Source of the DNA: an uncultured Allomuricauda sp.
Lineage (GTDB): Bacteria; Bacteroidota; Bacteroidia; Flavobacteriales; Flavobacteriaceae
DNA: 64,000 nt
Direction of reading: 5' to 3'
Assembly: GCF_947499695.1 (NCBI RefSeq)
Contig: NZ_CANMPQ010000004.1
Coordinates: 1-64,000, forward strand
Shown: positions 1 through 64,000 of the stretch, one piece after another
Position numbering within the stretch: position 1 is the stretch's first letter
Layout of the letters: each line of letters opens with the position of its first letter
Made by a program: the position numbers and the translations under genes
Notes under the pieces: model-generated
What the model was told of the DNA's origin: nothing
The model's input: only the letters and a program-made list of their open reading frames with translations
Databases searched by the model: none

Positions 1-468
1 GGACCTGACGGAAACCAGGGACCAGCAGGACTGCAAGGTCCAGATGGAAACCAAGGACCTGATGGAAACCAGGGACCACAAGGACCAATAGGAAATCAAG
101 GGCCCGATGGAAACCAAGGGCCACAAGGACCAATAGGAAATCAAGGGCCCGATGGAAACCAGGGACCCGATGGGAACCAGGGGCCACAAGGGCCAATAGG
201 AAATCAAGGACCTGATGGAAACCAGGGACCTGACGGTAACCAGGGACCCGATGGGAACCAAGGACCAGTAGGACTGCAAGGACCAATAGGAAATCAAGGA
301 CCAATAGGACTGCAAGGACCAATAGGAAATCAAGGTCCAGATGGCAACCAGGGACCACAGGGACCAATAGGAAATCAAGGGCCCGACGGGAATCAGGGAT
401 CAGTTGGACCACAGGGACCTATTGGAGACCAAGGTCCACAAGGACCACCAGGACCAGCTGGGCCCGTA
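1..468 (+). repeat. collagen-like Gly-X-Y coding repeat
   Basis: Fifty-two consecutive 9-bp units encode Gly-X-Y triplets with no interruption. Higher-order 18-bp and 27-bp blocks (GPDGNQ; GPQGPIGNQ) recur in varying order, the pattern expected from slippage or recombination within the repeat. The Y position is mostly Gln or Asp, X is mostly Pro or Asn, and Lys, Arg and Cys are absent. The repeat continues upstream of the window. Confidence 0.95.
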
Positions 469-990
469 CAAACATTAAGTAAGTCGGGTATCACAATTAC
501 CTTAAGTGATGGCGGAGGTTCCGTTGATGAAACAGTAACTAGTTTTTCACAAAATAATGGAACCGGTGTACTAACATATACCAATGAAGATGGAACAGAT
601 CAAACCGCCAATGTGGTCGGTGCCGAAACGAATAACAGTATCTCTGTTGGCGCTAATGGCGGTGCTTACTATGAAAGTCCAATCAAGGCATTTGGAAAAA
701 TTGCATCAAATGGTGCTGTAGTAAGGGCAACTTCAGGTGTAACTGTAACCAAATTAGGTGGAAATGGTCGTTATCGAGTTAATCTACCGCCAGGGTTGGT
801 ATCTGACGCAAACTATATAATACAATTAACACAACCAGGAAGAGGCGGTGCTGGAAATGATGACCCTGGAATATCATATAACAATCAAACACCAGCTGGT
901 TTTGAGGTCATTGTCGGTGACAACGATAATGGTGGAGGAAATCGATTCAGGTTTAATTCCGAATTTATGTTTACCATTCTAGATTTATAA
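1..990 (+). CDS. collagen-like surface protein, 5'-truncated by the window edge
   Basis: The frame is open from base 1 to the stop at 990, so the N-terminus lies outside the window. The visible 329 residues start with 52 uninterrupted Gly-X-Y triplets (bases 1-468), built from blocks such as GPDGNQ, GPIGNQ and GPQ, followed by about 170 residues rich in Gly, Asn, Thr and Val. Gly-X-Y tracts of this length form collagen-like triple helices in other bacterial proteins. The C-terminal part would then be a trimeric head; that is inference. Two further exported proteins follow after 5 and 31 bp, the second with a T9SS sorting domain, so a surface fibre or adhesin is the likely role. No catalytic motif is seen. 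The type of protein is clear, the function is not. Confidence 0.85.
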   Translation, partial: GPDGNQGPAGLQGPDGNQGPDGNQGPQGPIGNQGPDGNQGPQGPIGNQGPDGNQGPDGNQGPQGPIGNQGPDGNQGPDGNQGPDGNQGPVGLQGPIGNQGPIGLQGPIGNQGPDGNQGPQGPIGNQGPDGNQGSVGPQGPIGDQGPQGPPGPAGPVQTLSKSGITITLSDGGGSVDETVTSFSQNNGTGVLTYTNEDGTDQTANVVGAETNNSISVGANGGAYYESPIKAFGKIASNGAVVRATSGVTVTKLGGNGRYRVNLPPGLVSDANYIIQLTQPGRGGAGNDDPGISYNNQTPAGFEVIVGDNDNGGGNRFRFNSEFMFTILDL

Positions 991-995
991 AAACT

Positions 996-2009
996 ATGAG
1001 AAAAGTATTCACAATATTAAGTTTTATTCTAACCGCCCATCTTTCCTATTCTCAAATTGAGGCAGGTTTATTATTTACCCTCAATACAGGAACTACTTCA
1101 GAAATAAATGCAATAACCGGCATGCAACAGGGACAAATGCTGTTCAATACAGATACCCGTCAAATGTTGGTTTTTAACGGAGCTAACTGGGTTACAAATT
1201 CAAATTCCAACTGGCTTTTAAACGGAAATGTTGGTAGCAGTGGGTCGTTCTTAGGCACAACCAATGATGTCAGTATGGATATACGATCTAATAATGTGAG
1301 CATGCTTGAATTTGGAAGACGACAGACTCTGGGGCTGGTGCAAAATTATCTTGATTATACGGATGGAAATCAATACCTCACCTATCTTAAAGGTAATAAC
1401 GGAGTTTCAGCATTACAATTTCAGGCGGATGCTGCAGCCTTTTACAAACCTATGTTCTTTACGAATAGTGATGGAAATTTTAGACTTAAAGGAAGTGCCG
1501 CAGGTACTGATTTTTTTGAAATTGGCTCGAATGGGGTTTCGAACAACGGAGAGTTAGAATTTATTATTGCCGATGATGGTGCAGAACCTTTTCTTTTCAA
1601 ACGCTTTGATTACAGAGATCAGCAACTTAAGGAGCTTTTCAGAATTCAAGGAAGTGCAAATTCACAAAATGCCAAGCCTAGAGTGGGAGTAAACACTGGA
1701 CAAATGGCCAACTCAACCATGCAGGTTAACGGATCCATGTCCACAGCAATTTTAAGAATTACGAATAACATCACACTTACAGAAGATCATCATACTGTAA
1801 TTATGACAGGTGGTTCTCCAAACGTAACCTTACCAAATGCAAACAGTTGTCAAGGGCGGATTTACATTATTAAAAATTATTCAGGTGGCAATAGATCCGT
1901 CTCGACATATCGCGCAGATAATGGCGGCACCAGCACTCAAATACGAAATGGTAGATGTTACGTGTTGCAAAGTGATGGTACAGAATGGCAACAAACTGTA
2001 AGAGATTAA
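996..2009 (+). CDS. secreted fibre-like protein of unknown function
   Basis: This 337-residue protein begins with a clear signal peptide (about residues 1-19, hydrophobic core FTILSFILTA, cleavage before QIEAG). Residues around 45-70 contain GQMLFNTDTRQMLVFNGANW, a pattern I know from Bacteroidota exported repeat and tail-fibre-like proteins. It is followed by a 'FLGTTND..DIRSNN' segment of the same kind. The C-terminal third (TLTEDHHTVIMTGG to the end) looks like a small beta-rich domain. There is no C-terminal T9SS sorting signal that I can recognise. It lies 5 bp after the collagen-like gene and 31 bp before the type B sorting-domain gene, so the three probably form an operon. A structural partner of the collagen-like fibre is inference. 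Confidence 0.75.
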   Translation: MRKVFTILSFILTAHLSYSQIEAGLLFTLNTGTTSEINAITGMQQGQMLFNTDTRQMLVFNGANWVTNSNSNWLLNGNVGSSGSFLGTTNDVSMDIRSNNVSMLEFGRRQTLGLVQNYLDYTDGNQYLTYLKGNNGVSALQFQADAAAFYKPMFFTNSDGNFRLKGSAAGTDFFEIGSNGVSNNGELEFIIADDGAEPFLFKRFDYRDQQLKELFRIQGSANSQNAKPRVGVNTGQMANSTMQVNGSMSTAILRITNNITLTEDHHTVIMTGGSPNVTLPNANSCQGRIYIIKNYSGGNRSVSTYRADNGGTSTQIRNGRCYVLQSDGTEWQQTVRD

Positions 2010-2040
2010 GTGATAATGCCATTTTAAACATAGTTCGTTT

Positions 2041-3216
2041 ATGTTAAGAGCAGGAAAAAACATAAAATCATTATTACTTGGGTTAGCATTAACCTTTACT
2101 TCTTTCATGTTAGGACAAGATGCTTTACATAATTTTGGGAATCTTCAATTTCATTCGGATGTTTCCGTAGGTTTTCATATTGATTTAATAAATGATGGAC
2201 CATTGGAGAATAATCTTGGGTTGGTAGGATTTTACAGCCCTCTTCGATTATCTGTTTCTGGAGCCTCTAGCCCAATATTTAATGATATTGAAATCGTAAC
2301 GGATAGCGGATTGCTCTTAAACACCTGGGTAGGTGTTACAAATAATGTCAATTTTATTGTTGGCGATGTACTTACTGCAAAGGACACATCTGCCAGCTAC
2401 CTTAATTTCATGGGTAGTGCATTTGATACTGGAGCAGGTGATTCAGCTCATGTTGATGGCTATGCAGGTGCAACAAACAAGGAAATAGTTACATTTCCCA
2501 TTGGAGATGGGCAACGGCTGAGATATCTTACACTAACATCAATAGCTCCAAACAATTTGGCAAGATGTGCATACTTTTTCGAGAACCCCAACAATCCAAC
2601 TTCCATAGTTCAACAATTTAACACGGATGATAAAGAATTCGACGATCTCCAAATAAGCGAACTTGAGTTCTGGAAATTGGAGAGCAGCCAACGTTCAGTG
2701 GTTACCCTAACGTGGGATATAAATAGTGATACTGCCCAGTTAGTGGAAACAATGGATAACCTTACAGTTGTTGGTTGGTCCAAAACAGAAAATCGCTGGG
2801 AGCAGCTCGGCAATTCTGCTATGAGCGGCAATATGCAAATAGGAAGTATCACTTCTGAAGCATTCGTTCCGAACGACTATGAGATATTGACCCTAGGAGG
2901 AACCGATGACCTTCTAGAACCTTTTTCTGTCTTGGAATTGGACAACTACTTTTTAACACCTAATGGAGATGGCATAAATGACTTCTTAGTTATTGACGGT
3001 ATTGAAAACCTGCCCAATAATCTCTTAAACATTTACAATCGATATGGTGTTTTAGTATATTCCAAATTAAACTATGCTAATGAATTCGGTGGAGTTTCAA
3101 ACCGTAACCTGGTAATCTCAAGAGATACGGGTTTATCTTCCGGAATTTATTTTTATACCCTTACAGTTGTTGATTTAAGACAAAAATTCCAAGGATATCT
3201 CTACATCTCCGAGTAA
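2041..3216 (+). CDS. secreted protein with T9SS type B (gliding motility-associated) C-terminal sorting domain
   Basis: This 391-residue protein has an N-terminal signal peptide (SLLLGLALTFTSFMLG) and a C-terminal domain of about 85 residues starting at NYFLTPNGDGINDFLVIDGI and continuing with 'LNIYNRYGVLVYS' and 'SSGIYFYTLTVVD'. This matches the CHU_C/type B sorting domain, which directs proteins through the type IX secretion system to the cell surface. The middle part (about residues 25-300) is beta-rich and I cannot assign it. It is the last gene of a three-gene cluster with the collagen-like protein. It may anchor or export that structure, but this is inference from position. Confidence 0.88.
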   Translation: MLRAGKNIKSLLLGLALTFTSFMLGQDALHNFGNLQFHSDVSVGFHIDLINDGPLENNLGLVGFYSPLRLSVSGASSPIFNDIEIVTDSGLLLNTWVGVTNNVNFIVGDVLTAKDTSASYLNFMGSAFDTGAGDSAHVDGYAGATNKEIVTFPIGDGQRLRYLTLTSIAPNNLARCAYFFENPNNPTSIVQQFNTDDKEFDDLQISELEFWKLESSQRSVVTLTWDINSDTAQLVETMDNLTVVGWSKTENRWEQLGNSAMSGNMQIGSITSEAFVPNDYEILTLGGTDDLLEPFSVLELDNYFLTPNGDGINDFLVIDGIENLPNNLLNIYNRYGVLVYSKLNYANEFGGVSNRNLVISRDTGLSSGIYFYTLTVVDLRQKFQGYLYISE

Positions 3217-3285
3217 ACGGTATTTCTTGTAAGAGCATACAATACGTTGCAAAATACTTCTTAACTTGCCCAATAAATCTATTTC

Positions 3286-4020
3286 ATGAAAAGAAGGAGT
3301 TTCATTAAAACAGCTTCGATATCAGGATTGGCCTGTACCCTACCCCCTGTTTTTCCAATACCTATCTATGAGGATTATTCTGTAGACGAGTTAATGGGCA
3401 AAGCGGATATCGATCTCTTTGGAGAAGGCATCAACTTGAGAAAAGAGGCCTATGAAGCTTTTATAAAAATGAAAAAAGCAGCGTATTCAGATGGATTTGA
3501 TATAAAAATGATCTCAAGTTTCCGGGATTTTTACAGACAAGAGAGTATCTGGGAACGAAAATACCTTCGCTTTACAGAAGATGATGGGATGGAGCCGCTC
3601 GATGCCATCGATAAAATCATCGAATATTCTACAATTCCTGGCACTAGTAGGCATCATTGGGGAACAGATATAGATATTATTAACGGTTATCCAAAAGTAT
3701 CCGGTGATGTGCTGGTTCCCGAAAAGTTTGAAGCGGGTGGACCTTTTGAAGACTTCAAACTTTGGTTGGATGAAAATTCTGAAAAATTTGGCTATTACTT
3801 GGTCTATACCAACGAACCCAAACGTCGTGGTTTTAAATATGAACCCTGGCACTATAGTTATGCCCCAATCTCAGTACCTATGTTGACCGCTTTTAGACGA
3901 GTGAACATCTTGAAAATGCTTCAAAACGAGGAATTTTATGGGTGTGAGTATTTTACTTCCGGATTTTTACGAACCTATATCCAGAACAACATTTTGGATA
4001 TCAACCAGGCCCTCCTATAG
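3286..4020 (+). CDS. M15-family D-alanyl-D-alanine carboxypeptidase-like protein with Tat signal
   Basis: The 244-residue product starts with a twin-arginine type leader (KRRSFIKTA, then a short hydrophobic stretch), which suggests export in a folded state. The M15 (VanY-like) zinc site is visible: SRHHWGTDID gives H123 and D130, and EPWH gives H189. The 'SSFRDFYRQ' segment is also typical of the family. Such enzymes trim the terminal D-Ala of peptidoglycan stem peptides. The length is usual for the family. It is probably monocistronic, with M48 protease following after 40 bp. Confidence 0.85.
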   Translation: MKRRSFIKTASISGLACTLPPVFPIPIYEDYSVDELMGKADIDLFGEGINLRKEAYEAFIKMKKAAYSDGFDIKMISSFRDFYRQESIWERKYLRFTEDDGMEPLDAIDKIIEYSTIPGTSRHHWGTDIDIINGYPKVSGDVLVPEKFEAGGPFEDFKLWLDENSEKFGYYLVYTNEPKRRGFKYEPWHYSYAPISVPMLTAFRRVNILKMLQNEEFYGCEYFTSGFLRTYIQNNILDINQALL

Positions 4021-4060
4021 GTCTTTTTTTGTATATTGAATTCTCTAGAACACTAACACC

Positions 4061-4825
4061 ATGAGAAGAGGAAGTTGGAAAATCCGAATCCTTATCGGAT
4101 TGGCCATTGTGGCCTTTGCATTTGTTCAACGTTGCAATAATAAAGAGGAAAATCCCTATACCGGAAGGGTGCAGAATATTAACATGTCTGCCGATCAAGA
4201 AATAGCCATAGGATTGCAAAGTGCCCCAGAAATGGCACAACAGCATGGCGGTCTATACCCCGATGAAAGAATGCAAGCCCTGGTAGATGCTGTTGGACAA
4301 AAGCTTGTAAATAATAGTATTGCCCGGGAAACACCCTATAAATACGATTTCCATTTACTTGCAGATGACAGAACCATTAATGCGTTTGCCCTACCTGGCG
4401 GACAATGTTTTATCACCTATGCGCTTTTCTCCAAACTGACCGAGGCTCAATTGGCCGGAGTCTTGGGACATGAAATTGGTCATGTAATAGGAAGACATTC
4501 GGCTGAACGCATCGCGGAAAGTAGCTTTTGGCAAACCTTGACCATGGGCGCATCCGTTGGGGGCGATATGGGAGGTTTAGTAAGTGGCATAGGACAGAAT
4601 ACCCTTCTAAAAAATGGAAGAGGGGATGAACTGGAAAGTGATGAGCTTGGAGTTTTATTTATGATTCAAGCAGGCTACGACCCTAACGAAATGATTGAGG
4701 TTATGAAAGTATTAAAGGATGCAGCTGGTCCTAATCGTGTGCCAGAGTTTCAAAGTACCCATCCGGATCCAGAAAACAGGATAGAAAAGATCCGTGAAGC
4801 CATAGAAAAATATTCAGGTCGATAG
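4061..4825 (+). CDS. M48-family zinc metalloprotease
   Basis: The 254-residue product carries HEIGH at residues 137-141, followed by GRHSAER, and an ELESDELG segment about 50 residues later that supplies the third zinc ligand. These are the marks of the M48 (BepA/LoiP-like) peptidases. An N-terminal hydrophobic segment (residues 10-22) precedes RCNN, so the protein is exported and perhaps a lipoprotein, though the lipobox is not canonical. Members act in outer-membrane protein quality control. The C-terminal 'STHPDPENRIEKI' is also characteristic of the family. Confidence 0.88.
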   Translation: MRRGSWKIRILIGLAIVAFAFVQRCNNKEENPYTGRVQNINMSADQEIAIGLQSAPEMAQQHGGLYPDERMQALVDAVGQKLVNNSIARETPYKYDFHLLADDRTINAFALPGGQCFITYALFSKLTEAQLAGVLGHEIGHVIGRHSAERIAESSFWQTLTMGASVGGDMGGLVSGIGQNTLLKNGRGDELESDELGVLFMIQAGYDPNEMIEVMKVLKDAAGPNRVPEFQSTHPDPENRIEKIREAIEKYSGR

Positions 4826-4870
4826 AATTGGCGCTTTATCGATTAAAAATAGCCTTTGCCAAGTTTTGAT

Positions 4871-4878
4871 TACCTTTG
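4871..4878 (+). promoter_or_regulatory. Bacteroidota -7 promoter element TACCTTTG
   Basis: TACCTTTG fits TAnnTTTG exactly. It lies 58 bp upstream of the small ORF at 4937 and supports independent transcription of it. Confidence 0.55.
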
Positions 4879-4936
4879 TGTGACCCCAAATCAGACATAC
4901 CTTCTTATCCCATTTATGCTAGTAAATTAGAGAACA

Positions 4937-5104
4937 ATGGGAACACTATTACATTTTAAGCAGCTCTATACAGAGGCATTTGATAATTGCAAACCAAGTT
5001 TTGTGGTTGTCTTGCTAAAAGGTTATACGATATTTTGTGGAATATTATTAACCATGGCCCTATATGCATTTTTGTACCGGGTCTTCACAGGATTTGATTT
5101 TTAA
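4937..5104 (+). CDS. small membrane protein, 55 aa (DUF6747-like)
   Basis: ATG at 4937 opens a 55-codon frame ending at TAA 5102-5104. The product begins MGTLLHFKQLYTEAFDNCKP, then has one hydrophobic helix (about residues 22-47) and ends YRVFTGFDF. From memory this resembles a family of short flavobacterial single-pass proteins (DUF6747); no search was run. Support comes from a -7 element upstream (4871), a strong terminator downstream (5140-5171) and the coherent helix. It fills most of what would otherwise be a 370-bp gap. Function unknown. Confidence 0.7.
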   Translation: MGTLLHFKQLYTEAFDNCKPSFVVVLLKGYTIFCGILLTMALYAFLYRVFTGFDF

Positions 5105-5139
5105 AATACTCTTTTACACGGACACTATAAGTAAATGAG

Positions 5140-5171
5140 AAAAGGGCCCAACCTTACGGTTGGGCCCTTTT
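5140..5171. terminator. bidirectional rho-independent terminator
   Basis: A perfect 14-bp stem, AAAAGGGCCCAACC / GGTTGGGCCCTTTT, with a 4-nt loop. A- and T-tracts on both sides serve the small plus-strand gene and the converging ankyrin gene. Confidence 0.93.
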
Positions 5172-5196
5172 TAGTTTGGATGAATAAACCCCTTCC

Positions 5197-5589
5197 CTAT
5201 TTTTTCATAGCCGATTTTAATATCTCCAAGGCTGCCGTTGCGTTGGACAACTCTGCATATTTCTTTGCAGTGTAACCCTTATCACAACGTTTCTTGACAT
5301 CAGCACCGTTTGCAATGAGCAATTCCAAAATTTCCGATTGATTGTAACGAGCCGCAAAATGGATAGGTGCCATACCCATTGACTTTTTGTTTACATCTTC
5401 ACCGAGTTCAATTAATTTTTTTACCGTACCGACATCTCCCTTCAAAATAGCCTTGCAAAAAGAACTAAGTTCATCTGGGATTGCAGATACAATTAAATCT
5501 TCTTCAACAGAAGTTGATGGTTCGGCGGCAAATGCCCCTGTAACCACGAACATAAAAGCCGCAGCTACGGTTAGGATTGTTTTTTTCAT
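5197..5589 (-). CDS. secreted ankyrin-repeat protein
   Basis: The 130-residue product has a signal peptide (MKKTILTVAAAFMFVVTGAFA, cleavage after AFA). The mature part has about three ankyrin units; the clearest is 'MAPIHFAARYNQSEILELLIANGADV'. Bacterial periplasmic ankyrin proteins often bind partners in stress responses, but nothing here identifies one. It is transcribed alone towards the terminator at 5140-5171 and away from gpmI. Confidence 0.85.
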   Translation of the reverse strand: MKKTILTVAAAFMFVVTGAFAAEPSTSVEEDLIVSAIPDELSSFCKAILKGDVGTVKKLIELGEDVNKKSMGMAPIHFAARYNQSEILELLIANGADVKKRCDKGYTAKKYAELSNATAALEILKSAMKK

Positions 5590-5770
5590 GATGAATAATT
5601 TTTGATTAATGATTAACTATTATAAAAATAGACTGTGCAGGATGGCTTATGTTACAGCATTAACAGTTAAATAACTAAATTTTAACAACGCCTCATTTTT
5701 TAACATAAATAATTAACAATCTGTCAGGCAGAAATCCACCCGAATACTGGTGCATCAAGCCAATTCACGT

Positions 5771-5778
5771 TATTTTTG
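5771..5778 (+). promoter_or_regulatory. -7 promoter element TATTTTTG of gpmI
   Basis: TATTTTTG fits TAnnTTTG. It covers the TTG at 5776, which rules that codon out as the start and places the transcript start about 16 nt before ATG 5797. Confidence 0.6.
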
Positions 5779-5796
5779 GGCTTTAACTCTGATAGC

Positions 5797-7314
5797 ATGA
5801 ATAAGAAAGTAATCCTAATGATTTTGGATGGCTGGGGAAAATCTCCCGATCCTAAGGTATCTGCAATAGAGCAGGCCGATACGCCTTTTATAGACTCATT
5901 GTACACCCAATATGCCAACTCCAATCTGTTGACAGATGGCATGAATGTGGGACTGCCAGAGGGTCAAATGGGAAACAGTGAAGTTGGACATATGAACCTT
6001 GGAGCCGGAAGAATTGTGTATCAAGATTTGGCTAAAATCAACAAAGCGGTCAAAGAAGATACCTTAAAACATGAGGAAGTACTTAAAAATGCCTTCGAGC
6101 ATGCCAATAGTCAGAATAAAGCCGTGCACTTTTTAGGGTTGGTAAGTGATGGGGGTGTACATAGCCATATAGACCATTTAAAAGCCTTGATCAAGGCAGC
6201 TGATGATTCGGGTGTGCAGAACGCTTATATACATGCTTTCACTGATGGTAGAGATGTAGACCCTAAAAGTGGAAAAGGTTTTCTAGAAGACGTGAACCAG
6301 TTTTGTGCCGGAAAAAATACCAAACTCGCAACTGTGGTAGGTCGTTATTATGCTATGGATAGAGACAAAAGATGGGAGCGGGTAAAACTGGCATATGATG
6401 TAATGGTCAACAATATTGGTGAAAAGGTATCAGACATTTCCCAGGCTATGCAAAAAAGCTATGATAACGATGTAACCGACGAATTTATCAAACCCTTGGT
6501 ACTTACAAATGATCAAAACGATCCAATAGCCAAAATCAATGAAGGAGACATAATTGTATTCTTCAATTTTAGAACAGATAGAGGTCGGGAATTAACACAG
6601 GTTCTATGTCAGGAAGATTTTCATGAACAGAACATGCATAAACTAGACCTATATTATGTTACCATGACAAATTATGATGACTCCTTCCAAGGAATTAAAG
6701 TGGTCTATGACAAAGAAAACATCCAGGACACTCTAGGGGAGATATTGGCTAAGCATGGAAAACAACAAATTCGCATTGCGGAGACCGAAAAATATCCACA
6801 CGTAACCTTTTTCTTCAATGGTGGAAGAGAAGAGCCTTTTGAAGGCGAAAAGCGTATCCTTTGTCCTTCCCCGAAAGTAGCGACTTACGATTTGCAACCC
6901 GAAATGAGTGCTTATGATATTAGAGATGCAATCATTCCTGAACTAAAAAGTGGTGAGGTTGATTTTATATGCCTCAATTTTGCCAATCCAGATATGGTTG
7001 GCCATACAGGAATTATGGAAGCTGCGGTCAAGGCTTGTGAAACTGTAGACGAATGTGCAAAAGATGTAATCACTGCAGGTTTGGAAAGTGGTTATTCTAC
7101 CATAGTTATTGCCGACCATGGAAATTGTGACACCATGGTTAATCCAGATGGAAGTCCAAATACGGCCCATACTACGAATCCTGTTCCGTTAATTTTGGTA
7201 GATGGTGATATCAAAGAAATAAAAGATGGTGTTTTAGGTGATATTGCGCCCACAATTTTACACATGCTGGGAATTCCAAAACCTGAATTGATGACTCAAA
7301 AAACATTGGTTTAA
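5797..7314 (+). CDS. gpmI: 2,3-bisphosphoglycerate-independent phosphoglycerate mutase
   Basis: This enzyme interconverts 3- and 2-phosphoglycerate in glycolysis and gluconeogenesis. The 505-residue length is normal for the Mn-dependent enzyme. MILDGWG (residues 8-14) supplies the first metal-binding Asp. Ser61 in GNSEVGH is the phosphorylated nucleophile. FTDGRDVDP, FNFRTDR and ADHGNCD are also conserved. The start is ATG 5797 (MNKKVILMILDGWG); an in-frame TTG 21 bp upstream lies inside the promoter element. Confidence 0.97.
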   Translation: MNKKVILMILDGWGKSPDPKVSAIEQADTPFIDSLYTQYANSNLLTDGMNVGLPEGQMGNSEVGHMNLGAGRIVYQDLAKINKAVKEDTLKHEEVLKNAFEHANSQNKAVHFLGLVSDGGVHSHIDHLKALIKAADDSGVQNAYIHAFTDGRDVDPKSGKGFLEDVNQFCAGKNTKLATVVGRYYAMDRDKRWERVKLAYDVMVNNIGEKVSDISQAMQKSYDNDVTDEFIKPLVLTNDQNDPIAKINEGDIIVFFNFRTDRGRELTQVLCQEDFHEQNMHKLDLYYVTMTNYDDSFQGIKVVYDKENIQDTLGEILAKHGKQQIRIAETEKYPHVTFFFNGGREEPFEGEKRILCPSPKVATYDLQPEMSAYDIRDAIIPELKSGEVDFICLNFANPDMVGHTGIMEAAVKACETVDECAKDVITAGLESGYSTIVIADHGNCDTMVNPDGSPNTAHTTNPVPLILVDGDIKEIKDGVLGDIAPTILHMLGIPKPELMTQKTLV

Positions 7315-7360
7315 GGAACTATGATTCCCATGCCGACAGGGCTATTAATTGATTTCAACT

Positions 7361-7368
7361 TATCTTTG
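7361..7368 (+). promoter_or_regulatory. -7 promoter element TATCTTTG of map
   Basis: A consensus TATCTTTG ends only 5 bp before the ATG at 7374. With the usual spacing, transcription would begin within about 3 nt of the start codon, so the mRNA should be nearly leaderless. Confidence 0.7.
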
Positions 7369-7373
7369 CACCC

Positions 7374-8192
7374 ATGATAAAAATCAAATCTGCTGAGGAA
7401 ATTGAATTAATGCGCGAAAGCGCTTTAGTAGTCTCCAAAACTTTGGGCATGTTGGCTTCCGAAATCAAACCTGGAGCAAACCCATTACATCTGGACAAGC
7501 TAGCCGAAGACTTTATCAGAGAACAAGGTGCAGAACCCGGTTTTTTGGGTATGTACGATTTTCCAAACACCTTAAATTGGAGTCCAAACGCACAAGTGGT
7601 TCATGGTATTCCCAACAATGAACTTTTGAAAGATGGAGATGTAATTTCCGTAGATTGCGGTGCATTAAAAAATGGTTACTATGGCGATCATGCCTATACT
7701 TTCGAGGTTGGTGAAGTTGTTGAGGAAACCAAAAAACTACTGCAAGTAACAAAGGAATCCCTTTATATAGGTATACGAGCTTTTAAAGAAGGGAATCGTG
7801 TTGGTGACGTTGGTTATGCCATTCAAAATTATTGTGAGAGTCATGGGTACGGTGTGGTCCGTGAATTGGTGGGACATGGTTTGGGCACAGAACTTCATGA
7901 AGACCCCCAAATGCCCAATTATGGAAAACGAGGTCGTGGGAAGAAATTCGTAAATGGAATGGTCGTGGCCATTGAGCCAATGATTAACATGGGCACAAGA
8001 AGAATTAAACAGCTTAAAGATGGTTGGACCATTTTAACCGCAGATGGGAAACCAAGTGCTCACTTTGAACATGATGTCGCTTTAATCGATGGAAAACCAG
8101 AATTGTTGTCCACCTTCCAATATATTTATGATGCTCTAGGAATCAAAAGTGATGAAGAGCAAGAGTTCCGAAGTAAAAAACTTCAAATTTAA
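7374..8192 (+). CDS. map: methionine aminopeptidase, type I
   Basis: The enzyme removes the N-terminal Met from new proteins in the cytosol. The 272 residues include the five metal ligands: Asp in VISVDCG and in GDHAYTF, His in GHGLGTELHE, Glu in VAIEPM, and Glu in FEHDVALI. There is no N-terminal zinc-finger extension. The methyltransferase gene follows after 24 bp and probably shares the transcript. Confidence 0.95.
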   Translation: MIKIKSAEEIELMRESALVVSKTLGMLASEIKPGANPLHLDKLAEDFIREQGAEPGFLGMYDFPNTLNWSPNAQVVHGIPNNELLKDGDVISVDCGALKNGYYGDHAYTFEVGEVVEETKKLLQVTKESLYIGIRAFKEGNRVGDVGYAIQNYCESHGYGVVRELVGHGLGTELHEDPQMPNYGKRGRGKKFVNGMVVAIEPMINMGTRRIKQLKDGWTILTADGKPSAHFEHDVALIDGKPELLSTFQYIYDALGIKSDEEQEFRSKKLQI

Positions 8193-8216
8193 GTTTACCT
8201 GTTTATCATCAAATAA

Positions 8217-8981
8217 ATGAAACGGTTCTTCAAATTTTTCTTGAATCTTATTCCAAGGCCGTTACTCATTAAGCTTAGTTATTGGGTTAGACCAATAATT
8301 GCACTTTTCTTAAAAGGTAAAAAGCATGTAGACCCCATCGATGATAGAAGTTTTAGGACCTTTTTGCCCTATGGATATGAGAATCCAAGGGAAAATGTAC
8401 TCTCCCCCTCTACTCTTTCTCTAGAACGACATCGTTTGCTATGGTTGTATTTAAAAAATGAAACGGAGTTTTTTAGTAAAGACCTGCGTCTTTTGCATTT
8501 TGCACCGGAACAGGCATTTCATAAAAGGTTCAAAAAACTAAAAAATCTAGATTACACCACAACCGACCTAAACTCACCGCTTGCAGATGTAAAAGCGGAC
8601 ATCTGTAACCTGCCTTTCAAGGACAATTCATACGATGTCATTCTTTGCAATCACGTGTTGGAGCATATTCCTAACGATACCAAGGCAATGCAAGAGTTAT
8701 ATCGAGTTCTAGCACCGGGAGGATGGGGTGTTTTTCAGGTTCCTCAGGATTTGAAGCGGGAGAAGACCTTTGAAGATGATTCCATTACAGACCGAAAAGA
8801 ACGGGCTCGGATTTTCGGACAGTATGACCATGTACGTATCTATGGAAGGGATTATTTTGACAAACTCCGTGAAATTGGATTTAAGGTAGAGGAAGTGAAT
8901 TATACTGCAAATCTCCCCTCAGGGGAAATTGAAAAGTATCGTTTGGCTAAAGGGGAAATCATTCCGTTGGTAAGAAAATAG
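8217..8981 (+). CDS. class I SAM-dependent methyltransferase
   Basis: This 254-residue protein has a basic, hydrophobic N-terminus (MKRFFKFFLNLIP) and a Methyltransf_11-type core: LLHFAPEQAF (SAM-binding loop), ADICNLPFKDNSYDVILCNHVLEH, and YRVLAPGGWGVFQVP. The substrate cannot be told from sequence. The position after map is probably operonic. Its stop codon abuts the stop codon of the converging apbE with no spacer. Confidence 0.85.
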   Translation: MKRFFKFFLNLIPRPLLIKLSYWVRPIIALFLKGKKHVDPIDDRSFRTFLPYGYENPRENVLSPSTLSLERHRLLWLYLKNETEFFSKDLRLLHFAPEQAFHKRFKKLKNLDYTTTDLNSPLADVKADICNLPFKDNSYDVILCNHVLEHIPNDTKAMQELYRVLAPGGWGVFQVPQDLKREKTFEDDSITDRKERARIFGQYDHVRIYGRDYFDKLREIGFKVEEVNYTANLPSGEIEKYRLAKGEIIPLVRK

Positions 8982-9983
8982 CTATTTTTTAACCAACGCT
9001 TTAAAACCAGAAGTCATAAACTCCTCCGTCTTACCTTTATCATTTAAATAAATGATATAGCCTTCCAAGGCAGACAGTCTCTCCAACAATTTAATGGACT
9101 CATCCAAATCCATTGCCATTAAAGCGGTGGCATAGGCATCCGCTTCTGCACAAGTATTGGCGATCACACTTGTTGCTAAAATATTAGAGGCTTTGGTATA
9201 CCCAGTTTTAGGGTCTATAGTATGCACGTATTTTTTCCCACTCTTGGGATCAATTCTGAACTTCCTATAATTACCTGAAGAAGCCATGGCCTTATCCTCT
9301 AACTGGACAATCTGTTTTAATTGTCTGCTTGTTTCTACTTGAGGGTCATCAATTCCCACAGACCATTGCTTTTGTGAGATTGGGTTCTTACCCTTGGTCA
9401 ATACCTCGCCTCCTACTTCAACCAGATAATAATTGATTCCTTTCGCATTCAACAATGCTCCTAATCGGTCAATGGCATACCCTTTGGCCACGGCATTAAA
9501 ATCAAAACGAATTTCGGGACGGGTTTTTGAAATTGTTCCATCAGTATTCAGTTTTACTTTATCCCATCCCACATAGTGCAACAAGCTATCTATTTTTAAA
9601 CTATCCAATTCCAATTGATTTCCTGGGCCAAACCCCCATGCATTGGCCAAAACACCAATAGTAGGGTCAAAATAGCCCTTGGAAACTTCATGAACCGCGG
9701 TTGAGATTTCAAAAACTTTACGGAACATTTCATCCACTACCACGGTAGTATCTCCATTATTAATTTTTGATATATCGGACCCAGGAATATAGGTAGACAT
9801 AGATTGATTAACCACTTGAAAAACGGAATCTATCTCTTTTTGAAAATCAAGTTTTTCAGTTGAAATGTATATGATTGAATAGGTCGTGCCAAGAGCATTA
9901 CCTATGTTTTGATTCTTTATCAACGGGTCGGTGCTGCAGCTCCCCAAGAACAAAACAACCCATACAAAAACTATATTTTTCAT
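8982..9983 (-). CDS. apbE: FAD:protein FMN transferase (lipoprotein)
   Basis: ApbE moves FMN from FAD onto a Thr of target proteins, notably NqrB and NqrC. The 333-residue product has a lipobox (FLGSC, Cys16), and conserved ApbE segments NALGTTYSI, MSTYIPGSDIS, DFNAVAKGYAID, VEVGGEV and HTIDPKTGY. It is the last gene of the nqr gene string. Its ATG overlaps the stop of the upstream small gene by one base (TAATG), which suggests coupled translation. The location explains its job: maturing the Na+-NQR encoded upstream. Confidence 0.95.
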   Translation of the reverse strand: MKNIVFVWVVLFLGSCSTDPLIKNQNIGNALGTTYSIIYISTEKLDFQKEIDSVFQVVNQSMSTYIPGSDISKINNGDTTVVVDEMFRKVFEISTAVHEVSKGYFDPTIGVLANAWGFGPGNQLELDSLKIDSLLHYVGWDKVKLNTDGTISKTRPEIRFDFNAVAKGYAIDRLGALLNAKGINYYLVEVGGEVLTKGKNPISQKQWSVGIDDPQVETSRQLKQIVQLEDKAMASSGNYRKFRIDPKSGKKYVHTIDPKTGYTKASNILATSVIANTCAEADAYATALMAMDLDESIKLLERLSALEGYIIYLNDKGKTEEFMTSGFKALVKK

Positions 9984-10351
9984 TACGAAATTTCTATCAA
10001 ACCTTGATAATCTACTATATACTCTTCATTTAAATACACCGGCAATTCCCTACTGGATGCATTAGAAAGTCCAACACCCGCAAAATATGTACGTGCTTCA
10101 AACTTTTCTGCATGACTCTTTACTTTCTGCATTAGTTTCGCATCGTAATCCTTTGGATTATTCGGAAACTCCACATTCCGGACCACAATAAAGTGAAGAA
10201 TCTTTTCCTTCAAACAAACATATTGTGGGTTCTTTTTTGGCTTGCTATTTATAGCCATGAATTCATAGCCATCTGCTTCCAATTGCCTGCCCACAATATT
10301 CATGGCCAGGTTATGCAGTTCCTGTTCGTTTAATGCTCTCCGTTGTTCCAT
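9983..10351 (-). CDS. small conserved-looking protein between nqrF and apbE
   Basis: The product is 122 residues (MEQRRALNEQELHNLAMNIV...). It is soluble, with a mixed alpha/beta pattern and no signal peptide or cysteine cluster. The longer frame upstream uses only a TTG and runs through a hairpin, so ATG 10351 is preferred. I recall similar short proteins beside nqrF in flavobacteria, often mislabelled as NqrF; this was not verified. It overlaps apbE by one base. A role in NQR assembly or flavinylation is inferred from position only. Confidence 0.75.
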   Translation of the reverse strand: MEQRRALNEQELHNLAMNIVGRQLEADGYEFMAINSKPKKNPQYVCLKEKILHFIVVRNVEFPNNPKDYDAKLMQKVKSHAEKFEARTYFAGVGLSNASSRELPVYLNEEYIVDYQGLIEIS

Positions 10352-10379
10352 AAAAAAAACCGACACTTTCGCATCGGTT
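10352..10379 (-). terminator. terminator-like hairpin between nqrF and the small gene
   Basis: On the minus strand AACCGA, a 10-nt loop and TCGGTT are followed by a run of T ending right at the ATG of the next gene. It looks like a weak intrinsic terminator or attenuator that would lower readthrough from nqrA-F into the small gene and apbE. Confidence 0.5.
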
Positions 10380-10393
10380 AGGTGTATTTTTTT

Positions 10394-10420
10394 ACCTCTC
10401 GGCTGCGCTCGAGGTGTTGA
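10394..10420. repeat. GC-rich palindromic element (possible dispersed intergenic repeat)
   Basis: ACCTCTCGGCTGCGCTCGAGGT is an imperfect palindrome, far more GC-rich than the DNA around it. It resembles short palindromes dispersed in flavobacterial intergenic regions (recollection, not checked). Only this copy is seen in the window. Confidence 0.45.
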
Positions 10421-10431
10421 AATCAAAGGTT

Positions 10432-11739
10432 TTACCCTCCAAAGTCATCGAATCTGATATTTTCATCTGGGATTCCGAAATCCTCCCCCATTTTCTGAAC
10501 AGCTTTGTTCATCAATGGTGGTCCACAGAAGTACAACTCTATGTCTTCAGGTGCATCATGATGGTTCAAGTAATTGTCAATTACACAATTGTGAATGAAT
10601 CCAACAAAACCATCTCCTTCTGCATCGATATCCTCCTTTACCTTCCAATTGTCCTCTTCTAAGGGTTCAGAAAGTGCCATATAGAACTTGAAGTTCGAAA
10701 ACTCTTTTTCCAACTGCTTAAAGTGGTCGATATAAAAGAGTTCTCTTTTGGAACGTCCACCATACCAATAGGTAACTTTTCTATTTGTCTTTAATGTTTT
10801 GAACAAGTGGTATAAGTGCGATCGCATTGGCGCCATTCCGGCTCCACCACCCACATATAACATCTCAGATTCCGACTCATTGATGAAGAATTCACCGAAT
10901 GGGCCAGAAATCGTGACTGGATCACCGGGCTTCAATCCGAAGATATACGATGATGCAACTCCTGGGTTTACATCCATCCATCCATTTTTAGAACGATCCC
11001 ATGGTGGCGTAGCAATACGTACATTAAGCATTATCTCACGTCCTTCAGCAGGATAAGAAGCCATTGAATAAGCACGCTCAACGGTTTCAGGATTTTTCAT
11101 TGTCAACGGCCATAGGTTGAATTTATCCCACTCATTTTTGAACTTATCCGGAGTTTCATGTTCTTCTGGATGCGCAGTAATGTCAATATCAGCGTACTTC
11201 ACTTCGCATGGTGGAATCTCAATTTGAATATATCCTCCAGCTTTATAATTCATATCCTCTGGAATCTCAACCACAAACTCCTTTATAAAGGAAGCCACAT
11301 TGTAGTTTCGTACAACTTTCGCAGGCCACTTTTTAATTCCGAAAACTTCTTCCGGAATTGTAATCTCCATATCCTGCTTTACCTTAACCTGACAGGCCAA
11401 ACGTGCACCATGGTTCAATTCTTTTTTAGAGAAATGTGGAGTTTCTGTAGGCAGAGCTTCACCACCGCCAGAAAGTACATGACATTCACATTGAATACAG
11501 GTTCCACCTCCACCACAGGCAGATGGTAAAAACACTTTTTGGTTACCCAATGTTGTCAACAAGGAGCTTCCGGAAGCTACTTCGATTTCCTTTTCACCAT
11601 TAATGGTAATGGTAACGGGACCCGAGGGCGATAATTTTTCTTTTGTGAACAACAACAAGGCCACCAACAATAACAATAAAACCAAAAATGCTACTACGGT
11701 AATTAGAATGGTACCTCCGGTACTTGTGGCTAATATCAT
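10432..11739 (-). CDS. nqrF: Na+-translocating NADH:quinone reductase subunit F
   Basis: NqrF is the NADH-oxidising entry point of the Na+ pump. The 435 residues contain an N-terminal membrane helix (about 10-31), a 2Fe-2S ferredoxin domain with Cys75, Cys81, Cys84 and Cys116, an FAD domain (RAYSMASYP), and an NAD-binding domain ending in FCGPPLMN and FDDFGG. The length is slightly over the usual 408. It follows nqrE by 2 bp and is the last of the six structural genes. Confidence 0.97.
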   Translation of the reverse strand: MILATSTGGTILITVVAFLVLLLLLVALLLFTKEKLSPSGPVTITINGEKEIEVASGSSLLTTLGNQKVFLPSACGGGGTCIQCECHVLSGGGEALPTETPHFSKKELNHGARLACQVKVKQDMEITIPEEVFGIKKWPAKVVRNYNVASFIKEFVVEIPEDMNYKAGGYIQIEIPPCEVKYADIDITAHPEEHETPDKFKNEWDKFNLWPLTMKNPETVERAYSMASYPAEGREIMLNVRIATPPWDRSKNGWMDVNPGVASSYIFGLKPGDPVTISGPFGEFFINESESEMLYVGGGAGMAPMRSHLYHLFKTLKTNRKVTYWYGGRSKRELFYIDHFKQLEKEFSNFKFYMALSEPLEEDNWKVKEDIDAEGDGFVGFIHNCVIDNYLNHHDAPEDIELYFCGPPLMNKAVQKMGEDFGIPDENIRFDDFGG

Positions 11740-11741
11740 CT

Positions 11742-12482
11742 TTATTCGTTTATAACTTCGTTATAGGAAACTGCCTTTTCATCGTCTTCAATTTCCTTTT
11801 CAATTTCTTTTTCTTCAATTGTTTTGGCGGTAGTATTTTCGGTAGGTTCTGGTGGCTCATTATCACCAGTCAACATTCCACCAAAACTCTGGAATCCTAT
11901 TCCCATTAAACCAGTAATGATAAAGGTAATTCCCAACCCCCGTAATGGAGCTGGCACGTTGGAATATCTTATTTTTTCACGAATGGCAGCAATGGCCAAA
12001 ATAGCCAAAAACCAGCCGATTCCTGAGCTAACTCCGTAGTTGAATGCCAATCCTAATGAAGGAATTTCCCTTGCCTGCATAAATAGCGAACCTCCCAAAA
12101 TAGCACAGTTTACCGCAATCAATGGCAAGAAAATACCTAAGGAATTATATAGGGATGGAGAAAATTTCTCCACTACAATTTCCACCAATTGAACCATCGT
12201 TGCAATGGTTGCTATAAATAGGATAAATGATAGGAAGCTCAGATTATAATCTGCATATTCTGGGCCTAACCAAACCAAGGCTCCATCACGTAACAAGTAT
12301 TGATCCAACAACCAGTTTAAAGGAACGGTTACGGCCAATACGAAAATTACTGCCGCTCCCAATCCTACTGCTGTGGAAACTTTTTTGGATACAGCCAAAT
12401 AGGAACACATTCCCAAAAAGACCGCAAAGACCATATTATCTATGAAGATGGACTTAAAAAACAATTCTACATGCTCTAACAT
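11742..12482 (-). CDS. nqrE: Na+-translocating NADH:quinone reductase subunit E, with acidic C-terminal extension
   Basis: This is an integral membrane subunit with six helices. Cys26 (GMCSYLA) and Cys126 (NCAILGG) match the cysteines that, with NqrD, hold the intramembrane 2Fe-2S cluster. The family is about 200 residues long; here residues 206-246 add a tail rich in Glu and Asp that follows the last helix (bases 11745-11867). The tail has no cysteine or hydrophobic segment. The gene lies 12 bp after nqrD. Confidence 0.96.
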   Translation of the reverse strand: MLEHVELFFKSIFIDNMVFAVFLGMCSYLAVSKKVSTAVGLGAAVIFVLAVTVPLNWLLDQYLLRDGALVWLGPEYADYNLSFLSFILFIATIATMVQLVEIVVEKFSPSLYNSLGIFLPLIAVNCAILGGSLFMQAREIPSLGLAFNYGVSSGIGWFLAILAIAAIREKIRYSNVPAPLRGLGITFIITGLMGIGFQSFGGMLTGDNEPPEPTENTTAKTIEEKEIEKEIEDDEKAVSYNEVINE

Positions 12483-12494
12483 ACTCTTATCCTT

Positions 12495-13142
12495 TTATGC
12501 TTCTTCAATTAATGCTTTGTTTCTGGAGCGTTGTACCCAGATAATAATTCCAACAACGATCAGTGCTGCCGGTGGTATGATCATAAAACCATTGTTCTCG
12601 TATCCCGTGGCATACAATCCTGTTTTTGCGATTGGATCTCCTAAAACAGGAATTCCAAACAAGGTTCCAGAACCTAAAAGTTCTCTGAAAAACCCAACAA
12701 TAATCAGGATGACACCATATCCCAATGCGTTACCAATTCCATCCAAAAAGGATTTCCAAGGTCCGTTACCTAAGGCAAAGGCCTCAAATCTTCCCATAAT
12801 GATACAGTTGGTAATGATTAATCCAACGAATACGGCCAAGGTCTTACTCAATTCATAAGCAAAGGCCTTTAACACCTGGTCAACCACAATTACTAATGTG
12901 GCCACCACAATCAATTGCACGATAATCCGAATTTTTGACGGGATTACGTTTCGCAACAATGAAATTACTACGTTACCCACTCCAAGTACGAACAATACCG
13001 AGATTGACATAACGACGGATGCCTGAAGTTCTGCCGTAATCGCCAAAGCGGAACAGATTCCCAATACCTGTATAGTGATAGGGTTGTTATCCGCTAATGG
13101 ATCTAATATTAGATTTGCATCTTTTTTTGAAAGTAGCCCCAT
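12495..13142 (-). CDS. nqrD: Na+-translocating NADH:quinone reductase subunit D
   Basis: The 215-residue protein has six membrane helices and is homologous to NqrE with inverted topology. The conserved cysteines lie in LGICSALAI and TNCIIMGRFEAFA. Together with NqrE it carries the intramembrane iron-sulphur centre that passes electrons towards NqrC. The start is 1 bp after the nqrC stop, so translation is probably coupled. Confidence 0.97.
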   Translation of the reverse strand: MGLLSKKDANLILDPLADNNPITIQVLGICSALAITAELQASVVMSISVLFVLGVGNVVISLLRNVIPSKIRIIVQLIVVATLVIVVDQVLKAFAYELSKTLAVFVGLIITNCIIMGRFEAFALGNGPWKSFLDGIGNALGYGVILIIVGFFRELLGSGTLFGIPVLGDPIAKTGLYATGYENNGFMIIPPAALIVVGIIIWVQRSRNKALIEEA

Positions 13143-13143
13143 A

Positions 13144-13893
13144 TTATTTGGTTCTAATGGTTTCTAAATAAGGTTTGTAAAGTTTTAATGTCTCTTTGAT
13201 CATAGCAGTAACCCCATTACCTGTAATAGTAGCGCCTGCCAAGGCATCAACTTCGTTATCTTCTTTATCGTTGTTCAAGGGATCGTTGTTTCCTTTGACC
13301 ACTGAAATTCCTGCATATCGGTTTCCATCTAGAATGGATTCACCTGTAAAATCATCCATGAAATAGCGAAGCTTAATATTTGCTCCCAATCCAGGTGTTT
13401 CTCCCTTATGATCAAAAACCACACCTTGCACAACCATATTTTCATCAAGAGAGATATATCCCCAGATAGCATCCCAAAGTCCTTTTCCGTACATAGGAAT
13501 GATGTAGGATTTCTTTCCGTCTTTTTCTCCCACAAATAATGGAAGTTCCGCCTCATCTCCGTTTTTGATGATATTCAATTGCTTCTTCATATCAATAAGA
13601 TATGCCTCCTCTCGCTCCTTGGTTTCAGAACCAACCACCACCAATTGTTGCTTGATGTATTTGGAAAATTCTCCTTCTACAACATCAGTAGGGATAAAGC
13701 TGACGCTTCCGGCACCCTCATTTTGGTTGACACCCATTGCGTAGAGGATGTTCTGTTGCTTTTCAAAGCGTTCGTTCTCATCTATTCGTGGTCGTAGCCC
13801 TGAAGCTAAGAATGCAAGCAGTGAACCTACGATGACCACCATCACGGCTGCAAAAATTACAGTATAGCTGTTTTTGTCTGTATTGATCGCCAT
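13144..13893 (-). CDS. nqrC: Na+-translocating NADH:quinone reductase subunit C
   Basis: The 249-residue subunit has one N-terminal helix (about residues 10-32) and a periplasmic FMN-binding domain. The flavinylation motif reads DALAGATITG, with the acceptor Thr at residue 222; it agrees with the ApbE target pattern. GLWDAIWGYI and HKGETPGLGANI are also conserved. The gene sits between nqrB and nqrD with gaps of 2 bp and 1 bp. Confidence 0.97.
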   Translation of the reverse strand: MAINTDKNSYTVIFAAVMVVIVGSLLAFLASGLRPRIDENERFEKQQNILYAMGVNQNEGAGSVSFIPTDVVEGEFSKYIKQQLVVVGSETKEREEAYLIDMKKQLNIIKNGDEAELPLFVGEKDGKKSYIIPMYGKGLWDAIWGYISLDENMVVQGVVFDHKGETPGLGANIKLRYFMDDFTGESILDGNRYAGISVVKGNNDPLNNDKEDNEVDALAGATITGNGVTAMIKETLKLYKPYLETIRTK

Positions 13894-13895
13894 AA

Positions 13896-15158
13896 TTAAA
13901 CTGTTTCCGTTTTTAATGCTTCAACTTCACCTGATGTCTTAGGATATATAGTGGCGTTTTTTAAACGCTTCATTCTTCTCTTGATGTTCCCTCTTACTAC
14001 ATAATGATCTATGGTTGGCGCAAACACATTCATCAATAGAATGGCCAAGAACACACCTTCGGGGTACCCTGGGTTAAATACGCGAATCATAACAGATAAG
14101 AATCCAATCAAAAATCCGTAAATCCATTTACCTCTGTTCGTCTGCGAACCTGTTACCGGGTCTGTAGCCATATATACAATACCGAAGGCTAAACCTCCTA
14201 CCAATAAGTGCTGCCAGAATTCAAAATTCATAAGGCTGTAAAACTTACTATATTCCGGAATCCACCCAGCGGTAACAACGCCGTTGAAAATCAATCCCAT
14301 GGCCAAAGCACCGATTACGGCACTGACCATGATTCGCCATGATGCGATTTTTGAAAATATCAGGAACAATCCTCCCAAGAGAATCAACAAGGTTGATGTT
14401 TCACCCACTGACCCCGGAATAAATCCAAAGAACATATCAGAAAGTGAATATGACATCTCCGTATTACCTTGAGCCAAATACCCTAAAACTGTTTCTCCGG
14501 AAATAGCATCTGTAGTTCCGGATTTTGTAACTCCATCCACTGCACCATGCACCCAGACTTTATCTCCACTCATCCAAGTAGGATAAGCAAAGAATAGAAA
14601 TGCGCGAATGGTCAATGCCGGATTCAGGATGTTCATCCCTGTTCCTCCAAACACTTCTTTACCGATTACAACACCGAAAACCACCGCTACTGCTAACATC
14701 CAAAGTGGTATATCCACAGGTACTATAAGTGGCACAAGCATTCCAGTCACCAAATAACCTTCTTCTACTTCGTGGCCCTTGATTACTGCAAAAACGAATT
14801 CAACTGCCAGTCCTACTCCATAGGAAACGACTACTAGTGGTAAAATAGTAATCAATCCCAACCAAAAGTTGTCCCATGTTAAGAAGTGCTCCATCAAAGA
14901 GAAAGCTTCTGGAGCTCCGTTAATGGCAATATCCTGCTGGTACCCGGTATTAAACATCCCGAACAGCAAACAAGGCACCAAAGCCATAATCACTGTATTC
15001 ATGGTACGCTTTAAATCGTCAGCACCTCTTACATGCGACCCAGAATGGGTAGTTTCATTGGGAGCATATAAAAAAGTGTGTATTGCGTTGAATGCCGGGG
15101 CCATTTTTTTGCCCTGGTATTTCAATTTGGTCTTATGTAACTTTTCTTTCAATCCCAT
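13896..15158 (-). CDS. nqrB: Na+-translocating NADH:quinone reductase subunit B
   Basis: The 420-residue membrane subunit carries riboflavin and covalent FMN and forms the Na+ path. NqrB features include GGTGMNILNPAL and YMATDPVTGSQTNRGKW. The segment that should hold the FMN-accepting Thr reads DAISGETVLG (Thr223), where the ApbE target usually has SGAT. The Thr itself is retained. It lies 3 bp after nqrA. Confidence 0.97.
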   Translation of the reverse strand: MGLKEKLHKTKLKYQGKKMAPAFNAIHTFLYAPNETTHSGSHVRGADDLKRTMNTVIMALVPCLLFGMFNTGYQQDIAINGAPEAFSLMEHFLTWDNFWLGLITILPLVVVSYGVGLAVEFVFAVIKGHEVEEGYLVTGMLVPLIVPVDIPLWMLAVAVVFGVVIGKEVFGGTGMNILNPALTIRAFLFFAYPTWMSGDKVWVHGAVDGVTKSGTTDAISGETVLGYLAQGNTEMSYSLSDMFFGFIPGSVGETSTLLILLGGLFLIFSKIASWRIMVSAVIGALAMGLIFNGVVTAGWIPEYSKFYSLMNFEFWQHLLVGGLAFGIVYMATDPVTGSQTNRGKWIYGFLIGFLSVMIRVFNPGYPEGVFLAILLMNVFAPTIDHYVVRGNIKRRMKRLKNATIYPKTSGEVEALKTETV

Positions 15159-15161
15159 GTT

Positions 15162-16514
15162 TTATCCAATTTCTTGATGTAATAAATCCAATCCTTCTCG
15201 AATAATTTGTTGGTGTGGTTGTTTGGAAATACAAATGAACTCCGTTAAGGAGAAATCCTCTGGCGCTACTTCGTAAAGTCCCAACTGTTCCATTTCATCC
15301 AAGTCTTTCACCATACATGCCTTCAACAACTGTAAAGGATAGATATCCATTGGAAAAACTTGTTCATATTGACCAGTTACCACAAAAGCTCTATGCTCTC
15401 CATTGGTATTAGTGGTAAGGTCGTATTTCTTTTTGGGCTGCATCCATGAAAAAGTAAGTGCCCTAGTTGAAGAAATTTTATTGAAAATAGGTTTGTTCCA
15501 TCCGAAGAATTCATAATCATCTCCTTCTGGAATGGCAGTTACAGTGTTATTGTAAAATCCTAAATATCCTTCTGGATGGGTTTTTGCGCCCGTAAGCACA
15601 TCACCATTAATTAATCGAAACTTATCTTCTTTCACCCCAGCAGCATACAAAAAGGTAGAAATTTCTGCTCCTATTTTTGTTGTATAATATTTTGGTGCTT
15701 TAACAACAGAGCCCGTTAAAGCAATAGTTCGTTCTGCATTGAACTTTCCTGTCAATAACAACTCCCCAATAATTACCAAATCTTGTGGTGTTATTGTCCA
15801 AGCAGTTTCTCCTTTGTTAATCGGGTCAATCCTGTTAATCTGAGTTCCGACCAATCCTGCAGGATGCGGACCAGAAACATTGTGCAATGTAACTCCGTTC
15901 AATCCAGCCAAAGGCGAATTATTAGACTTTCCAATTGAAACATGGATTTCGCCGGGAGTTAATTTACCAAGTGCATTTACAGCAGCTTGAAGCTCAGCTT
16001 CTTTGCCATTCAATACATAATCTGAGTCTGCAGCCAAGGGCGCAGTTGTATATCCTGATACAAAAATTGCTTTTGGAGTGACATCTGGATTTGCGATAAT
16101 ATCATAGGGACGTTGCTTGATGAAAGGCCATAAACCTGACTTGAGCAGTAATCCTTTTATCGCATCGACATCTGATTGTTCAATATCCAATGGTTGATGG
16201 GATACGTACTCTTGACTTTTATCTGCCAAGATCTTTAACGTTAATATTCTTCTTCGTGCTCCTCGAACTATTTCCACCAATTCACCACTAACCGGTGAAA
16301 CAAAGAGCATTTCCTCCTTGTTTTTATTGTAAAACAATGGCTCTCCGGCTTTTATCTCGGCTCCCTGTTTTACAAGCAATTTTGGTGTAATTCCGTGGAA
16401 ATCTTCTAAATTCAGGGCATATACGTTACTTAAAACGGCTTTGGAAGTAGTCTTTTCTGCTGCCCCGATAAGGTTGATGTTCAACCCTTTTTTAATCCGG
16501 ATGTCTTTAGACAT
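15162..16514 (-). CDS. nqrA: Na+-translocating NADH:quinone reductase subunit A
   Basis: This is the first gene of the nqrABCDEF operon, encoding a 450-residue cytoplasmic subunit of normal length that binds quinone. Matching segments are 'GLNINLIGAAEK' near the start, GEPLFYNK, and 'NVSGPHPAGLVGTQINRIDP'. A -7 element lies 34 bp upstream of the ATG. The first codons form a perfect inverted repeat (ATGTCT-AA-AGACAT, 16501-16514). Confidence 0.97.
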   Translation of the reverse strand: MSKDIRIKKGLNINLIGAAEKTTSKAVLSNVYALNLEDFHGITPKLLVKQGAEIKAGEPLFYNKNKEEMLFVSPVSGELVEIVRGARRRILTLKILADKSQEYVSHQPLDIEQSDVDAIKGLLLKSGLWPFIKQRPYDIIANPDVTPKAIFVSGYTTAPLAADSDYVLNGKEAELQAAVNALGKLTPGEIHVSIGKSNNSPLAGLNGVTLHNVSGPHPAGLVGTQINRIDPINKGETAWTITPQDLVIIGELLLTGKFNAERTIALTGSVVKAPKYYTTKIGAEISTFLYAAGVKEDKFRLINGDVLTGAKTHPEGYLGFYNNTVTAIPEGDDYEFFGWNKPIFNKISSTRALTFSWMQPKKKYDLTTNTNGEHRAFVVTGQYEQVFPMDIYPLQLLKACMVKDLDEMEQLGLYEVAPEDFSLTEFICISKQPHQQIIREGLDLLHQEIG

Positions 16515-16547
16515 ATTGTTGTAGACCTTTTGTTATCAAAATTGCCG

Positions 16548-16555
16548 CAAATTTA
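16548..16555 (-). promoter_or_regulatory. -7 promoter element TAAATTTG of the nqr operon
   Basis: On the minus strand TAAATTTG fits TAnnTTTG and gives a leader of about 30 nt before nqrA. A matching element points the other way at 16613, so this 150-bp gap is a divergent promoter region. Confidence 0.55.
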
Positions 16556-16612
16556 GCACTAAAAGGATTGTTTTCATAATTATTTGACCATAAAAATGGG
16601 ATTACATCGAGC

Positions 16613-16620
16613 TAAATTTG
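16613..16620 (+). promoter_or_regulatory. -7 promoter element TAAATTTG of the T9SS plug gene
   Basis: TAAATTTG fits TAnnTTTG and lies 45 bp before ATG 16666. It overlaps the TTG at 16618, which argues against that codon as the start. Confidence 0.5.
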
Positions 16621-16665
16621 TCAGGCATACTTTTTGTTTACCTTTACTCAAAAAATACGCTCCTA

Positions 16666-17910
16666 ATGCGTTCAATGATCAAACAAATAGTGTTTTGTTT
16701 TTTTGTTTCAGGGGTCTTCGCCCAAGTACAGGAAGAAGTAAACCCACCTGCCAATATCAAAACCATAGTTTTTAGAGGTCCAACAGAAGATCAATTTCCC
16801 GTAATTTCTTTAGGAGAATCCATCTCTTTGGAATTTGACGATCTCACTGCCAGTGAACAAGATTATTATTATAAAATAATACACTGTGATTATGATTGGA
16901 CACCCTCTCAACTACTGAAATCGCAATACCTTTCGGGAACGGATAATCAACGTATCATCGATTACGAAAACAGCTATAACACCCTTCAGCCCTATTCCAA
17001 CTACAAGCTTTCCATTCCCAATCAAAATGTCCGTTTAAAAGTTAGCGGCAATTATCTTATTGAAATTTACAACATGCACAATGAACTCCAGTTTTCAAGA
17101 AGATTTGTTGTATACCGGGATTTGGTCTCTGTTAGAGGTGAGGTAAAACGCTCAAGGGATTTTAATTTTCTAAATGAAAAACAGGTGGTTCAATTTTATA
17201 TCAATACCGCAGGTTTTCAAGTTGTAAATCCCAAAAAAGAAATCAAGGTTGCCATTTTGCAGAACCATTTTTGGCCAACTGCGCTTTATAACGTAAAACC
17301 TCAATTCACCTTGGGAACTGAACTTGTTTATAAATACGACCAAGAAACGAGTTTTTATGGAGGTAATGAATTTTTGAACTTCGACACAAAGGATTTAAGA
17401 TCTCCAACTTTCGCTATTTCTAAAGTAGAATTCATTGACCTCTATAATCATTATCTATTTACCAACGAATTCAGATATGATATCCCTTATACCTATTTCC
17501 CAGATATTAATGGGGATTTTGTAGTGCGAACGCTGCAGGGTGATGATGTGTCTCGCGAAGCTGAATACACCAACGTGCACTTCAGTTTACCATACACCAA
17601 TGAAATAGGTTTAGATCAAGTATATGTTGTAGGCAGGTTCAATAATTTTGATTTAAGCGAAGAAAATAAAATGAGTTTCAATGAGGAGTCTGGAAAATTT
17701 GAGCTCAGCTACCCTATTAAACAAGGTTTTTACAATTACAAGTATGTAGTTGTAGGCGAAGGTGCAGAGGCGGATATGAATCTGGTTTCCGGTAACTTCC
17801 ACTTTACTGAAAACAATTATTTGATTTTGGTCTATTATCGAAACTTTGGGGATTTATATGATAGCATTATAGGTATAGGTTCCGTCAATTCACGAAATAT
17901 CAGTAATTAA
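16666..17910 (+). CDS. type IX secretion system plug protein (DUF5103)
   Basis: The start is ATG 16666 or 16675; both precede the signal peptide MIKQIVFCFFVSGVFAQ. The mature protein of about 400 residues has the DUF5103 pattern: FRGPTEDQFPVI, YYYKIIHCDYDWTPSQL, the YENSYNTLQPYSNY segment, and FVVYRDLVSVRGEV. The family includes PorV-associated Plug, which closes the lateral opening of the SprA translocon, although paralogues exist. It is transcribed away from nqr and 30 bp ahead of the DUF3667 gene. Confidence 0.85.
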   Translation: MRSMIKQIVFCFFVSGVFAQVQEEVNPPANIKTIVFRGPTEDQFPVISLGESISLEFDDLTASEQDYYYKIIHCDYDWTPSQLLKSQYLSGTDNQRIIDYENSYNTLQPYSNYKLSIPNQNVRLKVSGNYLIEIYNMHNELQFSRRFVVYRDLVSVRGEVKRSRDFNFLNEKQVVQFYINTAGFQVVNPKKEIKVAILQNHFWPTALYNVKPQFTLGTELVYKYDQETSFYGGNEFLNFDTKDLRSPTFAISKVEFIDLYNHYLFTNEFRYDIPYTYFPDINGDFVVRTLQGDDVSREAEYTNVHFSLPYTNEIGLDQVYVVGRFNNFDLSEENKMSFNEESGKFELSYPIKQGFYNYKYVVVGEGAEADMNLVSGNFHFTENNYLILVYYRNFGDLYDSIIGIGSVNSRNISN

Positions 17911-17940
17911 TTATCTTTAGCGGCAAATCCTATCGGGATA

Positions 17941-19122
17941 ATGACCAACAAACCAAGCTTAATATCCAAAGGACGTTACGAACTCAAGTTTAGGGGCAAC
18001 GAATGTCGCAACTGTGCACATCCCCTTGATATTAGCGACAAATACTGTCCCAACTGCTCGCAAGCGAACAGTACTAAAAAATTGGTGCTCAAAGATTTTT
18101 GGGATGAGTTTTTTTCCAGTCTCATCAACTACGATTCCAAGCTGTTAACAACCTTATATGCACTGCTGGTCAAACCTGGAACGATTACGAAAGATTATAT
18201 AGAGGGAAAAAGAATTTCTTATACCAATCCATTCCGATTTTTATTGAGTCTGGCCTTTCTATATTTCCTGATGGTTACCTATGACAATAATTTTTCCAAT
18301 TTGGATGAGCTTGGCCTCGAAGACAAAATTGAGAAGACTGGTCCCCTTAGCTATGGTTATAAGACGACGGATAGTACAGATACAAAAAAACAAACCGAGG
18401 AAGTTATAGGACAGTTGGACTCTCTAAGAAATTTGGAAAGGATACAAATTCCTGGAGTGCAGAATATAGACTCCTTGGGGTCGATTATAAACCAAGGAAT
18501 AAGGGAAGAAGCAAGAAAAGATTCGTTTATGCTAGCAAATCCCAGAGCGTACGTTCAACAATTCCAAAAAGAGAGCCCTGGCAGTTTGATGCAAAGAATG
18601 GAGTTTTTCTTTACGTATTTACAAAAGGATTCCATTAAAACCTTTGAAGAAGCAGAGGAAAAATATGGTGTTGACCAAAACTTTAAAAATAAAATAGCCT
18701 TCAACGGATCCAAGAGTTTCCTGAAAGCTATCGCACAACCGGGCACCTATATAAACAATACAATAGCCAAGCTGCCCTTGGTCATTTTTCTCTTCCTTCC
18801 ACTATTTACTGTTTTCATATGGATGGTATACACCAGAAAAAAATACACCTACACCGATCATCTTATCTTTAGTTTCCACAACCAGTCATTATTATTTATC
18901 TTGCTCATCCTTAGTCTGATAATAGATACTGTTTTCAGTACGTCGAGTGCAGGGTTATTTTTACTGATTTTCGGTTTTTATCTGTACAAGTCAATGAGAA
19001 GGTTTTACGGACAAGGAAGGGTTAAAACGATAATAAAATACCTCTTTCTGAACACCATGTTCACGTTATTAGCATTGTTTGTGGTCATTGTGTTGTTTAC
19101 AGGAAGTGTCTTTACCTATTAA
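17941..19122 (+). CDS. DUF3667 domain membrane protein
   Basis: This 393-residue protein starts with a zinc-ribbon (CRNCAHPLDISDKYCPNCSQ, four Cys). It is followed by DFWDEFFSSLINYDSKLLTTLYALLVKPG, the hallmark of DUF3667, then a helix, a long polar region (about residues 115-275) and three or four C-terminal membrane helices. Function is unknown. TATCTTTA, one base off the -7 consensus, lies at 17912-17919. apaG follows after 3 bp, so the two are probably co-transcribed. Confidence 0.88.
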   Translation: MTNKPSLISKGRYELKFRGNECRNCAHPLDISDKYCPNCSQANSTKKLVLKDFWDEFFSSLINYDSKLLTTLYALLVKPGTITKDYIEGKRISYTNPFRFLLSLAFLYFLMVTYDNNFSNLDELGLEDKIEKTGPLSYGYKTTDSTDTKKQTEEVIGQLDSLRNLERIQIPGVQNIDSLGSIINQGIREEARKDSFMLANPRAYVQQFQKESPGSLMQRMEFFFTYLQKDSIKTFEEAEEKYGVDQNFKNKIAFNGSKSFLKAIAQPGTYINNTIAKLPLVIFLFLPLFTVFIWMVYTRKKYTYTDHLIFSFHNQSLLFILLILSLIIDTVFSTSSAGLFLLIFGFYLYKSMRRFYGQGRVKTIIKYLFLNTMFTLLALFVVIVLFTGSVFTY

Positions 19123-19125
19123 TAT

Positions 19126-19512
19126 ATGTTTACTCAAATCACAAAAGGAATCAAAGTATCGGTGCAAACCACTTTTGAAGGTACATTTTTCAAAAACTAT
19201 AAAATGCACTATGCCTTTGGGTACACCATTACCATTGAAAACCAAAGTAAGGACACCGTTCAGCTCATAGCTAGACATTGGGACATTTTTGATGCTTTAA
19301 AGGAAGCGGATACCATTGATGGCGAAGGCGTGATTGGTAAAAAACCGGTCATAAAACCTGGAAAATCCCACACATATAGCTCAGGTTGTCTCTTAGCTTC
19401 GCCAATAGGGGCCATGAAAGGGCATTACCACATGGTGAACTTTGCTTCTACCGAAGAATTTGAGGTAGATATTCCTACTTTTAAGTTCGCTGCTCCTTTT
19501 GCGATAAACTAG
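19126..19512 (+). CDS. apaG: ApaG domain protein
   Basis: The 128-residue protein matches ApaG, an immunoglobulin-like fold: 'YAFGYTITIENQSKDTVQLIARHWDI', GEGVIGKKPVIKPG, and SGCLLASPIGAMKGHYHMV. Its role is unsettled (older work links it to Co2+/Mg2+ resistance). It starts 3 bp after the DUF3667 gene. Confidence 0.93.
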   Translation: MFTQITKGIKVSVQTTFEGTFFKNYKMHYAFGYTITIENQSKDTVQLIARHWDIFDALKEADTIDGEGVIGKKPVIKPGKSHTYSSGCLLASPIGAMKGHYHMVNFASTEEFEVDIPTFKFAAPFAIN

Positions 19513-19545
19513 TTGCAATTCTTTTATAATCGTAACACCTTTTCA

Positions 19546-19553
19546 TATCTTTG
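19546..19553 (+). promoter_or_regulatory. -7 promoter element TATCTTTG of pruA
   Basis: A consensus TATCTTTG ends 31 bp before the pruA ATG. Confidence 0.65.
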
Positions 19554-19584
19554 TTGGAATTTTTAACATCTAAAATCCATCATA

Positions 19585-21213
19585 ATGGGAAAAGGTTTTT
19601 TTCAAGTTCCAACTGCTTATAACGAACCAATAAAAAGTTATGCTCCAGGTACTCCTGAACGCGAGGAAGTGCTTAAGCAATACGACGCATATTACAATGG
19701 AAAAGTGGAGGTTCCGCTTTATATCGGAGCAGAGGAAATAAAGACGGGAAACACCAGACCTATGTCACCCCCGCATGAACATGCCCATGTTGTAGGCGAA
19801 TATCATCTTGCGGAAAAGAAACATGTGGACCAAGCCATTTCCAATGCATTGGAAGCAAGGGAATCTTGGGCCAATTTAACTTGGGAACAGCGTGCCGCAA
19901 TTTTCTTAAAAGCAGCAGAGCTTATCGCAGGTCCTTACAGAGCAAAAATAAACGCTGCCACTATGATGGCACAATCCAAAACCATTCACCAAGCAGAAAT
20001 TGATGCCGCATGTGAGTTTATAGATTTTCTAAGGTTCAATGTGGAGTATATGTCCCAAATCTATACAGAACAGCCAGAATCTGCCGAAGGTATTTGGAAT
20101 CGTGTGGAATATAGACCATTGGAAGGTTTTGTATATGCCATTACCCCATTTAACTTTACCGCCATTGCCGGAAACCTTCCTGCTAGTGCCGCTATGATGG
20201 GGAACGTTGTACTTTGGAAACCTAGCGATAGTCAGGTATTTTCTGCTAAAGTGATTATAGATGTCTTCAAGGAAGCTGGTCTTCCTGATGGCGTAATCAA
20301 TGTGGTCTTTGGCGATCCAATTATGATTACAAATACGGTTTTATCCCATGCTGACTTTTCAGGACTTCACTTTACAGGGTCCACTTTTGTTTTCAAGGAA
20401 TTATGGAAACAAATCGGGAATAACATCCACGACTATAAAACATACCCTAGAATTGTGGGTGAAACAGGAGGAAAAGATTTTATTGTAGCACATCCATCGG
20501 CAAAGCCAGCTCAGGTAGCTACTGCTATTGTTAGAGGTGCCTTTGAGTTCCAGGGGCAAAAGTGTAGTGCAGCTTCCAGGGTATACCTACCTAAGTCAAC
20601 TGCCAGCGAAATTCTTGACTTGGTCAAGACAGATATTGAATCATTAAATAAACCAGGGTCACCTGCGGATATGAGCAACTTCATAACAGCAGTTATCCAT
20701 GAAGGTTCGTTTGACAAATTGGCCAAGTACATAGATCAGGCCAAAGCCGATGACAATGCCGAGATTATTGCAGGTGGTGGATATGACAAATCTGTCGGTT
20801 ATTTTGTGGAGCCCACAGTTATTTTGACCAAAGACCCAAAATACACTACTATGTGTACTGAACTTTTTGGTCCTGTTGTCACCATTTATGTATATGATGA
20901 CAAAGATTGGAGCAAAACTTTAGAATTGGTAGATGGAACATCTGACTATGCATTGACCGGAGCCGTTCTAGCTACGGATAGATACGCTATTGACCAAGCT
21001 ACCAAGGCATTACAAAATTGCGCAGGTAATTTCTATATTAACGATAAACCAACGGGAGCCGTTGTAGGCCAACAACCGTTTGGTGGGGCCAGAGCCTCAG
21101 GAACCAACGACAAAGCTGGTTCTGCTCAAAACCTGTTACGTTGGGTTTCTCCACGATTGATCAAGGAAACTTTTGTTACCCCAGAAGACTACAGGTATCC
21201 ATTTTTGGGATAA
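19585..21213 (+). CDS. pruA: L-glutamate gamma-semialdehyde (1-pyrroline-5-carboxylate) dehydrogenase
   Basis: This 542-residue aldehyde dehydrogenase oxidises glutamate semialdehyde to glutamate in proline catabolism. ITPFNFTAIAGNLP, LHFTGSTFVFKELW, IVGETGGKDFIVA (general base Glu) and FEFQGQKCSAASRVYLP (catalytic Cys) are visible. The length and the opening 'PTAYNEPIKSYAPGTPER' fit the stand-alone P5C dehydrogenase type. A terminator follows at 21237. Confidence 0.95.
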   Translation: MGKGFFQVPTAYNEPIKSYAPGTPEREEVLKQYDAYYNGKVEVPLYIGAEEIKTGNTRPMSPPHEHAHVVGEYHLAEKKHVDQAISNALEARESWANLTWEQRAAIFLKAAELIAGPYRAKINAATMMAQSKTIHQAEIDAACEFIDFLRFNVEYMSQIYTEQPESAEGIWNRVEYRPLEGFVYAITPFNFTAIAGNLPASAAMMGNVVLWKPSDSQVFSAKVIIDVFKEAGLPDGVINVVFGDPIMITNTVLSHADFSGLHFTGSTFVFKELWKQIGNNIHDYKTYPRIVGETGGKDFIVAHPSAKPAQVATAIVRGAFEFQGQKCSAASRVYLPKSTASEILDLVKTDIESLNKPGSPADMSNFITAVIHEGSFDKLAKYIDQAKADDNAEIIAGGGYDKSVGYFVEPTVILTKDPKYTTMCTELFGPVVTIYVYDDKDWSKTLELVDGTSDYALTGAVLATDRYAIDQATKALQNCAGNFYINDKPTGAVVGQQPFGGARASGTNDKAGSAQNLLRWVSPRLIKETFVTPEDYRYPFLG

Positions 21214-21236
21214 ACGATTTAAATAAAGGCTATTAC

Positions 21237-21272
21237 AACCGCATTCCAACCTGTAGGAGTGCGGTTTTTTTT
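21237..21272 (+). terminator. rho-independent terminator of pruA
   Basis: AACCGCATTCC pairs with GGAGTGCGGTT (one G-T pair) over an 8-nt loop and is followed by a run of T. Confidence 0.88.
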
Positions 21273-21376
21273 GTCCAATGGATAATTAAACAAGGAGGTT
21301 TTATAATTTATTTGTAAATTTAACGTTAATTAAATGTAAATTAATAGTAACATACATTTTAACTTAACTCCACATC

Positions 21377-21499
21377 ATGAAAAATCAGATGCAATTTTGG
21401 CAAAAATCGATTAGTGAAAAGTTTGACCATATGTGGGAATATGCCAAATGTTATTCACGAAAATGCAGAAGGGTCTATTATAGAATGTGGATAACATAG
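21377..21499 (+). CDS. candidate small ORF, 40 aa
   Basis: ATG 21377 opens 40 codons ending at TAG 21497-21499. The product is rich in aromatic, Lys and Arg residues (MKNQMQFWQKSISEKF..., ...YSRKCRRVYYRMWIT) with two cysteines. The codons look like those of neighbouring genes, but there is no clear promoter or homologue in memory. It is the only sensible frame in the roughly 450-bp gap between pruA and the DinB-like gene. The rest of that gap is AT-rich DNA with the pruA terminator and the DinB promoter. Confidence 0.4.
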   Translation: MKNQMQFWQKSISEKFDHMWEYAKCYSRKCRRVYYRMWIT

Positions 21500-21613
21500 A
21501 AGGCATCTCAATACTCCTCTGGTAAATTTTCTCTTTTTCAACTTACAAAAAAACCTCCCTCCAACTTCAAGGACTGCCTATCCAACCCCCTCCATCTTTA
21601 TATTTAAAATTAA

Positions 21614-21621
21614 TACCTTTG
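21614..21621 (+). promoter_or_regulatory. -7 promoter element TACCTTTG of the DinB-like gene
   Basis: TACCTTTG fits TAnnTTTG and lies 44 bp before the ATG at 21666. Confidence 0.6.
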
Positions 21622-21665
21622 AGAGAATTGGACAACTAAAGAAATTTAAAACTAATCGTTTCAAA

Positions 21666-22190
21666 ATGAAAAAATTAACCACATTGGTTCTCAGTGCGGT
21701 GTCAATGCTGACGTTTGCCCAGCAAAATGACAATACTGTACAAACCTCCATTAAAAACATGCTTGCTTTCAACCAAGGACAGATAATTCAATTGGCAGAA
21801 GCTTTTTCTGAAGAACAATATGGATGGAGGCCTATGGAAGGTGTGAACTCAGTAGGAGAAGCACTGCTTCACGTTGCAGGAGCAAACTACTACATTGCAT
21901 CCAAGCTTGGATTTGCACCACCAGAAGATGTTGACGTAATGGGATTGGGCAAAATAACAGGAAAGGAAAATATCATTGCAGCCATAAAACAGTCCAATGC
22001 CTTCGTTTTGGAAAAAATGGACATGGTGGAAACAGAAAAATTTGGTGAGGAGGTTGACTATGGTTTTGGAAAATTCAATCGCCTTTCCGGACTTCTCATT
22101 ATTATGGAACACAATGGTGAGCACAAAGGACAATTAATTGCTTACGCACGTTCCAACGGAGTTGTACCCCCGTGGAGTGCCGCTCAGTAA
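21666..22190 (+). CDS. exported DinB-family protein
   Basis: The 174-residue product has a signal peptide (MKKLTTLVLSAVSMLTFAQ) followed by a DinB/YfiT-like four-helix bundle. Three histidines in family positions could bind a metal: GEALLHVAGA, MEHNGEHKGQ. 'PMEGVNSVGEAL' and QLIAYARSNGVVPPWSA are also typical. Such proteins often are metal-dependent thiol transferases, but the exported flavobacterial members have no assigned role. A strong terminator follows. Confidence 0.88.
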   Translation: MKKLTTLVLSAVSMLTFAQQNDNTVQTSIKNMLAFNQGQIIQLAEAFSEEQYGWRPMEGVNSVGEALLHVAGANYYIASKLGFAPPEDVDVMGLGKITGKENIIAAIKQSNAFVLEKMDMVETEKFGEEVDYGFGKFNRLSGLLIIMEHNGEHKGQLIAYARSNGVVPPWSAAQ

Positions 22191-22197
22191 GACTTAT

Positions 22198-22222
22198 GCC
22201 CCTTTTAAGGGGCTTTTTTTTG
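22198..22222 (+). terminator. rho-independent terminator
   Basis: GCCCCTT / AAGGGGC with a 2-nt loop is followed by eight T. Confidence 0.88.
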
Positions 22223-22236
22223 ATTGCTAATCTAAT

Positions 22237-22872
22237 TCAACCTTTAAACTTTTGGGGTAGGTACACCACTTTTTTGGTCTCGAAAAAATCCTCGGAAAAA
22301 TGCGCTTTTAAATCAAAGACTTGACTTGTTTTATAATCCTTTAGTTCTTCGGTCAAATCCCCTCCTTTTAAATATAGAATTCCATTTTTTCGCTCATGTT
22401 GGGAATCCTTCTTGATTTTACCCTTGGTCCAATGCACAAAAGTCGGCATAGCCGCTACGGCACGGCTTACAATAAAATCATAACTACCATCCAAATCCTC
22501 AACCCTAGAATGATACGCTTTAACATTATCTAGGCCAAGACCTTCTATTACTTCCTGTACCACCTTGATTTTTTTTCCAATAGCGTCAACAAGTGTAAAC
22601 TGAACTTCAGGATATAAAATAGCCAAAGGAATCCCTGGAAACCCACCTCCGGTTCCCACATCCAATATTTCCGACCCTTGATTAAACGCCTGAATTTTGG
22701 CAATCCCCAAAGAATGCAATACATGACGAAGGTATAATTCATCAATGTCCTTTCTAGACACCACGTTAATTTTCTTGTTCCAATCTTGATACAAGGCATC
22801 TAAACATTCAAAATGTTGTTTCTGAAGATCGGTGAGCTTCGTAAAATATTTGAAAATCAGGTTGGCATCCAT
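22237..22872 (-). CDS. rsmG: 16S rRNA (guanine-527-N7)-methyltransferase
   Basis: The product is 211 residues from ATG 22872; an in-frame TTG two codons upstream is less likely. RsmG methylates G527 of 16S rRNA using SAM. WNKKINVVSRKD, LRHVLHSL, ILDVGTGGGFPGIPLA and FIVSRAVA are family motifs. It is monocistronic, converging on the DinB-like gene. Confidence 0.95.
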   Translation of the reverse strand: MDANLIFKYFTKLTDLQKQHFECLDALYQDWNKKINVVSRKDIDELYLRHVLHSLGIAKIQAFNQGSEILDVGTGGGFPGIPLAILYPEVQFTLVDAIGKKIKVVQEVIEGLGLDNVKAYHSRVEDLDGSYDFIVSRAVAAMPTFVHWTKGKIKKDSQHERKNGILYLKGGDLTEELKDYKTSQVFDLKAHFSEDFFETKKVVYLPQKFKG

Positions 22873-22892
22873 AGGCAATCTGTTAATTTGGG

Positions 22893-22900
22893 CAAAATTA
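22893..22900 (-). promoter_or_regulatory. -7 promoter element TAATTTTG of rsmG
   Basis: On the minus strand TAATTTTG fits TAnnTTTG and gives a leader of about 18 nt. Confidence 0.5.
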
Positions 22901-22963
22901 ATACTTTTGACATCTTAACATCGTTTTTATATAAAGGTGACCTATTTGAGTGTTCAATTTGGT

Positions 22964-22971
22964 TACCTTTG
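22964..22971 (+). promoter_or_regulatory. -7 promoter element TACCTTTG of the desaturase gene
   Basis: TACCTTTG lies 14 bp before ATG 22986, with a TTTG at 22945-22948 in the -33 area. It excludes the upstream in-frame GTG at 22950 as the start. Confidence 0.65.
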
Positions 22972-22985
22972 GAAAAATTTTTTTT

Positions 22986-24089
22986 ATGGAAAAGGAGATT
23001 ATCCGGTTCTCAAGAAAAGACTCAGCGCAGTTCTTTAAAACATTAAATAAAAGGGTTAACCAGTACTTTAATGAAAATCAAATAAAAAAGACCGGTAATT
23101 GGAAGCTTCACCTTAAGACGGTGGTAATGTTCGCCATATTTCTAACCCCTTATTTTTTGATGTTGACACTAAATCTACCGTTTTGGGGGTATATTTTATT
23201 GTCGATCACCATGGGAGTTGGTATGGCTGGCGTAGGAATGAATGTAATGCATGATGGAAACCACGGTTCTTACTCCAACAAAAAATGGGTTAATAAGTTA
23301 ATGGGAAGCAGTATATACATCCTTGCCGGGAACGTTTACAACTGGCAAGTGCAACATAACGTATTGCACCATACATACACCAATATCCATGAGCATGATG
23401 AAGATATGGAAGCGGGAAGAATTCTTCGTTTTTCAAAACATGCTGAATGGCAAAAGCATCATAAATTTCAACACTACTATTCCATATTCCTATATGGTTT
23501 GTTAACTTTTAATTGGGCGATTACCACGGATTTCCAACAGATGTATCGCTACATGAAAAGGAAATTATCTTATGGTAAACTACCTAACCCGGTTATCAAC
23601 TGGAGTACCTTGGTAATTACCAAACTTCTTTATATCACCATTTGGATTGTACTGCCGTTAATCTTTGTCGAAATTGCATGGTGGCAAGTACTTTTAGGCT
23701 TTTTTATCATGCACTATGTTGCGGGAGTAATTTTAAGTGTAGTATTTCAGTTGGCACATATTGTTGATGATGCCGAAACTCCACTTCCGGATGAAAGCGG
23801 AACAATGAAAAATACCTGGGCCATACATCAATTGGCGACAACAGTTAACTTCGGAACAAAAAACCGTATTGTTAACTGGTTTACCGGAGGATTAAATCAC
23901 CAGGTTGAACACCATATTTTTCCGAATATCAGTCATGTTCATTACACAAAAATCTCCAAAATTGTGAAACAGACTGCAAGGGAATTTAATTTGCCCTATA
24001 ACGAATATAAAACTACCAGAAAAGCAATAATTTCGCACTTCAAACATTTGAGAGAGCTCGGTAAAAACCCTGCTCTTCAATACCAGTAA
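22986..24089 (+). CDS. membrane fatty acid desaturase (acyl-lipid/acyl-CoA type)
   Basis: The 367-residue protein has four or more membrane helices and the three His boxes of di-iron desaturases: HDGNH, HNVLHH, and HQVEHH near the C-terminus. The last box, with Gln in first position, is the form seen in front-end (delta-5/6) and related desaturases, but no cytochrome b5 domain is fused. It inserts a double bond into acyl chains, using electrons from a separate ferredoxin or cytochrome. Regiospecificity cannot be told. The aminotransferase gene follows after 13 bp. Confidence 0.92.
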   Translation: MEKEIIRFSRKDSAQFFKTLNKRVNQYFNENQIKKTGNWKLHLKTVVMFAIFLTPYFLMLTLNLPFWGYILLSITMGVGMAGVGMNVMHDGNHGSYSNKKWVNKLMGSSIYILAGNVYNWQVQHNVLHHTYTNIHEHDEDMEAGRILRFSKHAEWQKHHKFQHYYSIFLYGLLTFNWAITTDFQQMYRYMKRKLSYGKLPNPVINWSTLVITKLLYITIWIVLPLIFVEIAWWQVLLGFFIMHYVAGVILSVVFQLAHIVDDAETPLPDESGTMKNTWAIHQLATTVNFGTKNRIVNWFTGGLNHQVEHHIFPNISHVHYTKISKIVKQTAREFNLPYNEYKTTRKAIISHFKHLRELGKNPALQYQ

Positions 24090-24102
24090 AATAATTGGAT
24101 TT

Positions 24103-25293
24103 ATGAGCAACCAACTTTCGGATAGGATTAATAGTTTAGTCCCTTCCGCCACTCTTGAAATGGCTGCAAAAGCCCGCGAACTAAGAGCCGAGGGAAAAGA
24201 TATCATTGGTCTTAGTTTAGGTGAACCCGATTTTAAAACCCCAGATTACATTAGGGAGGCTGCGGTACAAGCGATTAACGATGGCTATAATTCATATACA
24301 CCCGTAGATGGATATGTAGAGCTTAAGGATGCCGTGATCACCAAATTTAAGCGTGACAATGGAATCGACTACGATCGTTCACAGATTGTGGTTTCAACGG
24401 GAGCGAAACAAGCTTTGTATAATGTTGCCCAGGCCTGTTTGAACAAAGGTGATGAAGTAATTTTACCTTGTCCTTACTGGGTTAGTTATAGTGATATTGT
24501 AAAACTTACCGATGGGGTTCCAGTTGAAGTGGCTACTACCATCGAAAATGATTTTAAAATGACCCCAGAGCAGTTGGAAGCTGCCATCACTCCAAAGACC
24601 AAAATGCTTTGGTACAGCTCCCCCTGTAACCCAAGTGGGTCTATCTACAGTAAGGAAGAACTTCGGGCATTGGCCGATGTTCTTCAAAAACACCCACAAA
24701 TCATTGTAGTCAGTGATGAAATTTATGAACACATCAATTATGGTGTGACTGCCCATGCTTCCATGGCGTCTTTTGAAGATATGTACGACCGCACTGTTAC
24801 GGTAAACGGAGTCGCTAAAGCTTTCGCCATGACAGGCTGGAGAATAGGTTACATAGGAGCTCCCACTTATATTGCAAGAGCTTGTAACAAATTACAGGGA
24901 CAGGTAACAAGTGGCGCCAATTGTATTGCACAGCGCGCAGTAATCACAGCCCTTCTGGAATCACCCAGTCGTGTGCAATACATGATAGATGAGTTCAAGA
25001 ACCGTAGAAAGCTTATCTTGGAATTGCTTAATAATATTCCAGGTTTCAAATGTAATGAGCCACAAGGCGCATTCTATGTATACCCTGACATCAGTTCCTT
25101 TTTCGGAAAAAACCTAAATGGTAGACAAATCAATAATGCTTCCGACCTTGCCATGTATTTATTGGAAGAAGCTAATGTTGCCACAGTTACTGGCGATGCT
25201 TTTGGAAATGGAAACAGTATCCGTATTTCCTATGCTGCCAGTACAGAAGAAATTATAGAGGCTATTGCTAGAATTGCTTCAGCAGTATCTTAA
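24103..25293 (+). CDS. PLP-dependent aspartate/aromatic aminotransferase (class I, Ib subgroup)
   Basis: The 396-residue fold-type I aminotransferase has DIIGLSLGEPDFKTP, YSSPCNPSGS, VVSDEIYEHI, and the PLP Lys in VAKAFAMTGWRIG, where the usual Ser before Ala-Lys is changed to Val-Ala. RISYAAS near the end supplies the carboxylate-binding Arg. Family members transfer amino groups between aspartate and 2-oxoglutarate. It may be co-transcribed with the desaturase, although the two functions are unrelated. Confidence 0.92.
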   Translation: MSNQLSDRINSLVPSATLEMAAKARELRAEGKDIIGLSLGEPDFKTPDYIREAAVQAINDGYNSYTPVDGYVELKDAVITKFKRDNGIDYDRSQIVVSTGAKQALYNVAQACLNKGDEVILPCPYWVSYSDIVKLTDGVPVEVATTIENDFKMTPEQLEAAITPKTKMLWYSSPCNPSGSIYSKEELRALADVLQKHPQIIVVSDEIYEHINYGVTAHASMASFEDMYDRTVTVNGVAKAFAMTGWRIGYIGAPTYIARACNKLQGQVTSGANCIAQRAVITALLESPSRVQYMIDEFKNRRKLILELLNNIPGFKCNEPQGAFYVYPDISSFFGKNLNGRQINNASDLAMYLLEEANVATVTGDAFGNGNSIRISYAASTEEIIEAIARIASAVS

Positions 25294-25309
25294 AAAGACT
25301 TACATTCTG

Positions 25310-25339
25310 AAAAAAGGGAGCCAAAAGGCTCCCTTTTTT
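25310..25339. terminator. bidirectional rho-independent terminator
   Basis: AAAAAAGGGAGCC / GGCTCCCTTTTTT with a 4-nt loop separates the converging aminotransferase and lipoprotein genes. Confidence 0.93.
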
Positions 25340-25341
25340 AT

Positions 25342-25779
25342 TTAGCATGACATATCAGCTACTATTTTCCAATCACCATTGATTCTTCGCAATACAATGA
25401 CAAATACGCCATTTGCGTCTCCCGCTTTTCGAGTGAGGTGATATTGTCCCATCACATAATACGAATTCGATTCAATCTTGGTGATAGCGTCGACAGTCAG
25501 TTTTAGCGTTCCGGTTTCATCTTTTGAAGGGTATCTTTCTTGATAATTTGAAAGGGTTTTGTCCCAACCCAATGTAAGCCCTTTTGCTCCATAAAATTGA
25601 AGGGAATCGTTTTTCCAATAGGTTTGCATGAATCCTTCCAAATCATGGTTGGACCAAGCAGTTTCTTGATTCTTCAGCAGTTGAAGTATTTCTGCTTTTT
25701 CATCTTCTTCAGAAACGGAACAACCTATACAACATAGGGCAATTCCCATAAGTAGAAACAGGGTGTTTTTTATCATCAT
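25342..25779 (-). CDS. NTF2-like (SnoaL/DUF4440 type) lipoprotein
   Basis: The 145-residue product has a lipoprotein signal (LLMGIALCCIGC, Cys near residue 20). The mature part has the NTF2-like pattern of small cone-shaped domains: 'LKNQETAWSNHDLEGFMQTYW', 'YYVMGQYHL', and 'VFVIVLRRINGDWKIVAD'. These domains bind small ligands or act as isomerases; no catalytic residue can be assigned. It is monocistronic. Confidence 0.82.
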   Translation of the reverse strand: MMIKNTLFLLMGIALCCIGCSVSEEDEKAEILQLLKNQETAWSNHDLEGFMQTYWKNDSLQFYGAKGLTLGWDKTLSNYQERYPSKDETGTLKLTVDAITKIESNSYYVMGQYHLTRKAGDANGVFVIVLRRINGDWKIVADMSC

Positions 25780-25837
25780 GATTGTTGAGCTTTAAACGGA
25801 AGTTAAGCTACGTCTTTTCCTAGAAAAACATCTTGCT

Positions 25838-26251
25838 CTATTCCTTATTCAGGTATTGCCGATATTTCTTTTTATTCTTTAAGTGCTTTTTTACTGACGA
25901 AACAAACTTAGAGTCAGTTTCCAAGTCTTCAATCATAAAATCGACAGGTAAACCCGTACATCCTGGGTTATCGTACCAATATATTAACCTAAGGTTATCG
26001 CAGTCAAAAAAATACTCATACACTTTTCCAAAGAAATTTCCCTCAGTGGTTTGAAGCCAAAACAAATCTATTTTCTTGCCAATTTTATTACTCCAGTCAC
26101 AATTATTTTGAAGCATTTCAACCTTTTCTTCTAACCCTCTCTTAGCAATTATCGAATTATCTATTAAATGAATTGGAAAAGTCTCAGTGTTTTGAGCATT
26201 TATTGAAACAATACTTAAAGCGAATAATCCTATCAAAACTATGTATCTCAT
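25838..26251 (-). CDS. exported hypothetical protein
   Basis: The product is 137 residues from ATG 26251 (an in-frame TTG lies two codons earlier). A signal peptide (RYIVLIGLFALSIVSINAQ) precedes a soluble domain with three or four cysteines (NNCDW, FFDCDNL, NPGCTG) and a lysine-rich C-terminal helix (KKHLKNKKKYRQYLNKE). I do not recognise the family. Several residues (FWLQTTEGNFFGKVYEYFF) suggest a small beta-rich fold. It lies 9 bp after the trkH stop on the same strand and may be read through from trkAH. Confidence 0.72.
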   Translation of the reverse strand: MRYIVLIGLFALSIVSINAQNTETFPIHLIDNSIIAKRGLEEKVEMLQNNCDWSNKIGKKIDLFWLQTTEGNFFGKVYEYFFDCDNLRLIYWYDNPGCTGLPVDFMIEDLETDSKFVSSVKKHLKNKKKYRQYLNKE

Positions 26252-26266
26252 TCTCAATTTGTTTTA

Positions 26267-27757
26267 CTATGTTTTTTTCCAGAAATACGGGGTAAGAATA
26301 ATCAAGACGGTGAACAGTTCCAGCCTTCCTAAAAGCATTAAGAAACCGCACCACCACTTGCCAGCATTTGGTAGGCTATTGTAGTTACTAACCGGATTGA
26401 GACTTCCTAAAGCCGGTCCAACATTACCTAGTGAGGAAGCTGAACCTCCAATTGCAGATACAAAATCAAGGCCTAAAAGACCCAAAACCAACGATCCTAT
26501 AATAAACAACAACATGTAAAGCACAAAAAAGGCTATAATATTGTACACGATATGTTCGGTAACCGTTTTGTTATTGTATCGCACAGGAATAATGGCATTG
26601 GTATGTAATGTTCGTTTAAACTCCAGCAGTCCATTTTTTATAATGAGCAAGTGTCTCATTACTTTTATTCCTCCTGCCGTGGAACCCGCAGACCCTCCTA
26701 AAAACATCAACCCGAAAAAGAAAATCGTCAAAAAAGGTGTCCAACTGGTAAAATCTGCTGTGACGAACCCCGTGGTGGTTACAATGGCCACCACTTGGAA
26801 GAGAGCATGCCTAAAGGCACTTTCTGTTTCCCCAAAAACCATGGGATGAAAATCTGATATAGGAACATTGGCCTTATAATAAACGACCAAAGCAGCAGTA
26901 ACGGTAAAAATGACTATAAAACTTGCGTAATATTTAAACTCCTCGTCCTTTATAATTCGTTGCACCTTCCCAGTAAAGGCGAAGTAGCTCAACACAAAGT
27001 TACTTCCGGCCAAAAACATAAAAAGAATAGTAATGTATTGGATTAGCGGTTGGTTGTTCCAATAAGCAAGACTTGCATTTTTGGTAGAAAATCCACCCGT
27101 GGATAGAGTTGCCAAAGAATGATTCATAGCATCAAAAAGAGACATTCCGGCTAGTTTCAACAGAATGGTTTCAGCAACGGTGTACCCAAAGTAAATCAAC
27201 CATAACCGTTTGGCAGTGTCTGTAATTCTAGGATGTAATTTATCCCCGGCTGGGCCAGGAGCTTCAGCAGCAAATAATTGCATTCCTCCAATCCCTAAAA
27301 GTGGAAGAATAGCTATTGCAAGTACAATAATACCCATCCCACCAATCCAATGGGTCAAGCTTCGCCAGAAGAGGATTCCCTTTGGTAAAATTTCTATATC
27401 ATCTAAAATTGAGGCGCCCGTGGTGGTATAACCCGAAATGGTTTCAAAAAACGCATCAGTTACAGTTGGAATGGCTCCAGAAAAAAGATATGGAAGTGTC
27501 CCAGAAATGGACATAATAATCCACCCAAAAGTCACCACAATGTAACCTTCCTTTCGTTTTACCTCCTTTTTATGACCTCGAGTACCAAACATGGCCATGA
27601 TACCAAAAAGCATAGTAACTATGGCTGCAAGGGTAATATCCAAGGTGGCTCCATCATCATAAATGCCACTTACAAAGGCAGCCACAAGCATAAAAGAACC
27701 ATTGCATAGCAGCAATAGCCCCATAATATGAATAATGATTCGGGTATTAAGTCCCAT
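26267..27757 (-). CDS. trkH: Trk-type potassium uptake protein TrkH
   Basis: The 496-residue membrane protein is the K+ channel subunit of the Trk system, with about ten helices and four pore loops: FFETISGYTTTGASI, HSLATLSTGGFST, FQVVAIVTTTGFVTAD, and a last loop near GSASSLGNVGPALG. The GGSAGSTAGGIKVMR segment is also a hallmark. Its ATG overlaps the trkA stop by one base, so the channel and its gating ring are made together. Confidence 0.96.
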   Translation of the reverse strand: MGLNTRIIIHIMGLLLLCNGSFMLVAAFVSGIYDDGATLDITLAAIVTMLFGIMAMFGTRGHKKEVKRKEGYIVVTFGWIIMSISGTLPYLFSGAIPTVTDAFFETISGYTTTGASILDDIEILPKGILFWRSLTHWIGGMGIIVLAIAILPLLGIGGMQLFAAEAPGPAGDKLHPRITDTAKRLWLIYFGYTVAETILLKLAGMSLFDAMNHSLATLSTGGFSTKNASLAYWNNQPLIQYITILFMFLAGSNFVLSYFAFTGKVQRIIKDEEFKYYASFIVIFTVTAALVVYYKANVPISDFHPMVFGETESAFRHALFQVVAIVTTTGFVTADFTSWTPFLTIFFFGLMFLGGSAGSTAGGIKVMRHLLIIKNGLLEFKRTLHTNAIIPVRYNNKTVTEHIVYNIIAFFVLYMLLFIIGSLVLGLLGLDFVSAIGGSASSLGNVGPALGSLNPVSNYNSLPNAGKWWCGFLMLLGRLELFTVLIILTPYFWKKT

Positions 27758-29106
27758 TACAAGAACAGCTTTTCTATCCTAGGAATTGCCTTGGGCAAAC
27801 AGCAGACCACTACTCGGTCACCTTCTTGAATTTTGAAATCCCCAAGAGCAATTATTCCCTTTCCATCCCTAATCACACCTCCAATACTGGCCTCTCGTGG
27901 AAAATTAAGCTCACGGATTATCTCTCCATTTACAAGTGAGGTAGCTTTTACCTCAAATTCCAGTATCTCGGCGTTTAGATTGTTCAAACGTGTCAAAGCC
28001 AGTACTTCTCCCCTTCGTATATATCTAAAGATATTGTTTGCCGCAAGAAGTTTTTTATTGATCAGGGTATCCACTCCAATCGAATGGGACAACTGGAAGT
28101 AATCCATATTTTCGACCAAAGCAATAGTCTTCTTTATCTTTTTTGATTTGGCCACCAAACAGGACATAATATTTGTCTCTGAGTTTCCGGTCACCGCTAT
28201 AAAAGCATCCATGGACTCCAAACTCTCTTCATCCAACAATTCTACATTTCTACCATCCCCATTGATAACCAGTGCATGCGGAAGATCATCAGCTATATCA
28301 AAGGCTTTTTCCTTGTCCTTTTCAATCAGTTTGACATTGAATTTCTTATTACAAAGATCGCGTGCGGTATTGAAACCAACTTTACTGCCACCAAGAATCA
28401 TAACATTCTTGATTTCCTTTTTCTGCATGCCCGTTAGCTTGTAAAGCTCATCCACACCGCCAGCAGAGGTAATAAAATACACTTGATCCCCCTCTTTAAA
28501 TACCGTGTCACCTCTGGGAATCAGTGTAAATTGGGTTCCCATACGCTGCAAGGCAATAGGCATAAAGTGAAGTTCTGGGAATATTTTGGCCGCTTCTTTG
28601 ACCATTTTACCAACGAAAGGAGCCGATTTTGGCAAGAAAACCCCAATCATTGTAAGCAAACCTTCCTCAAATTCGTAAGTGTCGTTAAATGCGGATTGGT
28701 TTAATAACAATTGTATTTCAGTCGCAGCCAATTCTTCCGGAGAAATCAATTCATCAATCCCGAGTTCATCAAACTTGATCATTTCGCGATTGTCCATGAA
28801 CTCCGTGTTGGAAATCCGGGCAATGGTTCTTTTGCACCCCAACTGCTTGGCCAACATACAAAGCGTGAGATTTGTAGTTTCTGAGGCCGTAACCCCAATG
28901 ACCAATTCAGAGCTCTCAACGCGTGCGTCGCGCAGCACTTCTATAGAAGTGGCATCACCTCGAAGCACTCGAATATCTAAATGGTTATCAGCATAGGACA
29001 GACTTTCCTTATCCGTATCGATCAATGTAATATCCTGTGCTTCATACGACAATAATTTTGCCAAATGAAAGCCTACCTCACCTGCTCCCGCAATTATAAT
29101 TTTCAT
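27757..29106 (-). CDS. trkA: Trk potassium transport regulator TrkA
   Basis: The 449-residue cytosolic protein has two RCK units, each with an NAD-binding Rossmann fold (KIIIAGAGEVGFHLAKLL at the start, VMILGGSKVGFNTARDL at about residue 231) followed by a TrkA-C domain. It forms the nucleotide-gated ring that regulates TrkH, which is encoded directly downstream. Only the ordinary two-unit architecture is seen. Confidence 0.96.
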   Translation of the reverse strand: MKIIIAGAGEVGFHLAKLLSYEAQDITLIDTDKESLSYADNHLDIRVLRGDATSIEVLRDARVESSELVIGVTASETTNLTLCMLAKQLGCKRTIARISNTEFMDNREMIKFDELGIDELISPEELAATEIQLLLNQSAFNDTYEFEEGLLTMIGVFLPKSAPFVGKMVKEAAKIFPELHFMPIALQRMGTQFTLIPRGDTVFKEGDQVYFITSAGGVDELYKLTGMQKKEIKNVMILGGSKVGFNTARDLCNKKFNVKLIEKDKEKAFDIADDLPHALVINGDGRNVELLDEESLESMDAFIAVTGNSETNIMSCLVAKSKKIKKTIALVENMDYFQLSHSIGVDTLINKKLLAANNIFRYIRRGEVLALTRLNNLNAEILEFEVKATSLVNGEIIRELNFPREASIGGVIRDGKGIIALGDFKIQEGDRVVVCCLPKAIPRIEKLFL

Positions 29107-29277
29107 TGATTAGAATAAGATGTTCTCCAAAAGTTCAAATTGTGTGTTACAAACGGCGAAAAAGAATAATAGCCGCGGTCCAAAAGACAAATACCTAACA
29201 TAATACGGAAAAGCTTTCCATGATTGCACGGCAAAATTACATAATTATTTTTGTACCCCTTCCATATACCTAAGTTG

Positions 29278-29285
29278 TATATTTG
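29278..29285 (+). promoter_or_regulatory. -7 promoter element TATATTTG of menG/ubiE
   Basis: TATATTTG fits TAnnTTTG and ends 16 bp before the ATG at 29302. TTTG at 29250-29253 could be the -33 element at a slightly long spacing. Confidence 0.62.
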
Positions 29286-29301
29286 CCAGCAAATTTAGCA
29301 G

Positions 29302-30030
29302 ATGTCAAAAAAAGTAAAACCATATAAGGATTCTGACCTTGGAAAAAAGGAACAGGTACGGCAAATGTTCGATACTATTTCTGAGGATTATGATGGATTG
29401 AACAGGGTTATATCATTTGGCATTGATTTAAAATGGAGAAGAAAGGTAGTATCTATACTGACCAAAAAAACTCCAAAAAACATTCTGGATATTGCCACCG
29501 GAACTGGTGATCTGGCGATAGCCATGACGGCCACCGGTGCTGAAAGAATTGTAGGATTGGACATCTCTCAAGGTATGCTTGACGTCGGAAAAACCAAGAT
29601 TTCTGCCAAAAACCTTGAAAATACTATTGAAATGGTGGTTGGTGATAGTGAAAACCTTCCATTTTTGGATAATACCTTTGATGCAATAACTGTTGCATTT
29701 GGGGTGCGTAATTTTGAAAATCTAGAAAAAGGTCTAAGCGAAATATTCAGGGTGCTCAAACCAGGTGGAAATTTTGTGGTGCTAGAAACTTCAGTACCAA
29801 CAAAGACACCTTTCAAACAAGGGTACAGAATATACACGAAGTATATACTCCCCGTAATTGGTAAAATTTTCTCTAAAGACCGTTCAGCATATGCTTATTT
29901 GAGCGAATCCGCTTCTGTTTTTCCACATGGACAGGCATTCAACAATATTTTGGATAAAATTGGGTTTATAGGTATAGAGAACAAACCCCAGACATTTGGG
30001 GTGGCATCTATATATGTCGCTACAAAATAA
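29302..30030 (+). CDS. ubiE: demethylmenaquinone methyltransferase
   Basis: This 242-residue SAM enzyme does the last step of menaquinone synthesis (the MenG function; flavobacteria have no ubiquinone). [50 protein letters not shown] and '[13 protein letters not shown]' are diagnostic. porT starts 4 bp after its stop, so the two are co-transcribed. Confidence 0.95.
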
Positions 30031-30034
30031 TTTG

Positions 30035-30733
30035 ATGAAAAATGTCCTTCTTCTTTTTGGCTTGCTAATCCTGGCATGTCCAAATTCCTTAGCCCAATTT
30101 AAAAAAGACCCTATACTCAATCTTCAAACTGAGGACCAAAAGCTTTTGAACTGGGGTTATTACTTGGGATTCAACCAATATGATTTTCAATTTGAATATC
30201 AAAATGATATTGGCGAGGATATTCTCGTCAATAAAAGCACGGGGTTTAATGTGGGGCTCATTGGAGAACTGCGTCTAAACGAATTTTTAGACGCCCGATT
30301 TGAACCAGGTTTGCTTTACACTGCCAGAACTTTGGGTTTTCCAGGGTTCACTTCTGAAGCAGATGCATTAAGAGAGGTTAAATCCACATACATTCGATTC
30401 CCATTATTGCTAAAGGTCAGCGCCAAAAGATTTGGTAACTGGAAACCTTACGTAACCGGAGGAGTTTACGCAGCAACAAACCTTGGTAGTAAAGAAGATA
30501 GTTTAGATGATAATAGTAGTGGCGAATTCCGAATGAAGCAAAATGTATATGGTTATGAAATTGGCTTCGGAATCGACATCTATACTGAGTATTTCAAGTT
30601 TTCTCCTTCCATTCGTGGGGTTTTTGCCCTTACGGACGAAATTATTCCAGATAATGACCCAAACAGTCCATGGACGGGAAATATCGATGCCATGCGTACC
30701 CGGGGCTTTTTTATCAATTTCACTTTCGAGTAA
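30035..30733 (+). CDS. porT: PorT-family outer membrane protein (T9SS-associated)
   Basis: From ATG 30035 the product is 232 residues: a signal peptide (VLLLFGLLILACPNSLAQ) and then an eight-strand type beta-barrel with alternating hydrophobic strands, ending in FFINFTFE, a C-terminal aromatic residue region typical of outer membrane barrels. The YYLGFNQYDFQFEY and GLIGELRLNEFLDARFEPGLLYT segments match PorT, a protein needed for type IX secretion in Porphyromonas and Flavobacterium. The ubiE-porT order is, as I recall, conserved in the phylum. Confidence 0.88.
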   Translation: MKNVLLLFGLLILACPNSLAQFKKDPILNLQTEDQKLLNWGYYLGFNQYDFQFEYQNDIGEDILVNKSTGFNVGLIGELRLNEFLDARFEPGLLYTARTLGFPGFTSEADALREVKSTYIRFPLLLKVSAKRFGNWKPYVTGGVYAATNLGSKEDSLDDNSSGEFRMKQNVYGYEIGFGIDIYTEYFKFSPSIRGVFALTDEIIPDNDPNSPWTGNIDAMRTRGFFINFTFE

Positions 30734-30803
30734 CCACCTAACTTCGCCTTTCCCTATCGTTTAGGGTTTAAGAAATGTCGTTTGTCGATTCAGTTTTTTA
30801 AAT

Positions 30804-30822
30804 AAAATAGGTTTCCTATTTT
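30804..30822. promoter_or_regulatory. perfect inverted repeat upstream of the sulfatase gene
   Basis: AAAATAGG-TTT-CCTATTTT is a perfect 8-bp arm palindrome, 15 bp before the sulfatase ATG. It could be an operator, a translation-blocking hairpin, or a weak terminator of porT. Confidence 0.45.
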
Positions 30823-30837
30823 CATAAAAACTTGTGT

Positions 30838-32385
30838 ATGCGGTATTTACTGATTTCCTTGTTTCTCCTTATAGTTGGATGTCAACCCCAAGAAGAAGAG
30901 CGCCCGAATATTTTATTCATTCTGTCAGATGATCACACATCTCAGTCCTGGGGTATTTATGGTGGACATTTCAAAGATTATGTAAAAAATCAGAACATTC
31001 AACGATTAGCAAATGAAGGGGTGGTTTTGGATAACGCCTTCTGCACGAATTCTATTTGCAGTCCAAGTCGTGCGGCAATATTAACTGGGCAATATAGTCA
31101 CCTGAATCAAGTATATACGCTGCGAGAATCCTTGCCCGAAGGGCACCCCAACATTGCCAAATCCCTAGGGTCATCGGGCTATCAGACCGCAATCATTGGA
31201 AAATGGCATTTAGATAAACAACCAGAGGGTTTTGATTATTTTAAGATACTTCCAGGCCAGGGCAGGTATTGGGATCCTGTTTTTAAAGTTAAAGAGGACT
31301 GGCAAGATGGATATATCAAAGAAGGAGAAGGAATTGTTCATCAAGGTTTCTCGACGGATGTGATTACTGATTTGACCATCGAACATTTGAAAAAAAGACA
31401 GCAAGACCGGCCTTTTATGATGGTCTGCAGTTTTAAGGCGACCCACGAACCTTTTGAATATCCAGAACGATATAACGACTACCTCAACAATGTAAAACTT
31501 CCCGAACCAGCATCTCTTTATGATTTTGGCAAGGAAACTACAGGAAGGAGTTTTAAGGGGCAAAAATTGGAAAAACTAGGTGCACGATGGGATAACGCAA
31601 CGAAAAATCCGGATAAATTCTGGACTTCTTATCCAGGACTCCCCTACCCACTTGATGGATTGGACAGCATTCAAAAACGAAGTATGATATTTCAAAAGTT
31701 GGCCAAGGATTTTATACGCTGCGGTGCCGCTATTGATGACAACATTGGTAAATTACTGGACTATCTAGATGAAGAAGGCATTGCGGACAACACCATCGTA
31801 ATTTATACAGCAGACCAAGGATACTTTTTAGGGGAACATGGTTTTTTCGACAAACGATTGATCTATGAGGAAAGTTTGCGCATGCCATTCGTAATTAGAT
31901 ATCCAAAAGAAACAATGAAAGGTAAAAGATTGGATGATATCATTTTAAATATTGATTTTGCCGCGCTGTTGGCAGACTATGCAGGATTACCGTCCCAAGA
32001 TTACATTCAAGGTAAAAGTTTTCGAGAAAACCTAAAGGGAAATACTGCCGAAGATTGGCGGGAGCAAATGTATTATCGGTACTGGCTACACTCACCGGAT
32101 AGACCGGCTCACTTCGGAATTCGCAATAAAAGGTATAAACTCGCCCTTTTTTATGGACAGGGGCTAAATATGTACGGAAGTGATTCCATTACCACGCGTC
32201 CTGCATGGGAATTCTATGATCTTGAAGAGGATCCAAAAGAACTTCGAAACGCCATTAACGACTCAAAATACGTTGAAATAATTTCAAAAATGAAGTCCGA
32301 ATTGAAAAGGCAAAGGGATCATTTCAAAGACACGGATGAAAACTACCCAGAGATGAAAACCATATTGGACGAAGAGTTAAACTAA
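30838..32385 (+). CDS. Cys-type sulfatase, lipoprotein
   Basis: The 515-residue product starts at ATG 30838 (TTG two codons upstream is less likely) with a lipobox (LLIVGC, Cys15). Sulfatase marks: LSDDHTSQSWG (metal-binding Asp31-Asp32), the formylglycine motif CSPSR at residues 74-78 followed by AAILTGQ, GKWHLDKQP, and YTADQGYFLGEHGFFDKR. These enzymes release sulfate from polysaccharides or mucins. It is not beside SusC/SusD or glycoside hydrolase genes in this window, so the substrate is open; an anaerobic-type sulfatase maturase must be elsewhere. Confidence 0.93.
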   Translation: MRYLLISLFLLIVGCQPQEEERPNILFILSDDHTSQSWGIYGGHFKDYVKNQNIQRLANEGVVLDNAFCTNSICSPSRAAILTGQYSHLNQVYTLRESLPEGHPNIAKSLGSSGYQTAIIGKWHLDKQPEGFDYFKILPGQGRYWDPVFKVKEDWQDGYIKEGEGIVHQGFSTDVITDLTIEHLKKRQQDRPFMMVCSFKATHEPFEYPERYNDYLNNVKLPEPASLYDFGKETTGRSFKGQKLEKLGARWDNATKNPDKFWTSYPGLPYPLDGLDSIQKRSMIFQKLAKDFIRCGAAIDDNIGKLLDYLDEEGIADNTIVIYTADQGYFLGEHGFFDKRLIYEESLRMPFVIRYPKETMKGKRLDDIILNIDFAALLADYAGLPSQDYIQGKSFRENLKGNTAEDWREQMYYRYWLHSPDRPAHFGIRNKRYKLALFYGQGLNMYGSDSITTRPAWEFYDLEEDPKELRNAINDSKYVEIISKMKSELKRQRDHFKDTDENYPEMKTILDEELN

Positions 32386-32387
32386 CC

Positions 32388-33104
32388 TCATCTTCGGATT
32401 TCATTTAAAAGAATAGCTGTTGCCGTAGCCACATTCAAACTCTCCGTTGTGCTTTTTCCAAATTGCGGAATAGCAATTCGTTGCTCAATTACAGCCTGAA
32501 TCTCTTGGGAAATCCCGTTGGCTTCGTTCCCCATGACTAAAATCCCTTTTTTTGGTAATTCTTCACTATAAACCGAATTTCCGTCCATAAAAGCACCATA
32601 AACGGTTTTTTCTGTTTCCCTCAGATATTTTGCCAAATCGGTATATACAATATTTACCCGAGCGACAGACCCCATGGTTGCTTGCAATACTTTGGGATTA
32701 TAACAATCCACGGTTCCCATGGAGCAAATAAGGTGATGTATTCCAAACCAATCGCATAATCGAATAATTGTCCCCAAATTTCCAGGGTCTCGGACGTTAT
32801 CAAGTGCAATTGCCCAATCGCCGGATTCAGTGGGCTTCGCATCTGGTATATGAAACACTCCAAGTACTCCATTGGGTGTGCTTAGGCTACTCATTTTTTC
32901 CAAGTCTGCCGATGGTATTAAATCAAAATCATTGTAATTCTGACTATCCATTTTAGTGTCCACAAACAACTGAAATGGTTCCAAACCTGCATCGATAAGC
33001 TCAAAAACTGCTTTTTTCCCTTCAACAACAAACAACTTATGTTGACTTCGGTACTTTTTTTGCTGTAAGCTCTTAACTAGTTTAATTTGGTTTTTGGTAA
33101 CCAT
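32388..33104 (-). CDS. TrmH/SpoU-family RNA 2'-O-methyltransferase
   Basis: The 238-residue protein has an N-terminal substrate-binding region (KYRSQHKLFVVEGKKAV) and a SPOUT domain with VRDPGNLGTIIR, ILVMGNEANGIS and IPQFGKSTTESLNVATA. This is the pattern of RlmB-like methylases for rRNA or tRNA. The exact nucleotide cannot be told. It converges on the sulfatase with a 2-bp gap and diverges from tamL with 24 bp. Confidence 0.92.
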   Translation of the reverse strand: MVTKNQIKLVKSLQQKKYRSQHKLFVVEGKKAVFELIDAGLEPFQLFVDTKMDSQNYNDFDLIPSADLEKMSSLSTPNGVLGVFHIPDAKPTESGDWAIALDNVRDPGNLGTIIRLCDWFGIHHLICSMGTVDCYNPKVLQATMGSVARVNIVYTDLAKYLRETEKTVYGAFMDGNSVYSEELPKKGILVMGNEANGISQEIQAVIEQRIAIPQFGKSTTESLNVATATAILLNEIRR

Positions 33105-33114
33105 CTAAATCGCG

Positions 33115-33122
33115 TATTTTTG
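33115..33122 (+). promoter_or_regulatory. -7 promoter element TATTTTTG of tamL
   Basis: TATTTTTG fits TAnnTTTG and ends 6 bp before ATG 33129, which implies a nearly leaderless transcript. The longer upstream frame from 33087 would start before this promoter. Confidence 0.55.
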
Positions 33123-33128
33123 GCTTCT

Positions 33129-35729
33129 ATGAGGGCACTTTCAGGTCTATTGCGTAACAGAGCAAAAATAGGATTATTGTTGCTTATGTTAAGCATGGTG
33201 GCATGCAATACCTTGAAAAAAGTGGATGATGGAGAGTTTCTTCTCTCCAAAAACTCCATTTATGCTGATAGTTCAAAGATTACAAGCAGTGATATCAAAG
33301 GCCTTATTTCCCAAAAACCGAACAGTACACTACTTGGTTATCCACTCCGATTGAATCTATATAACCTGGCCAAAGAAAATCCTGATTCCTCGTTTCAAGA
33401 TTGGCTGCATAGAAAAGAAAAGCGCGAAAAGCGTTTGAACAATCTATTATCCCAAAAACAGGTGAACCGTCTAAAAGAATCATTTGTTGTCAAGGGGGCG
33501 AGTGATTTCTTAAAGAGAATTGGGGAAGCGCCGGTCATCATAGATACAGCATTGACCCAAAAATCCGTGGATAGGATAAAAGCCTATTATAACAGCAAAG
33601 GCTATTTTAACAACTCTGGCACCTTTAACATAGTAAAGGGAAAACGTAAAAAAAGGGCCGAGGTTGAATATCAAATCACCTTGAACAAACCTTTTTATAT
33701 TGATACGCTTCAAAAAAACATTACTTCACCTCAGTTAGATTCTGTTTATAACGATGCTTTTAATCAATCATTGGTAAAAAGCGGTGATCAGTTCGATTTA
33801 TCTCATTTTACGGTGGAACGGGAACGTCTCACTACTTTATTCAGAAATTCTGGGTTTTACAATTTCCAAGAAAGTTCTATTAACTATGACATTCTGAGGG
33901 ACACCACCAAAGTGGCCGATGACCAGAAGATGGATGTTCAACTCAACATTCAAAAACCGAGAAGTATAAATGATAGCAGTACGACCGACAATACTTATAA
34001 AATTCATCGTTTCAAAAAAATCAATATTTACGCAGATTACCTTATCGGTGGTAGCACCGATTCTCTGAAATCTATAGACCATGAAAACTATACCATATAT
34101 TATAACGATAAATTAAAATACAAACCCAAGGCACTAACTGATGCCATTTTCTTTGAAAAAGATAGTATTTATAGAGATTTGGATAGAATAAGGACGTATC
34201 GACAGATTACAAACCTGAATACTTTTAAATACCCAAATATTGAATTTATTACGGAGATTGATAATCCTTTACTGACCACAAACATTTATCTGGCACCTCG
34301 ACCCAAGTTTTCATTGAATTTGGATTTTGACGTTACACATTCCAATATTCAGCGGGTTGGTACGGCTTTTAGTGCATCTGTGATCACCAGAAACGTTTTT
34401 GGGGGTGCCGAAACTCTTAACATTTCAGCAAGAGGCTCCGTTGGTCTGCTTAATGATCGTGGCTCATCTTTGGCTAGTGGTTCATTTACTTCGGAAATAG
34501 GAGGTGACATCAATATTACCTTTCCAAGAATCTGGCTTCCGTTCAATACGGAAAAGATTATTCCCTATTATATGTTACCGCAGAGTAGGTTTCTTGTGGG
34601 TACCAATTTTCAGAAGAATATTGGCTTGGACAAACAATCTTTCAATACCGTACTTTCATACAATTGGAATCCATCCAACAGTCTTCGCAACTCGATAGAG
34701 TTAATGAATGTGGAGTTTGTGCGAAATGTAAATCCGGATAACTTTTATAACGTTTACCAGAATACTTTTAGCAATTTGGATGACATCGCAGATGACTTTC
34801 AGGATGATCCTCAATATTCGGCGTTTTTTGAAACACCTACAAATCCCGACCCCAATGACCCTTTAGTATTGATTGTTCCGACTGGGGCCAATGACTTTGT
34901 TCAAGCAGTGCTGAACAATGAAATCCCAGTGAGTCAAGAAGATCTTGAGGAGGTCAACAGTATCGAAGAGCGAAGACAACGATTAACAGAGAACAACCTT
35001 ATTTTTGCAAGTAACTACTCCTTCTCAAAAAATAGCAAGGTTGATATCAATGATAACGATTTCTATCAATTTCGTATGAAATTGGAAAGTGCCGGTAATT
35101 TGCTCTCCGCTTTGGATGGCGTTATTCCGTATAACAAAAACGATAATGACCAACTATTGGTCTTTGGGGTTCCATTCTCCCAATACTTTAAAACCGAATT
35201 TGATTTTATTCGTCATTGGGAAGTTGCCGACTCCAAAGTATTGGCTTTTCGAAGTTTTTTAGGACTGGCAATTCCTTATGGCAATTCAGAAAGTATACCT
35301 TTTGTGCGTAGTTACTTTGCAGGAGGGTCCAACGATAACAGAGCTTGGAATGCCTATGAACTCGGACCAGGTAAAACAAATAACATCAACGATTTTAATG
35401 AAGCCAACCTAAAACTTGCATTGAACTTAGAGTACCGTTTTCCCATCGCTGGTGATGTAAAAGGTGCTTTGTTTGCTGATGCTGGAAACATTTGGAATGT
35501 ATTTGACAACGAAGATAATCCCGATGCCATTTTCAGTGGGTTTGACTCATTGTCCGATATAGCGTTGGGTACCGGTTTTGGCCTGCGGTACGACTTCACT
35601 TACTTTGTATTTAGATTAGACATTGGTTTCAAAACCTATAATCCGGCCGAAGAAGCATCCAAACGCTGGTTCAGGCAATATAACTTTAAGAATGCTGGAT
35701 TCAATATCGGTATAAATTATCCTTTCTAG
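33129..35729 (+). CDS. tamL: BamA/TamA-family outer membrane lipoprotein TamL
   Basis: The 866-residue product begins with a signal and lipobox (LMLSMVAC, Cys26), then POTRA-like regions (about residues 40-330), and a 16-strand type barrel in the C-terminal half with SYFAGGSNDNRAW and 'GPGKTNN' near residues 730-750. It ends in NIGINYPF with a terminal Phe. This lipidated TamA relative is typical of Bacteroidota. It probably works with TamB in outer membrane assembly or lipid transport. No tamB is next to it. fbaA follows after 51 bp with its own promoter. Confidence 0.88.
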   Translation: MRALSGLLRNRAKIGLLLLMLSMVACNTLKKVDDGEFLLSKNSIYADSSKITSSDIKGLISQKPNSTLLGYPLRLNLYNLAKENPDSSFQDWLHRKEKREKRLNNLLSQKQVNRLKESFVVKGASDFLKRIGEAPVIIDTALTQKSVDRIKAYYNSKGYFNNSGTFNIVKGKRKKRAEVEYQITLNKPFYIDTLQKNITSPQLDSVYNDAFNQSLVKSGDQFDLSHFTVERERLTTLFRNSGFYNFQESSINYDILRDTTKVADDQKMDVQLNIQKPRSINDSSTTDNTYKIHRFKKINIYADYLIGGSTDSLKSIDHENYTIYYNDKLKYKPKALTDAIFFEKDSIYRDLDRIRTYRQITNLNTFKYPNIEFITEIDNPLLTTNIYLAPRPKFSLNLDFDVTHSNIQRVGTAFSASVITRNVFGGAETLNISARGSVGLLNDRGSSLASGSFTSEIGGDINITFPRIWLPFNTEKIIPYYMLPQSRFLVGTNFQKNIGLDKQSFNTVLSYNWNPSNSLRNSIELMNVEFVRNVNPDNFYNVYQNTFSNLDDIADDFQDDPQYSAFFETPTNPDPNDPLVLIVPTGANDFVQAVLNNEIPVSQEDLEEVNSIEERRQRLTENNLIFASNYSFSKNSKVDINDNDFYQFRMKLESAGNLLSALDGVIPYNKNDNDQLLVFGVPFSQYFKTEFDFIRHWEVADSKVLAFRSFLGLAIPYGNSESIPFVRSYFAGGSNDNRAWNAYELGPGKTNNINDFNEANLKLALNLEYRFPIAGDVKGALFADAGNIWNVFDNEDNPDAIFSGFDSLSDIALGTGFGLRYDFTYFVFRLDIGFKTYNPAEEASKRWFRQYNFKNAGFNIGINYPF

Positions 35730-35745
35730 ACCGAATATTTTATTA

Positions 35746-35753
35746 CTTTTGTT
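35746..35753 (+). promoter_or_regulatory. -7 promoter element TACTTTTG of fbaA
   Basis: TACTTTTG fits TAnnTTTG and ends 27 bp before the fbaA ATG. Confidence 0.6.
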
Positions 35754-35780
35754 CCCTTATTTAACCAAAATTAACTAAGT

Positions 35781-36848
35781 ATGTCCCACAACATTAAACC
35801 GGGCGTTGCAACAGGCGATGAAGTTCAAGCAATTTTTAATCACGCTAAGGAAAATGGCTATGCGCTTCCCGCTGTGAATGTGATTGGATCCAATACCATA
35901 AATGCGGTTTTAGAAACCGCCGCAGCTTTAAATTCTCCAGTAATTGTTCAATTCTCCAATGGTGGAGCACAATTCAATGCCGGAAAGGGATTATCAAACG
36001 AAAACCAAAGAGCAGCAGTTCAAGGAGCTGTTGCCGGCGCAAAACATGTACACCAATTGGCGGAAGCCTATGGTGCGACCGTAATATTGCATACGGACCA
36101 TTGTGCCAAAAAATTATTGCCATGGGTAGATGGGCTTTTGGATGCCAGCGAAGAGCACTATGCAGCAACTGGAAAATCATTGTTCAGTTCACATATGATC
36201 GATTTATCTGAAGAACCCATTGAAGAAAATATAGAAATCTGCAAAGCGTATTTGGAGCGCATGAGCAAAATGGACATGACTTTGGAAATTGAGCTTGGTG
36301 TAACTGGAGGTGAAGAAGATGGTGTAGATAACACGGATATAGACAGTTCTAAACTATATACTCAACCGGAAGAAGTTGCTTATGCCTATGAAGAACTTTC
36401 AAAAGTAAGCCCAAAATTCACTGTTGCAGCTGCCTTTGGAAATGTTCATGGCGTGTATAAACCTGGAAATGTTACTTTGACTCCTAAAATCTTGAAGAAT
36501 TCACAAGAATTCGTTTCTGAAAAGTATGGAGTAGAGCACAATCATATTGATTTTGTTTTTCATGGTGGATCAGGGTCTACATTGGAAGAAATTAGAGAAG
36601 CCATCGGATATGGTGTAATCAAAATGAACATTGATACCGATTTGCAATACGCATTCCTTTCGGGAGTTAGGGATTATGTTCAAGGTAAATCCGGGTATTT
36701 GCAGGCTCAAATAGGAAATCCTGATGGAGCTGATCAGCCCAACAAGAAATTCTATGACCCACGAGTTTGGCTTCGCGAAGGAGAAAAGTCTTTTGTTGAA
36801 AGACTAAAACAAGCGTTTGAAGACCTCAACAACGTGAACACACTTTAA
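35781..36848 (+). CDS. fbaA: class II fructose-bisphosphate aldolase
   Basis: The 355-residue class IIA enzyme splits fructose-1,6-bisphosphate in glycolysis. Zinc ligands are visible in ILHTDHCAKK, LEIELGVTGGEEDG, FGNVHGVY and FHGGSGST. The length fits the E. coli FbaA type. accD follows after 34 bp and may share the transcript. Confidence 0.96.
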   Translation: MSHNIKPGVATGDEVQAIFNHAKENGYALPAVNVIGSNTINAVLETAAALNSPVIVQFSNGGAQFNAGKGLSNENQRAAVQGAVAGAKHVHQLAEAYGATVILHTDHCAKKLLPWVDGLLDASEEHYAATGKSLFSSHMIDLSEEPIEENIEICKAYLERMSKMDMTLEIELGVTGGEEDGVDNTDIDSSKLYTQPEEVAYAYEELSKVSPKFTVAAAFGNVHGVYKPGNVTLTPKILKNSQEFVSEKYGVEHNHIDFVFHGGSGSTLEEIREAIGYGVIKMNIDTDLQYAFLSGVRDYVQGKSGYLQAQIGNPDGADQPNKKFYDPRVWLREGEKSFVERLKQAFEDLNNVNTL

Positions 36849-36882
36849 AACTAGCACAGCGGTTTAACCTAATATAGATTCC

Positions 36883-37743
36883 ATGTCATCTTGGTTCAAA
36901 AGAAAAGAAAAAGGAATACAAACAGCTACAGAGGAGAAAAAAGACACCCCAAAAGGTCTCTGGTATAAATCTCCCACCGGAAAAATTGTTGAGTCTGAGG
37001 ATTTAGCCAAGAATTTTTACGTGAGTCCAGAAGATGATTATCACGTAAGAATTGGTAGTAAAGAATATTTTGAGATTCTTTTTGATGATAATAAGTTCAA
37101 GGAATTGGATGAGAAATTATCAGCGAAGGACCCATTAAAGTTTGTGGACACCAAAAAATATTCGGAAAGACTAAAAGCCGCTCAGCAAAAAACCGGATTG
37201 AAGGATGCCGTTCGCACGGCAGTGGGTAAATCGATGGGTAAAGAATTGGTCATTGCTTGTATGGATTTCAGCTTTATCGGTGGATCCATGGGAAGCGTGG
37301 TCGGTGAAAAAATTTCACGAGCCATTGACCATGCCAAAAAGAAGAAAGTACCATTTGTGATGATTTCGAAATCCGGTGGAGCTCGAATGATGGAGGCAGC
37401 GCTTTCCCTCATGCAGTTGGCAAAGACTTCTGCCAAATTGGCTCAGTTGGCCGAAGCAAAAGTGCCCTACATTTCACTCTGTACTGATCCAACCACTGGT
37501 GGAACAACTGCGTCTTATGCCATGCTCGGTGATATTAATATTTCGGAACCGGGAGCACTCATTGGTTTTGCGGGACCCAGAGTTGTAAAGGATACGGTTG
37601 GAAAAGACCTTCCTGAAGGTTTTCAAACTTCAGAATTTTTAAAGGAGAATGGTTTCCTGGATTTTATCTCCCACCGAAGGGATTTAAAAAAGAAAATCAA
37701 TCAGTATATCGATTTGATAACAAATCAACCCTTAAGAGCATAA
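36883..37743 (+). CDS. accD: acetyl-CoA carboxylase carboxyltransferase subunit beta, without zinc-ribbon cysteines
   Basis: AccD with AccA moves the carboxyl group from biotin to acetyl-CoA in fatty acid synthesis. The 286 residues show the carboxyltransferase core: [55 protein letters not shown] and IGFAGPRVV. The N-terminal ribbon keeps the spacing of the family, but the four Cys are replaced: SPTG at residues 30-33 and SPED at 48-51. The core is intact, so it should be active without zinc. Terminator at 37745. Confidence 0.95.
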
Positions 37744-37744
37744 A

Positions 37745-37769
37745 AAAAGCCCCGATAATTGGGGCTTTT
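37745..37769. terminator. bidirectional rho-independent terminator
   Basis: AAAAGCCCC / GGGGCTTTT with a 7-nt loop, between the converging accD and lipoprotein genes. Confidence 0.9.
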
Positions 37770-37789
37770 CTTTTACGCTTTCCAAATCG

Positions 37790-38668
37790 TTACTTTAAAA
37801 ATCTACGTAAAAAGATTTCATTTTCCGTTCCATCGGGCATGGTCAATATTCCTTTGGCGTCACAAGTTCCATCACCAAAATCCAAAGAAGCGGTATTATC
37901 ATTTCGGGAAATCTCCAAAACTCCGCTTACAATAAATCTACAAGCCATTTCCCTGCGCAAAGGTTCAATCACTTCCTTCACAAAGACGTTACCTTCTCTA
38001 CCCACATAAGTTCTTTTACCGGTAATTAAGAATACATTATCACCCCAGAACCCAGAACCATAACCTTCAATCCATTCTCTTGTACGAGTTCCTTCAAAAG
38101 AAGCTGTATCTCCATCGGACCAAGTAGCATTGAAAGATGCGTTTGCCGTTGATTGTGGGTTTTCGTTTTCATTTGAACGAACACGCAGTATGTCAGCACT
38201 TCCTTCGATTGCGACACCGTTGAATGTAAAATTGTCAAGACTCAGCGCCAAAGATTTAGTAGCTGCTTCCATATCTTTTGCATAACTTAAATTGATGATT
38301 CCGCTTAAAACATTTCCATTGGGTAATTCGCAACCTTCTCCAAAATCAATAGTTTTTTCCTTGGTTGTGTCGGTTATGACCGTTGTGATGGTCACGCAAT
38401 CTGGAAGAAAGTCAGTTTTATGGGGAATTTTGGAAATAAATGAGATTTCATCAGATGTATATACATCTTCGGCAATGGCAGTAACTTCTTCTGAAATCAT
38501 TTCGGTTTCATCACTATATTTCAATTCAGTAGCCGAAATAATCTCTTCGCTGGACAATTCTTCGGTGGATGCCTCTTCCGTAGAACATGAGGTTGCCACT
38601 AATAGTAGCATTGCCATAAAAAATGTAGTAATCTTAATAAAATTGATTTGTTCAAGATTCTTTTTCAT
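37790..38668 (-). CDS. hypothetical lipoprotein, 292 aa
   Basis: A signal peptide with lipobox (LLLVATSC, Cys28) is followed by a Ser/Thr/Glu-rich stretch (residues 30-75) and a beta-rich domain. Two similar motifs, TIDFGEGCELPNG and SLDFGDGTCDAKG, each contain a Cys and a DFG-[ED]G core, as if the domain held a duplicated unit. I do not recognise the family. It is probably tethered at the outer membrane. It is monocistronic, diverging from rpsO. Confidence 0.82.
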   Translation of the reverse strand: MKKNLEQINFIKITTFFMAMLLLVATSCSTEEASTEELSSEEIISATELKYSDETEMISEEVTAIAEDVYTSDEISFISKIPHKTDFLPDCVTITTVITDTTKEKTIDFGEGCELPNGNVLSGIINLSYAKDMEAATKSLALSLDNFTFNGVAIEGSADILRVRSNENENPQSTANASFNATWSDGDTASFEGTRTREWIEGYGSGFWGDNVFLITGKRTYVGREGNVFVKEVIEPLRREMACRFIVSGVLEISRNDNTASLDFGDGTCDAKGILTMPDGTENEIFLRRFLK

Positions 38669-38761
38669 AATGATTAAATTTTAGGGTTTGTGGTACTATG
38701 ACCTACCTTAATTCAAAAGGTTTAATCTCATGTTAAAATTTTTCATTCTAAAAAAAGAGGT

Positions 38762-38769
38762 TATCTTTG
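38762..38769 (+). promoter_or_regulatory. -7 promoter element TATCTTTG of rpsO
   Basis: A consensus TATCTTTG predicts a leader of about 51 nt before the rpsO ATG. A small perfect hairpin, GATTG-AGAGA-CAATC (38776-38790), lies near its 5' end. Confidence 0.68.
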
Positions 38770-38822
38770 CACGCTGATTGAGAGACAATCAATACATAAA
38801 AATCATTTAAATAAATATTGGA

Positions 38823-39092
38823 ATGTATTTAACAAAAGAAGTAAAAGCCGATATCTTTAAGAAACACGGCGGCTCTGAGAGCAACACTGGTTCTACGGAG
38901 GGGCAAGTTGCATTGTTCACCCACCGTATCAACCATTTAACACAACACCTTAAAAAGAACCACAAGGATTACAACACTGAGCGTTCTTTGGTGAAATTGG
39001 TAGGTAAAAGACGTAGTCTATTAGATTACCTAAAGAAGAAAGACATTGTAAAATACCGTGAGTTAATTAAAGAACTAGGTATTAGAAAATAA
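38823..39092 (+). CDS. rpsO: 30S ribosomal protein S15
   Basis: The 89-residue protein has the complete S15 pattern: GSTEGQVALFTHRINHLTQHLKKNHKD, LVKLVGKRRSLLDYLKKKD, and YRELIKELGIRK. It binds the central domain of 16S rRNA. As in many bacteria it is followed by pnp, though here a terminator and several hairpins lie between. Confidence 0.98.
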   Translation: MYLTKEVKADIFKKHGGSESNTGSTEGQVALFTHRINHLTQHLKKNHKDYNTERSLVKLVGKRRSLLDYLKKKDIVKYRELIKELGIRK

Positions 39093-39097
39093 AAACT

Positions 39098-39126
39098 AAA
39101 GGGGAGGCTTGGCTTCCCCTTTTATT
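39098..39126 (+). terminator. rho-independent terminator of rpsO
   Basis: AAAGGGGA / TCCCCTTT around a 9-nt loop is followed by TTTATTTT. Confidence 0.85.
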
Positions 39127-39127
39127 T

Positions 39128-39298
39128 TGCCAAACCAGTTTTGGCACCAAAGTCCCAACTTAAATATTGGGCAAACACAAAAAGCTGCCTACAGTTTTTC
39201 ATTGGTCAGTGCCCTTGGCACACACAACAACAACACAACCCGACCGTCCGGATGGCGGTAGACCAAATGTTTAACGACCCACATCAATTTTAGTGGGT
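39128..39298 (+). promoter_or_regulatory. structured pnp leader region with three further inverted repeats
   Basis: After the rpsO terminator come TGCCAAA/TTTGGCA (39128-39146), CCCAA/TTGGG (39154-39171) and ACCCAC/GTGGGT (39277-39298, ending 12 bp before the pnp ATG). A GC-rich palindromic stretch with core CCGTCCGGATGG lies at 39239-39257. No exact -7 element was found here. The structures may stem from pnp autoregulation, which in E. coli uses an RNase III hairpin in the pnp leader. Confidence 0.5.
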
Positions 39299-39310
39299 AA
39301 GATTTATTTT

Positions 39311-41533
39311 ATGATTCCAAAAACTTTTAAAGAGGTCATTGACCTCGGTGACGGTAGGGAAATTTCTATCGAAACCGGAAAATTGGCAAAACAGGCCCAT
39401 GGTTCTGTTGTTGTCCAATCGGGCAAGTGTATGTTATTATGTACAGTTGTTTCCAATTACAAACAAAGCGATGTTGATTTTTTACCGCTTACAGTTGATT
39501 ATCGCGAGAAATTTGCCGCTGCAGGACGCTATCCAGGTGGTTTCTTCAAACGAGAAGCAAGACCAAGTGACGGTGAAGTATTGACCATGCGTTTAGTGGA
39601 TAGGGTACTAAGACCTTTATTCCCTAAAGATTATCATGCCGAAACACAGGTAATGATTCAATTAATGTCTCATGACGAGAATGTAATGCCTGATGCTATG
39701 GCCGGACTTGCCGCTTCCGCTGCAATCCAACTTTCAGATTTTCCATTTGAATGTGCCATTTCAGAAGCCAGAGTTGGCCGTGTAAATGGTGAATTCGTTA
39801 TCAACCCAACCAGAGAGCAATTAAAAGAATCCGATATTGATATGATGATCGGTGCCTCAGCAGATTCTGTAATGATGGTTGAAGGAGAAATGGATGAGAT
39901 TTCCGAAGAGGAAATGACCGAAGCTATTAAATTTGCACATGAAGCCATTAAAGTGCAATGTGCTGCACAAATAAAATTGGCCGAAGCTTTTGGCAAGAAA
40001 GAAGTACGAGAGTACGAACCTGAGAGAGAAGATGAAGATCTAGCCAAAAAAATACATGACCTTACTTATGATAAGGTTTATGCTGTGGCCAAGGCAGGCT
40101 CAGCTAAGCATGAACGAAGTGCTGCCTTTGATGCTATTAAAGAAGAAATAAAAGCTACTTTTTCTGAAGAAGAACTAGAAGATTTTGGTGATTTAGTTAC
40201 TAAATACTTCTATAAAGCAGAAAAAGCAGCCGTTAGGGATTTAACCCTTAATGATGGTTTGCGCCTTGATGGTAGAAAAACTGATGAAATCAGGCCAATT
40301 TGGTGTGAAGTTGATTATTTACCATCTGTGCACGGTTCTTCTATCTTTACAAGGGGTGAAACTCAGGCTTTAGCTACCGTAACTCTTGGAACATCCAGAG
40401 AAGCTAACCAGATAGATATGCCTTCTTACGAAGGTGAAGAAACTTTCTATTTGCACTACAACTTCCCTCCTTTTTCAACAGGAGAAGCCAGACCAATCCG
40501 CGGTACTTCACGAAGAGAAGTAGGTCACGGTAACTTGGCCCAACGTGCTTTAAAAGGAATGATTCCTGAAGATTGTCCTTATACTGTAAGAGTTGTTTCC
40601 GAGGTATTGGAATCCAACGGTTCATCTTCTATGGCAACAGTTTGTTCTGGTACCATGGCGTTGATGGATGCCGGTGTTCAGTTGAAAAAACCTGTTTCAG
40701 GTATTGCCATGGGATTGATCTCCGATGCAGATTCCGGTAAATATGCTGTTTTATCCGATATTTTGGGTGATGAAGATCACTTGGGAGATATGGACTTTAA
40801 AGTGACAGGTACTGCAGATGGTATCACTGCGTGTCAAATGGATATCAAGGTAAAAGGCTTATCCTATGAAATATTGGTAAAAGCTTTGATGCAAGCCAAA
40901 GATGGTCGTTTGCATATACTAAAACACCTAACTGATACAATTGAGTCCCCTCGTGCAGACGTTAAGTCTTACGCTCCAAAAATTGTTACTAAAATTATTC
41001 CTGGTGAATATATCGGTGCAGTAATTGGTTCTGGAGGAAAAGTGATTCAAGAATTACAAAAAGAGACCAATACCACAATTGTGATCAACGAAGATCCAGA
41101 TACTGAAGAAGGTATTGTGGAAATTTTAGGTACAGGACAAGAAGGTATCGATGCTGTTATTGCGAAAATCGATGCCCTAATGTTCAAACCGGAAGTTGGT
41201 AGCGTTTACGAAGTAAAAGTAATTAAGATGCTTGACTTTGGTGCTGTAGTAGAATATGTTGAGGCACCAGGCAATGAAGTACTGCTTCATGTATCCGAAT
41301 TGGCATGGGAACGTACAGAAAATGTATCCGATGTTGTGAACATGGGTGATGTTTTTGATGTGAAATATTTTGGTCTTGATCCAAGAACCAGAAAAGAAAA
41401 AGTTTCTAGAAAAGCGCTTTTACCAAAACCTGAAGGTTATGTAGAAAGACCTCCACGTAATGATAGAGGTGGAGATAGAAGAGGCGGAGACCGCAGAGGT
41501 GGTAATCGTGATAGAAAACCAAGAAGAGACTAA
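39311..41533 (+). CDS. pnp: polyribonucleotide nucleotidyltransferase (PNPase)
   Basis: From ATG 39311 (an in-frame start 18 bp earlier falls in the leader hairpin) the product is 740 residues. Two RNase PH-like domains come first ([50 protein letters not shown]), then KH ([16 protein letters not shown]) and S1 ([21 protein letters not shown]) domains. The end is a 25-residue tail rich in Arg and Gly ([14 protein letters not shown]), probably for RNA binding. PNPase degrades RNA 3' to 5' by phosphorolysis. Confidence 0.97.
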
Positions 41534-41557
41534 ATCTTAGTCAATTCGTTGAAATTA

Positions 41558-41588
41558 AAGGCTCCAAGCACTGCTTGGGGCCTTTTTT
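41558..41588 (+). terminator. rho-independent terminator of pnp
   Basis: AAGGC-T-CCAAGCA pairs with TGCTTGG-G-GCCTT and is followed by T6. Confidence 0.9.
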
Positions 41589-41692
41589 ACAACAAAAAAT
41601 CAAGAAATCTTTATCAAAATGTAACTTTTTGCATTTTCCAACGTATAACTTAATGAGCTCCGGTTCACAAATTTAATTTGAAGGGAAAATAA

Positions 41693-42556
41693 ATGAGACA
41701 GTTAAAGATTACAAAACAGGTTACCAATAGGGAAACCGCTTCGTTGGACAAATATTTACAGGAAATCGGTAAAGTGGACTTGATCACTGCCGATGAAGAA
41801 GTAGAATTGGCACAACGAATTAAAGCGGGAGACCAGATAGCCTTAGAAAAATTAACTAAAGCCAACCTCAGATTCGTGGTTTCTGTTGCAAAACAGTATC
41901 AAAACCAAGGATTGACCCTTCCTGATTTAATCAATGAAGGAAACTTGGGATTAATCAAGGCCGCACAACGTTTTGATGAAACCCGTGGATTTAAATTTAT
42001 TTCATATGCCGTTTGGTGGATTCGTCAATCTATTCTTCAAGCTTTGGCCGAGCAATCTCGTATTGTTCGTTTGCCCTTGAACAAGATTGGTTCCATTAAC
42101 AAAATCAACAAGACTTTTGCTTTCTTGGAGCAAGCTCATGAGCGAATTCCTTCTGCTGAAGAAATTGCCAAGGAATTGGACATGACCGTTGAAGATGTAA
42201 AACAGTCCTTGAAAAATTCAGGTAGACACGTTTCCATGGATGCACCATTGATTGATGGTGAGGATTCCAACTTGTATGATGTATTGCGAAGTGGAGAGTC
42301 GCCAAATCCAGATAAAGATTTGTTGCACGAATCTTTACGTACGGAGATTGAGCGAGCTTTGGAGACATTAACACCAAGAGAAGCAGATGTTATCCGCCTT
42401 TACTTTGGTTTAGCGGGTCAACATTCAATGACTTTGGAAGAAATTGGTGAAACTTTCGACTTAACAAGAGAACGTGTTCGTCAAATAAAGGAAAAAGCAA
42501 TCAGAAGGTTGAAACATACCTCTAGAAGCAAAATATTAAAGACTTATTTGGGATAA
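41693..42556 (+). CDS. rpoD: primary RNA polymerase sigma factor, short Bacteroidota type
   Basis: This 287-residue sigma-70 has regions 1.2 ([26 protein letters not shown]), 2 ([45 protein letters not shown]), 3 and 4 ([38 protein letters not shown]). It lacks region 1.1, as do the primary sigma factors of Bacteroidota, which recognise TTTG/TAnnTTTG promoters. That agrees with the promoters seen in this window. The stop codon lies inside a perfect hairpin. Confidence 0.96.
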
Positions 42557-42570
42557 TCATAAGATTATCC
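42551..42570 (+). promoter_or_regulatory. stop-codon hairpin of rpoD
   Basis: GGATAATC-ATAA-GATTATCC is a perfect 8-bp stem with a 4-nt loop. The TAA of rpoD (42554-42556) lies in its 5' arm. Confidence 0.6.
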
Positions 42571-42572
42571 GC

Positions 42573-42630
42573 ACAAATTACAGTTAAACAAACCTTAAAT
42601 TTGTTTTTTGGCAAGAAAGTTGTAATTTGT
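42573..42630 (+). repeat. nested inverted repeats downstream of rpoD
   Basis: Perfect 10-bp arms ACAAATTACA (42573-42582) and TGTAATTTGT (42621-42630) enclose a second pair, AAACAAA (42586-42592) and TTTGTTT (42600-42606). The inner hairpin is followed by a T run and could be a weak terminator. Confidence 0.55.
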
Positions 42631-42677
42631 AATCCTACAACAGTTTATCATGACTGTTCGTTTTTTGATTGATGAAT

Positions 42678-42706
42678 AAACTCCGGCTGATTACCGGAGT
42701 TTTTTC
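42678..42706 (+). terminator. rho-independent terminator downstream of rpoD
   Basis: AAACTCCGG-CTGATTA-CCGGAGTTT is followed by a T run, 120 bp after the rpoD stop. Confidence 0.88.
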
Positions 42707-42764
42707 ATTTATACACTCAAGTATCCCTGTAAAAAAAATTGACACTATTCCACTTCAGGTGTTA

Positions 42765-43301
42765 TTACTTTAGATAAAGACGAATTCCTGCACCCAATAA
42801 GAGCATAGATTTATCAACCTTACTGTTAAAATGATACATCCCTTCCACTGGAACAATCAGTGACAAGGAGTCGGTAAGAAAAAAGTCCAGTTCAAAAGAA
42901 GCAAAAACACCATATACAAAACCACTTTCAGGGATTTGAATCTCAAACAAAGCCTCGGGCTTCCCCCCATTAATCCTCTCATAACCTGCAGAGACACCTC
43001 CTCCAAAGAAAATGGAAAAGCCTCTATTAGACCAGGTTAATATAGTTGTGAAATAACCTAGATTCAACAAATAATCCTCATAGGGGTACTCGACGGTGGA
43101 ATCTGGCTGTTCTTTAGCAAAAGAAGCCACTAGAGACAAGTGGTAGTAATCTGTTACGGTATGATAGTAATTGGCACTAAAATCCAATCCATAGCCATTA
43201 GCCCTATATTTCGGTGTTAAACCGAAGGATAAATCACTTCTTTGTGAAAGGACTTGTTGGATTGAAAAAATGGTCAAAACAGCGATAATAGCTCTCCTCA
43301 T
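42765..43301 (-). CDS. outer membrane beta-barrel protein, TraO-like
   Basis: The 178-residue product has a signal peptide (AIIAVLTIFSIQQVLS, then QRSD) and an eight-strand type barrel. The central stretch FGGGVSAGYERINGG...SGFVYGVFASFELDFFLTD...GAGIRLYL resembles TraO of Bacteroides conjugative transposons, by recollection. No other tra gene is present, so it is more likely a chromosomal relative than part of a mobile element. It lies downstream of tRNA-Arg on the same strand, with about 170 bp of AT-rich DNA plus the tRNA terminator between them. Confidence 0.7.
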   Translation of the reverse strand: MRRAIIAVLTIFSIQQVLSQRSDLSFGLTPKYRANGYGLDFSANYYHTVTDYYHLSLVASFAKEQPDSTVEYPYEDYLLNLGYFTTILTWSNRGFSIFFGGGVSAGYERINGGKPEALFEIQIPESGFVYGVFASFELDFFLTDSLSLIVPVEGMYHFNSKVDKSMLLLGAGIRLYLK

Positions 43302-43473
43302 TTAAAAATAGACTATGTATGTAAATTTTTCTGTGAGCTAGGGTCAGATGCTCAATGAGGTTGAAGTAAATTTTTGATACATCCATATCAGATGTACACT
43401 CATACTGTTTAACAATATTAACGAAAATAAAACTAAGCTTTGTGCTAAGAGAATATTTTGAAATATTTCCAAT

Positions 43474-43506
43474 AAAAAAAAAGCTCAAGTAAACTTGAGC
43501 GTTTTT
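43474..43506 (-). terminator. rho-independent terminator of tRNA-Arg
   Basis: On the minus strand GCTCAAGT-TT-ACTTGAGC is followed by nine T, directly after the tRNA. Confidence 0.93.
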
Positions 43507-43515
43507 CAATGGTTG

Positions 43516-43589
43516 TGACCACGGTAGGATTCAAACCTACGACCGCTGGAGCCGAAATCCAGTGCTCTATTCAGCTGAGCTACGTGGCC
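43516..43589 (-). tRNA. tRNA-Arg (anticodon TCG)
   Basis: The 74-nt cloverleaf is complete. The acceptor arms GGCCACG/CGTGGTC have one G-U pair. The D arm is GCTC...GAGC, and the anticodon stem CTGGA/TCCAG holds loop TTTCGGC (anticodon TCG, codon CGA and other CGN by wobble). The T arm is GTAGG-TTTGAAT-CCTAC. The discriminator is A, and CCA is not encoded. It starts 13 bp after the yqeY stop on the same strand and has its own terminator, so it may be processed from a yqeY read-through transcript. Confidence 0.97.
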
Positions 43590-43602
43590 TTATTTTCTTT
43601 TA

Positions 43603-44055
43603 TTATGAACTTAATTTTGTCCGTACTATGGTGGATATCGTTTTTCCATCGGCTTGACCCGCCAATTCTTTTGAAACAATTCCCATTACCTTACCCATAT
43701 CTTGCATTCCTGAAGCTCCAATAGAATCGATGGTCTGTATCACCACTTTTTCAATTTCTTCCTCAGTAAGTTGTTCTGGCAAAAACTTTTCAATTACCGC
43801 CACTTGGGCTAATTCTGGTGCCGCTAGATCTTCTCTCCCTTGCTCTGTGAAAATGGATGCGCTGTCCTTACGTTGTTTTACCAATTTCTGAACCAGTTTT
43901 ACTTCATCCTCTTCCGACAGCTCTCCACCCCCGCCTTTATCAGTCTTAGCCAATAAAATTGCAGATTTAATAGCTCGCAAAGATTCCAAAGCCACAGTAT
44001 CCTTAGCTTTCATGGCCGTTTTCATCTCTGTCATTACTTGATCTTGCAAACTCAT
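43603..44055 (-). CDS. GatB/YqeY domain protein
   Basis: From ATG 44055 the product is 150 residues (MSLQDQVMTEMKTAMKAKD...). Matching YqeY segments are ALESLRAIKSAIL, LVKQRKDSASIFTEQGREDLA, 'IEKFLPEQLTEEEI' and KTISTIVRTKL. The family is related to the tRNA-binding tail of GatB, and its role is not firmly known. The next gene downstream is a tRNA, which fits a tRNA-related job but proves nothing. A terminator separates it from ftsZ. Confidence 0.92.
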   Translation of the reverse strand: MSLQDQVMTEMKTAMKAKDTVALESLRAIKSAILLAKTDKGGGGELSEEDEVKLVQKLVKQRKDSASIFTEQGREDLAAPELAQVAVIEKFLPEQLTEEEIEKVVIQTIDSIGASGMQDMGKVMGIVSKELAGQADGKTISTIVRTKLSS

Positions 44056-44082
44056 TTTCTCTATATTTTGGGCTGCGAAGAT

Positions 44083-44119
44083 AAAAAATAAACCCGAAAG
44101 TCGCTTAACTAACGGGTTT
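44083..44119 (-). terminator. rho-independent terminator of the dcw operon
   Basis: On the minus strand AAACCCG and CGGGTTT enclose a 16-nt loop and are followed by ATTTTTTAT. It closes the cluster after ftsZ. Confidence 0.7.
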
Positions 44120-44157
44120 AGGTTTTCCATTAAAAAATGGAGTCAATTTAAACACTA

Positions 44158-46119
44158 CTAATCAACATTATCGTGCAAAAAAGAGTTGTTGGAACGCAAC
44201 TGCAAATCATCATTGCTATCCTCACTCAAAGTTGTCCTTGATACTTTTTGTTCTTGCGGAGCATCATTCAAATCAACCCCTTGTCTCTTGTAAGCAGGCT
44301 GCTTCTCTATTTCATCGATACTATTTCTATTGTTCTGAAATTTGTAATTGAAATTCTTAAGCTTCTTTCTGCGTTCGTCAGCTCTATCTTTCAGCATATC
44401 ACTAATAGAACTGTTAAAAGGGTCAACATTACCTGAAGTATCTTCACTGGTTGCAGAAGCTTCTGTTTTTATGGTCTTCTTTTCGAAAACCAATTCATCC
44501 TCCACTATTTTGGGTTCATGGGTCTCAGCTACTGATCTAGCACCTGTCAGCTGTGTTTCCAACTCCATGTACTCCTCGAGGTCATAGCGTGTTTCACCTT
44601 CCTTTTTATATTCTAGAACGGGCTTTACCTCAACATATTCATTTACATCAATATCCTTTACACTATCATCCAAATTAAAGGTGATCGTGTGCTCTTTTTC
44701 CTCTTCTTCTTTGGTATTGTTAGTATTCAATGGCATATCAAAGCTCAAAGCAAACTGGTCCTCAGCAGCAGCTTCAGGAGAAACAACCTCAGGTTCTACA
44801 ACTTCAATGTCATTTAAAATATGCTTGGCTTCAATGATTACAAAATCATCTTCCACATTTTCCGGAACTACTTCTTCATAAAAAACATTGAAGTTTTTGA
44901 TGTAATTGGTAGTAGGGATAAGTTCAGATTCTGGCGCTTCGGGTTTTGCCTCTTCTGGTTCTTCCATTTCAAGGGTATGCCGAACGACCGTCGGCTCTGG
45001 ATCGGCTGGAGCTTTCTCAATATTGATTTCCTGCACTGCAGTAGTTTCAGCAGTCAATTCCTGCTCCGCAGTCTGCTCATCTTCCAGGGTATAAAAAACC
45101 TTTTTGGTTTCGGTGTTTACAATCTCATCCTGTTGGTCCACATTAAAACCTGTAGCTATAACGGTTACAGAAATTGCATCACCCAAGTTTTCATCTTCTC
45201 CAACACCCATAATAATGTTGGCTCCGTGGCCAGCTTCTATCTGAATATGGTCGTTGATTTCACCGATTTCATCAATGGTAATTTCCTGTGTTCCCGAAAC
45301 AATAAGTAAGAGTACATTTTTTGCTCCGTAGATCTTGTTATCGTTCAACAATGGCGAATCCAAAGCTTTTGCTATGGCCTCACCTGCCCTTGCAGAACCG
45401 GATGCGGTAGATGACCCCATAATTGCGGTCCCACTATTGGAAAGCACCGTTTTTGCATCTCTCAGGTCAATATTTTGCGTATAGTGATGGGTTATTACTT
45501 CGGCAATACCTCTTGCTGCGGTTGCCAACACTTCATCCGCTTTGGAAAATCCGGCTTTGAACCCCAAATTACCGTAAACCTCCCTTAGCTTATTGTTGTT
45601 TATTACTATCAGTGAATCTACATTAGCCCGTAACTTTTCGATTCCTGCTTGTGCCTGCTTATTCCGCATTGCACCTTCAAATTGGAAAGGTATGGTTACG
45701 ATACCGACGGTAAGAATATCCATTTCTCTGGCCGCTTTGGCTATGACGGGAGCTGCACCTGTTCCTGTTCCTCCGCCCATACCCGCAGTGATAAAGACCA
45801 TTTTGGTAGTATGCTCAAGCATTACCTTAATGTCTTCCGCACTCTCTAGTGCTGCTTGTTCGCCAACTTCTGGATTGGCCCCAGCGCCTAGTCCTTCGGT
45901 CAATGAAACTCCCAATTGAATTTTATTGGGAACAGCGCTATTCTGTAACGCTTGTGCATCTGTATTGCAGATTACAAAATCCACTCCGTTAATACCGGCC
46001 TGGAACATGTGATTGATGGCATTGCTACCACCACCTCCTACGCCAATCACTTTTATTACGTTGCTTTTGTTCTTTGGAAGGTCAAAAGCAATATTGTCAA
46101 ATTCGGTGCTCTTACTCAT
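44158..46119 (-). CDS. ftsZ: cell division GTPase FtsZ with long C-terminal linker
   Basis: FtsZ polymerises into the Z-ring. I choose ATG 46119 (MSKSTEF); a start at 46161 would overlap ftsA. The product is 653 residues. The GTP site GGGTGTG is at 116-122, the T3 loop GVGGGGSN at 26-33, and the T7 loop FSKADEV at 191-197. The core ends near residue 327. An acidic, low-complexity linker of about 310 residues follows, then the tail NNSFLHDNVD. The linker is far longer than in E. coli but such lengths are known in this phylum. Confidence 0.97.
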   Translation of the reverse strand: MSKSTEFDNIAFDLPKNKSNVIKVIGVGGGGSNAINHMFQAGINGVDFVICNTDAQALQNSAVPNKIQLGVSLTEGLGAGANPEVGEQAALESAEDIKVMLEHTTKMVFITAGMGGGTGTGAAPVIAKAAREMDILTVGIVTIPFQFEGAMRNKQAQAGIEKLRANVDSLIVINNNKLREVYGNLGFKAGFSKADEVLATAARGIAEVITHHYTQNIDLRDAKTVLSNSGTAIMGSSTASGSARAGEAIAKALDSPLLNDNKIYGAKNVLLLIVSGTQEITIDEIGEINDHIQIEAGHGANIIMGVGEDENLGDAISVTVIATGFNVDQQDEIVNTETKKVFYTLEDEQTAEQELTAETTAVQEINIEKAPADPEPTVVRHTLEMEEPEEAKPEAPESELIPTTNYIKNFNVFYEEVVPENVEDDFVIIEAKHILNDIEVVEPEVVSPEAAAEDQFALSFDMPLNTNNTKEEEEKEHTITFNLDDSVKDIDVNEYVEVKPVLEYKKEGETRYDLEEYMELETQLTGARSVAETHEPKIVEDELVFEKKTIKTEASATSEDTSGNVDPFNSSISDMLKDRADERRKKLKNFNYKFQNNRNSIDEIEKQPAYKRQGVDLNDAPQEQKVSRTTLSEDSNDDLQLRSNNSFLHDNVD

Positions 46120-46150
46120 GACAGTTTTCTGTTTGTTATTTATGGGGTTA

Positions 46151-47476
46151 TTATTCTGCATTGTCTAAAAAATCCTTCAATTTCTCAGACCATTTATCAA
46201 AAATTGATTTTCTAGGTACTGTCTGCGTACGTACAGATTGACCTGCTGTGCTTTCCTGTCCTACCAATACTTCCTCTTCTACCTGCTCCTCTTCACTTTC
46301 CAACACACTACCGGCCTTGGTTTCCAAAGCATTCATTAAAAGTCCTACCGCTGTTGCATATAATGGACTTGCTACTTCTTCGTCTGAATCTCCTGCCAAA
46401 TGTTCATTGGGGTAACCAATACGGGTGTCCATTCCTGTGATGTACTCCACCAATTGTTTTAGGTGATTCAATTGACTACCTCCACCGGTTAGAACAATTC
46501 CTGCAATCAGCTTTTTCTTCTGATCTTCGTGTCCGTAGTTTTTGATTTCAACGTATACCTGCTCTATAATCTCAACTACTCGTGCGTGAATTATTTTTGA
46601 CAGATTCTTCAACGTTATCTCTTTTGGCTCCCTGCCTCTTAATCCGGGAATAGAAACAATCTCATTATCCCTGTTTTCTCCAGGCCAGGCTGAACCAAAT
46701 TTTATCTTTAAAAGCTCGGCTTGCTTCTCAATAATGGAGCAACCTTCTTTGATATCTTCGGTAATTACGTTACCTCCAAATGGAATCACCGAAGTGTGAC
46801 GGATTATTCCATCTTTAAAAATGGCCAAATCCGTAGTTCCACCACCTATATCTATCAAAGCTACTCCCGCTTCTTTTTCTTCTTGACTTAAAACTGCTTC
46901 TGCCGACGCCAAGGGTTCCAAAGTGATATTTCCAAGGTTGAGTCCTGCGCTTTTAATGCATCGCCCAATATTTTTGATAGAGGAAACTTGTCCTACCACC
47001 ACATGGAAGTTGGCTTCCAAGCGACCGCCGTACATTCCTTTGGGCTCTTTAATTTCTGATTGACCGTCTACCTTATACTCTTGTGGCAATACATGGATAA
47101 TTTCTTCTCCCGGAAGCATCACCAACTTGTATACCTGGTTGCACAACTTTTCCAGGTCATCATCGTTAATTACTTCCTCAGAATTTGGTCTGGTTATGTA
47201 GTCGCTATGTTGAAGACTTCGGATATGTTGGCCCGCTATACCAACAACTACAGAGCCAATTTTTAATCCTGCATCCACTTCTGCTTGCTCAACAGCTTGT
47301 TGGATAGAGGAAATGGTTTGGGTTATATTATTAACCACCCCTCGGTGAACGCCCAAACTTTTAGACTTCCCTGTTCCTAAAATCTCAATTTTACCGTATT
47401 CATTTTCCCTTCCAATGATCGCTACGATCTTTGTAGTTCCAATGTCCAACCCAACTGAATATTTACCTTGTTCCAT
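46151..47476 (-). CDS. ftsA: cell division protein FtsA
   Basis: This actin-like protein links FtsZ to the membrane. The 441 residues include SVGLDIGTTKIVAIIG (phosphate 1), ALIDIGGGTTDLAIF (phosphate 2) and GIVLTGGGSQL (adenosine). The C-terminus ends in an amphipathic helix, IFDKWSEKLKDFLDNAE, which would be the membrane target sequence. It lies 3 bp after ftsQ and ahead of ftsZ. Confidence 0.96.
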   Translation of the reverse strand: MEQGKYSVGLDIGTTKIVAIIGRENEYGKIEILGTGKSKSLGVHRGVVNNITQTISSIQQAVEQAEVDAGLKIGSVVVGIAGQHIRSLQHSDYITRPNSEEVINDDDLEKLCNQVYKLVMLPGEEIIHVLPQEYKVDGQSEIKEPKGMYGGRLEANFHVVVGQVSSIKNIGRCIKSAGLNLGNITLEPLASAEAVLSQEEKEAGVALIDIGGGTTDLAIFKDGIIRHTSVIPFGGNVITEDIKEGCSIIEKQAELLKIKFGSAWPGENRDNEIVSIPGLRGREPKEITLKNLSKIIHARVVEIIEQVYVEIKNYGHEDQKKKLIAGIVLTGGGSQLNHLKQLVEYITGMDTRIGYPNEHLAGDSDEEVASPLYATAVGLLMNALETKAGSVLESEEEQVEEEVLVGQESTAGQSVRTQTVPRKSIFDKWSEKLKDFLDNAE

Positions 47477-47479
47477 ATT

Positions 47480-48199
47480 TTAAATTTTGGTACAAACCAC
47501 TTGATTGTCAAATTCCAAACTCACAACAGCGTATTTCTCCAAAGAATTATCCTTGGTTGCTTTTGCATAAAACGCCATAAAATTTTTGAACTTCTCATTA
47601 AGGTTTTCAACTCCTCCTAAATTCACCACAAAGTTTTCCAAACGAAACTTGAGCTGATATTTTCCTTCTTCCTCAATATGAATGCCAATAACATTTTTTC
47701 GCAAAAAATCATCCTCATTGATATAATTGAGAATGGTATAGGCGTCTTCCAAGGTTTTACCAGTGATTTCGCCGGTAATAATGGGAACCCTTGCCGAATG
47801 ATTGTTGGAAAGTGGCATACGCTTTCCTAAATCATCTAAATAAAATTTAGAGACTCCCTCTATTCTCCCAATCGGTTTACGCTGAACAATCTTAGATATA
47901 AGTTCTCCATTTATAGTAAGATAGACCTGGGCATTTTTCACCATATCGTTGGACAGAATTACCTCCTCTATGGTATTCAAAGCTAACTGTTCTTTAGACC
48001 TATTTTTTAAGGGGCCATAATTTTGTATTAACAATTTATTAACTGAGGTTTCGGTTAAATATAAACTGTTGTCTCCCAAAAAATTAATGGATATATCTGT
48101 TACTTTTTTCTGTTTGCTTCTGTAGTCGGCAAAGCCATATAGTCCACCTATGGCCACACCTAAGAAGGCTAATTTGATGTAATTCCAATTAATTCGCAT
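47480..48199 (-). CDS. ftsQ: cell division protein FtsQ
   Basis: The 239-residue bitopic protein has a short cytoplasmic N-terminus, one helix (about residues 8-23) and a periplasmic POTRA-like region (TDISINFLGDNSLYLTETSVNKLL). Sequence divergence from E. coli is large; the position between murC and ftsA supports the call. It overlaps murC by 11 bp. Confidence 0.9.
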   Translation of the reverse strand: MRINWNYIKLAFLGVAIGGLYGFADYRSKQKKVTDISINFLGDNSLYLTETSVNKLLIQNYGPLKNRSKEQLALNTIEEVILSNDMVKNAQVYLTINGELISKIVQRKPIGRIEGVSKFYLDDLGKRMPLSNNHSARVPIITGEITGKTLEDAYTILNYINEDDFLRKNVIGIHIEEEGKYQLKFRLENFVVNLGGVENLNEKFKNFMAFYAKATKDNSLEKYAVVSLEFDNQVVCTKI

Positions 48200-49541
48200 A
48201 AGCCAATTCTTTTTTGATTTTTGGCACTTCTAATCCTATATCCCCAGCTCCCATGGTGACCAAAACTCCCGTTTTACAATGCTTTATTTCTTTTATTAAA
48301 TTCTCTTTTGAAACCAATTTCTTTTTCGGGTTATCTATTTTCCCCAATAACCAAGTGGATGTAATACCTTCAATGGGGTTTTCACGTGCCGGATATATCT
48401 CCATCAACAAAATGGTATCGAACTTTGAAAGACTGGATGCAAAGTCATCAGCAAAATCCTTTGTTCTTGAAAATAAATGGGGTTGAAAAATTACCGTCAC
48501 CTCCTCGTCCGGATGCATCTCCCTCACCGCATCATAAACGGCATTAATTTCTGTTGGATGGTGGGCATAATCATCAATAAACACAAAATCCTTTTCCTTC
48601 AATTGGTACGAAAACCTGCGCTGTACGCCTTTAAATGTACCCAAAGCTTTGGCTAGGCGGTGGGGTGGGGTCCCTGTTTGCACCGCCATGGCAAAAGCAG
48701 CTAATCCATTCAGCAGATTGTGCCTTCCAGGCTTATTAAAACGAACTTGTTTCAACACTTCTGAAGGCGTGATCAAATCAAATATGTAGGTACCACGTTC
48801 AATTAAAATGTTTTCTATACGATAATCGGCATCTTCCCCAATACCGTAGGTATATCCAGACAAAGGCAATCCATTCCGCACAAAAAGGACTCCTTCGGGT
48901 TTTATTTTCTTGGTGAAATCGACAAAGGATTTCTGTAGTGCTTCATCATTTCCATAAATATCCAAATGATCTGCATCCATAGATGTCACACAAGCAACAT
49001 TCGGTGATAATTGTAAAAAAGAACGGTCAAATTCGTCAGCCTCCACCACAGAGTATTCGGTTCCTTCGAGTACAAAGTTGCTATTGAAATCTTCCGAAAT
49101 ACCACCCAAAAATGCGGTTATTGGAGTACCGGTTTCCTTAAGGATATGTGCCAAAATACATGACGTGGTGGTCTTACCATGGGTTCCTGCAACCGCAAAG
49201 CAGAAGGTATCCTTCGTAATTATCCCCAGAACTTCAGAGCGTTTTTTTACCTCAAAGCCATTTTTTCGGAAAAATTGCAATTGCGAATGCGATTCAGGTA
49301 CAGCTGGAGTATAAACCACCAAGGTATTTTCAACATCTTTGAAAGATTCGGGAATCAAACTCAATTGATCCTCAAAATGAACATCTATCCCATTTTCCAC
49401 CAACTCGTCAGTAATTGGGGTTTGGGTTTTATCGTAGCCCATTACCTTCTTACCCACAAAATTGAAATAGCGCGCTAAAGCGGACATACCTATCCCTCCA
49501 ATACCAATAAAGAAGACGTTATGTATATCCTTTACATTCAC
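48189..49541 (-). CDS. murC: UDP-N-acetylmuramate-L-alanine ligase
   Basis: MurC adds L-Ala to UDP-MurNAc, the first step of the stem peptide. The 450 residues show [14 protein letters not shown] (N-terminal Rossmann), [11 protein letters not shown] (ATP loop), [12 protein letters not shown] and [10 protein letters not shown]. The start is a GTG at 49541 that overlaps the TGA of murG (GTGA), so translation is coupled; no in-frame ATG fits. Confidence 0.96.
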
Positions 49542-50626
49542 GATAATAATTTTTCTATTTCATCAACAATATGCTCCGTAGCTTTTGGCAAGGCCAATTT
49601 TTTGATATTGATTCCCAACGAATTTTGCATGCTATTGGAATTCATCAATTCCGAAAAGGTTTCTTCAAACTTTTCGTCCAGTTGGTTTTCTTTTAACAAT
49701 ATGGCTGCCTCCTTATTCACTAAAGCCTTTGCATTTTTCGTCTGATGGTCTTCCGTCACATTGGGTGAAGGGATGAAAATTACAGGCTTTCCAACTAAAC
49801 AAAGCTCGGATACCGAACCGGCTCCCGCTCTTGAAATAATAATATCAGCGGCTGCATAAGCATAATCCATTTTGTTTAGAAATGCCTTTACTGCAATGTT
49901 CTCAGAATCGAACTTTTTATACTCATCATAATAAAGTTTTCCACATTGCCATAGAAGCTGAATGCCCTTCTGACCAAAGAACCCTAGTTCTTTTGCAATT
50001 AGTTGGTTGATTCGTCTGGCACCAAGACTTCCTCCAATAATCAAAACGGTTTTCTTGTTTGCGTCTAATCCAAAAAACTGGATGGCAGCCACTCTATCAA
50101 CATTAAGGTTGACCAAATCGGAACGTACCGGATTCCCCGTCTTAATTATTTTTTCCTTTGGAAAAAACTTCTCCATGTTGTCATAGGCAACGCATATAGC
50201 GTCTGCCTTTCCAGCCAACAGCTTATTTGTTATTCCCGCATAGGAGTTTTGTTCTTGAAGCACACAGGGCACCCGGGAAACCGCGGCCATACGCAGTAAT
50301 GGACCGCTAGCAAATCCTCCGGTGCCAATAGCCACATCGGGTCGAAACCTTTTTACTATGTTGCGTGCTCTCAACAAACTACTTATTAGTTTTATTGGAA
50401 ACATGAGATTTTTCAATGTCAGCTTCCGTTGTAATCCACTTATCCACAAGCCTTCAATTTTATAACCTGCCTGTGGTACTTTTTCCATTTCCATTTTATC
50501 CTTTGCTCCTACGAACAAAAACTCCGCTTGTGGATGTCTTTTTTTTAGTTCGTTAGCTATGGCGATCGCCGGATAAATATGTCCTCCTGTACCTCCTCCA
50601 GAAAATATAAATCTATAATTGTCCAC
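49538..50626 (-). CDS. murG: UDP-GlcNAc:lipid I N-acetylglucosaminyltransferase
   Basis: MurG makes lipid II at the inner face of the membrane. The 362 residues have [15 protein letters not shown] (loop for the lipid carrier), [26 protein letters not shown] and [18 protein letters not shown]. It starts with GTG at 50626, inside the ftsW coding end (14-bp overlap). Confidence 0.96.
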
Positions 50627-51821
50627 TTAATACTTCTAAAGGATTGGTTTCGTCTATATCGTAGGATTCCTCCTCTAAATTTTCTTTTCTATTGCTCGCA
50701 CTCAATACAATTCCAATCGCCATGCAGGTCATCCAAATGGATGTCCCTCCCATACTAATCAGGGGCAACGGTTGCCCTGTTACCGGAAACAATTGGACCA
50801 CCACCGCCATATTAATAAAGGCTTGAAAAACAATGGGCAGTCCAACACCTATTACCAGTAATTTTGAAAAAACTGTTTTTGCTGAATTCGCTACAACCAC
50901 TATCCGAAAAAGCAATAGCAGATAGAAAAATAGCAATGCACCTCCTCCCAGCAATCCATATTCTTCAATAATAATGGCAAAAATGAAATCGGATGTACTT
51001 TGGGAAAGCATGTTCTTGATTACACTCTTTCCTGCGCCTTTGCCTACAACTCCACCTTCTGCTATGGCAATCTTTGCCAAGGTCAATTGATGCAGATCGT
51101 CTTTCCCTGCTTTTTCAGGACTCCAAAAGGTTTCAATTCTTGATTTCCACGTTGTTGCCCTCTGCCCTGGAATTACCTCAGGGGTCTTAAACACCACGAA
51201 CAAAAACATCGAAGCCAGAACAAGACCTGCTCCAACTATACTGAACAAATATTTTAAGGGGTACCCTCCTAAGAAGCAGAGCACCAATACTAAAAAGCAG
51301 ATAATGGCTGCTGTCGAAAAGTTTTCAGGTAAAATCAACAAGACTACTAGGGCAGTTGGCAACCAAAGCGGCAAAATACTTTCCTTGAAAGTAATGGCTA
51401 CATCCTTGACTTTCGTCAGGTAACGCGCAATCCAAATCATCAATACTACCGAAGCCAGTGTTGACGTTTGAAAGTTGACACCAACAAAGGGAATCTTAAT
51501 CCACCTATTTGCCGTTACTCCACCAATTTTAGTCTCCACAGTCAGTGTGTATGCCAAGAGAATCAACACAATGGGCAAGGCAATGATAGAAAGTCCCTTA
51601 AAATAGTGTGTTGGTATCCGATGGACCGCATAGATGATTCCAAAACCTAAAAACAAGAGTATGGCATGCTTTACTAAATGTCCAATAGTTGTACCATCGT
51701 CATTTACGTACACCAAATTGGTGCTGGCACTATATACTGGCAAAAATGAGAAAAGCGCCAATAGGGCCACTACGCCCCAAATAGCTTTATCACCTTTCAA
51801 ATTTTTAAAAACCGCCAACAT
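50613..51821 (-). CDS. ftsW: FtsW-type lipid II polymerase (SEDS family)
   Basis: The 402-residue membrane protein has about ten helices and SEDS signatures ([57 protein letters not shown]). It polymerises septal glycan with the FtsI transpeptidase encoded in the same cluster. It starts 11 bp after the murD stop. Confidence 0.95.
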
Positions 51822-51832
51822 GGTATTTTTAT

Positions 51833-53167
51833 TTATAGATTTTTGACTGCTGTCTTAAATTGATTTCCTCTATCCTCATAATTTTCAAAAAGGTCGAAAC
51901 TTGCACATGCTGGTGAAAGCAATACAGAATCTCCTCTTTCAGAGATTTTGTAGGCAACTTTAATAGCCTCCTCCATGGAATATGTCTCGACCATTAAGTC
52001 GATTACGTTACCAAAGGCATCCTTTAATTTGGTGTTGTCCATTCCCAAACAGATAATTGCTTTTACTTTTTCACGAACCAAGGGCATCAACTCGGAATAA
52101 TCGTTCCCTTTGTCAACTCCTCCAGCAATCCAAACGATAGGTTTTTTAATGCCGTCTAGTGCATAATATGTTGCGTTAACGTTGGTTGCTTTAGAATCGT
52201 TTACGTATTCTACGTGATTTATCTTCAGTACCTGCTCCAATCGATGCGGGACACCTTGGAATGTCTGGATGCTGTTACGGATAGTTTCCTTTCTCACGTT
52301 TACCAAAAGTGCAGCCAATCCCGCGGCCATGGTATTTTTTACGTTGTGCTGCCCTTGAAGGGCCAAAATATCTGTACTCATTTCCAAGGTTTTATGTTCT
52401 ACGTTCATTTTTATTATTTCATTTTCGAGCCAAGCTCCCTGTTCTTGCTTTTCCCTTAAGGAAAATGGAACTAATTTGGATTGAACTGGGTGCTTTTTAA
52501 GCCAGTCTTGAATTACTTCATCATCGGCATCATAAATCAGATAGTCATTTCCATCTTGATTCATGGCAATTCGAAATTTCGAAGCGATATATTTCTCAAA
52601 CAGATAGTCATATCGGTCTAAATGATCAGGTGTAATGTTGGTCAAAATGGCTATGTGTGGTTTGAAATCCACAATACCATCCAATTGAAAACTGCTTATT
52701 TCCAACACATACTGGTCAAAATCTTGTTCAGCCACCATTTTAGCATAGCTATCACCAATATTTCCAGCCATTCCCACATTTATTCCGCCATCTTTTAACA
52801 AATGATGGGTCAACATGGTCGTGGTGGTCTTTCCATTGCTTCCGGTAATGCCGATTAAAACTGCATTGGTATATTCTGATGCAAACTCAATTTCAGAAAT
52901 CACTGGAATGCTTTTTTCAACCAGTTTTTGCACCAAGGGTACTTTATCTGGAATTCCCGGGCTTTTCATTACCACATCGGCATTTAGAATCTTGGATTCG
53001 GTATGTTTACCTGATTCCCATTCAATCTCAAAATGTTCAAGAACGTTGCTGTACTTTTCTTTTACCTCTCCTTTGTCTGAAACAAAGACTTCAAATCCTT
53101 CATTTTTGCCTAAAATGGCTGTTCCGACGCCGCTTTCACCTCCCCCAAGTACTACCAAGCGAGCCAT
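51833..53167 (-). CDS. murD: UDP-MurNAc-L-alanine-D-glutamate ligase
   Basis: MurD adds D-Glu to the stem peptide. The 444 residues include LVVLGGGESGVGTAIL, GITGSNGKTTTTMLTHHLL (ATP loop), NITPDHLDRYD, and VEYVNDSKATNVNAT. It starts within the mraY stop (one-base overlap, TAATG). Confidence 0.96.
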   Translation of the reverse strand: MARLVVLGGGESGVGTAILGKNEGFEVFVSDKGEVKEKYSNVLEHFEIEWESGKHTESKILNADVVMKSPGIPDKVPLVQKLVEKSIPVISEIEFASEYTNAVLIGITGSNGKTTTTMLTHHLLKDGGINVGMAGNIGDSYAKMVAEQDFDQYVLEISSFQLDGIVDFKPHIAILTNITPDHLDRYDYLFEKYIASKFRIAMNQDGNDYLIYDADDEVIQDWLKKHPVQSKLVPFSLREKQEQGAWLENEIIKMNVEHKTLEMSTDILALQGQHNVKNTMAAGLAALLVNVRKETIRNSIQTFQGVPHRLEQVLKINHVEYVNDSKATNVNATYYALDGIKKPIVWIAGGVDKGNDYSELMPLVREKVKAIICLGMDNTKLKDAFGNVIDLMVETYSMEEAIKVAYKISERGDSVLLSPACASFDLFENYEDRGNQFKTAVKNL

Positions 53168-54387
53168 TATCTAATCTTAAGCGTCACAATACTGACAATG
53201 GCCAATAGAATACCTATAATCCAAAACCGTGTGACTATTTTGCTCTCGTGATATAATTTCTTTTGAAAATGATGGTGCAGGGGAGCCATCAAAAACAATC
53301 GTTTCCCTTCACCATATTTCCTTTTGGTTCTTTTGAAATAGCTGACCTGTAGCATTACCGATAGTGTCTCAGCAAAGAAGATTCCGCACAATAATGGAAT
53401 CAACAATTCTTTGCGGACTATTATGGCTATCACGGCAATAATTCCACCGATTGTAAGACTTCCCGTATCGCCCATAAACACCTGCGCCGGATACGCGTTA
53501 TACCAAAGGAATCCTACCAAGGCACCCACAAATGCAGCTAAAAAGACTACAAGTTCTTCTACTCTTGGCAGGTAGAAAATGTCCAAATAGTCCGAAAATT
53601 GAATATTACCTGATACCCAGGCAAATATTGCCAATGCCATGGCTATTATGGCCGACGAACCGGCTGCTAAACCATCAATACCATCGGTTAAATTAGCGCC
53701 GTTGGACACCGCGGTAATGATAAAAATCACCACAGGAATAAAAATCAACCATGCGTAGTCGGTCATTCCATCGCCCGCCCAAGAAATCCAATCGGCATAA
53801 TCAAGCTCATTATCCTTCATGAAAGGCACATTGGTTTTCACCGCCTTCGTTTCCTGTCCAAAAACTTCTACTACCCTAAAATCCTCGGTAATTCGAGTAG
53901 TATCTTTTTCTTTGATAGTCACCTGAGGATGGAAATACAAAACTGACCCTACAATCAAGCCCAATCCCACTTGACCCATTATTTTGAATCGACCTTTTAG
54001 ACCTTCTTTATCTTTCTTAAAGATTTTTATGTAATCATCGATAAAGCCAATGATACCCATCCAAATGGTGGTAATAATCAAAAGAATGACATAAATGTTC
54101 TTGATATCAGCAAACAATAGCACAGGTAAAAGTGTTGATATGATAATAATCAACCCTCCCATCGTAGGGGTGCCCGCTTTTTGTTTTTGGCCTTCCAAAC
54201 CTAAATCCCGAATACTCTCACCTATCTGTTTTTTTTGTAGGAAGAGAATTATTCGTTTACCGTATACCATTGCAATTAAAAGAGATAGCAATACTGCCAT
54301 GGCCGCCCTAAAGGTCATGAATCCGAAAAGGCTTGCCCCTGGCAATTGGTATTGTTTCTCTAAAAAATCGAACAAGTAGTATAACAT
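53167..54387 (-). CDS. mraY: phospho-MurNAc-pentapeptide transferase
   Basis: MraY forms lipid I. The 406 residues have about ten helices and the active-site segments [42 protein letters not shown] and [10 protein letters not shown]. It is longer than E. coli MraY because of a loop of about 50 residues (roughly 150-205: [12 protein letters not shown]...[10 protein letters not shown]), which I believe is common in Bacteroidota. Confidence 0.96.
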
Positions 54388-54395
54388 GGGTTACC

Positions 54396-55859
54396 TTATT
54401 TGTTTAAATCAGCCAAAGCCGCTTTTACTTCTTTAAAATCATCAAAGTCCACACGAACCCCATTTGTTTCCTGATAGGTTTCATGTCCCTTGCCCGCCAC
54501 CAAAATGATGTCATTGGCCAAAGCCAATTTACAGGCGGTCTTTATCGCCTGTTTTCTATTTTCAATGGACAGAATTTTTTTGGTATTGTGAGCTTCTACC
54601 CCGGCTTCCATTTCTTCAATAATCGCGGAAGGTGATTCCGTTCGTGGATTATCGGAGGTAAAAATGGCCTGATTGCTCATTTCAGATGCGATATGACCCA
54701 TAACCGGACGCTTAGACTTATCACGGTCACCACCACACCCCACTACGGTGATGACGTTTTCATTTCCAGTCCTCAATGCATTGATAGTTATCAACACATT
54801 TTTTAGCGCGTCCGGAGTATGGGCATAATCAACAATTGCCGTTATTTTCTCTTTTGATATATGATATTGGAACCTACCATCAACATTCTCTAATTCACTG
54901 ATAAGTTGAAGGGTCTCCATTTTTTCAAGCCCTAAAACATCTGCAGTGGCATAAATGGCCAATAGGTTATAGGCATTGAAATCTCCAATCAGTTTTGTCC
55001 AAAGCTCGTTTTCATCAACCTTTAATAGTTGCCCGTTGAACTGTTTTTCCAAGATTTGAGCTCGATAATCCGCATAAGATTTTAGAGCATATGTGAGCTT
55101 TTTGGCTTTTGTGTTTTGCAACATTACCAACCCATTCTTATCGTCGATATTGGTTAGAGCAAAAGCTGTTTTCGGTAGGTCGTCAAACAGTTTTTTCTTG
55201 GTATCCCGATATTCTGCAAAGGTTTTATGATAGTCTAAATGGTCATGGGAGAGGTTGGTAAAAATGGCACCTTCAAAATGAAGACTTTCCGATCTTTTTT
55301 GATGTATTCCATGTGAGCTTACTTCCATAAAACAAAACTCCACCCCTTCTTCATTCATTTGGGAGAGATACTGATTAATAGTAAGTACATCTGGTGTGGT
55401 GTGAGTTGCAGGATACTCTGTATCATCTACCATCACCTTTATAGTGGAAATCAATCCTACTTTAAACCCTGCTTTCTTAAACAAACGGTACAATAAGGTG
55501 CTAACCGTTGTTTTGCCATTTGTACCTGTAATGCCAACAAGCTTTAAGTTTCTTGAAGGGTTATCGTAGAAGTTGGCCGCGATGGTCGCCAAAGCACTAT
55601 TGCAATTTGGGACTTTTAAATAGGTAACTCCATTCACCAAAATATCTGGAAGTTCTTCACATACTACCGCTTTTGCCCCTAATTCGATAGCCTTTTCAAT
55701 GTATTTATGTCCATCAGTTGTTAAACCTCGAATGGCAACAAAAACATCATCCATTTCAACTTTTCTGGAATCGAAATGGACATTTTTCACCATAACGTTG
55801 GTATCTCCGCTAACAGCAGCAAGGCTCACCTTATATAATATGTCCTTTAACAACCTCAT
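54396..55859 (-). CDS. murE: UDP-MurNAc-tripeptide synthetase (meso-diaminopimelate adding)
   Basis: The 487 residues show LVGITGTNGKTTVSTLL (ATP loop), FTNLSHDHLDYHKTF, and TSDNPRTE. DNPR is the motif that selects meso-diaminopimelate rather than Lys, so the peptidoglycan should be of the DAP type. It overlaps the ftsI stop by 4 bp (ATGA). The usual next gene, murF, is not in this cluster. Confidence 0.96.
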   Translation of the reverse strand: MRLLKDILYKVSLAAVSGDTNVMVKNVHFDSRKVEMDDVFVAIRGLTTDGHKYIEKAIELGAKAVVCEELPDILVNGVTYLKVPNCNSALATIAANFYDNPSRNLKLVGITGTNGKTTVSTLLYRLFKKAGFKVGLISTIKVMVDDTEYPATHTTPDVLTINQYLSQMNEEGVEFCFMEVSSHGIHQKRSESLHFEGAIFTNLSHDHLDYHKTFAEYRDTKKKLFDDLPKTAFALTNIDDKNGLVMLQNTKAKKLTYALKSYADYRAQILEKQFNGQLLKVDENELWTKLIGDFNAYNLLAIYATADVLGLEKMETLQLISELENVDGRFQYHISKEKITAIVDYAHTPDALKNVLITINALRTGNENVITVVGCGGDRDKSKRPVMGHIASEMSNQAIFTSDNPRTESPSAIIEEMEAGVEAHNTKKILSIENRKQAIKTACKLALANDIILVAGKGHETYQETNGVRVDFDDFKEVKAALADLNK

Positions 55860-57865
55860 GAAAGTTCCAGTACAATTTTTTTGACTTGATCAATATTTGT
55901 GCCCTGATCTACCGATTGTTTTCTAACCTTTCCGTTTCCCTTTACTTCAACTCGTATTCCCAGATTTTCTAACAGAGAAACCGCATCCATTCCACACATT
56001 CCCTGAACATTTGGAACTTGTTTGTGGTTCATCTGAACTTTTGCATAATACCTCTCGTAATTTTCCTCTAACTCCTTATCATTCAAGGCCTTGCCCTCAA
56101 CTTCGTCCACCATTGGAGATGTTGTGTAAATCTTTTGCGCCATGGATTTGAAAACCGGTCCAGAAACGTCTGCTCCATAATAACCTACGCTTTTATCAGG
56201 TTCATGAATGACCACGATACATGAGTATTTTGGATTGTCTGCAGGGAAATAACCAGCAAAAGACGAGATATATGCCATTTTATCTGGGTCTTTTGCTACA
56301 TAATTCTTTTGCGTGGTGCCCGTCTTTCCGGCCATGGAAAAACTCTTGGAATATAGTCCGTTGCCTGTCCCATAGTCCTTTTCCACCACATCTTTAAGCA
56401 ATTGTTGGACCTTATTAACGGTTTCTTTTGAGCAGATGGAAGGGTTTAAGACTTCCTTATCAAATTTCTCCAAGATTTTGCTCCCTTCACGCACAGCTTT
56501 TATCAATCTAGGTTTTACATATTCCCCATCATTGGCTATGGCATTATAAAATGCTAGGGTTTGCATTGGCGTAAGAGATACTTCGTAGCCATGTGACATC
56601 CATCCTAATGAAATACCAGACCAACCCTTATCGCCAGGATAACGAATAACCGGTTTTCCTTCTCCGATTATAGGTAACTCTAATTTTTTATGAAGTCCCA
56701 TATTCATCAAGCGATTGACAAACTTCTCTGGGGTTTCTTTATAATTTTCGTGGATAATCTTCGCGAAAGCGGTATTGGAAGAGACAGCGAAAGCATGGGA
56801 AGCAGAGATTTTACCGTACCCTCCCCATTTTGAGTCTTTGACCACCCTATCATAGATTCGATATCTTCCTTTTTCAGTATCGATTACGGTACTGGTATCT
56901 ATTACTTTATCTTCAAGAGCGGCCACCATGGACATCAGCTTAAAGGTAGAGCCGGGTTCATGGGATTCACCAACAGCATAATTCAGCTTTTCATAATACT
57001 TTCCTTCAGAGGTGCGGCCCAAATTGGAAATTGCCTTGATTTCACCAGTTGCCGTTTCCATCACAACAACACAACCATGATCTGCATTGTATTTTTCAAG
57101 TTGCGCCAATAGTTCGTGATGTGCTATATCTTGAATATTGATGTCGATAGTTGAAACAACATCCAATCCATCTTGAGGCTCAACAATATTATCAAGACCA
57201 ACAGGTTTCCACTGCCCTTTGGCTATTTTCTGCTTCAACCGTTTTCCTTCTTTCCCCCTTAAGTACTGTTCTCCGAAAGCACCGTCAAGCCCCACTCTTG
57301 TATAATATCCGTTTTCATCTACACGTTCGTATCCAATACTTCTAGCCGCCATTTTACCCAAAGGATATTCCCTTACCACACGATGGGTTTCAATGAATCC
57401 ACCTTTATATGGACCTAATTTGAATAATGGGAATTGCTTGATTCGGACATAGTCCAAATAATCTACATTTCTTGCTACCAGTTTATAACGATTGCTATTG
57501 GCTCTAGCTTTTCTGAAAAGCTGTCTGTAGTATGACGAGGGCTTATTAAAAAGGAATCCCAATGAATCAGATAAGGCAGCTACGTTATTTTGAAAGTTTT
57601 CTTCTGAAACGGTCTTGGCATCAAATCTAATCTCATACTTTGGAACTGAGGCAGCCAATAAACTGCCATCATCGGAATATAAATTTCCGCGATTAGGTTC
57701 GATAGTGAACATTTTCTCAGTGTTGTTCAACGCCAACTCCTTATAATCTTCACCCTTGATCATCTGGATATCCACTAGTTTCACCACAACACAAATAGCG
57801 AAGACCAGCAGACCCCCTGCCACCAGGTAAAGTCTGTTCATGATATTTTTTTCAGTAATCGCCAC
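55856..57865 (-). CDS. ftsI: septal peptidoglycan transpeptidase (class B PBP) with PASTA domain
   Basis: The 669 residues contain one N-terminal helix, a dimerisation domain, and a transpeptidase domain with EPGSTFKLMS (SxxK Ser), SSNTAF (SxN) and AGKTGTTQ (KTG). A C-terminal PASTA domain (VPNVQGMCGMDAVSLLENLGI) follows. It cross-links septal wall with FtsW. The start is a GTG at 57865 that overlaps the ftsL TAG by one base; ATG 57841 is a weaker alternative. Confidence 0.95.
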   Translation of the reverse strand: MAITEKNIMNRLYLVAGGLLVFAICVVVKLVDIQMIKGEDYKELALNNTEKMFTIEPNRGNLYSDDGSLLAASVPKYEIRFDAKTVSEENFQNNVAALSDSLGFLFNKPSSYYRQLFRKARANSNRYKLVARNVDYLDYVRIKQFPLFKLGPYKGGFIETHRVVREYPLGKMAARSIGYERVDENGYYTRVGLDGAFGEQYLRGKEGKRLKQKIAKGQWKPVGLDNIVEPQDGLDVVSTIDINIQDIAHHELLAQLEKYNADHGCVVVMETATGEIKAISNLGRTSEGKYYEKLNYAVGESHEPGSTFKLMSMVAALEDKVIDTSTVIDTEKGRYRIYDRVVKDSKWGGYGKISASHAFAVSSNTAFAKIIHENYKETPEKFVNRLMNMGLHKKLELPIIGEGKPVIRYPGDKGWSGISLGWMSHGYEVSLTPMQTLAFYNAIANDGEYVKPRLIKAVREGSKILEKFDKEVLNPSICSKETVNKVQQLLKDVVEKDYGTGNGLYSKSFSMAGKTGTTQKNYVAKDPDKMAYISSFAGYFPADNPKYSCIVVIHEPDKSVGYYGADVSGPVFKSMAQKIYTTSPMVDEVEGKALNDKELEENYERYYAKVQMNHKQVPNVQGMCGMDAVSLLENLGIRVEVKGNGKVRKQSVDQGTNIDQVKKIVLELS

Positions 57866-58182
57866 TACTTATTGGATTTGACCTTAATTTTTTGCGGGGG
57901 AATTTTCGATGGTTTCAGTCCTTCTACAGCAACTGTATGACGCAAGGTTGATTCCAATTTCATTTGCTGAACCCTGGAGCGGTGTTCAAAGAACTCACTC
58001 TTCAGTTTTCTTACTTCTTCGCTCAAAGCGGCTATTTCGTGCACTTTTTTATCGGCATTATGACTACTGGAAATCATCATTGCTGCCAGAAAAGAAGCAA
58101 ACAGCAAAAACATCCAGTTTTTGGGAGCGTCTCCGCTCACCAAAAACTTTCCTTTTAATAGATCCAGTATTCCCTTTTTCAT
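57865..58182 (-). CDS. ftsL: FtsL-like cell division protein
   Basis: The 105-residue protein has one helix (WMFLLFASFLAAMMISSS, residues 23-40), then a periplasmic heptad-like helix (HEIAALSEEVRKLKSEFFEHRSRVQ) and a basic tail. The size, topology and position between rsmH and ftsI fit FtsL, although sequence identity to E. coli FtsL cannot be claimed. Confidence 0.85.
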   Translation of the reverse strand: MKKGILDLLKGKFLVSGDAPKNWMFLLFASFLAAMMISSSHNADKKVHEIAALSEEVRKLKSEFFEHRSRVQQMKLESTLRHTVAVEGLKPSKIPPQKIKVKSNK

Positions 58183-58194
58183 TTTTGTGTTCGG

Positions 58195-59100
58195 TTATTT
58201 TATTAGTTCCGCTATTCGGAGTTTTGCACTCCTTGCACGGTTGTTTTTTGCTATTTCTCCGGCTGATGGGATAATTAACCCTCCTACTTTCCTTAATGGA
58301 ACATCTATATTTCCATAAAAATCCTTTTCCGCCTCTCCTTCAAAACGTCCAGCCCTGATATAGCGTTTCACTAATCGGTCTTCCAATGAGTGATAGCTAA
58401 TCAAACTCAACCGCCCTCCTACTTTCAGAACTTCGGGCACTTGGAGCAAAAACTCTTTGAGCACCGCAATCTCCTGATTGACCTCAATGCGAATGGCCTG
58501 ATAGATTTGTGCCAAAATCTTGTTCTCTTTCATCTTCGGCAAAAACCTACTCAATGTCTTCTTCAAGTCATCTGTGGTTTTTATAGGTCCATCTTGTCTG
58601 GAGGCTACTATTGTTTTTGCCATGGCATTTGCATTTCTCAATTCACCATATTGAAATAATACCGATGCCAACTCTTTTTCTGGGTACTTATTAACCACTT
58701 CGTAAGCGGATAATTCATTGCTTTTGTTCATCCTCATATCCAAATCCGCATTGAAACGAATAGAGAATCCCCTGTCCGCCTTATCAAACTGGTGGGAAGA
58801 AACCCCAAAATCTGCTAAGATTCCATCAACTTTCTGAATGCCATAGAACTTTAAATACTGTTTGAGAAATTGAAAGTTTTGATTGATCAATTGAAATCGC
58901 TCATCATCTATTGCATTCGCTAACGCATCCTCATCTTGATCAAAGGCAATCAACTTGCCCTCACTTCCTAATCGTCTCAGTATTTCCCTAGAATGTCCGC
59001 CGCCGCCAAAAGTGACATCTACATACACTCCATTTTCTTTAATGTCCAACCCATTGACCGATTCTTGTAATAACACCGGGTTGTGGTACTCGCTAGTCAT
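58195..59100 (-). CDS. rsmH: 16S rRNA (cytosine-1402-N4)-methyltransferase
   Basis: From ATG 59100 the product is 301 residues (an in-frame TTG is three codons earlier). 'YHNPVLLQESVNGL', VDVTFGGGGHSREIL, ILADFGVSSHQFDKADRGFSIRF and SLISYHSLEDRLVKRYIR are family marks. RsmH (MraW) methylates C1402 of 16S rRNA. Its start overlaps the end of mraZ by 8 bp. Confidence 0.96.
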   Translation of the reverse strand: MTSEYHNPVLLQESVNGLDIKENGVYVDVTFGGGGHSREILRRLGSEGKLIAFDQDEDALANAIDDERFQLINQNFQFLKQYLKFYGIQKVDGILADFGVSSHQFDKADRGFSIRFNADLDMRMNKSNELSAYEVVNKYPEKELASVLFQYGELRNANAMAKTIVASRQDGPIKTTDDLKKTLSRFLPKMKENKILAQIYQAIRIEVNQEIAVLKEFLLQVPEVLKVGGRLSLISYHSLEDRLVKRYIRAGRFEGEAEKDFYGNIDVPLRKVGGLIIPSAGEIAKNNRARSAKLRIAELIK

Positions 59101-59548
59101 CGTCGTCAAAAATCTCCTCTGCTAAATCGGCATAATCTTTTTCACCTTCAGCCAAGACCGCTTCATACTTATCCTTGTTCCAAATTTCTATCTTGTCAAA
59201 AACTGCGTTGAGCACAACTTCCTTTCCGATTTCTGCGTAAGTGACCAAGTTCTTTGGTATTTGCAGCCTACCGGTATCGCCATCAATCACAACTTCTTGC
59301 ATACCAGCAACAAAATTTCTCACAAAAGCATCATACTTGCGATTTATTTTGCTTTTCTTCATCACCTTTTGCATCAAAACATCGAATTCCTCTTTTGGAT
59401 ACAACTCCAAGCATTGCTGAAAAACCGACCTTTTGATTACAAAGCCTTCCTTCAAAACAGGCAACAACTGATTCTTTAAGGATATGGGCAAAATCACCCT
59501 TCCTTTGGTATCAGCTTTACAATTATGTTGTCCTATGATATGGGTCAC
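59093..59548 (-). CDS. mraZ: transcriptional regulator MraZ
   Basis: MraZ is a DNA-binding repressor at the head of the dcw cluster. The 151 residues hold two AbrB-like units, with CKADTKGRVILPISLKNQL in the first and GDTGRLQIPKNLVTYAEIG in the second; the DxxGR core is present in both. The start is GTG 59548; an in-frame TGA lies three codons upstream and no ATG fits. Phased GTGGA boxes upstream are the likely binding site for this protein. Confidence 0.94.
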   Translation of the reverse strand: MTHIIGQHNCKADTKGRVILPISLKNQLLPVLKEGFVIKRSVFQQCLELYPKEEFDVLMQKVMKKSKINRKYDAFVRNFVAGMQEVVIDGDTGRLQIPKNLVTYAEIGKEVVLNAVFDKIEIWNKDKYEAVLAEGEKDYADLAEEIFDDDD

Positions 59549-59577
59549 TAGAAATCAATTGGTTAAGAATAATAACT

Positions 59578-59585
59578 CAAATATA
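59578..59585 (-). promoter_or_regulatory. -7 promoter element TATATTTG of the dcw operon
   Basis: On the minus strand TATATTTG fits TAnnTTTG and predicts a leader of about 27 nt before mraZ. Confidence 0.65.
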
Positions 59586-59596
59586 TAGATTTTATT

Positions 59597-59658
59597 TCCA
59601 CATTTCTCCACTAAACACCACATTGTTGATAAATTTTCCACTTTTTAAAGAAATCCAC
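59597..59658 (-). promoter_or_regulatory. putative MraZ operator: phased GTGGA/GTGGT boxes
   Basis: On the minus strand GTGGA, GTGGA and GTGGT occupy 59597-59601, 59607-59611 and 59617-59621, exactly 10 bp apart. A further GTGGA lies at 59637-59641 (20 bp on), and one out of phase at 59654-59658. E. coli MraZ binds three TGGGN repeats with 5-bp spacers, so the geometry is the same with A or T in place of the third G. The array begins 12 bp upstream of the -7 element and would cover the -33 region, which fits autorepression. Confidence 0.7.
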
Positions 59659-59778
59659 ATCATTCTGAATCAAAAACCAGCGGTTGTTTTGTTTTTGATT
59701 TACAGCATTCTAGAATCACCTTAAAAACCAGGGTTGCAGGAAGGCCGCTATACGGAAAATGGAGTGATATGAATTGCC

Positions 59779-59786
59779 TATATTTG
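59779..59786 (+). promoter_or_regulatory. -7 promoter element TATATTTG of the hydrolase gene
   Basis: TATATTTG fits TAnnTTTG and ends 26 bp before the ATG at 59813. It faces away from the dcw promoter in the same 264-bp gap. Confidence 0.6.
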
Positions 59787-59812
59787 CCCTTCTTAGGACC
59801 AACTAACTTTAG

Positions 59813-60577
59813 ATGGAAGAACAAATCATCAAAGAAGGCAAATACAGCTACATTGAAAAAGGAGAAGGCACCCCCATGATTATTTTACATGGATTAATGG
59901 GTGGATTAAGCAATTTTCAAGGGGTCTCTGACTATTTTCCATCTAAAGGCTATAAAGTACTTATTCCGGAGCTTCCGATTTATGAGATGTCCATGCTAAA
60001 AACTACGGTGAAGAATTTTGCCAAATTTTTAGAAGATTTTATCGAATTTAAGGGCCTGAAGGATGTTATTCTTTTAGGGAATTCCTTGGGTGGCCATATT
60101 GGACTTTTACACACCAAAATGTTTCCTGAAATGGTAAAGGCTTTGGTAATCACAGGTAGTTCTGGGCTTTATGAAAGTGCTATGGGAGATGGGTATCCCA
60201 AACGCGGGGATTATGAGTTTATAAAAAAGAAGGCCCAAGATGTCTTTTATGACCCTGCTGTAGCTTCCAAGGAAATTGTGGATGAAGTTTTTGCTACGGT
60301 AAATGACCGAATGAAATTGGTGAAAACCTTGGCCATAGCCAAAAGTGCTATCCGCCACAATATGTCCAAAGATTTGCCACACATGAACACCCCGACTTGT
60401 ATTATTTGGGGTGAAAATGATACCGTGACACCTCCAAAGGTGGCCAAAGAATTCCATGAACTACTTCCTGATTCCGATTTGTTCTGGATTGAGAAATGTG
60501 GTCATGCACCAATGATGGAACATCCTGAGGATTTTAATAAAATTCTTGAGAACTGGCTCAACCAAAGGAACTTCTAA
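59813..60577 (+). CDS. alpha/beta hydrolase
   Basis: The 254-residue alpha/beta-fold enzyme shows MIILHGLMGGLSN (oxyanion-hole region), the nucleophile elbow LGNSLGGHIG, the acid Asp in IWGENDTVTP and the His in CGHAPMMEHPEDF. There is no signal peptide. Esterase, thioesterase or C-C hydrolase activity are all possible. engB follows after 3 bp, so the two are co-transcribed. Confidence 0.9.
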   Translation: MEEQIIKEGKYSYIEKGEGTPMIILHGLMGGLSNFQGVSDYFPSKGYKVLIPELPIYEMSMLKTTVKNFAKFLEDFIEFKGLKDVILLGNSLGGHIGLLHTKMFPEMVKALVITGSSGLYESAMGDGYPKRGDYEFIKKKAQDVFYDPAVASKEIVDEVFATVNDRMKLVKTLAIAKSAIRHNMSKDLPHMNTPTCIIWGENDTVTPPKVAKEFHELLPDSDLFWIEKCGHAPMMEHPEDFNKILENWLNQRNF

Positions 60578-60580
60578 CCT

Positions 60581-61192
60581 ATGAAAATTACATCGGCCGA
60601 ATTTGTGATGAGCAATTCCAATGTGGCCAAATGTCCGAACGAGCCACTACCGGAGTATGCTTTTATTGGACGCTCCAATGTTGGAAAGTCCTCCTTAATA
60701 AATATGTTGGTGGATAAGAAAGGCCTGGCCAAAACTTCCGGCCGTCCTGGAAAGACCCAACTTATAAATCACTTTAAAATCAATAAGAATTGGTTTTTGG
60801 TAGATTTGCCAGGTTACGGCTATGCTCGTGTTTCCAAAAAGGATAAAAAGGTTTTTCAAAAGTACATTACCGACTATTTCCAAAAAAGAAAGCAATTGGT
60901 TTGTGGTTTTGTTCTTGTGGATATTCGCCACGAACCTCAACCTGTTGATTTAGAATTTATGGAATGGCTTGGGACAAATCAAATCCCTTTTGCCATAATT
61001 TTCACTAAAGCAGATAAACTGAAACCAGCCGTAATTGAAAAACAGGCCAATGCTTACCTTCAAAAACTACTTGAAGGTGCTTGGGAAGAAGCTCCTCCAC
61101 ACTTCATAACCTCTTCGGCAAAACATCTGGGCAGGGAAGAGTTGCTCAGTTATATTGATGAGATAAATACGGAGTTCTTTGCTGCACAATAA
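60581..61192 (+). CDS. engB: ribosome biogenesis GTPase EngB (YihA/YsxC)
   Basis: The 203-residue GTPase has FIGRSNVGKSSLINML (G1), GRPGKTQLINHF (G2 area), LVDLPGYGYARVSK (G3), IIFTKADKLKP (G4) and TSSAKHLG (G5). It is needed for late large-subunit assembly and affects division when missing in other bacteria. It is the last gene of its unit and converges on the gene at 61210. Confidence 0.96.
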   Translation: MKITSAEFVMSNSNVAKCPNEPLPEYAFIGRSNVGKSSLINMLVDKKGLAKTSGRPGKTQLINHFKINKNWFLVDLPGYGYARVSKKDKKVFQKYITDYFQKRKQLVCGFVLVDIRHEPQPVDLEFMEWLGTNQIPFAIIFTKADKLKPAVIEKQANAYLQKLLEGAWEEAPPHFITSSAKHLGREELLSYIDEINTEFFAAQ

Positions 61193-61209
61193 CTTCGTTG
61201 TCCATATAG

Positions 61210-61584
61210 TTAAGTCCTTTCACTAACCAATTTGACCAATTCATCGGCAGTTTTTACTCTATCCAATTCTTGGGTCGAAATCAATACATCGAATTCAGAC
61301 TTATTTTCAATCAGAACAATAGGAAAGGTAAATTTGTATCCAAACTTTGATGCATATGATTTGGCAAATTCATCCTTATGAAGGAACACCATTTCATGTT
61401 GACTTTCTTGTCTAAATCTTTTCCAAGTCTTGTTTTCTGACACAAGTCCAAAGGTGATATCACACAAATTACAATCGTAAGTTGAAGGGCTAAAAACTTT
61501 GTGCATGCTATCCAAAACTGCATTTCCAACTCCCGAATTAGCGTTATAAACAAAGAGCAGTTTAGCAGGTTCTCCGTCTTTCAT
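61210..61584 (-). CDS. conserved-looking hypothetical protein
   Basis: The 124-residue cytosolic protein has KLLFVYNANSGVGNAVLDSMHKVFSP near the start, a CNLC pair at about residues 38-41, and a middle rich in aromatic and charged residues. The strand-helix order suggests a small alpha/beta fold, perhaps thioredoxin-like, but I cannot assign a family. It lies 72 bp after gldC on the same strand and may follow the gldBC transcript. Confidence 0.7.
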   Translation of the reverse strand: MKDGEPAKLLFVYNANSGVGNAVLDSMHKVFSPSTYDCNLCDITFGLVSENKTWKRFRQESQHEMVFLHKDEFAKSYASKFGYKFTFPIVLIENKSEFDVLISTQELDRVKTADELVKLVSERT

Positions 61585-61656
61585 ATTCTAAAATATACAG
61601 ATTAGTCATAAAAAACGACCAAAATTGACATTGACCAAGAAAAAAGTAGTTAGAGA

Positions 61657-61989
61657 CTATTTGAGCTCCAATTTTTCCGCGAAATAGTCGCAAAAATCCT
61701 TCATGGTGGCAGTCATTTTTTCGTCTTGTGTTGCTTTCATAAAGGTATCGGTCATGGTAACTAAGGTTTGGTGAAAGAACACCTTCATCTCATCTACCGG
61801 CATTTCCTTGGTCCACAAATCTATCTTCAAGGATTCCTGATTCTTACTATCCCAAACGGAAAGCATCATCGCTTTGGCATCTTCATTTTGCACGCCACCA
61901 TCTTCTGCCGACCAAGTCAATGTTTCAGGAACTCGATTTTCATCCAATCCTACGGTAAGTTTTATTTCTGAAGTATGTGCTATAGCCAT
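61657..61989 (-). CDS. gldC: gliding motility protein GldC
   Basis: The 110-residue cytosolic protein matches GldC: 'SEIKLTVGLDENRVPETLTWSAED', 'AKAMMLSVWDSKNQESLKIDLWTKEMPVDEM' and 'MKDFCDYFAEKL'. In Flavobacterium johnsoniae gldC lies downstream of gldB and assists gliding. Here the genes abut with no spacer. Confidence 0.95.
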   Translation of the reverse strand: MAIAHTSEIKLTVGLDENRVPETLTWSAEDGGVQNEDAKAMMLSVWDSKNQESLKIDLWTKEMPVDEMKVFFHQTLVTMTDTFMKATQDEKMTATMKDFCDYFAEKLELK

Positions 61990-62979
61990 TTATTTTCGTG
62001 GTTTGTATTTTGATTTATTAAAAATTTCTTCGGCGGGTAAGGCCAACATTTGATGTAATGTAACATTGTTATTATCCATAAAGGCCCTTACAATTTGCCA
62101 CCCCATATATCTCCCAGTCCTTCCAGGGGATTCGGAATCAAGCTCAAGTCTAAATTTTGAAAATGGTGCCGGGTCCAAAAAACGTCTATCCAGTTCAGAT
62201 TTCGTACTATACAGTAATTCTCCTTCAACGAAATAGCGCCAAATCTGTTCTTCGTTTTCATTTATCCATATAATCTCTTCATCAGAATATCCGATTTTTT
62301 GAGCATCGCTAGCTTCCGGAAGCAATTTGTCTTTTAAATACAATTCCTTGCCATAATGGACCATTCTCGACAAGAATGTCCGGTTACGGGGGTATTGCAA
62401 AACCTTTTTTGAAAAGGCACTTGCCACATCAGAACTCAGGTATTTTTTATCCAATCCAGCGGCAATGTACCGTTGAATCCCTCTATAAAAACGATGCTCC
62501 GAACCCAAATAATTATCCAATCCCACCAGTAAAAGTGAATCCGTCAATATTATTCTATCATTATAACGTACATCTGAGGTAATCGTCACCACCTGGGGAA
62601 CACTATACTTTGGGAAATAATAGGTTATATGCTTAAAGAGCGATTCCAATTCTTTAGTCTGTTCTTCAAAATCACCAAAAGTCCTATCCACTTCTTGCGA
62701 CAGTTCAATCTGAATGGTATCTGTAAGCTTGGCAATCCATACGCTATCAGGAAATTGAGTAGGAAATAAATATGGATATTCGACCTTTAAATCCTGTATT
62801 CCGTCAATAGTTGCATTTGCAAATGCCCTATCAAAACGAGAAATGCGAAGGTCAATAGGAAGTTTTTCAATCGATTGCTCAGTATTATCAACCTCTTTAC
62901 AAGCCAAATACAAAGCAGAAACAACAAAAAGTAAAAGGATATGAGGGTAAAAACCCAAGTATTTTGGCAACCTCTTCAT
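61990..62979 (-). CDS. gldB: gliding motility lipoprotein GldB
   Basis: From ATG 62979 the product is 329 residues, with a lipoprotein signal (ILLLFVVSALYLAC, Cys27). Typical GldB features are 'LPIDLRISRFDRAFANATIDGIQDLKVEYPYLFP', FPKYSVPQVVTITSDV, and GRYMGWQIVRAFM near the end. It is needed for gliding and T9SS-linked surface motion in F. johnsoniae. A longer frame reaches 63072 but would begin upstream of the promoter and overlap nadE. Confidence 0.94.
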   Translation of the reverse strand: MKRLPKYLGFYPHILLLFVVSALYLACKEVDNTEQSIEKLPIDLRISRFDRAFANATIDGIQDLKVEYPYLFPTQFPDSVWIAKLTDTIQIELSQEVDRTFGDFEEQTKELESLFKHITYYFPKYSVPQVVTITSDVRYNDRIILTDSLLLVGLDNYLGSEHRFYRGIQRYIAAGLDKKYLSSDVASAFSKKVLQYPRNRTFLSRMVHYGKELYLKDKLLPEASDAQKIGYSDEEIIWINENEEQIWRYFVEGELLYSTKSELDRRFLDPAPFSKFRLELDSESPGRTGRYMGWQIVRAFMDNNNVTLHQMLALPAEEIFNKSKYKPRK

Positions 62980-63012
62980 TTTTAACACAACAGCGTTTAA
63001 ATTTACAGGCCA

Positions 63013-63020
63013 CAAAGGTA
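63013..63020 (-). promoter_or_regulatory. -7 promoter element TACCTTTG of gldBC
   Basis: On the minus strand TACCTTTG fits TAnnTTTG and gives a leader of about 30 nt before ATG 62979, which fixes the gldB start. Confidence 0.65.
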
Positions 63021-63045
63021 ATTTATTGAATCTAAAAAGAAAGGT

Positions 63046-63834
63046 ATGCAAACCGAAAAGGTAATTGAGCACATTGTTACATGGTTAAAGGATTATGCCA
63101 CCAAGGCAAATTGTAAGGGATTTGTCATCGGGGTTTCCGGCGGAATTGATTCTGCGGTAACTTCCACCCTCTGCGCAAAAACAGGCCTTGACCTTTTATG
63201 TTTGGAAATGCCTATTCATCAAGGGGAAAACCAAGTGACCCGAGCTGACAGGCATATTGACTGGCTCATTGAAAATTTCAATAACACTTCACGTCAAAAA
63301 GTAAATCTCACACCAGTGTTCGATAGTCTTGTTGAATCCTTTCCCAAGGTTGATAACGAAGAGGACCGTTTTATGTCATTGGCCAACACTAGAGCTAGGT
63401 TGCGTATGACCACATTGTATTATTTTGCCGCTTTAAATGGTTATCTGGTGGCTGGAACTGGCAATAAGGTAGAAGATTTTGGCATTGGATTTTATACTAA
63501 GTATGGTGATGGCGGGGTGGATTTAAGCCCTATTGCCGACTTATTAAAGACAGAGGTCTATGCACTAGGAAAGACTTTAGGAGTTAACCAAGATATCATG
63601 GATGCCGCTCCAACAGACGGACTTTGGGGAGATAGTAGAACAGACGAAGATCAAATTGGAGCGTCTTACCCAGAATTGGAATGGGCCATGTCAATGGACA
63701 ATAAAGGAAAGACACTTGAAGAATTTTCTGATAGAAAAAAGGAAGTATTCTCTATTTATAAAAAGTTTAATACTGCTAATAAGCATAAGATGATTCCTAT
63801 TCCTATTTGTGAAATCCCTGAGCACCTAAAATGA
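63046..63834 (+). CDS. nadE: ammonia-dependent NAD+ synthetase
   Basis: The 262-residue enzyme makes NAD+ from deamido-NAD. GVSGGIDSAVTSTLCA is the ATP-pyrophosphatase loop. NTRARLRMTTLYYFA, AGTGNKVEDFGIGFYTKYGDGGVDLSPIADLLKTEVY and PTDGLWGD are also conserved. There is no glutaminase domain, so free ammonia is the nitrogen donor. It diverges from gldB. Confidence 0.96.
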   Translation: MQTEKVIEHIVTWLKDYATKANCKGFVIGVSGGIDSAVTSTLCAKTGLDLLCLEMPIHQGENQVTRADRHIDWLIENFNNTSRQKVNLTPVFDSLVESFPKVDNEEDRFMSLANTRARLRMTTLYYFAALNGYLVAGTGNKVEDFGIGFYTKYGDGGVDLSPIADLLKTEVYALGKTLGVNQDIMDAAPTDGLWGDSRTDEDQIGASYPELEWAMSMDNKGKTLEEFSDRKKEVFSIYKKFNTANKHKMIPIPICEIPEHLK

Positions 63835-63868
63835 CCTTTCAACCTAAAAATCCCAGCTTAAGACGAAA

Positions 63869-63893
63869 AAAACCATAGAAATTCTGTGGTTTT
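63869..63893 (+). terminator. rho-independent terminator of nadE
   Basis: AAAACCA / TGGTTTT with an AG/CT inner pair encloses the loop and lies about 35 bp after the nadE stop. The T run is short. Confidence 0.6.
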
Positions 63894-63979
63894 AAGAAAA
63901 AAAGCAGAGTTTTACGCATTCAAATCGTTATCTTGCTCGACACGCCGTGTAAGTAATTTAAGAATAAAACTCAAACCAA

Positions 63980-64000
63980 ATGATTAAAGTTTTAATAGCT
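63980..64000 (+). CDS. start of a probable response regulator, cut by the window end
   Basis: ATG 63980 opens MIKVLIA, the typical first seven residues of receiver-domain response regulators (often continuing with ADDH). Only this much is visible, so the identity is a guess from the opening and from its place after nadE. Confidence 0.4.

Follow-up and report, generated by a model that had tools for sequence, protein, structure and literature searches.

Which proteins read the row of regularly spaced GTGG repeats upstream of mraZ in this flavobacterium, and what would they do at the promoter of the dcw cluster? MraZ is a ring-forming protein. Its operator at the dcw promoter of E. coli was reportedly described by Eraso et al. 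in 2014, and the core of the E. coli MraZ box is TGGG. The MraZ operator as such is already known. The site studied here is a variant of it, and the part that calls for attention is its combination with a second element, a 9-mer. The window is the whole stretch of 64,000 nucleotides that was analysed, from an uncultured Allomuricauda sp.

The mraZ locus and the layout of the array

The genes of the locus were as follows.

59093..59548, minus strand: mraZ (GTG start), two MraZ domains (PF02381, 78.8 bits, two stretches; TIGR00242, 96.9 bits)
58195..59109, minus strand: rsmH (mraW), dcw gene no. 2 (TIGR00006, 309.9 bits; PF01795)
57865..58182, minus strand: ftsL-like gene, Bacteroidota type (PF19579 FtsL_2, 132.4 bits)
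55856..57865, minus strand: division transpeptidase, FtsI/SpoVD-like, PASTA (PF00905, PF03717, PF03793)

Because mraZ is followed by rsmH and by the FtsL-like and FtsI-like genes, the locus is the head of the dcw cluster. A 264-bp intergenic region separates mraZ from a divergent alpha/beta hydrolase gene (59813, plus strand). The Pfam score of the MraZ protein exceeds the PF02381 cut-off of 23 bits, and in the genome search both domains lay above this cut-off. The NCBI equivalog TIGR00242 was the best family, but the score is 1.45 bits short of its cut-off of 98.35. We class the protein as MraZ on the strength of its Pfam profile and of its position ahead of rsmH, as first gene of dcw, and not as a TIGR00242 equivalog. 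A DxxxR motif in each domain is a hallmark of MraZ and forms no part of the PF02381 or TIGR00242 cut-off. D13-R17 is kept in the first domain and the motif of the second is one residue longer, so that the hallmark is present in one domain of the two.

The following elements lie upstream of mraZ.

59578..59585, minus strand: TATATTTG, putative -7 element, its start 16 nt downstream of that of box 1; TTG at -33 absent
59597..59601, minus strand: MraZ box 1 (GTGGA), promoter-proximal, predicted from the sequence; 10-bp register conserved
59607..59611, minus strand: MraZ box 2 (GTGGA), predicted from the sequence; conserved
59617..59621, minus strand: MraZ box 3 (GTGGT), predicted from the sequence; least constant of the three within the genus
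59624..59632, minus strand: TTATCAACA, DnaA-box-like 9-mer at the place of a skipped box, recognised by comparison
59637..59641, minus strand: distal GTGGA box, 20 bp upstream of box 3, from the sequence

Read on the minus strand towards mraZ, the order is GTGGA-aaatt-TATCA-acaat-GTGGT-gttta-GTGGA-gaaat-GTGGA-aataaaatcta-TATATTTG, and the GTG start of mraZ is at 59548. The boxes stand at 0, 10, 20 and then 40; place 30 is part of TTATCAACA and holds no box. The preliminary description had placed three boxes at 10-bp steps here and a fourth in phase with them, and both its coordinates and its spacing were right. An extra GTGGA, out of phase with the others, is found at 59654-59658 (minus strand), 17 bp further upstream than the distal box.

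The pattern GTGGN6GTGGN6GTGG occurred once in the window and in none of 100 dinucleotide shuffles of the whole window. Shuffling the dinucleotides of the 264-bp intergenic region 20,000 times likewise never produced it on either strand. The single match in the 3.73-Mb genome was the dcw site, and the reversed pattern gave none.

Conservation of the array and its tie to mraZ

A total of 248 mraZ upstream regions in the phylum were compared: 30 from the genus, 120 from other members of the family, 22 from the rest of the order, 15 from the rest of the class and 61 from the rest of the phylum. These ranks are kinship labels of the sampled genomes, and the species counted are not independent events. 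The genus sample was 30 of the 39 genomes with a match. The family sample consisted of 29 loci and 80 others chosen from the same draw of one genome per genus, which listed 144 genomes with matches, and of 11 more; the order sample consisted of 20 chosen loci and 2 others, and the class and phylum samples together of 16 loci and 60 of 79 further rows. The mraZ starts were set by an alignment profile, and GTGG pairs were counted within 170 nt of the start.

A GTGG pair at a step of 10 was found in 223 of the 248 regions; the steps 6-9 and 11-15 were each found in at most 5. By rank, the step-10 pair was present in 30/30 regions of the genus, 118/120 of the other family, 21/22 of the other order, 10/15 of the other class and 44/61 of the other phylum members. 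The boxes are therefore kept upstream of mraZ in most relatives. We reject a chance occurrence of the array in view of the shuffles, of its uniqueness in the genome and of this step-10 count. Three consecutive exact GTGG were seen in 17/30 genus members, 109/120 other family members and 13/22 other order members. The remaining 13 of the 30 genus members had only two exact GTGG consecutively; when GTGT was counted as well, three GTG[GT] in a row were present in 29/30. The distal box of the relatives is mostly 21 bp up, with spacing 41 versus 40 at 28 to 2 in the genus and 32 to 3 in the other family members.

The exact 3-box pattern adjoined mraZ in 49 of 60 family genomes. Of these genomes 58 have mraZ, and 9 of those 58 were without an exact match. 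Away from mraZ the pattern was found at 10 places in 4 of the 60 genomes, 7 of them forming one tandem repeat in a single genome (G080), and the reversed control gave 11 places in 5 genomes, 7 again in G080. Since the places away from mraZ are at the level of the reversed control, the exact 3-box array is practically private to dcw in these genomes. In the 60 family genomes, the exact 3-box criterion suggests no wider MraZ regulon.

About 40 genomes gave no MraZ match; 11 of them were queried for rsmH and 6 gave a match, while the other 5, probably gaps, were set aside. In the 420 nt that precede the rsmH match, neither a GTGG pair at 10 bp (0/6) nor the 9-mer (0/6) was found in these mraZ-less genomes, three of which are small and belong to one family (f14), so that they represent fewer than six independent losses. 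As boxes and 9-mer are both absent, these genomes cannot separate the two elements. Near-complete genomes without a MraZ match were G196, G197, G062 and those of family f34, which supplies 6 of the 9 such genomes in the phylum sample.

The array accompanies mraZ and is kept in relatives, and on this comparison the GTGG repeats very probably serve as the MraZ operator at dcw. The earlier interpretation is partly supported: its tie of the boxes to mraZ is borne out, and its claim of a shifted base preference is only partly right.

Box core and the fifth base

The mraZ boxes of E. coli K-12, GTGGGAAATT-GTGGGGCAAA-GTGGGAATAA, are in the same 10-bp register and have the GTGG core. The E. coli operator shares with the present one the 10-bp direct repeats upstream of mraZ, this core and the position of mraZ as the first dcw gene; base 5 of its boxes is G, whereas here it is A or T. 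Within the phylum, base 5 was T 88, G 7 and A 3 percent in the other family members (345 boxes), G 45, T 40 and A 14 percent in the other order members (55 boxes), T 58, G 31 and A 10 percent in the other class members (29 boxes), and G 76, T 18 and A 3 percent in the other phylum members (102 boxes). By the majority within each promoter, it was A in 30/30 genus members and T in 113/118 other family members with at least two boxes. In the family consensus of the box, GTGGTAAAA, A occupies the third (91%) and the second base (82%) ahead of GTGG.

The shared core, E. coli included, is GTGG preceded by A-rich DNA, and the core TGG(A/T)N proposed in the preliminary description is therefore one end of a drift. 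The earlier claim of a new form is right only by half: GTGG is also the core in E. coli, and the change is confined to base 5, with A in the genus, T in the other family members, and G or T further out. Judged by these alignments, A/T at base 5 is best read as lineage drift and not as a new kind of box.

The base preference of MraZ may have shifted together with base 5. MraZ of the genus carries an insertion at column 91 (window 59276-59278, minus strand; second conserved loop), which is D in 29/30 members and E in 1/30, and this column is a gap in 193/193 aligned MraZ outside the genus. Q96 is found in 30/30 genus members, in 4 other family members and in 11 other order members, and L stands there in 107/118 other family members. 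The insertion at residue 91 and Q96 coincide with base-5 A in the genus, but this is one clade. A mutual-information ranking of MraZ residues that track base 5 was dominated by lineage and hence gives no proof.

The boxes of Mollicutes MraZ are AAAGTG[T/G] (Fisunov et al. 2016, quoted in an excerpt of PMC8475190). They repeat an A-rich half with GTG after it. The boxes studied here likewise have A ahead of GTG, and GTGT is a variant box in the genus. In the same excerpt, the second G of GTGG is less fixed in the Mollicutes boxes, those of M. genitalium are placed at the mraZ promoter only, and a second element is not mentioned.

A promoter with a -7 element and without -33

TATATTTG matches what we take to be the consensus of the Bacteroidota -7 element. 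The distance from the start of the last box to that of TAnnTTTG is 14-16 nt in 30/30 genus members and 116/120 other family members. Across the order, 162 promoters have a -7 element by TAnnTTTG (30 in the genus, 118 in the other family members and 14/22 in the other order members). None of these 162 mraZ promoters has TTG at a spacer of 17-23; the background elsewhere in these regions is about 16%. Among the hup promoters described below, TTG stood at exactly 19 in all 28 (of 30) that have the -7 element. The absence of the -33 TTG, together with the position of the array, indicates that the boxes occupy the -33 place.

In E. coli, the boxes lie between a -10-like TAAACT (our own assignment) and the ATG, with TGGG at -43, -33 and -23 from the ATG. 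Here the boxes are upstream of the -7 element and over -33, whereas those of E. coli are downstream of the likely -10. From these sequences we infer that, in this order, the phase between array and promoter has changed, and that the action of MraZ may differ as well. The missing -33 predicts that MraZ works otherwise here than in E. coli. Neither the lack of the -33 element nor the conserved TTATYAACA at the position of the skipped box had been noticed in the preliminary description.

The second element TTAT(C/T)AACA

Exact TTATYAACA was present in 147 of the 172 members of the order, 29-34 nt upstream of the last box, and 157/172 had 8 or 9 of its 9 letters. At six shifted offsets used as control, matches of 8 or 9 letters numbered at most 4. 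Among 160 near-matches (at least 7 of 9), position 5 was C in 66, T in 89, G in 4 and A in 1, position 6 was A in 156 and C in 4, and the other positions were nearly invariant. The 9-mer occurred twice in the window (2.56 expected), which is not above chance, and TTATCMACA occurred 159 times in the genome against 126 for the reversed control, which is little above it. Since the 9-mer is unremarkable in window and genome, the case for it is comparative only. On the same strand upstream of E. coli mraZ, TTATYAACA was not found.

The idea that the 9-mer is a fourth MraZ box was rejected: TATCA bears no resemblance to GTGGN, and the 9-mer recurs before hup, dnaB and parA, genes that serve chromosome packing, copying or partition.

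The 9-mer before hup, dnaB and parA

In the genome of the window, a tandem 9-mer pair lies before hup at C1:413420-413448 (L263:2021-2049, minus strand). The hup sample comprised the best 30 loci (L269-L298) of 60 family genomes, found by a search with the HU protein. The identity of HU to the Allomuricauda, Croceivirga and Croceitalea loci was 93-97%, which makes the sampled family probably the Flavobacteriaceae. Within 260 nt upstream of hup, at least one TTATNAACA was present in 30/30 of these best family loci and at least two, 20-21 bp apart, in 28/30. A TTG-N19-TAnnTTTG promoter stands downstream of the tandem in 28/30.

Tandem 9-mer pairs were found at 39 places in 24 of 30 relatives, and the reversed control gave 1. 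Thirteen tandem loci were read: 6 are before dnaB (genus), 3 before hup, 1 between gyrA and clpC, and 3 without an assigned gene. In all six dnaB loci the tandem lies between accA and dnaB (L302:1501-1529, L300, L304, L311, L313 and L324). In one genus member, TTATCAACA in tandem with an 18-bp step is located between divergent gyrA and clpC (L310:1501-1527).

A scan of public genomes for tandems with a 20-bp step, which had no control of its own, gave at least 118 stretches, of which 80 were examined. By BLAST against reference proteins, 39 of the 80 were before hup and 6 before dnaB. Another 12 were before a ParA/Soj-type gene, all in Bacteroidales by title (e.g. L336:3106-3134); this call was made by reading the N-terminus, with the family checked on one. 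The other 23 comprised 6 before other genes, 6 inside genes and 11 without a usable downstream gene, several because the stretch ends. No GTGG run was visible in the hup, dnaB and parA tandem sequences that were read.

DnaA as the candidate factor

By the shape of the site and by its targets, DnaA is the obvious candidate. From the sequences, we put the chance that DnaA is the factor at TTATYAACA slightly below even. TTATYAACA agrees at 8/9 positions with the DnaA box TTATnCACA (excerpt of PMC5742627), and position 5 varies in both; unlike that box, the 9-mer has A, rarely C, at position 6. The window 9-mer TTATCAACA does not match the DnaA box TTATNCACA, with C at position 6 in only the 4 near-matches mentioned above. 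Because the strict consensus is departed from at this position, the 9-mer is called DnaA-like only.

The recognition helix of DnaA is DHATV in the three Bacteroidota genomes read, namely that of the window (L261:1501-1776), Phocaeicola and Parabacteroides. It is DHTTV in the five solved DnaA chains aligned (of six matched); in DnaA of four other bacteria it is DHTTV in three and DHSTV in Sphingomonas. The Thr that is replaced by Ala in DHATV corresponds to T435 of E. coli DnaA. The T435M mutant is defective in box binding (excerpt of PMC5742627), and T435 is among the base-recognising residues (excerpt of PMC7561715). Domain IV of a cyanobacterial DnaA shifted and footprinted an origin with boxes including TTATCAACA, more weakly than an origin with perfect boxes (excerpt of PMC4674748). 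An origin predicted by software in Elizabethkingia has three boxes within one mismatch of TTATCCACA and lies away from dnaA (excerpt of PMC8994065). Blattabacterium is described, in an excerpted source, as being without dnaA or DnaA boxes.

In the genome of the window, no TTATN[AC]ACA was found in the 3.1 kb before dnaA, and oriC was not located near dnaA, where there is one TTTTCAACA only. Two dnaA-carrying stretches of Bacteroidales, searched for a cluster of the 9-mer, had 0 and 4 scattered sites. A search for DnaA in viral contigs gave none. No paper on TTATCAACA and DnaA concerned Bacteroidota by title among open-licence papers. The genome of the window encodes a second, short protein with the DnaA C-terminal domain at G000:C5:60781-60936 (PF08299, E 2.6e-7, 146-aa frame).

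As a tentative and rather doubtful extension, DnaA of Bacteroidota (DHATV, Ala for Thr) might read the shifted box TTAT(C/T)AACA and thereby control hup, dnaB, parA and perhaps gyrA. In this order it might also control dcw, where a promoter without -33 would carry the site inside its MraZ array. If this is true, dcw would be a two-input switch that reads replication through DnaA and the level of a division protein through MraZ.

Proposed mechanism and its alternatives

The comparison of sequences itself provides the conservation of the array, its exact period, its near-uniqueness at mraZ, its absence in the mraZ-less genomes tested and the missing -33. We believe, with a rough probability of 0.8, that the array is the MraZ operator of the dcw promoter, by which MraZ would control its own operon, and that a second protein, DnaA or another chromosome-cycle regulator, would act at TTAT(C/T)AACA. 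Binding by MraZ or DnaA, the ring geometry and the regulatory sign are what we infer here. MraZ, encoded just downstream, would contact the three successive GTGG boxes from the same side of the helix, one subunit to each turn, and the further GTGG box about two turns up may also belong to this platform. In this order the platform would cover the place of the missing -33. MraZ would thereby govern how RNA polymerase reaches, or is recruited to, TAnnTTTG, and hence its own operon. Inside the array, the second protein would bind TTAT(C/T)AACA. We take this protein for DnaA, or for another regulator of the chromosome cycle whose site resembles that of DnaA, since the 9-mer recurs ahead of hup, of dnaB in the genus and of parA in Bacteroidales; such a protein would couple the state of replication to division-gene expression.

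The tie between division-gene expression and chromosome replication is an open question in bacteria. MraZ boxes combined with a 9-mer that is common to hup, dnaB and parA would be a concrete, testable link of division to replication. Among the matches listed in the open-licence literature, there was no paper on MraZ sites in Bacteroidota, which is weak evidence of absence, and none tying dcw expression to replication in this phylum; no paper was found there on the recent MraZ structures 9qlg, 9r4j, 9sx6, 9sz7 and 9qlr.

It is unlikely, in our view, that the array is solely a repressor operator of MraZ, as in E. coli, with TTATYAACA as an accessory AT-rich part (a degenerate fourth contact or a bend) unrelated to replication. 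The 9-mer does occupy the phase where a box is missing and keeps a constant distance from the array, but in that register it has no match to GTGG, and before hup, dnaB and parA it forms tandems without a visible GTGG run. The joint absence of boxes and 9-mer in the 6 mraZ-less genomes agrees with such an operator, as does repression by MraZ in E. coli and Mycoplasma genitalium (excerpt of PMC8475190). Repression alone, however, leaves the missing -33 (162/162) unexplained.

We regard it as highly improbable that the GTGG boxes themselves are DnaA boxes forming a DnaA platform, with no MraZ operator. TGTGGAAAA resembles the reverse of TTTTCCACA, and box 1 of the window, TGTGGAAAT, is close to a backwards DnaA box; but the A-rich DNA before GTGG in the family consensus and the strict 10-bp steps argue against this, as do the presence of the boxes with mraZ and the same register at E. 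coli mraZ. Least probable of all is chance or shared ancestry without function, because, although most of the intergenic region is conserved within the genus, the flanks are hardly conserved across the family while boxes, 9-mer and -7 stand out, and the 10-bp step recurs with different flanks in other classes of the phylum and in E. coli.

Returning to the composite operator of MraZ and a second protein, we lean slightly towards activation of dcw by MraZ here, the alternative being repression as in E. coli. The reason is that under repression one would expect the promoter to have retained its -33. In the 15 regions of the other class members, a promoter motif by a crude definition was downstream of the array in 4, on both sides in 1 and on neither in 9, with no array in 1. 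In the 61 regions of the other phylum members, the same crude motif was upstream in 7, downstream in 0 and on neither side in 42, and 12 had no array. Because the motif in other classes is mostly unrecognised or upstream of the array, the regulatory sign is not transferable to them. In Neisseria elongata, MraZ is an activator: its deletion lowers and its overexpression raises the expression of dcw genes, and it controls the first genes of the cluster, as proposed here (excerpt of PMC9395523).
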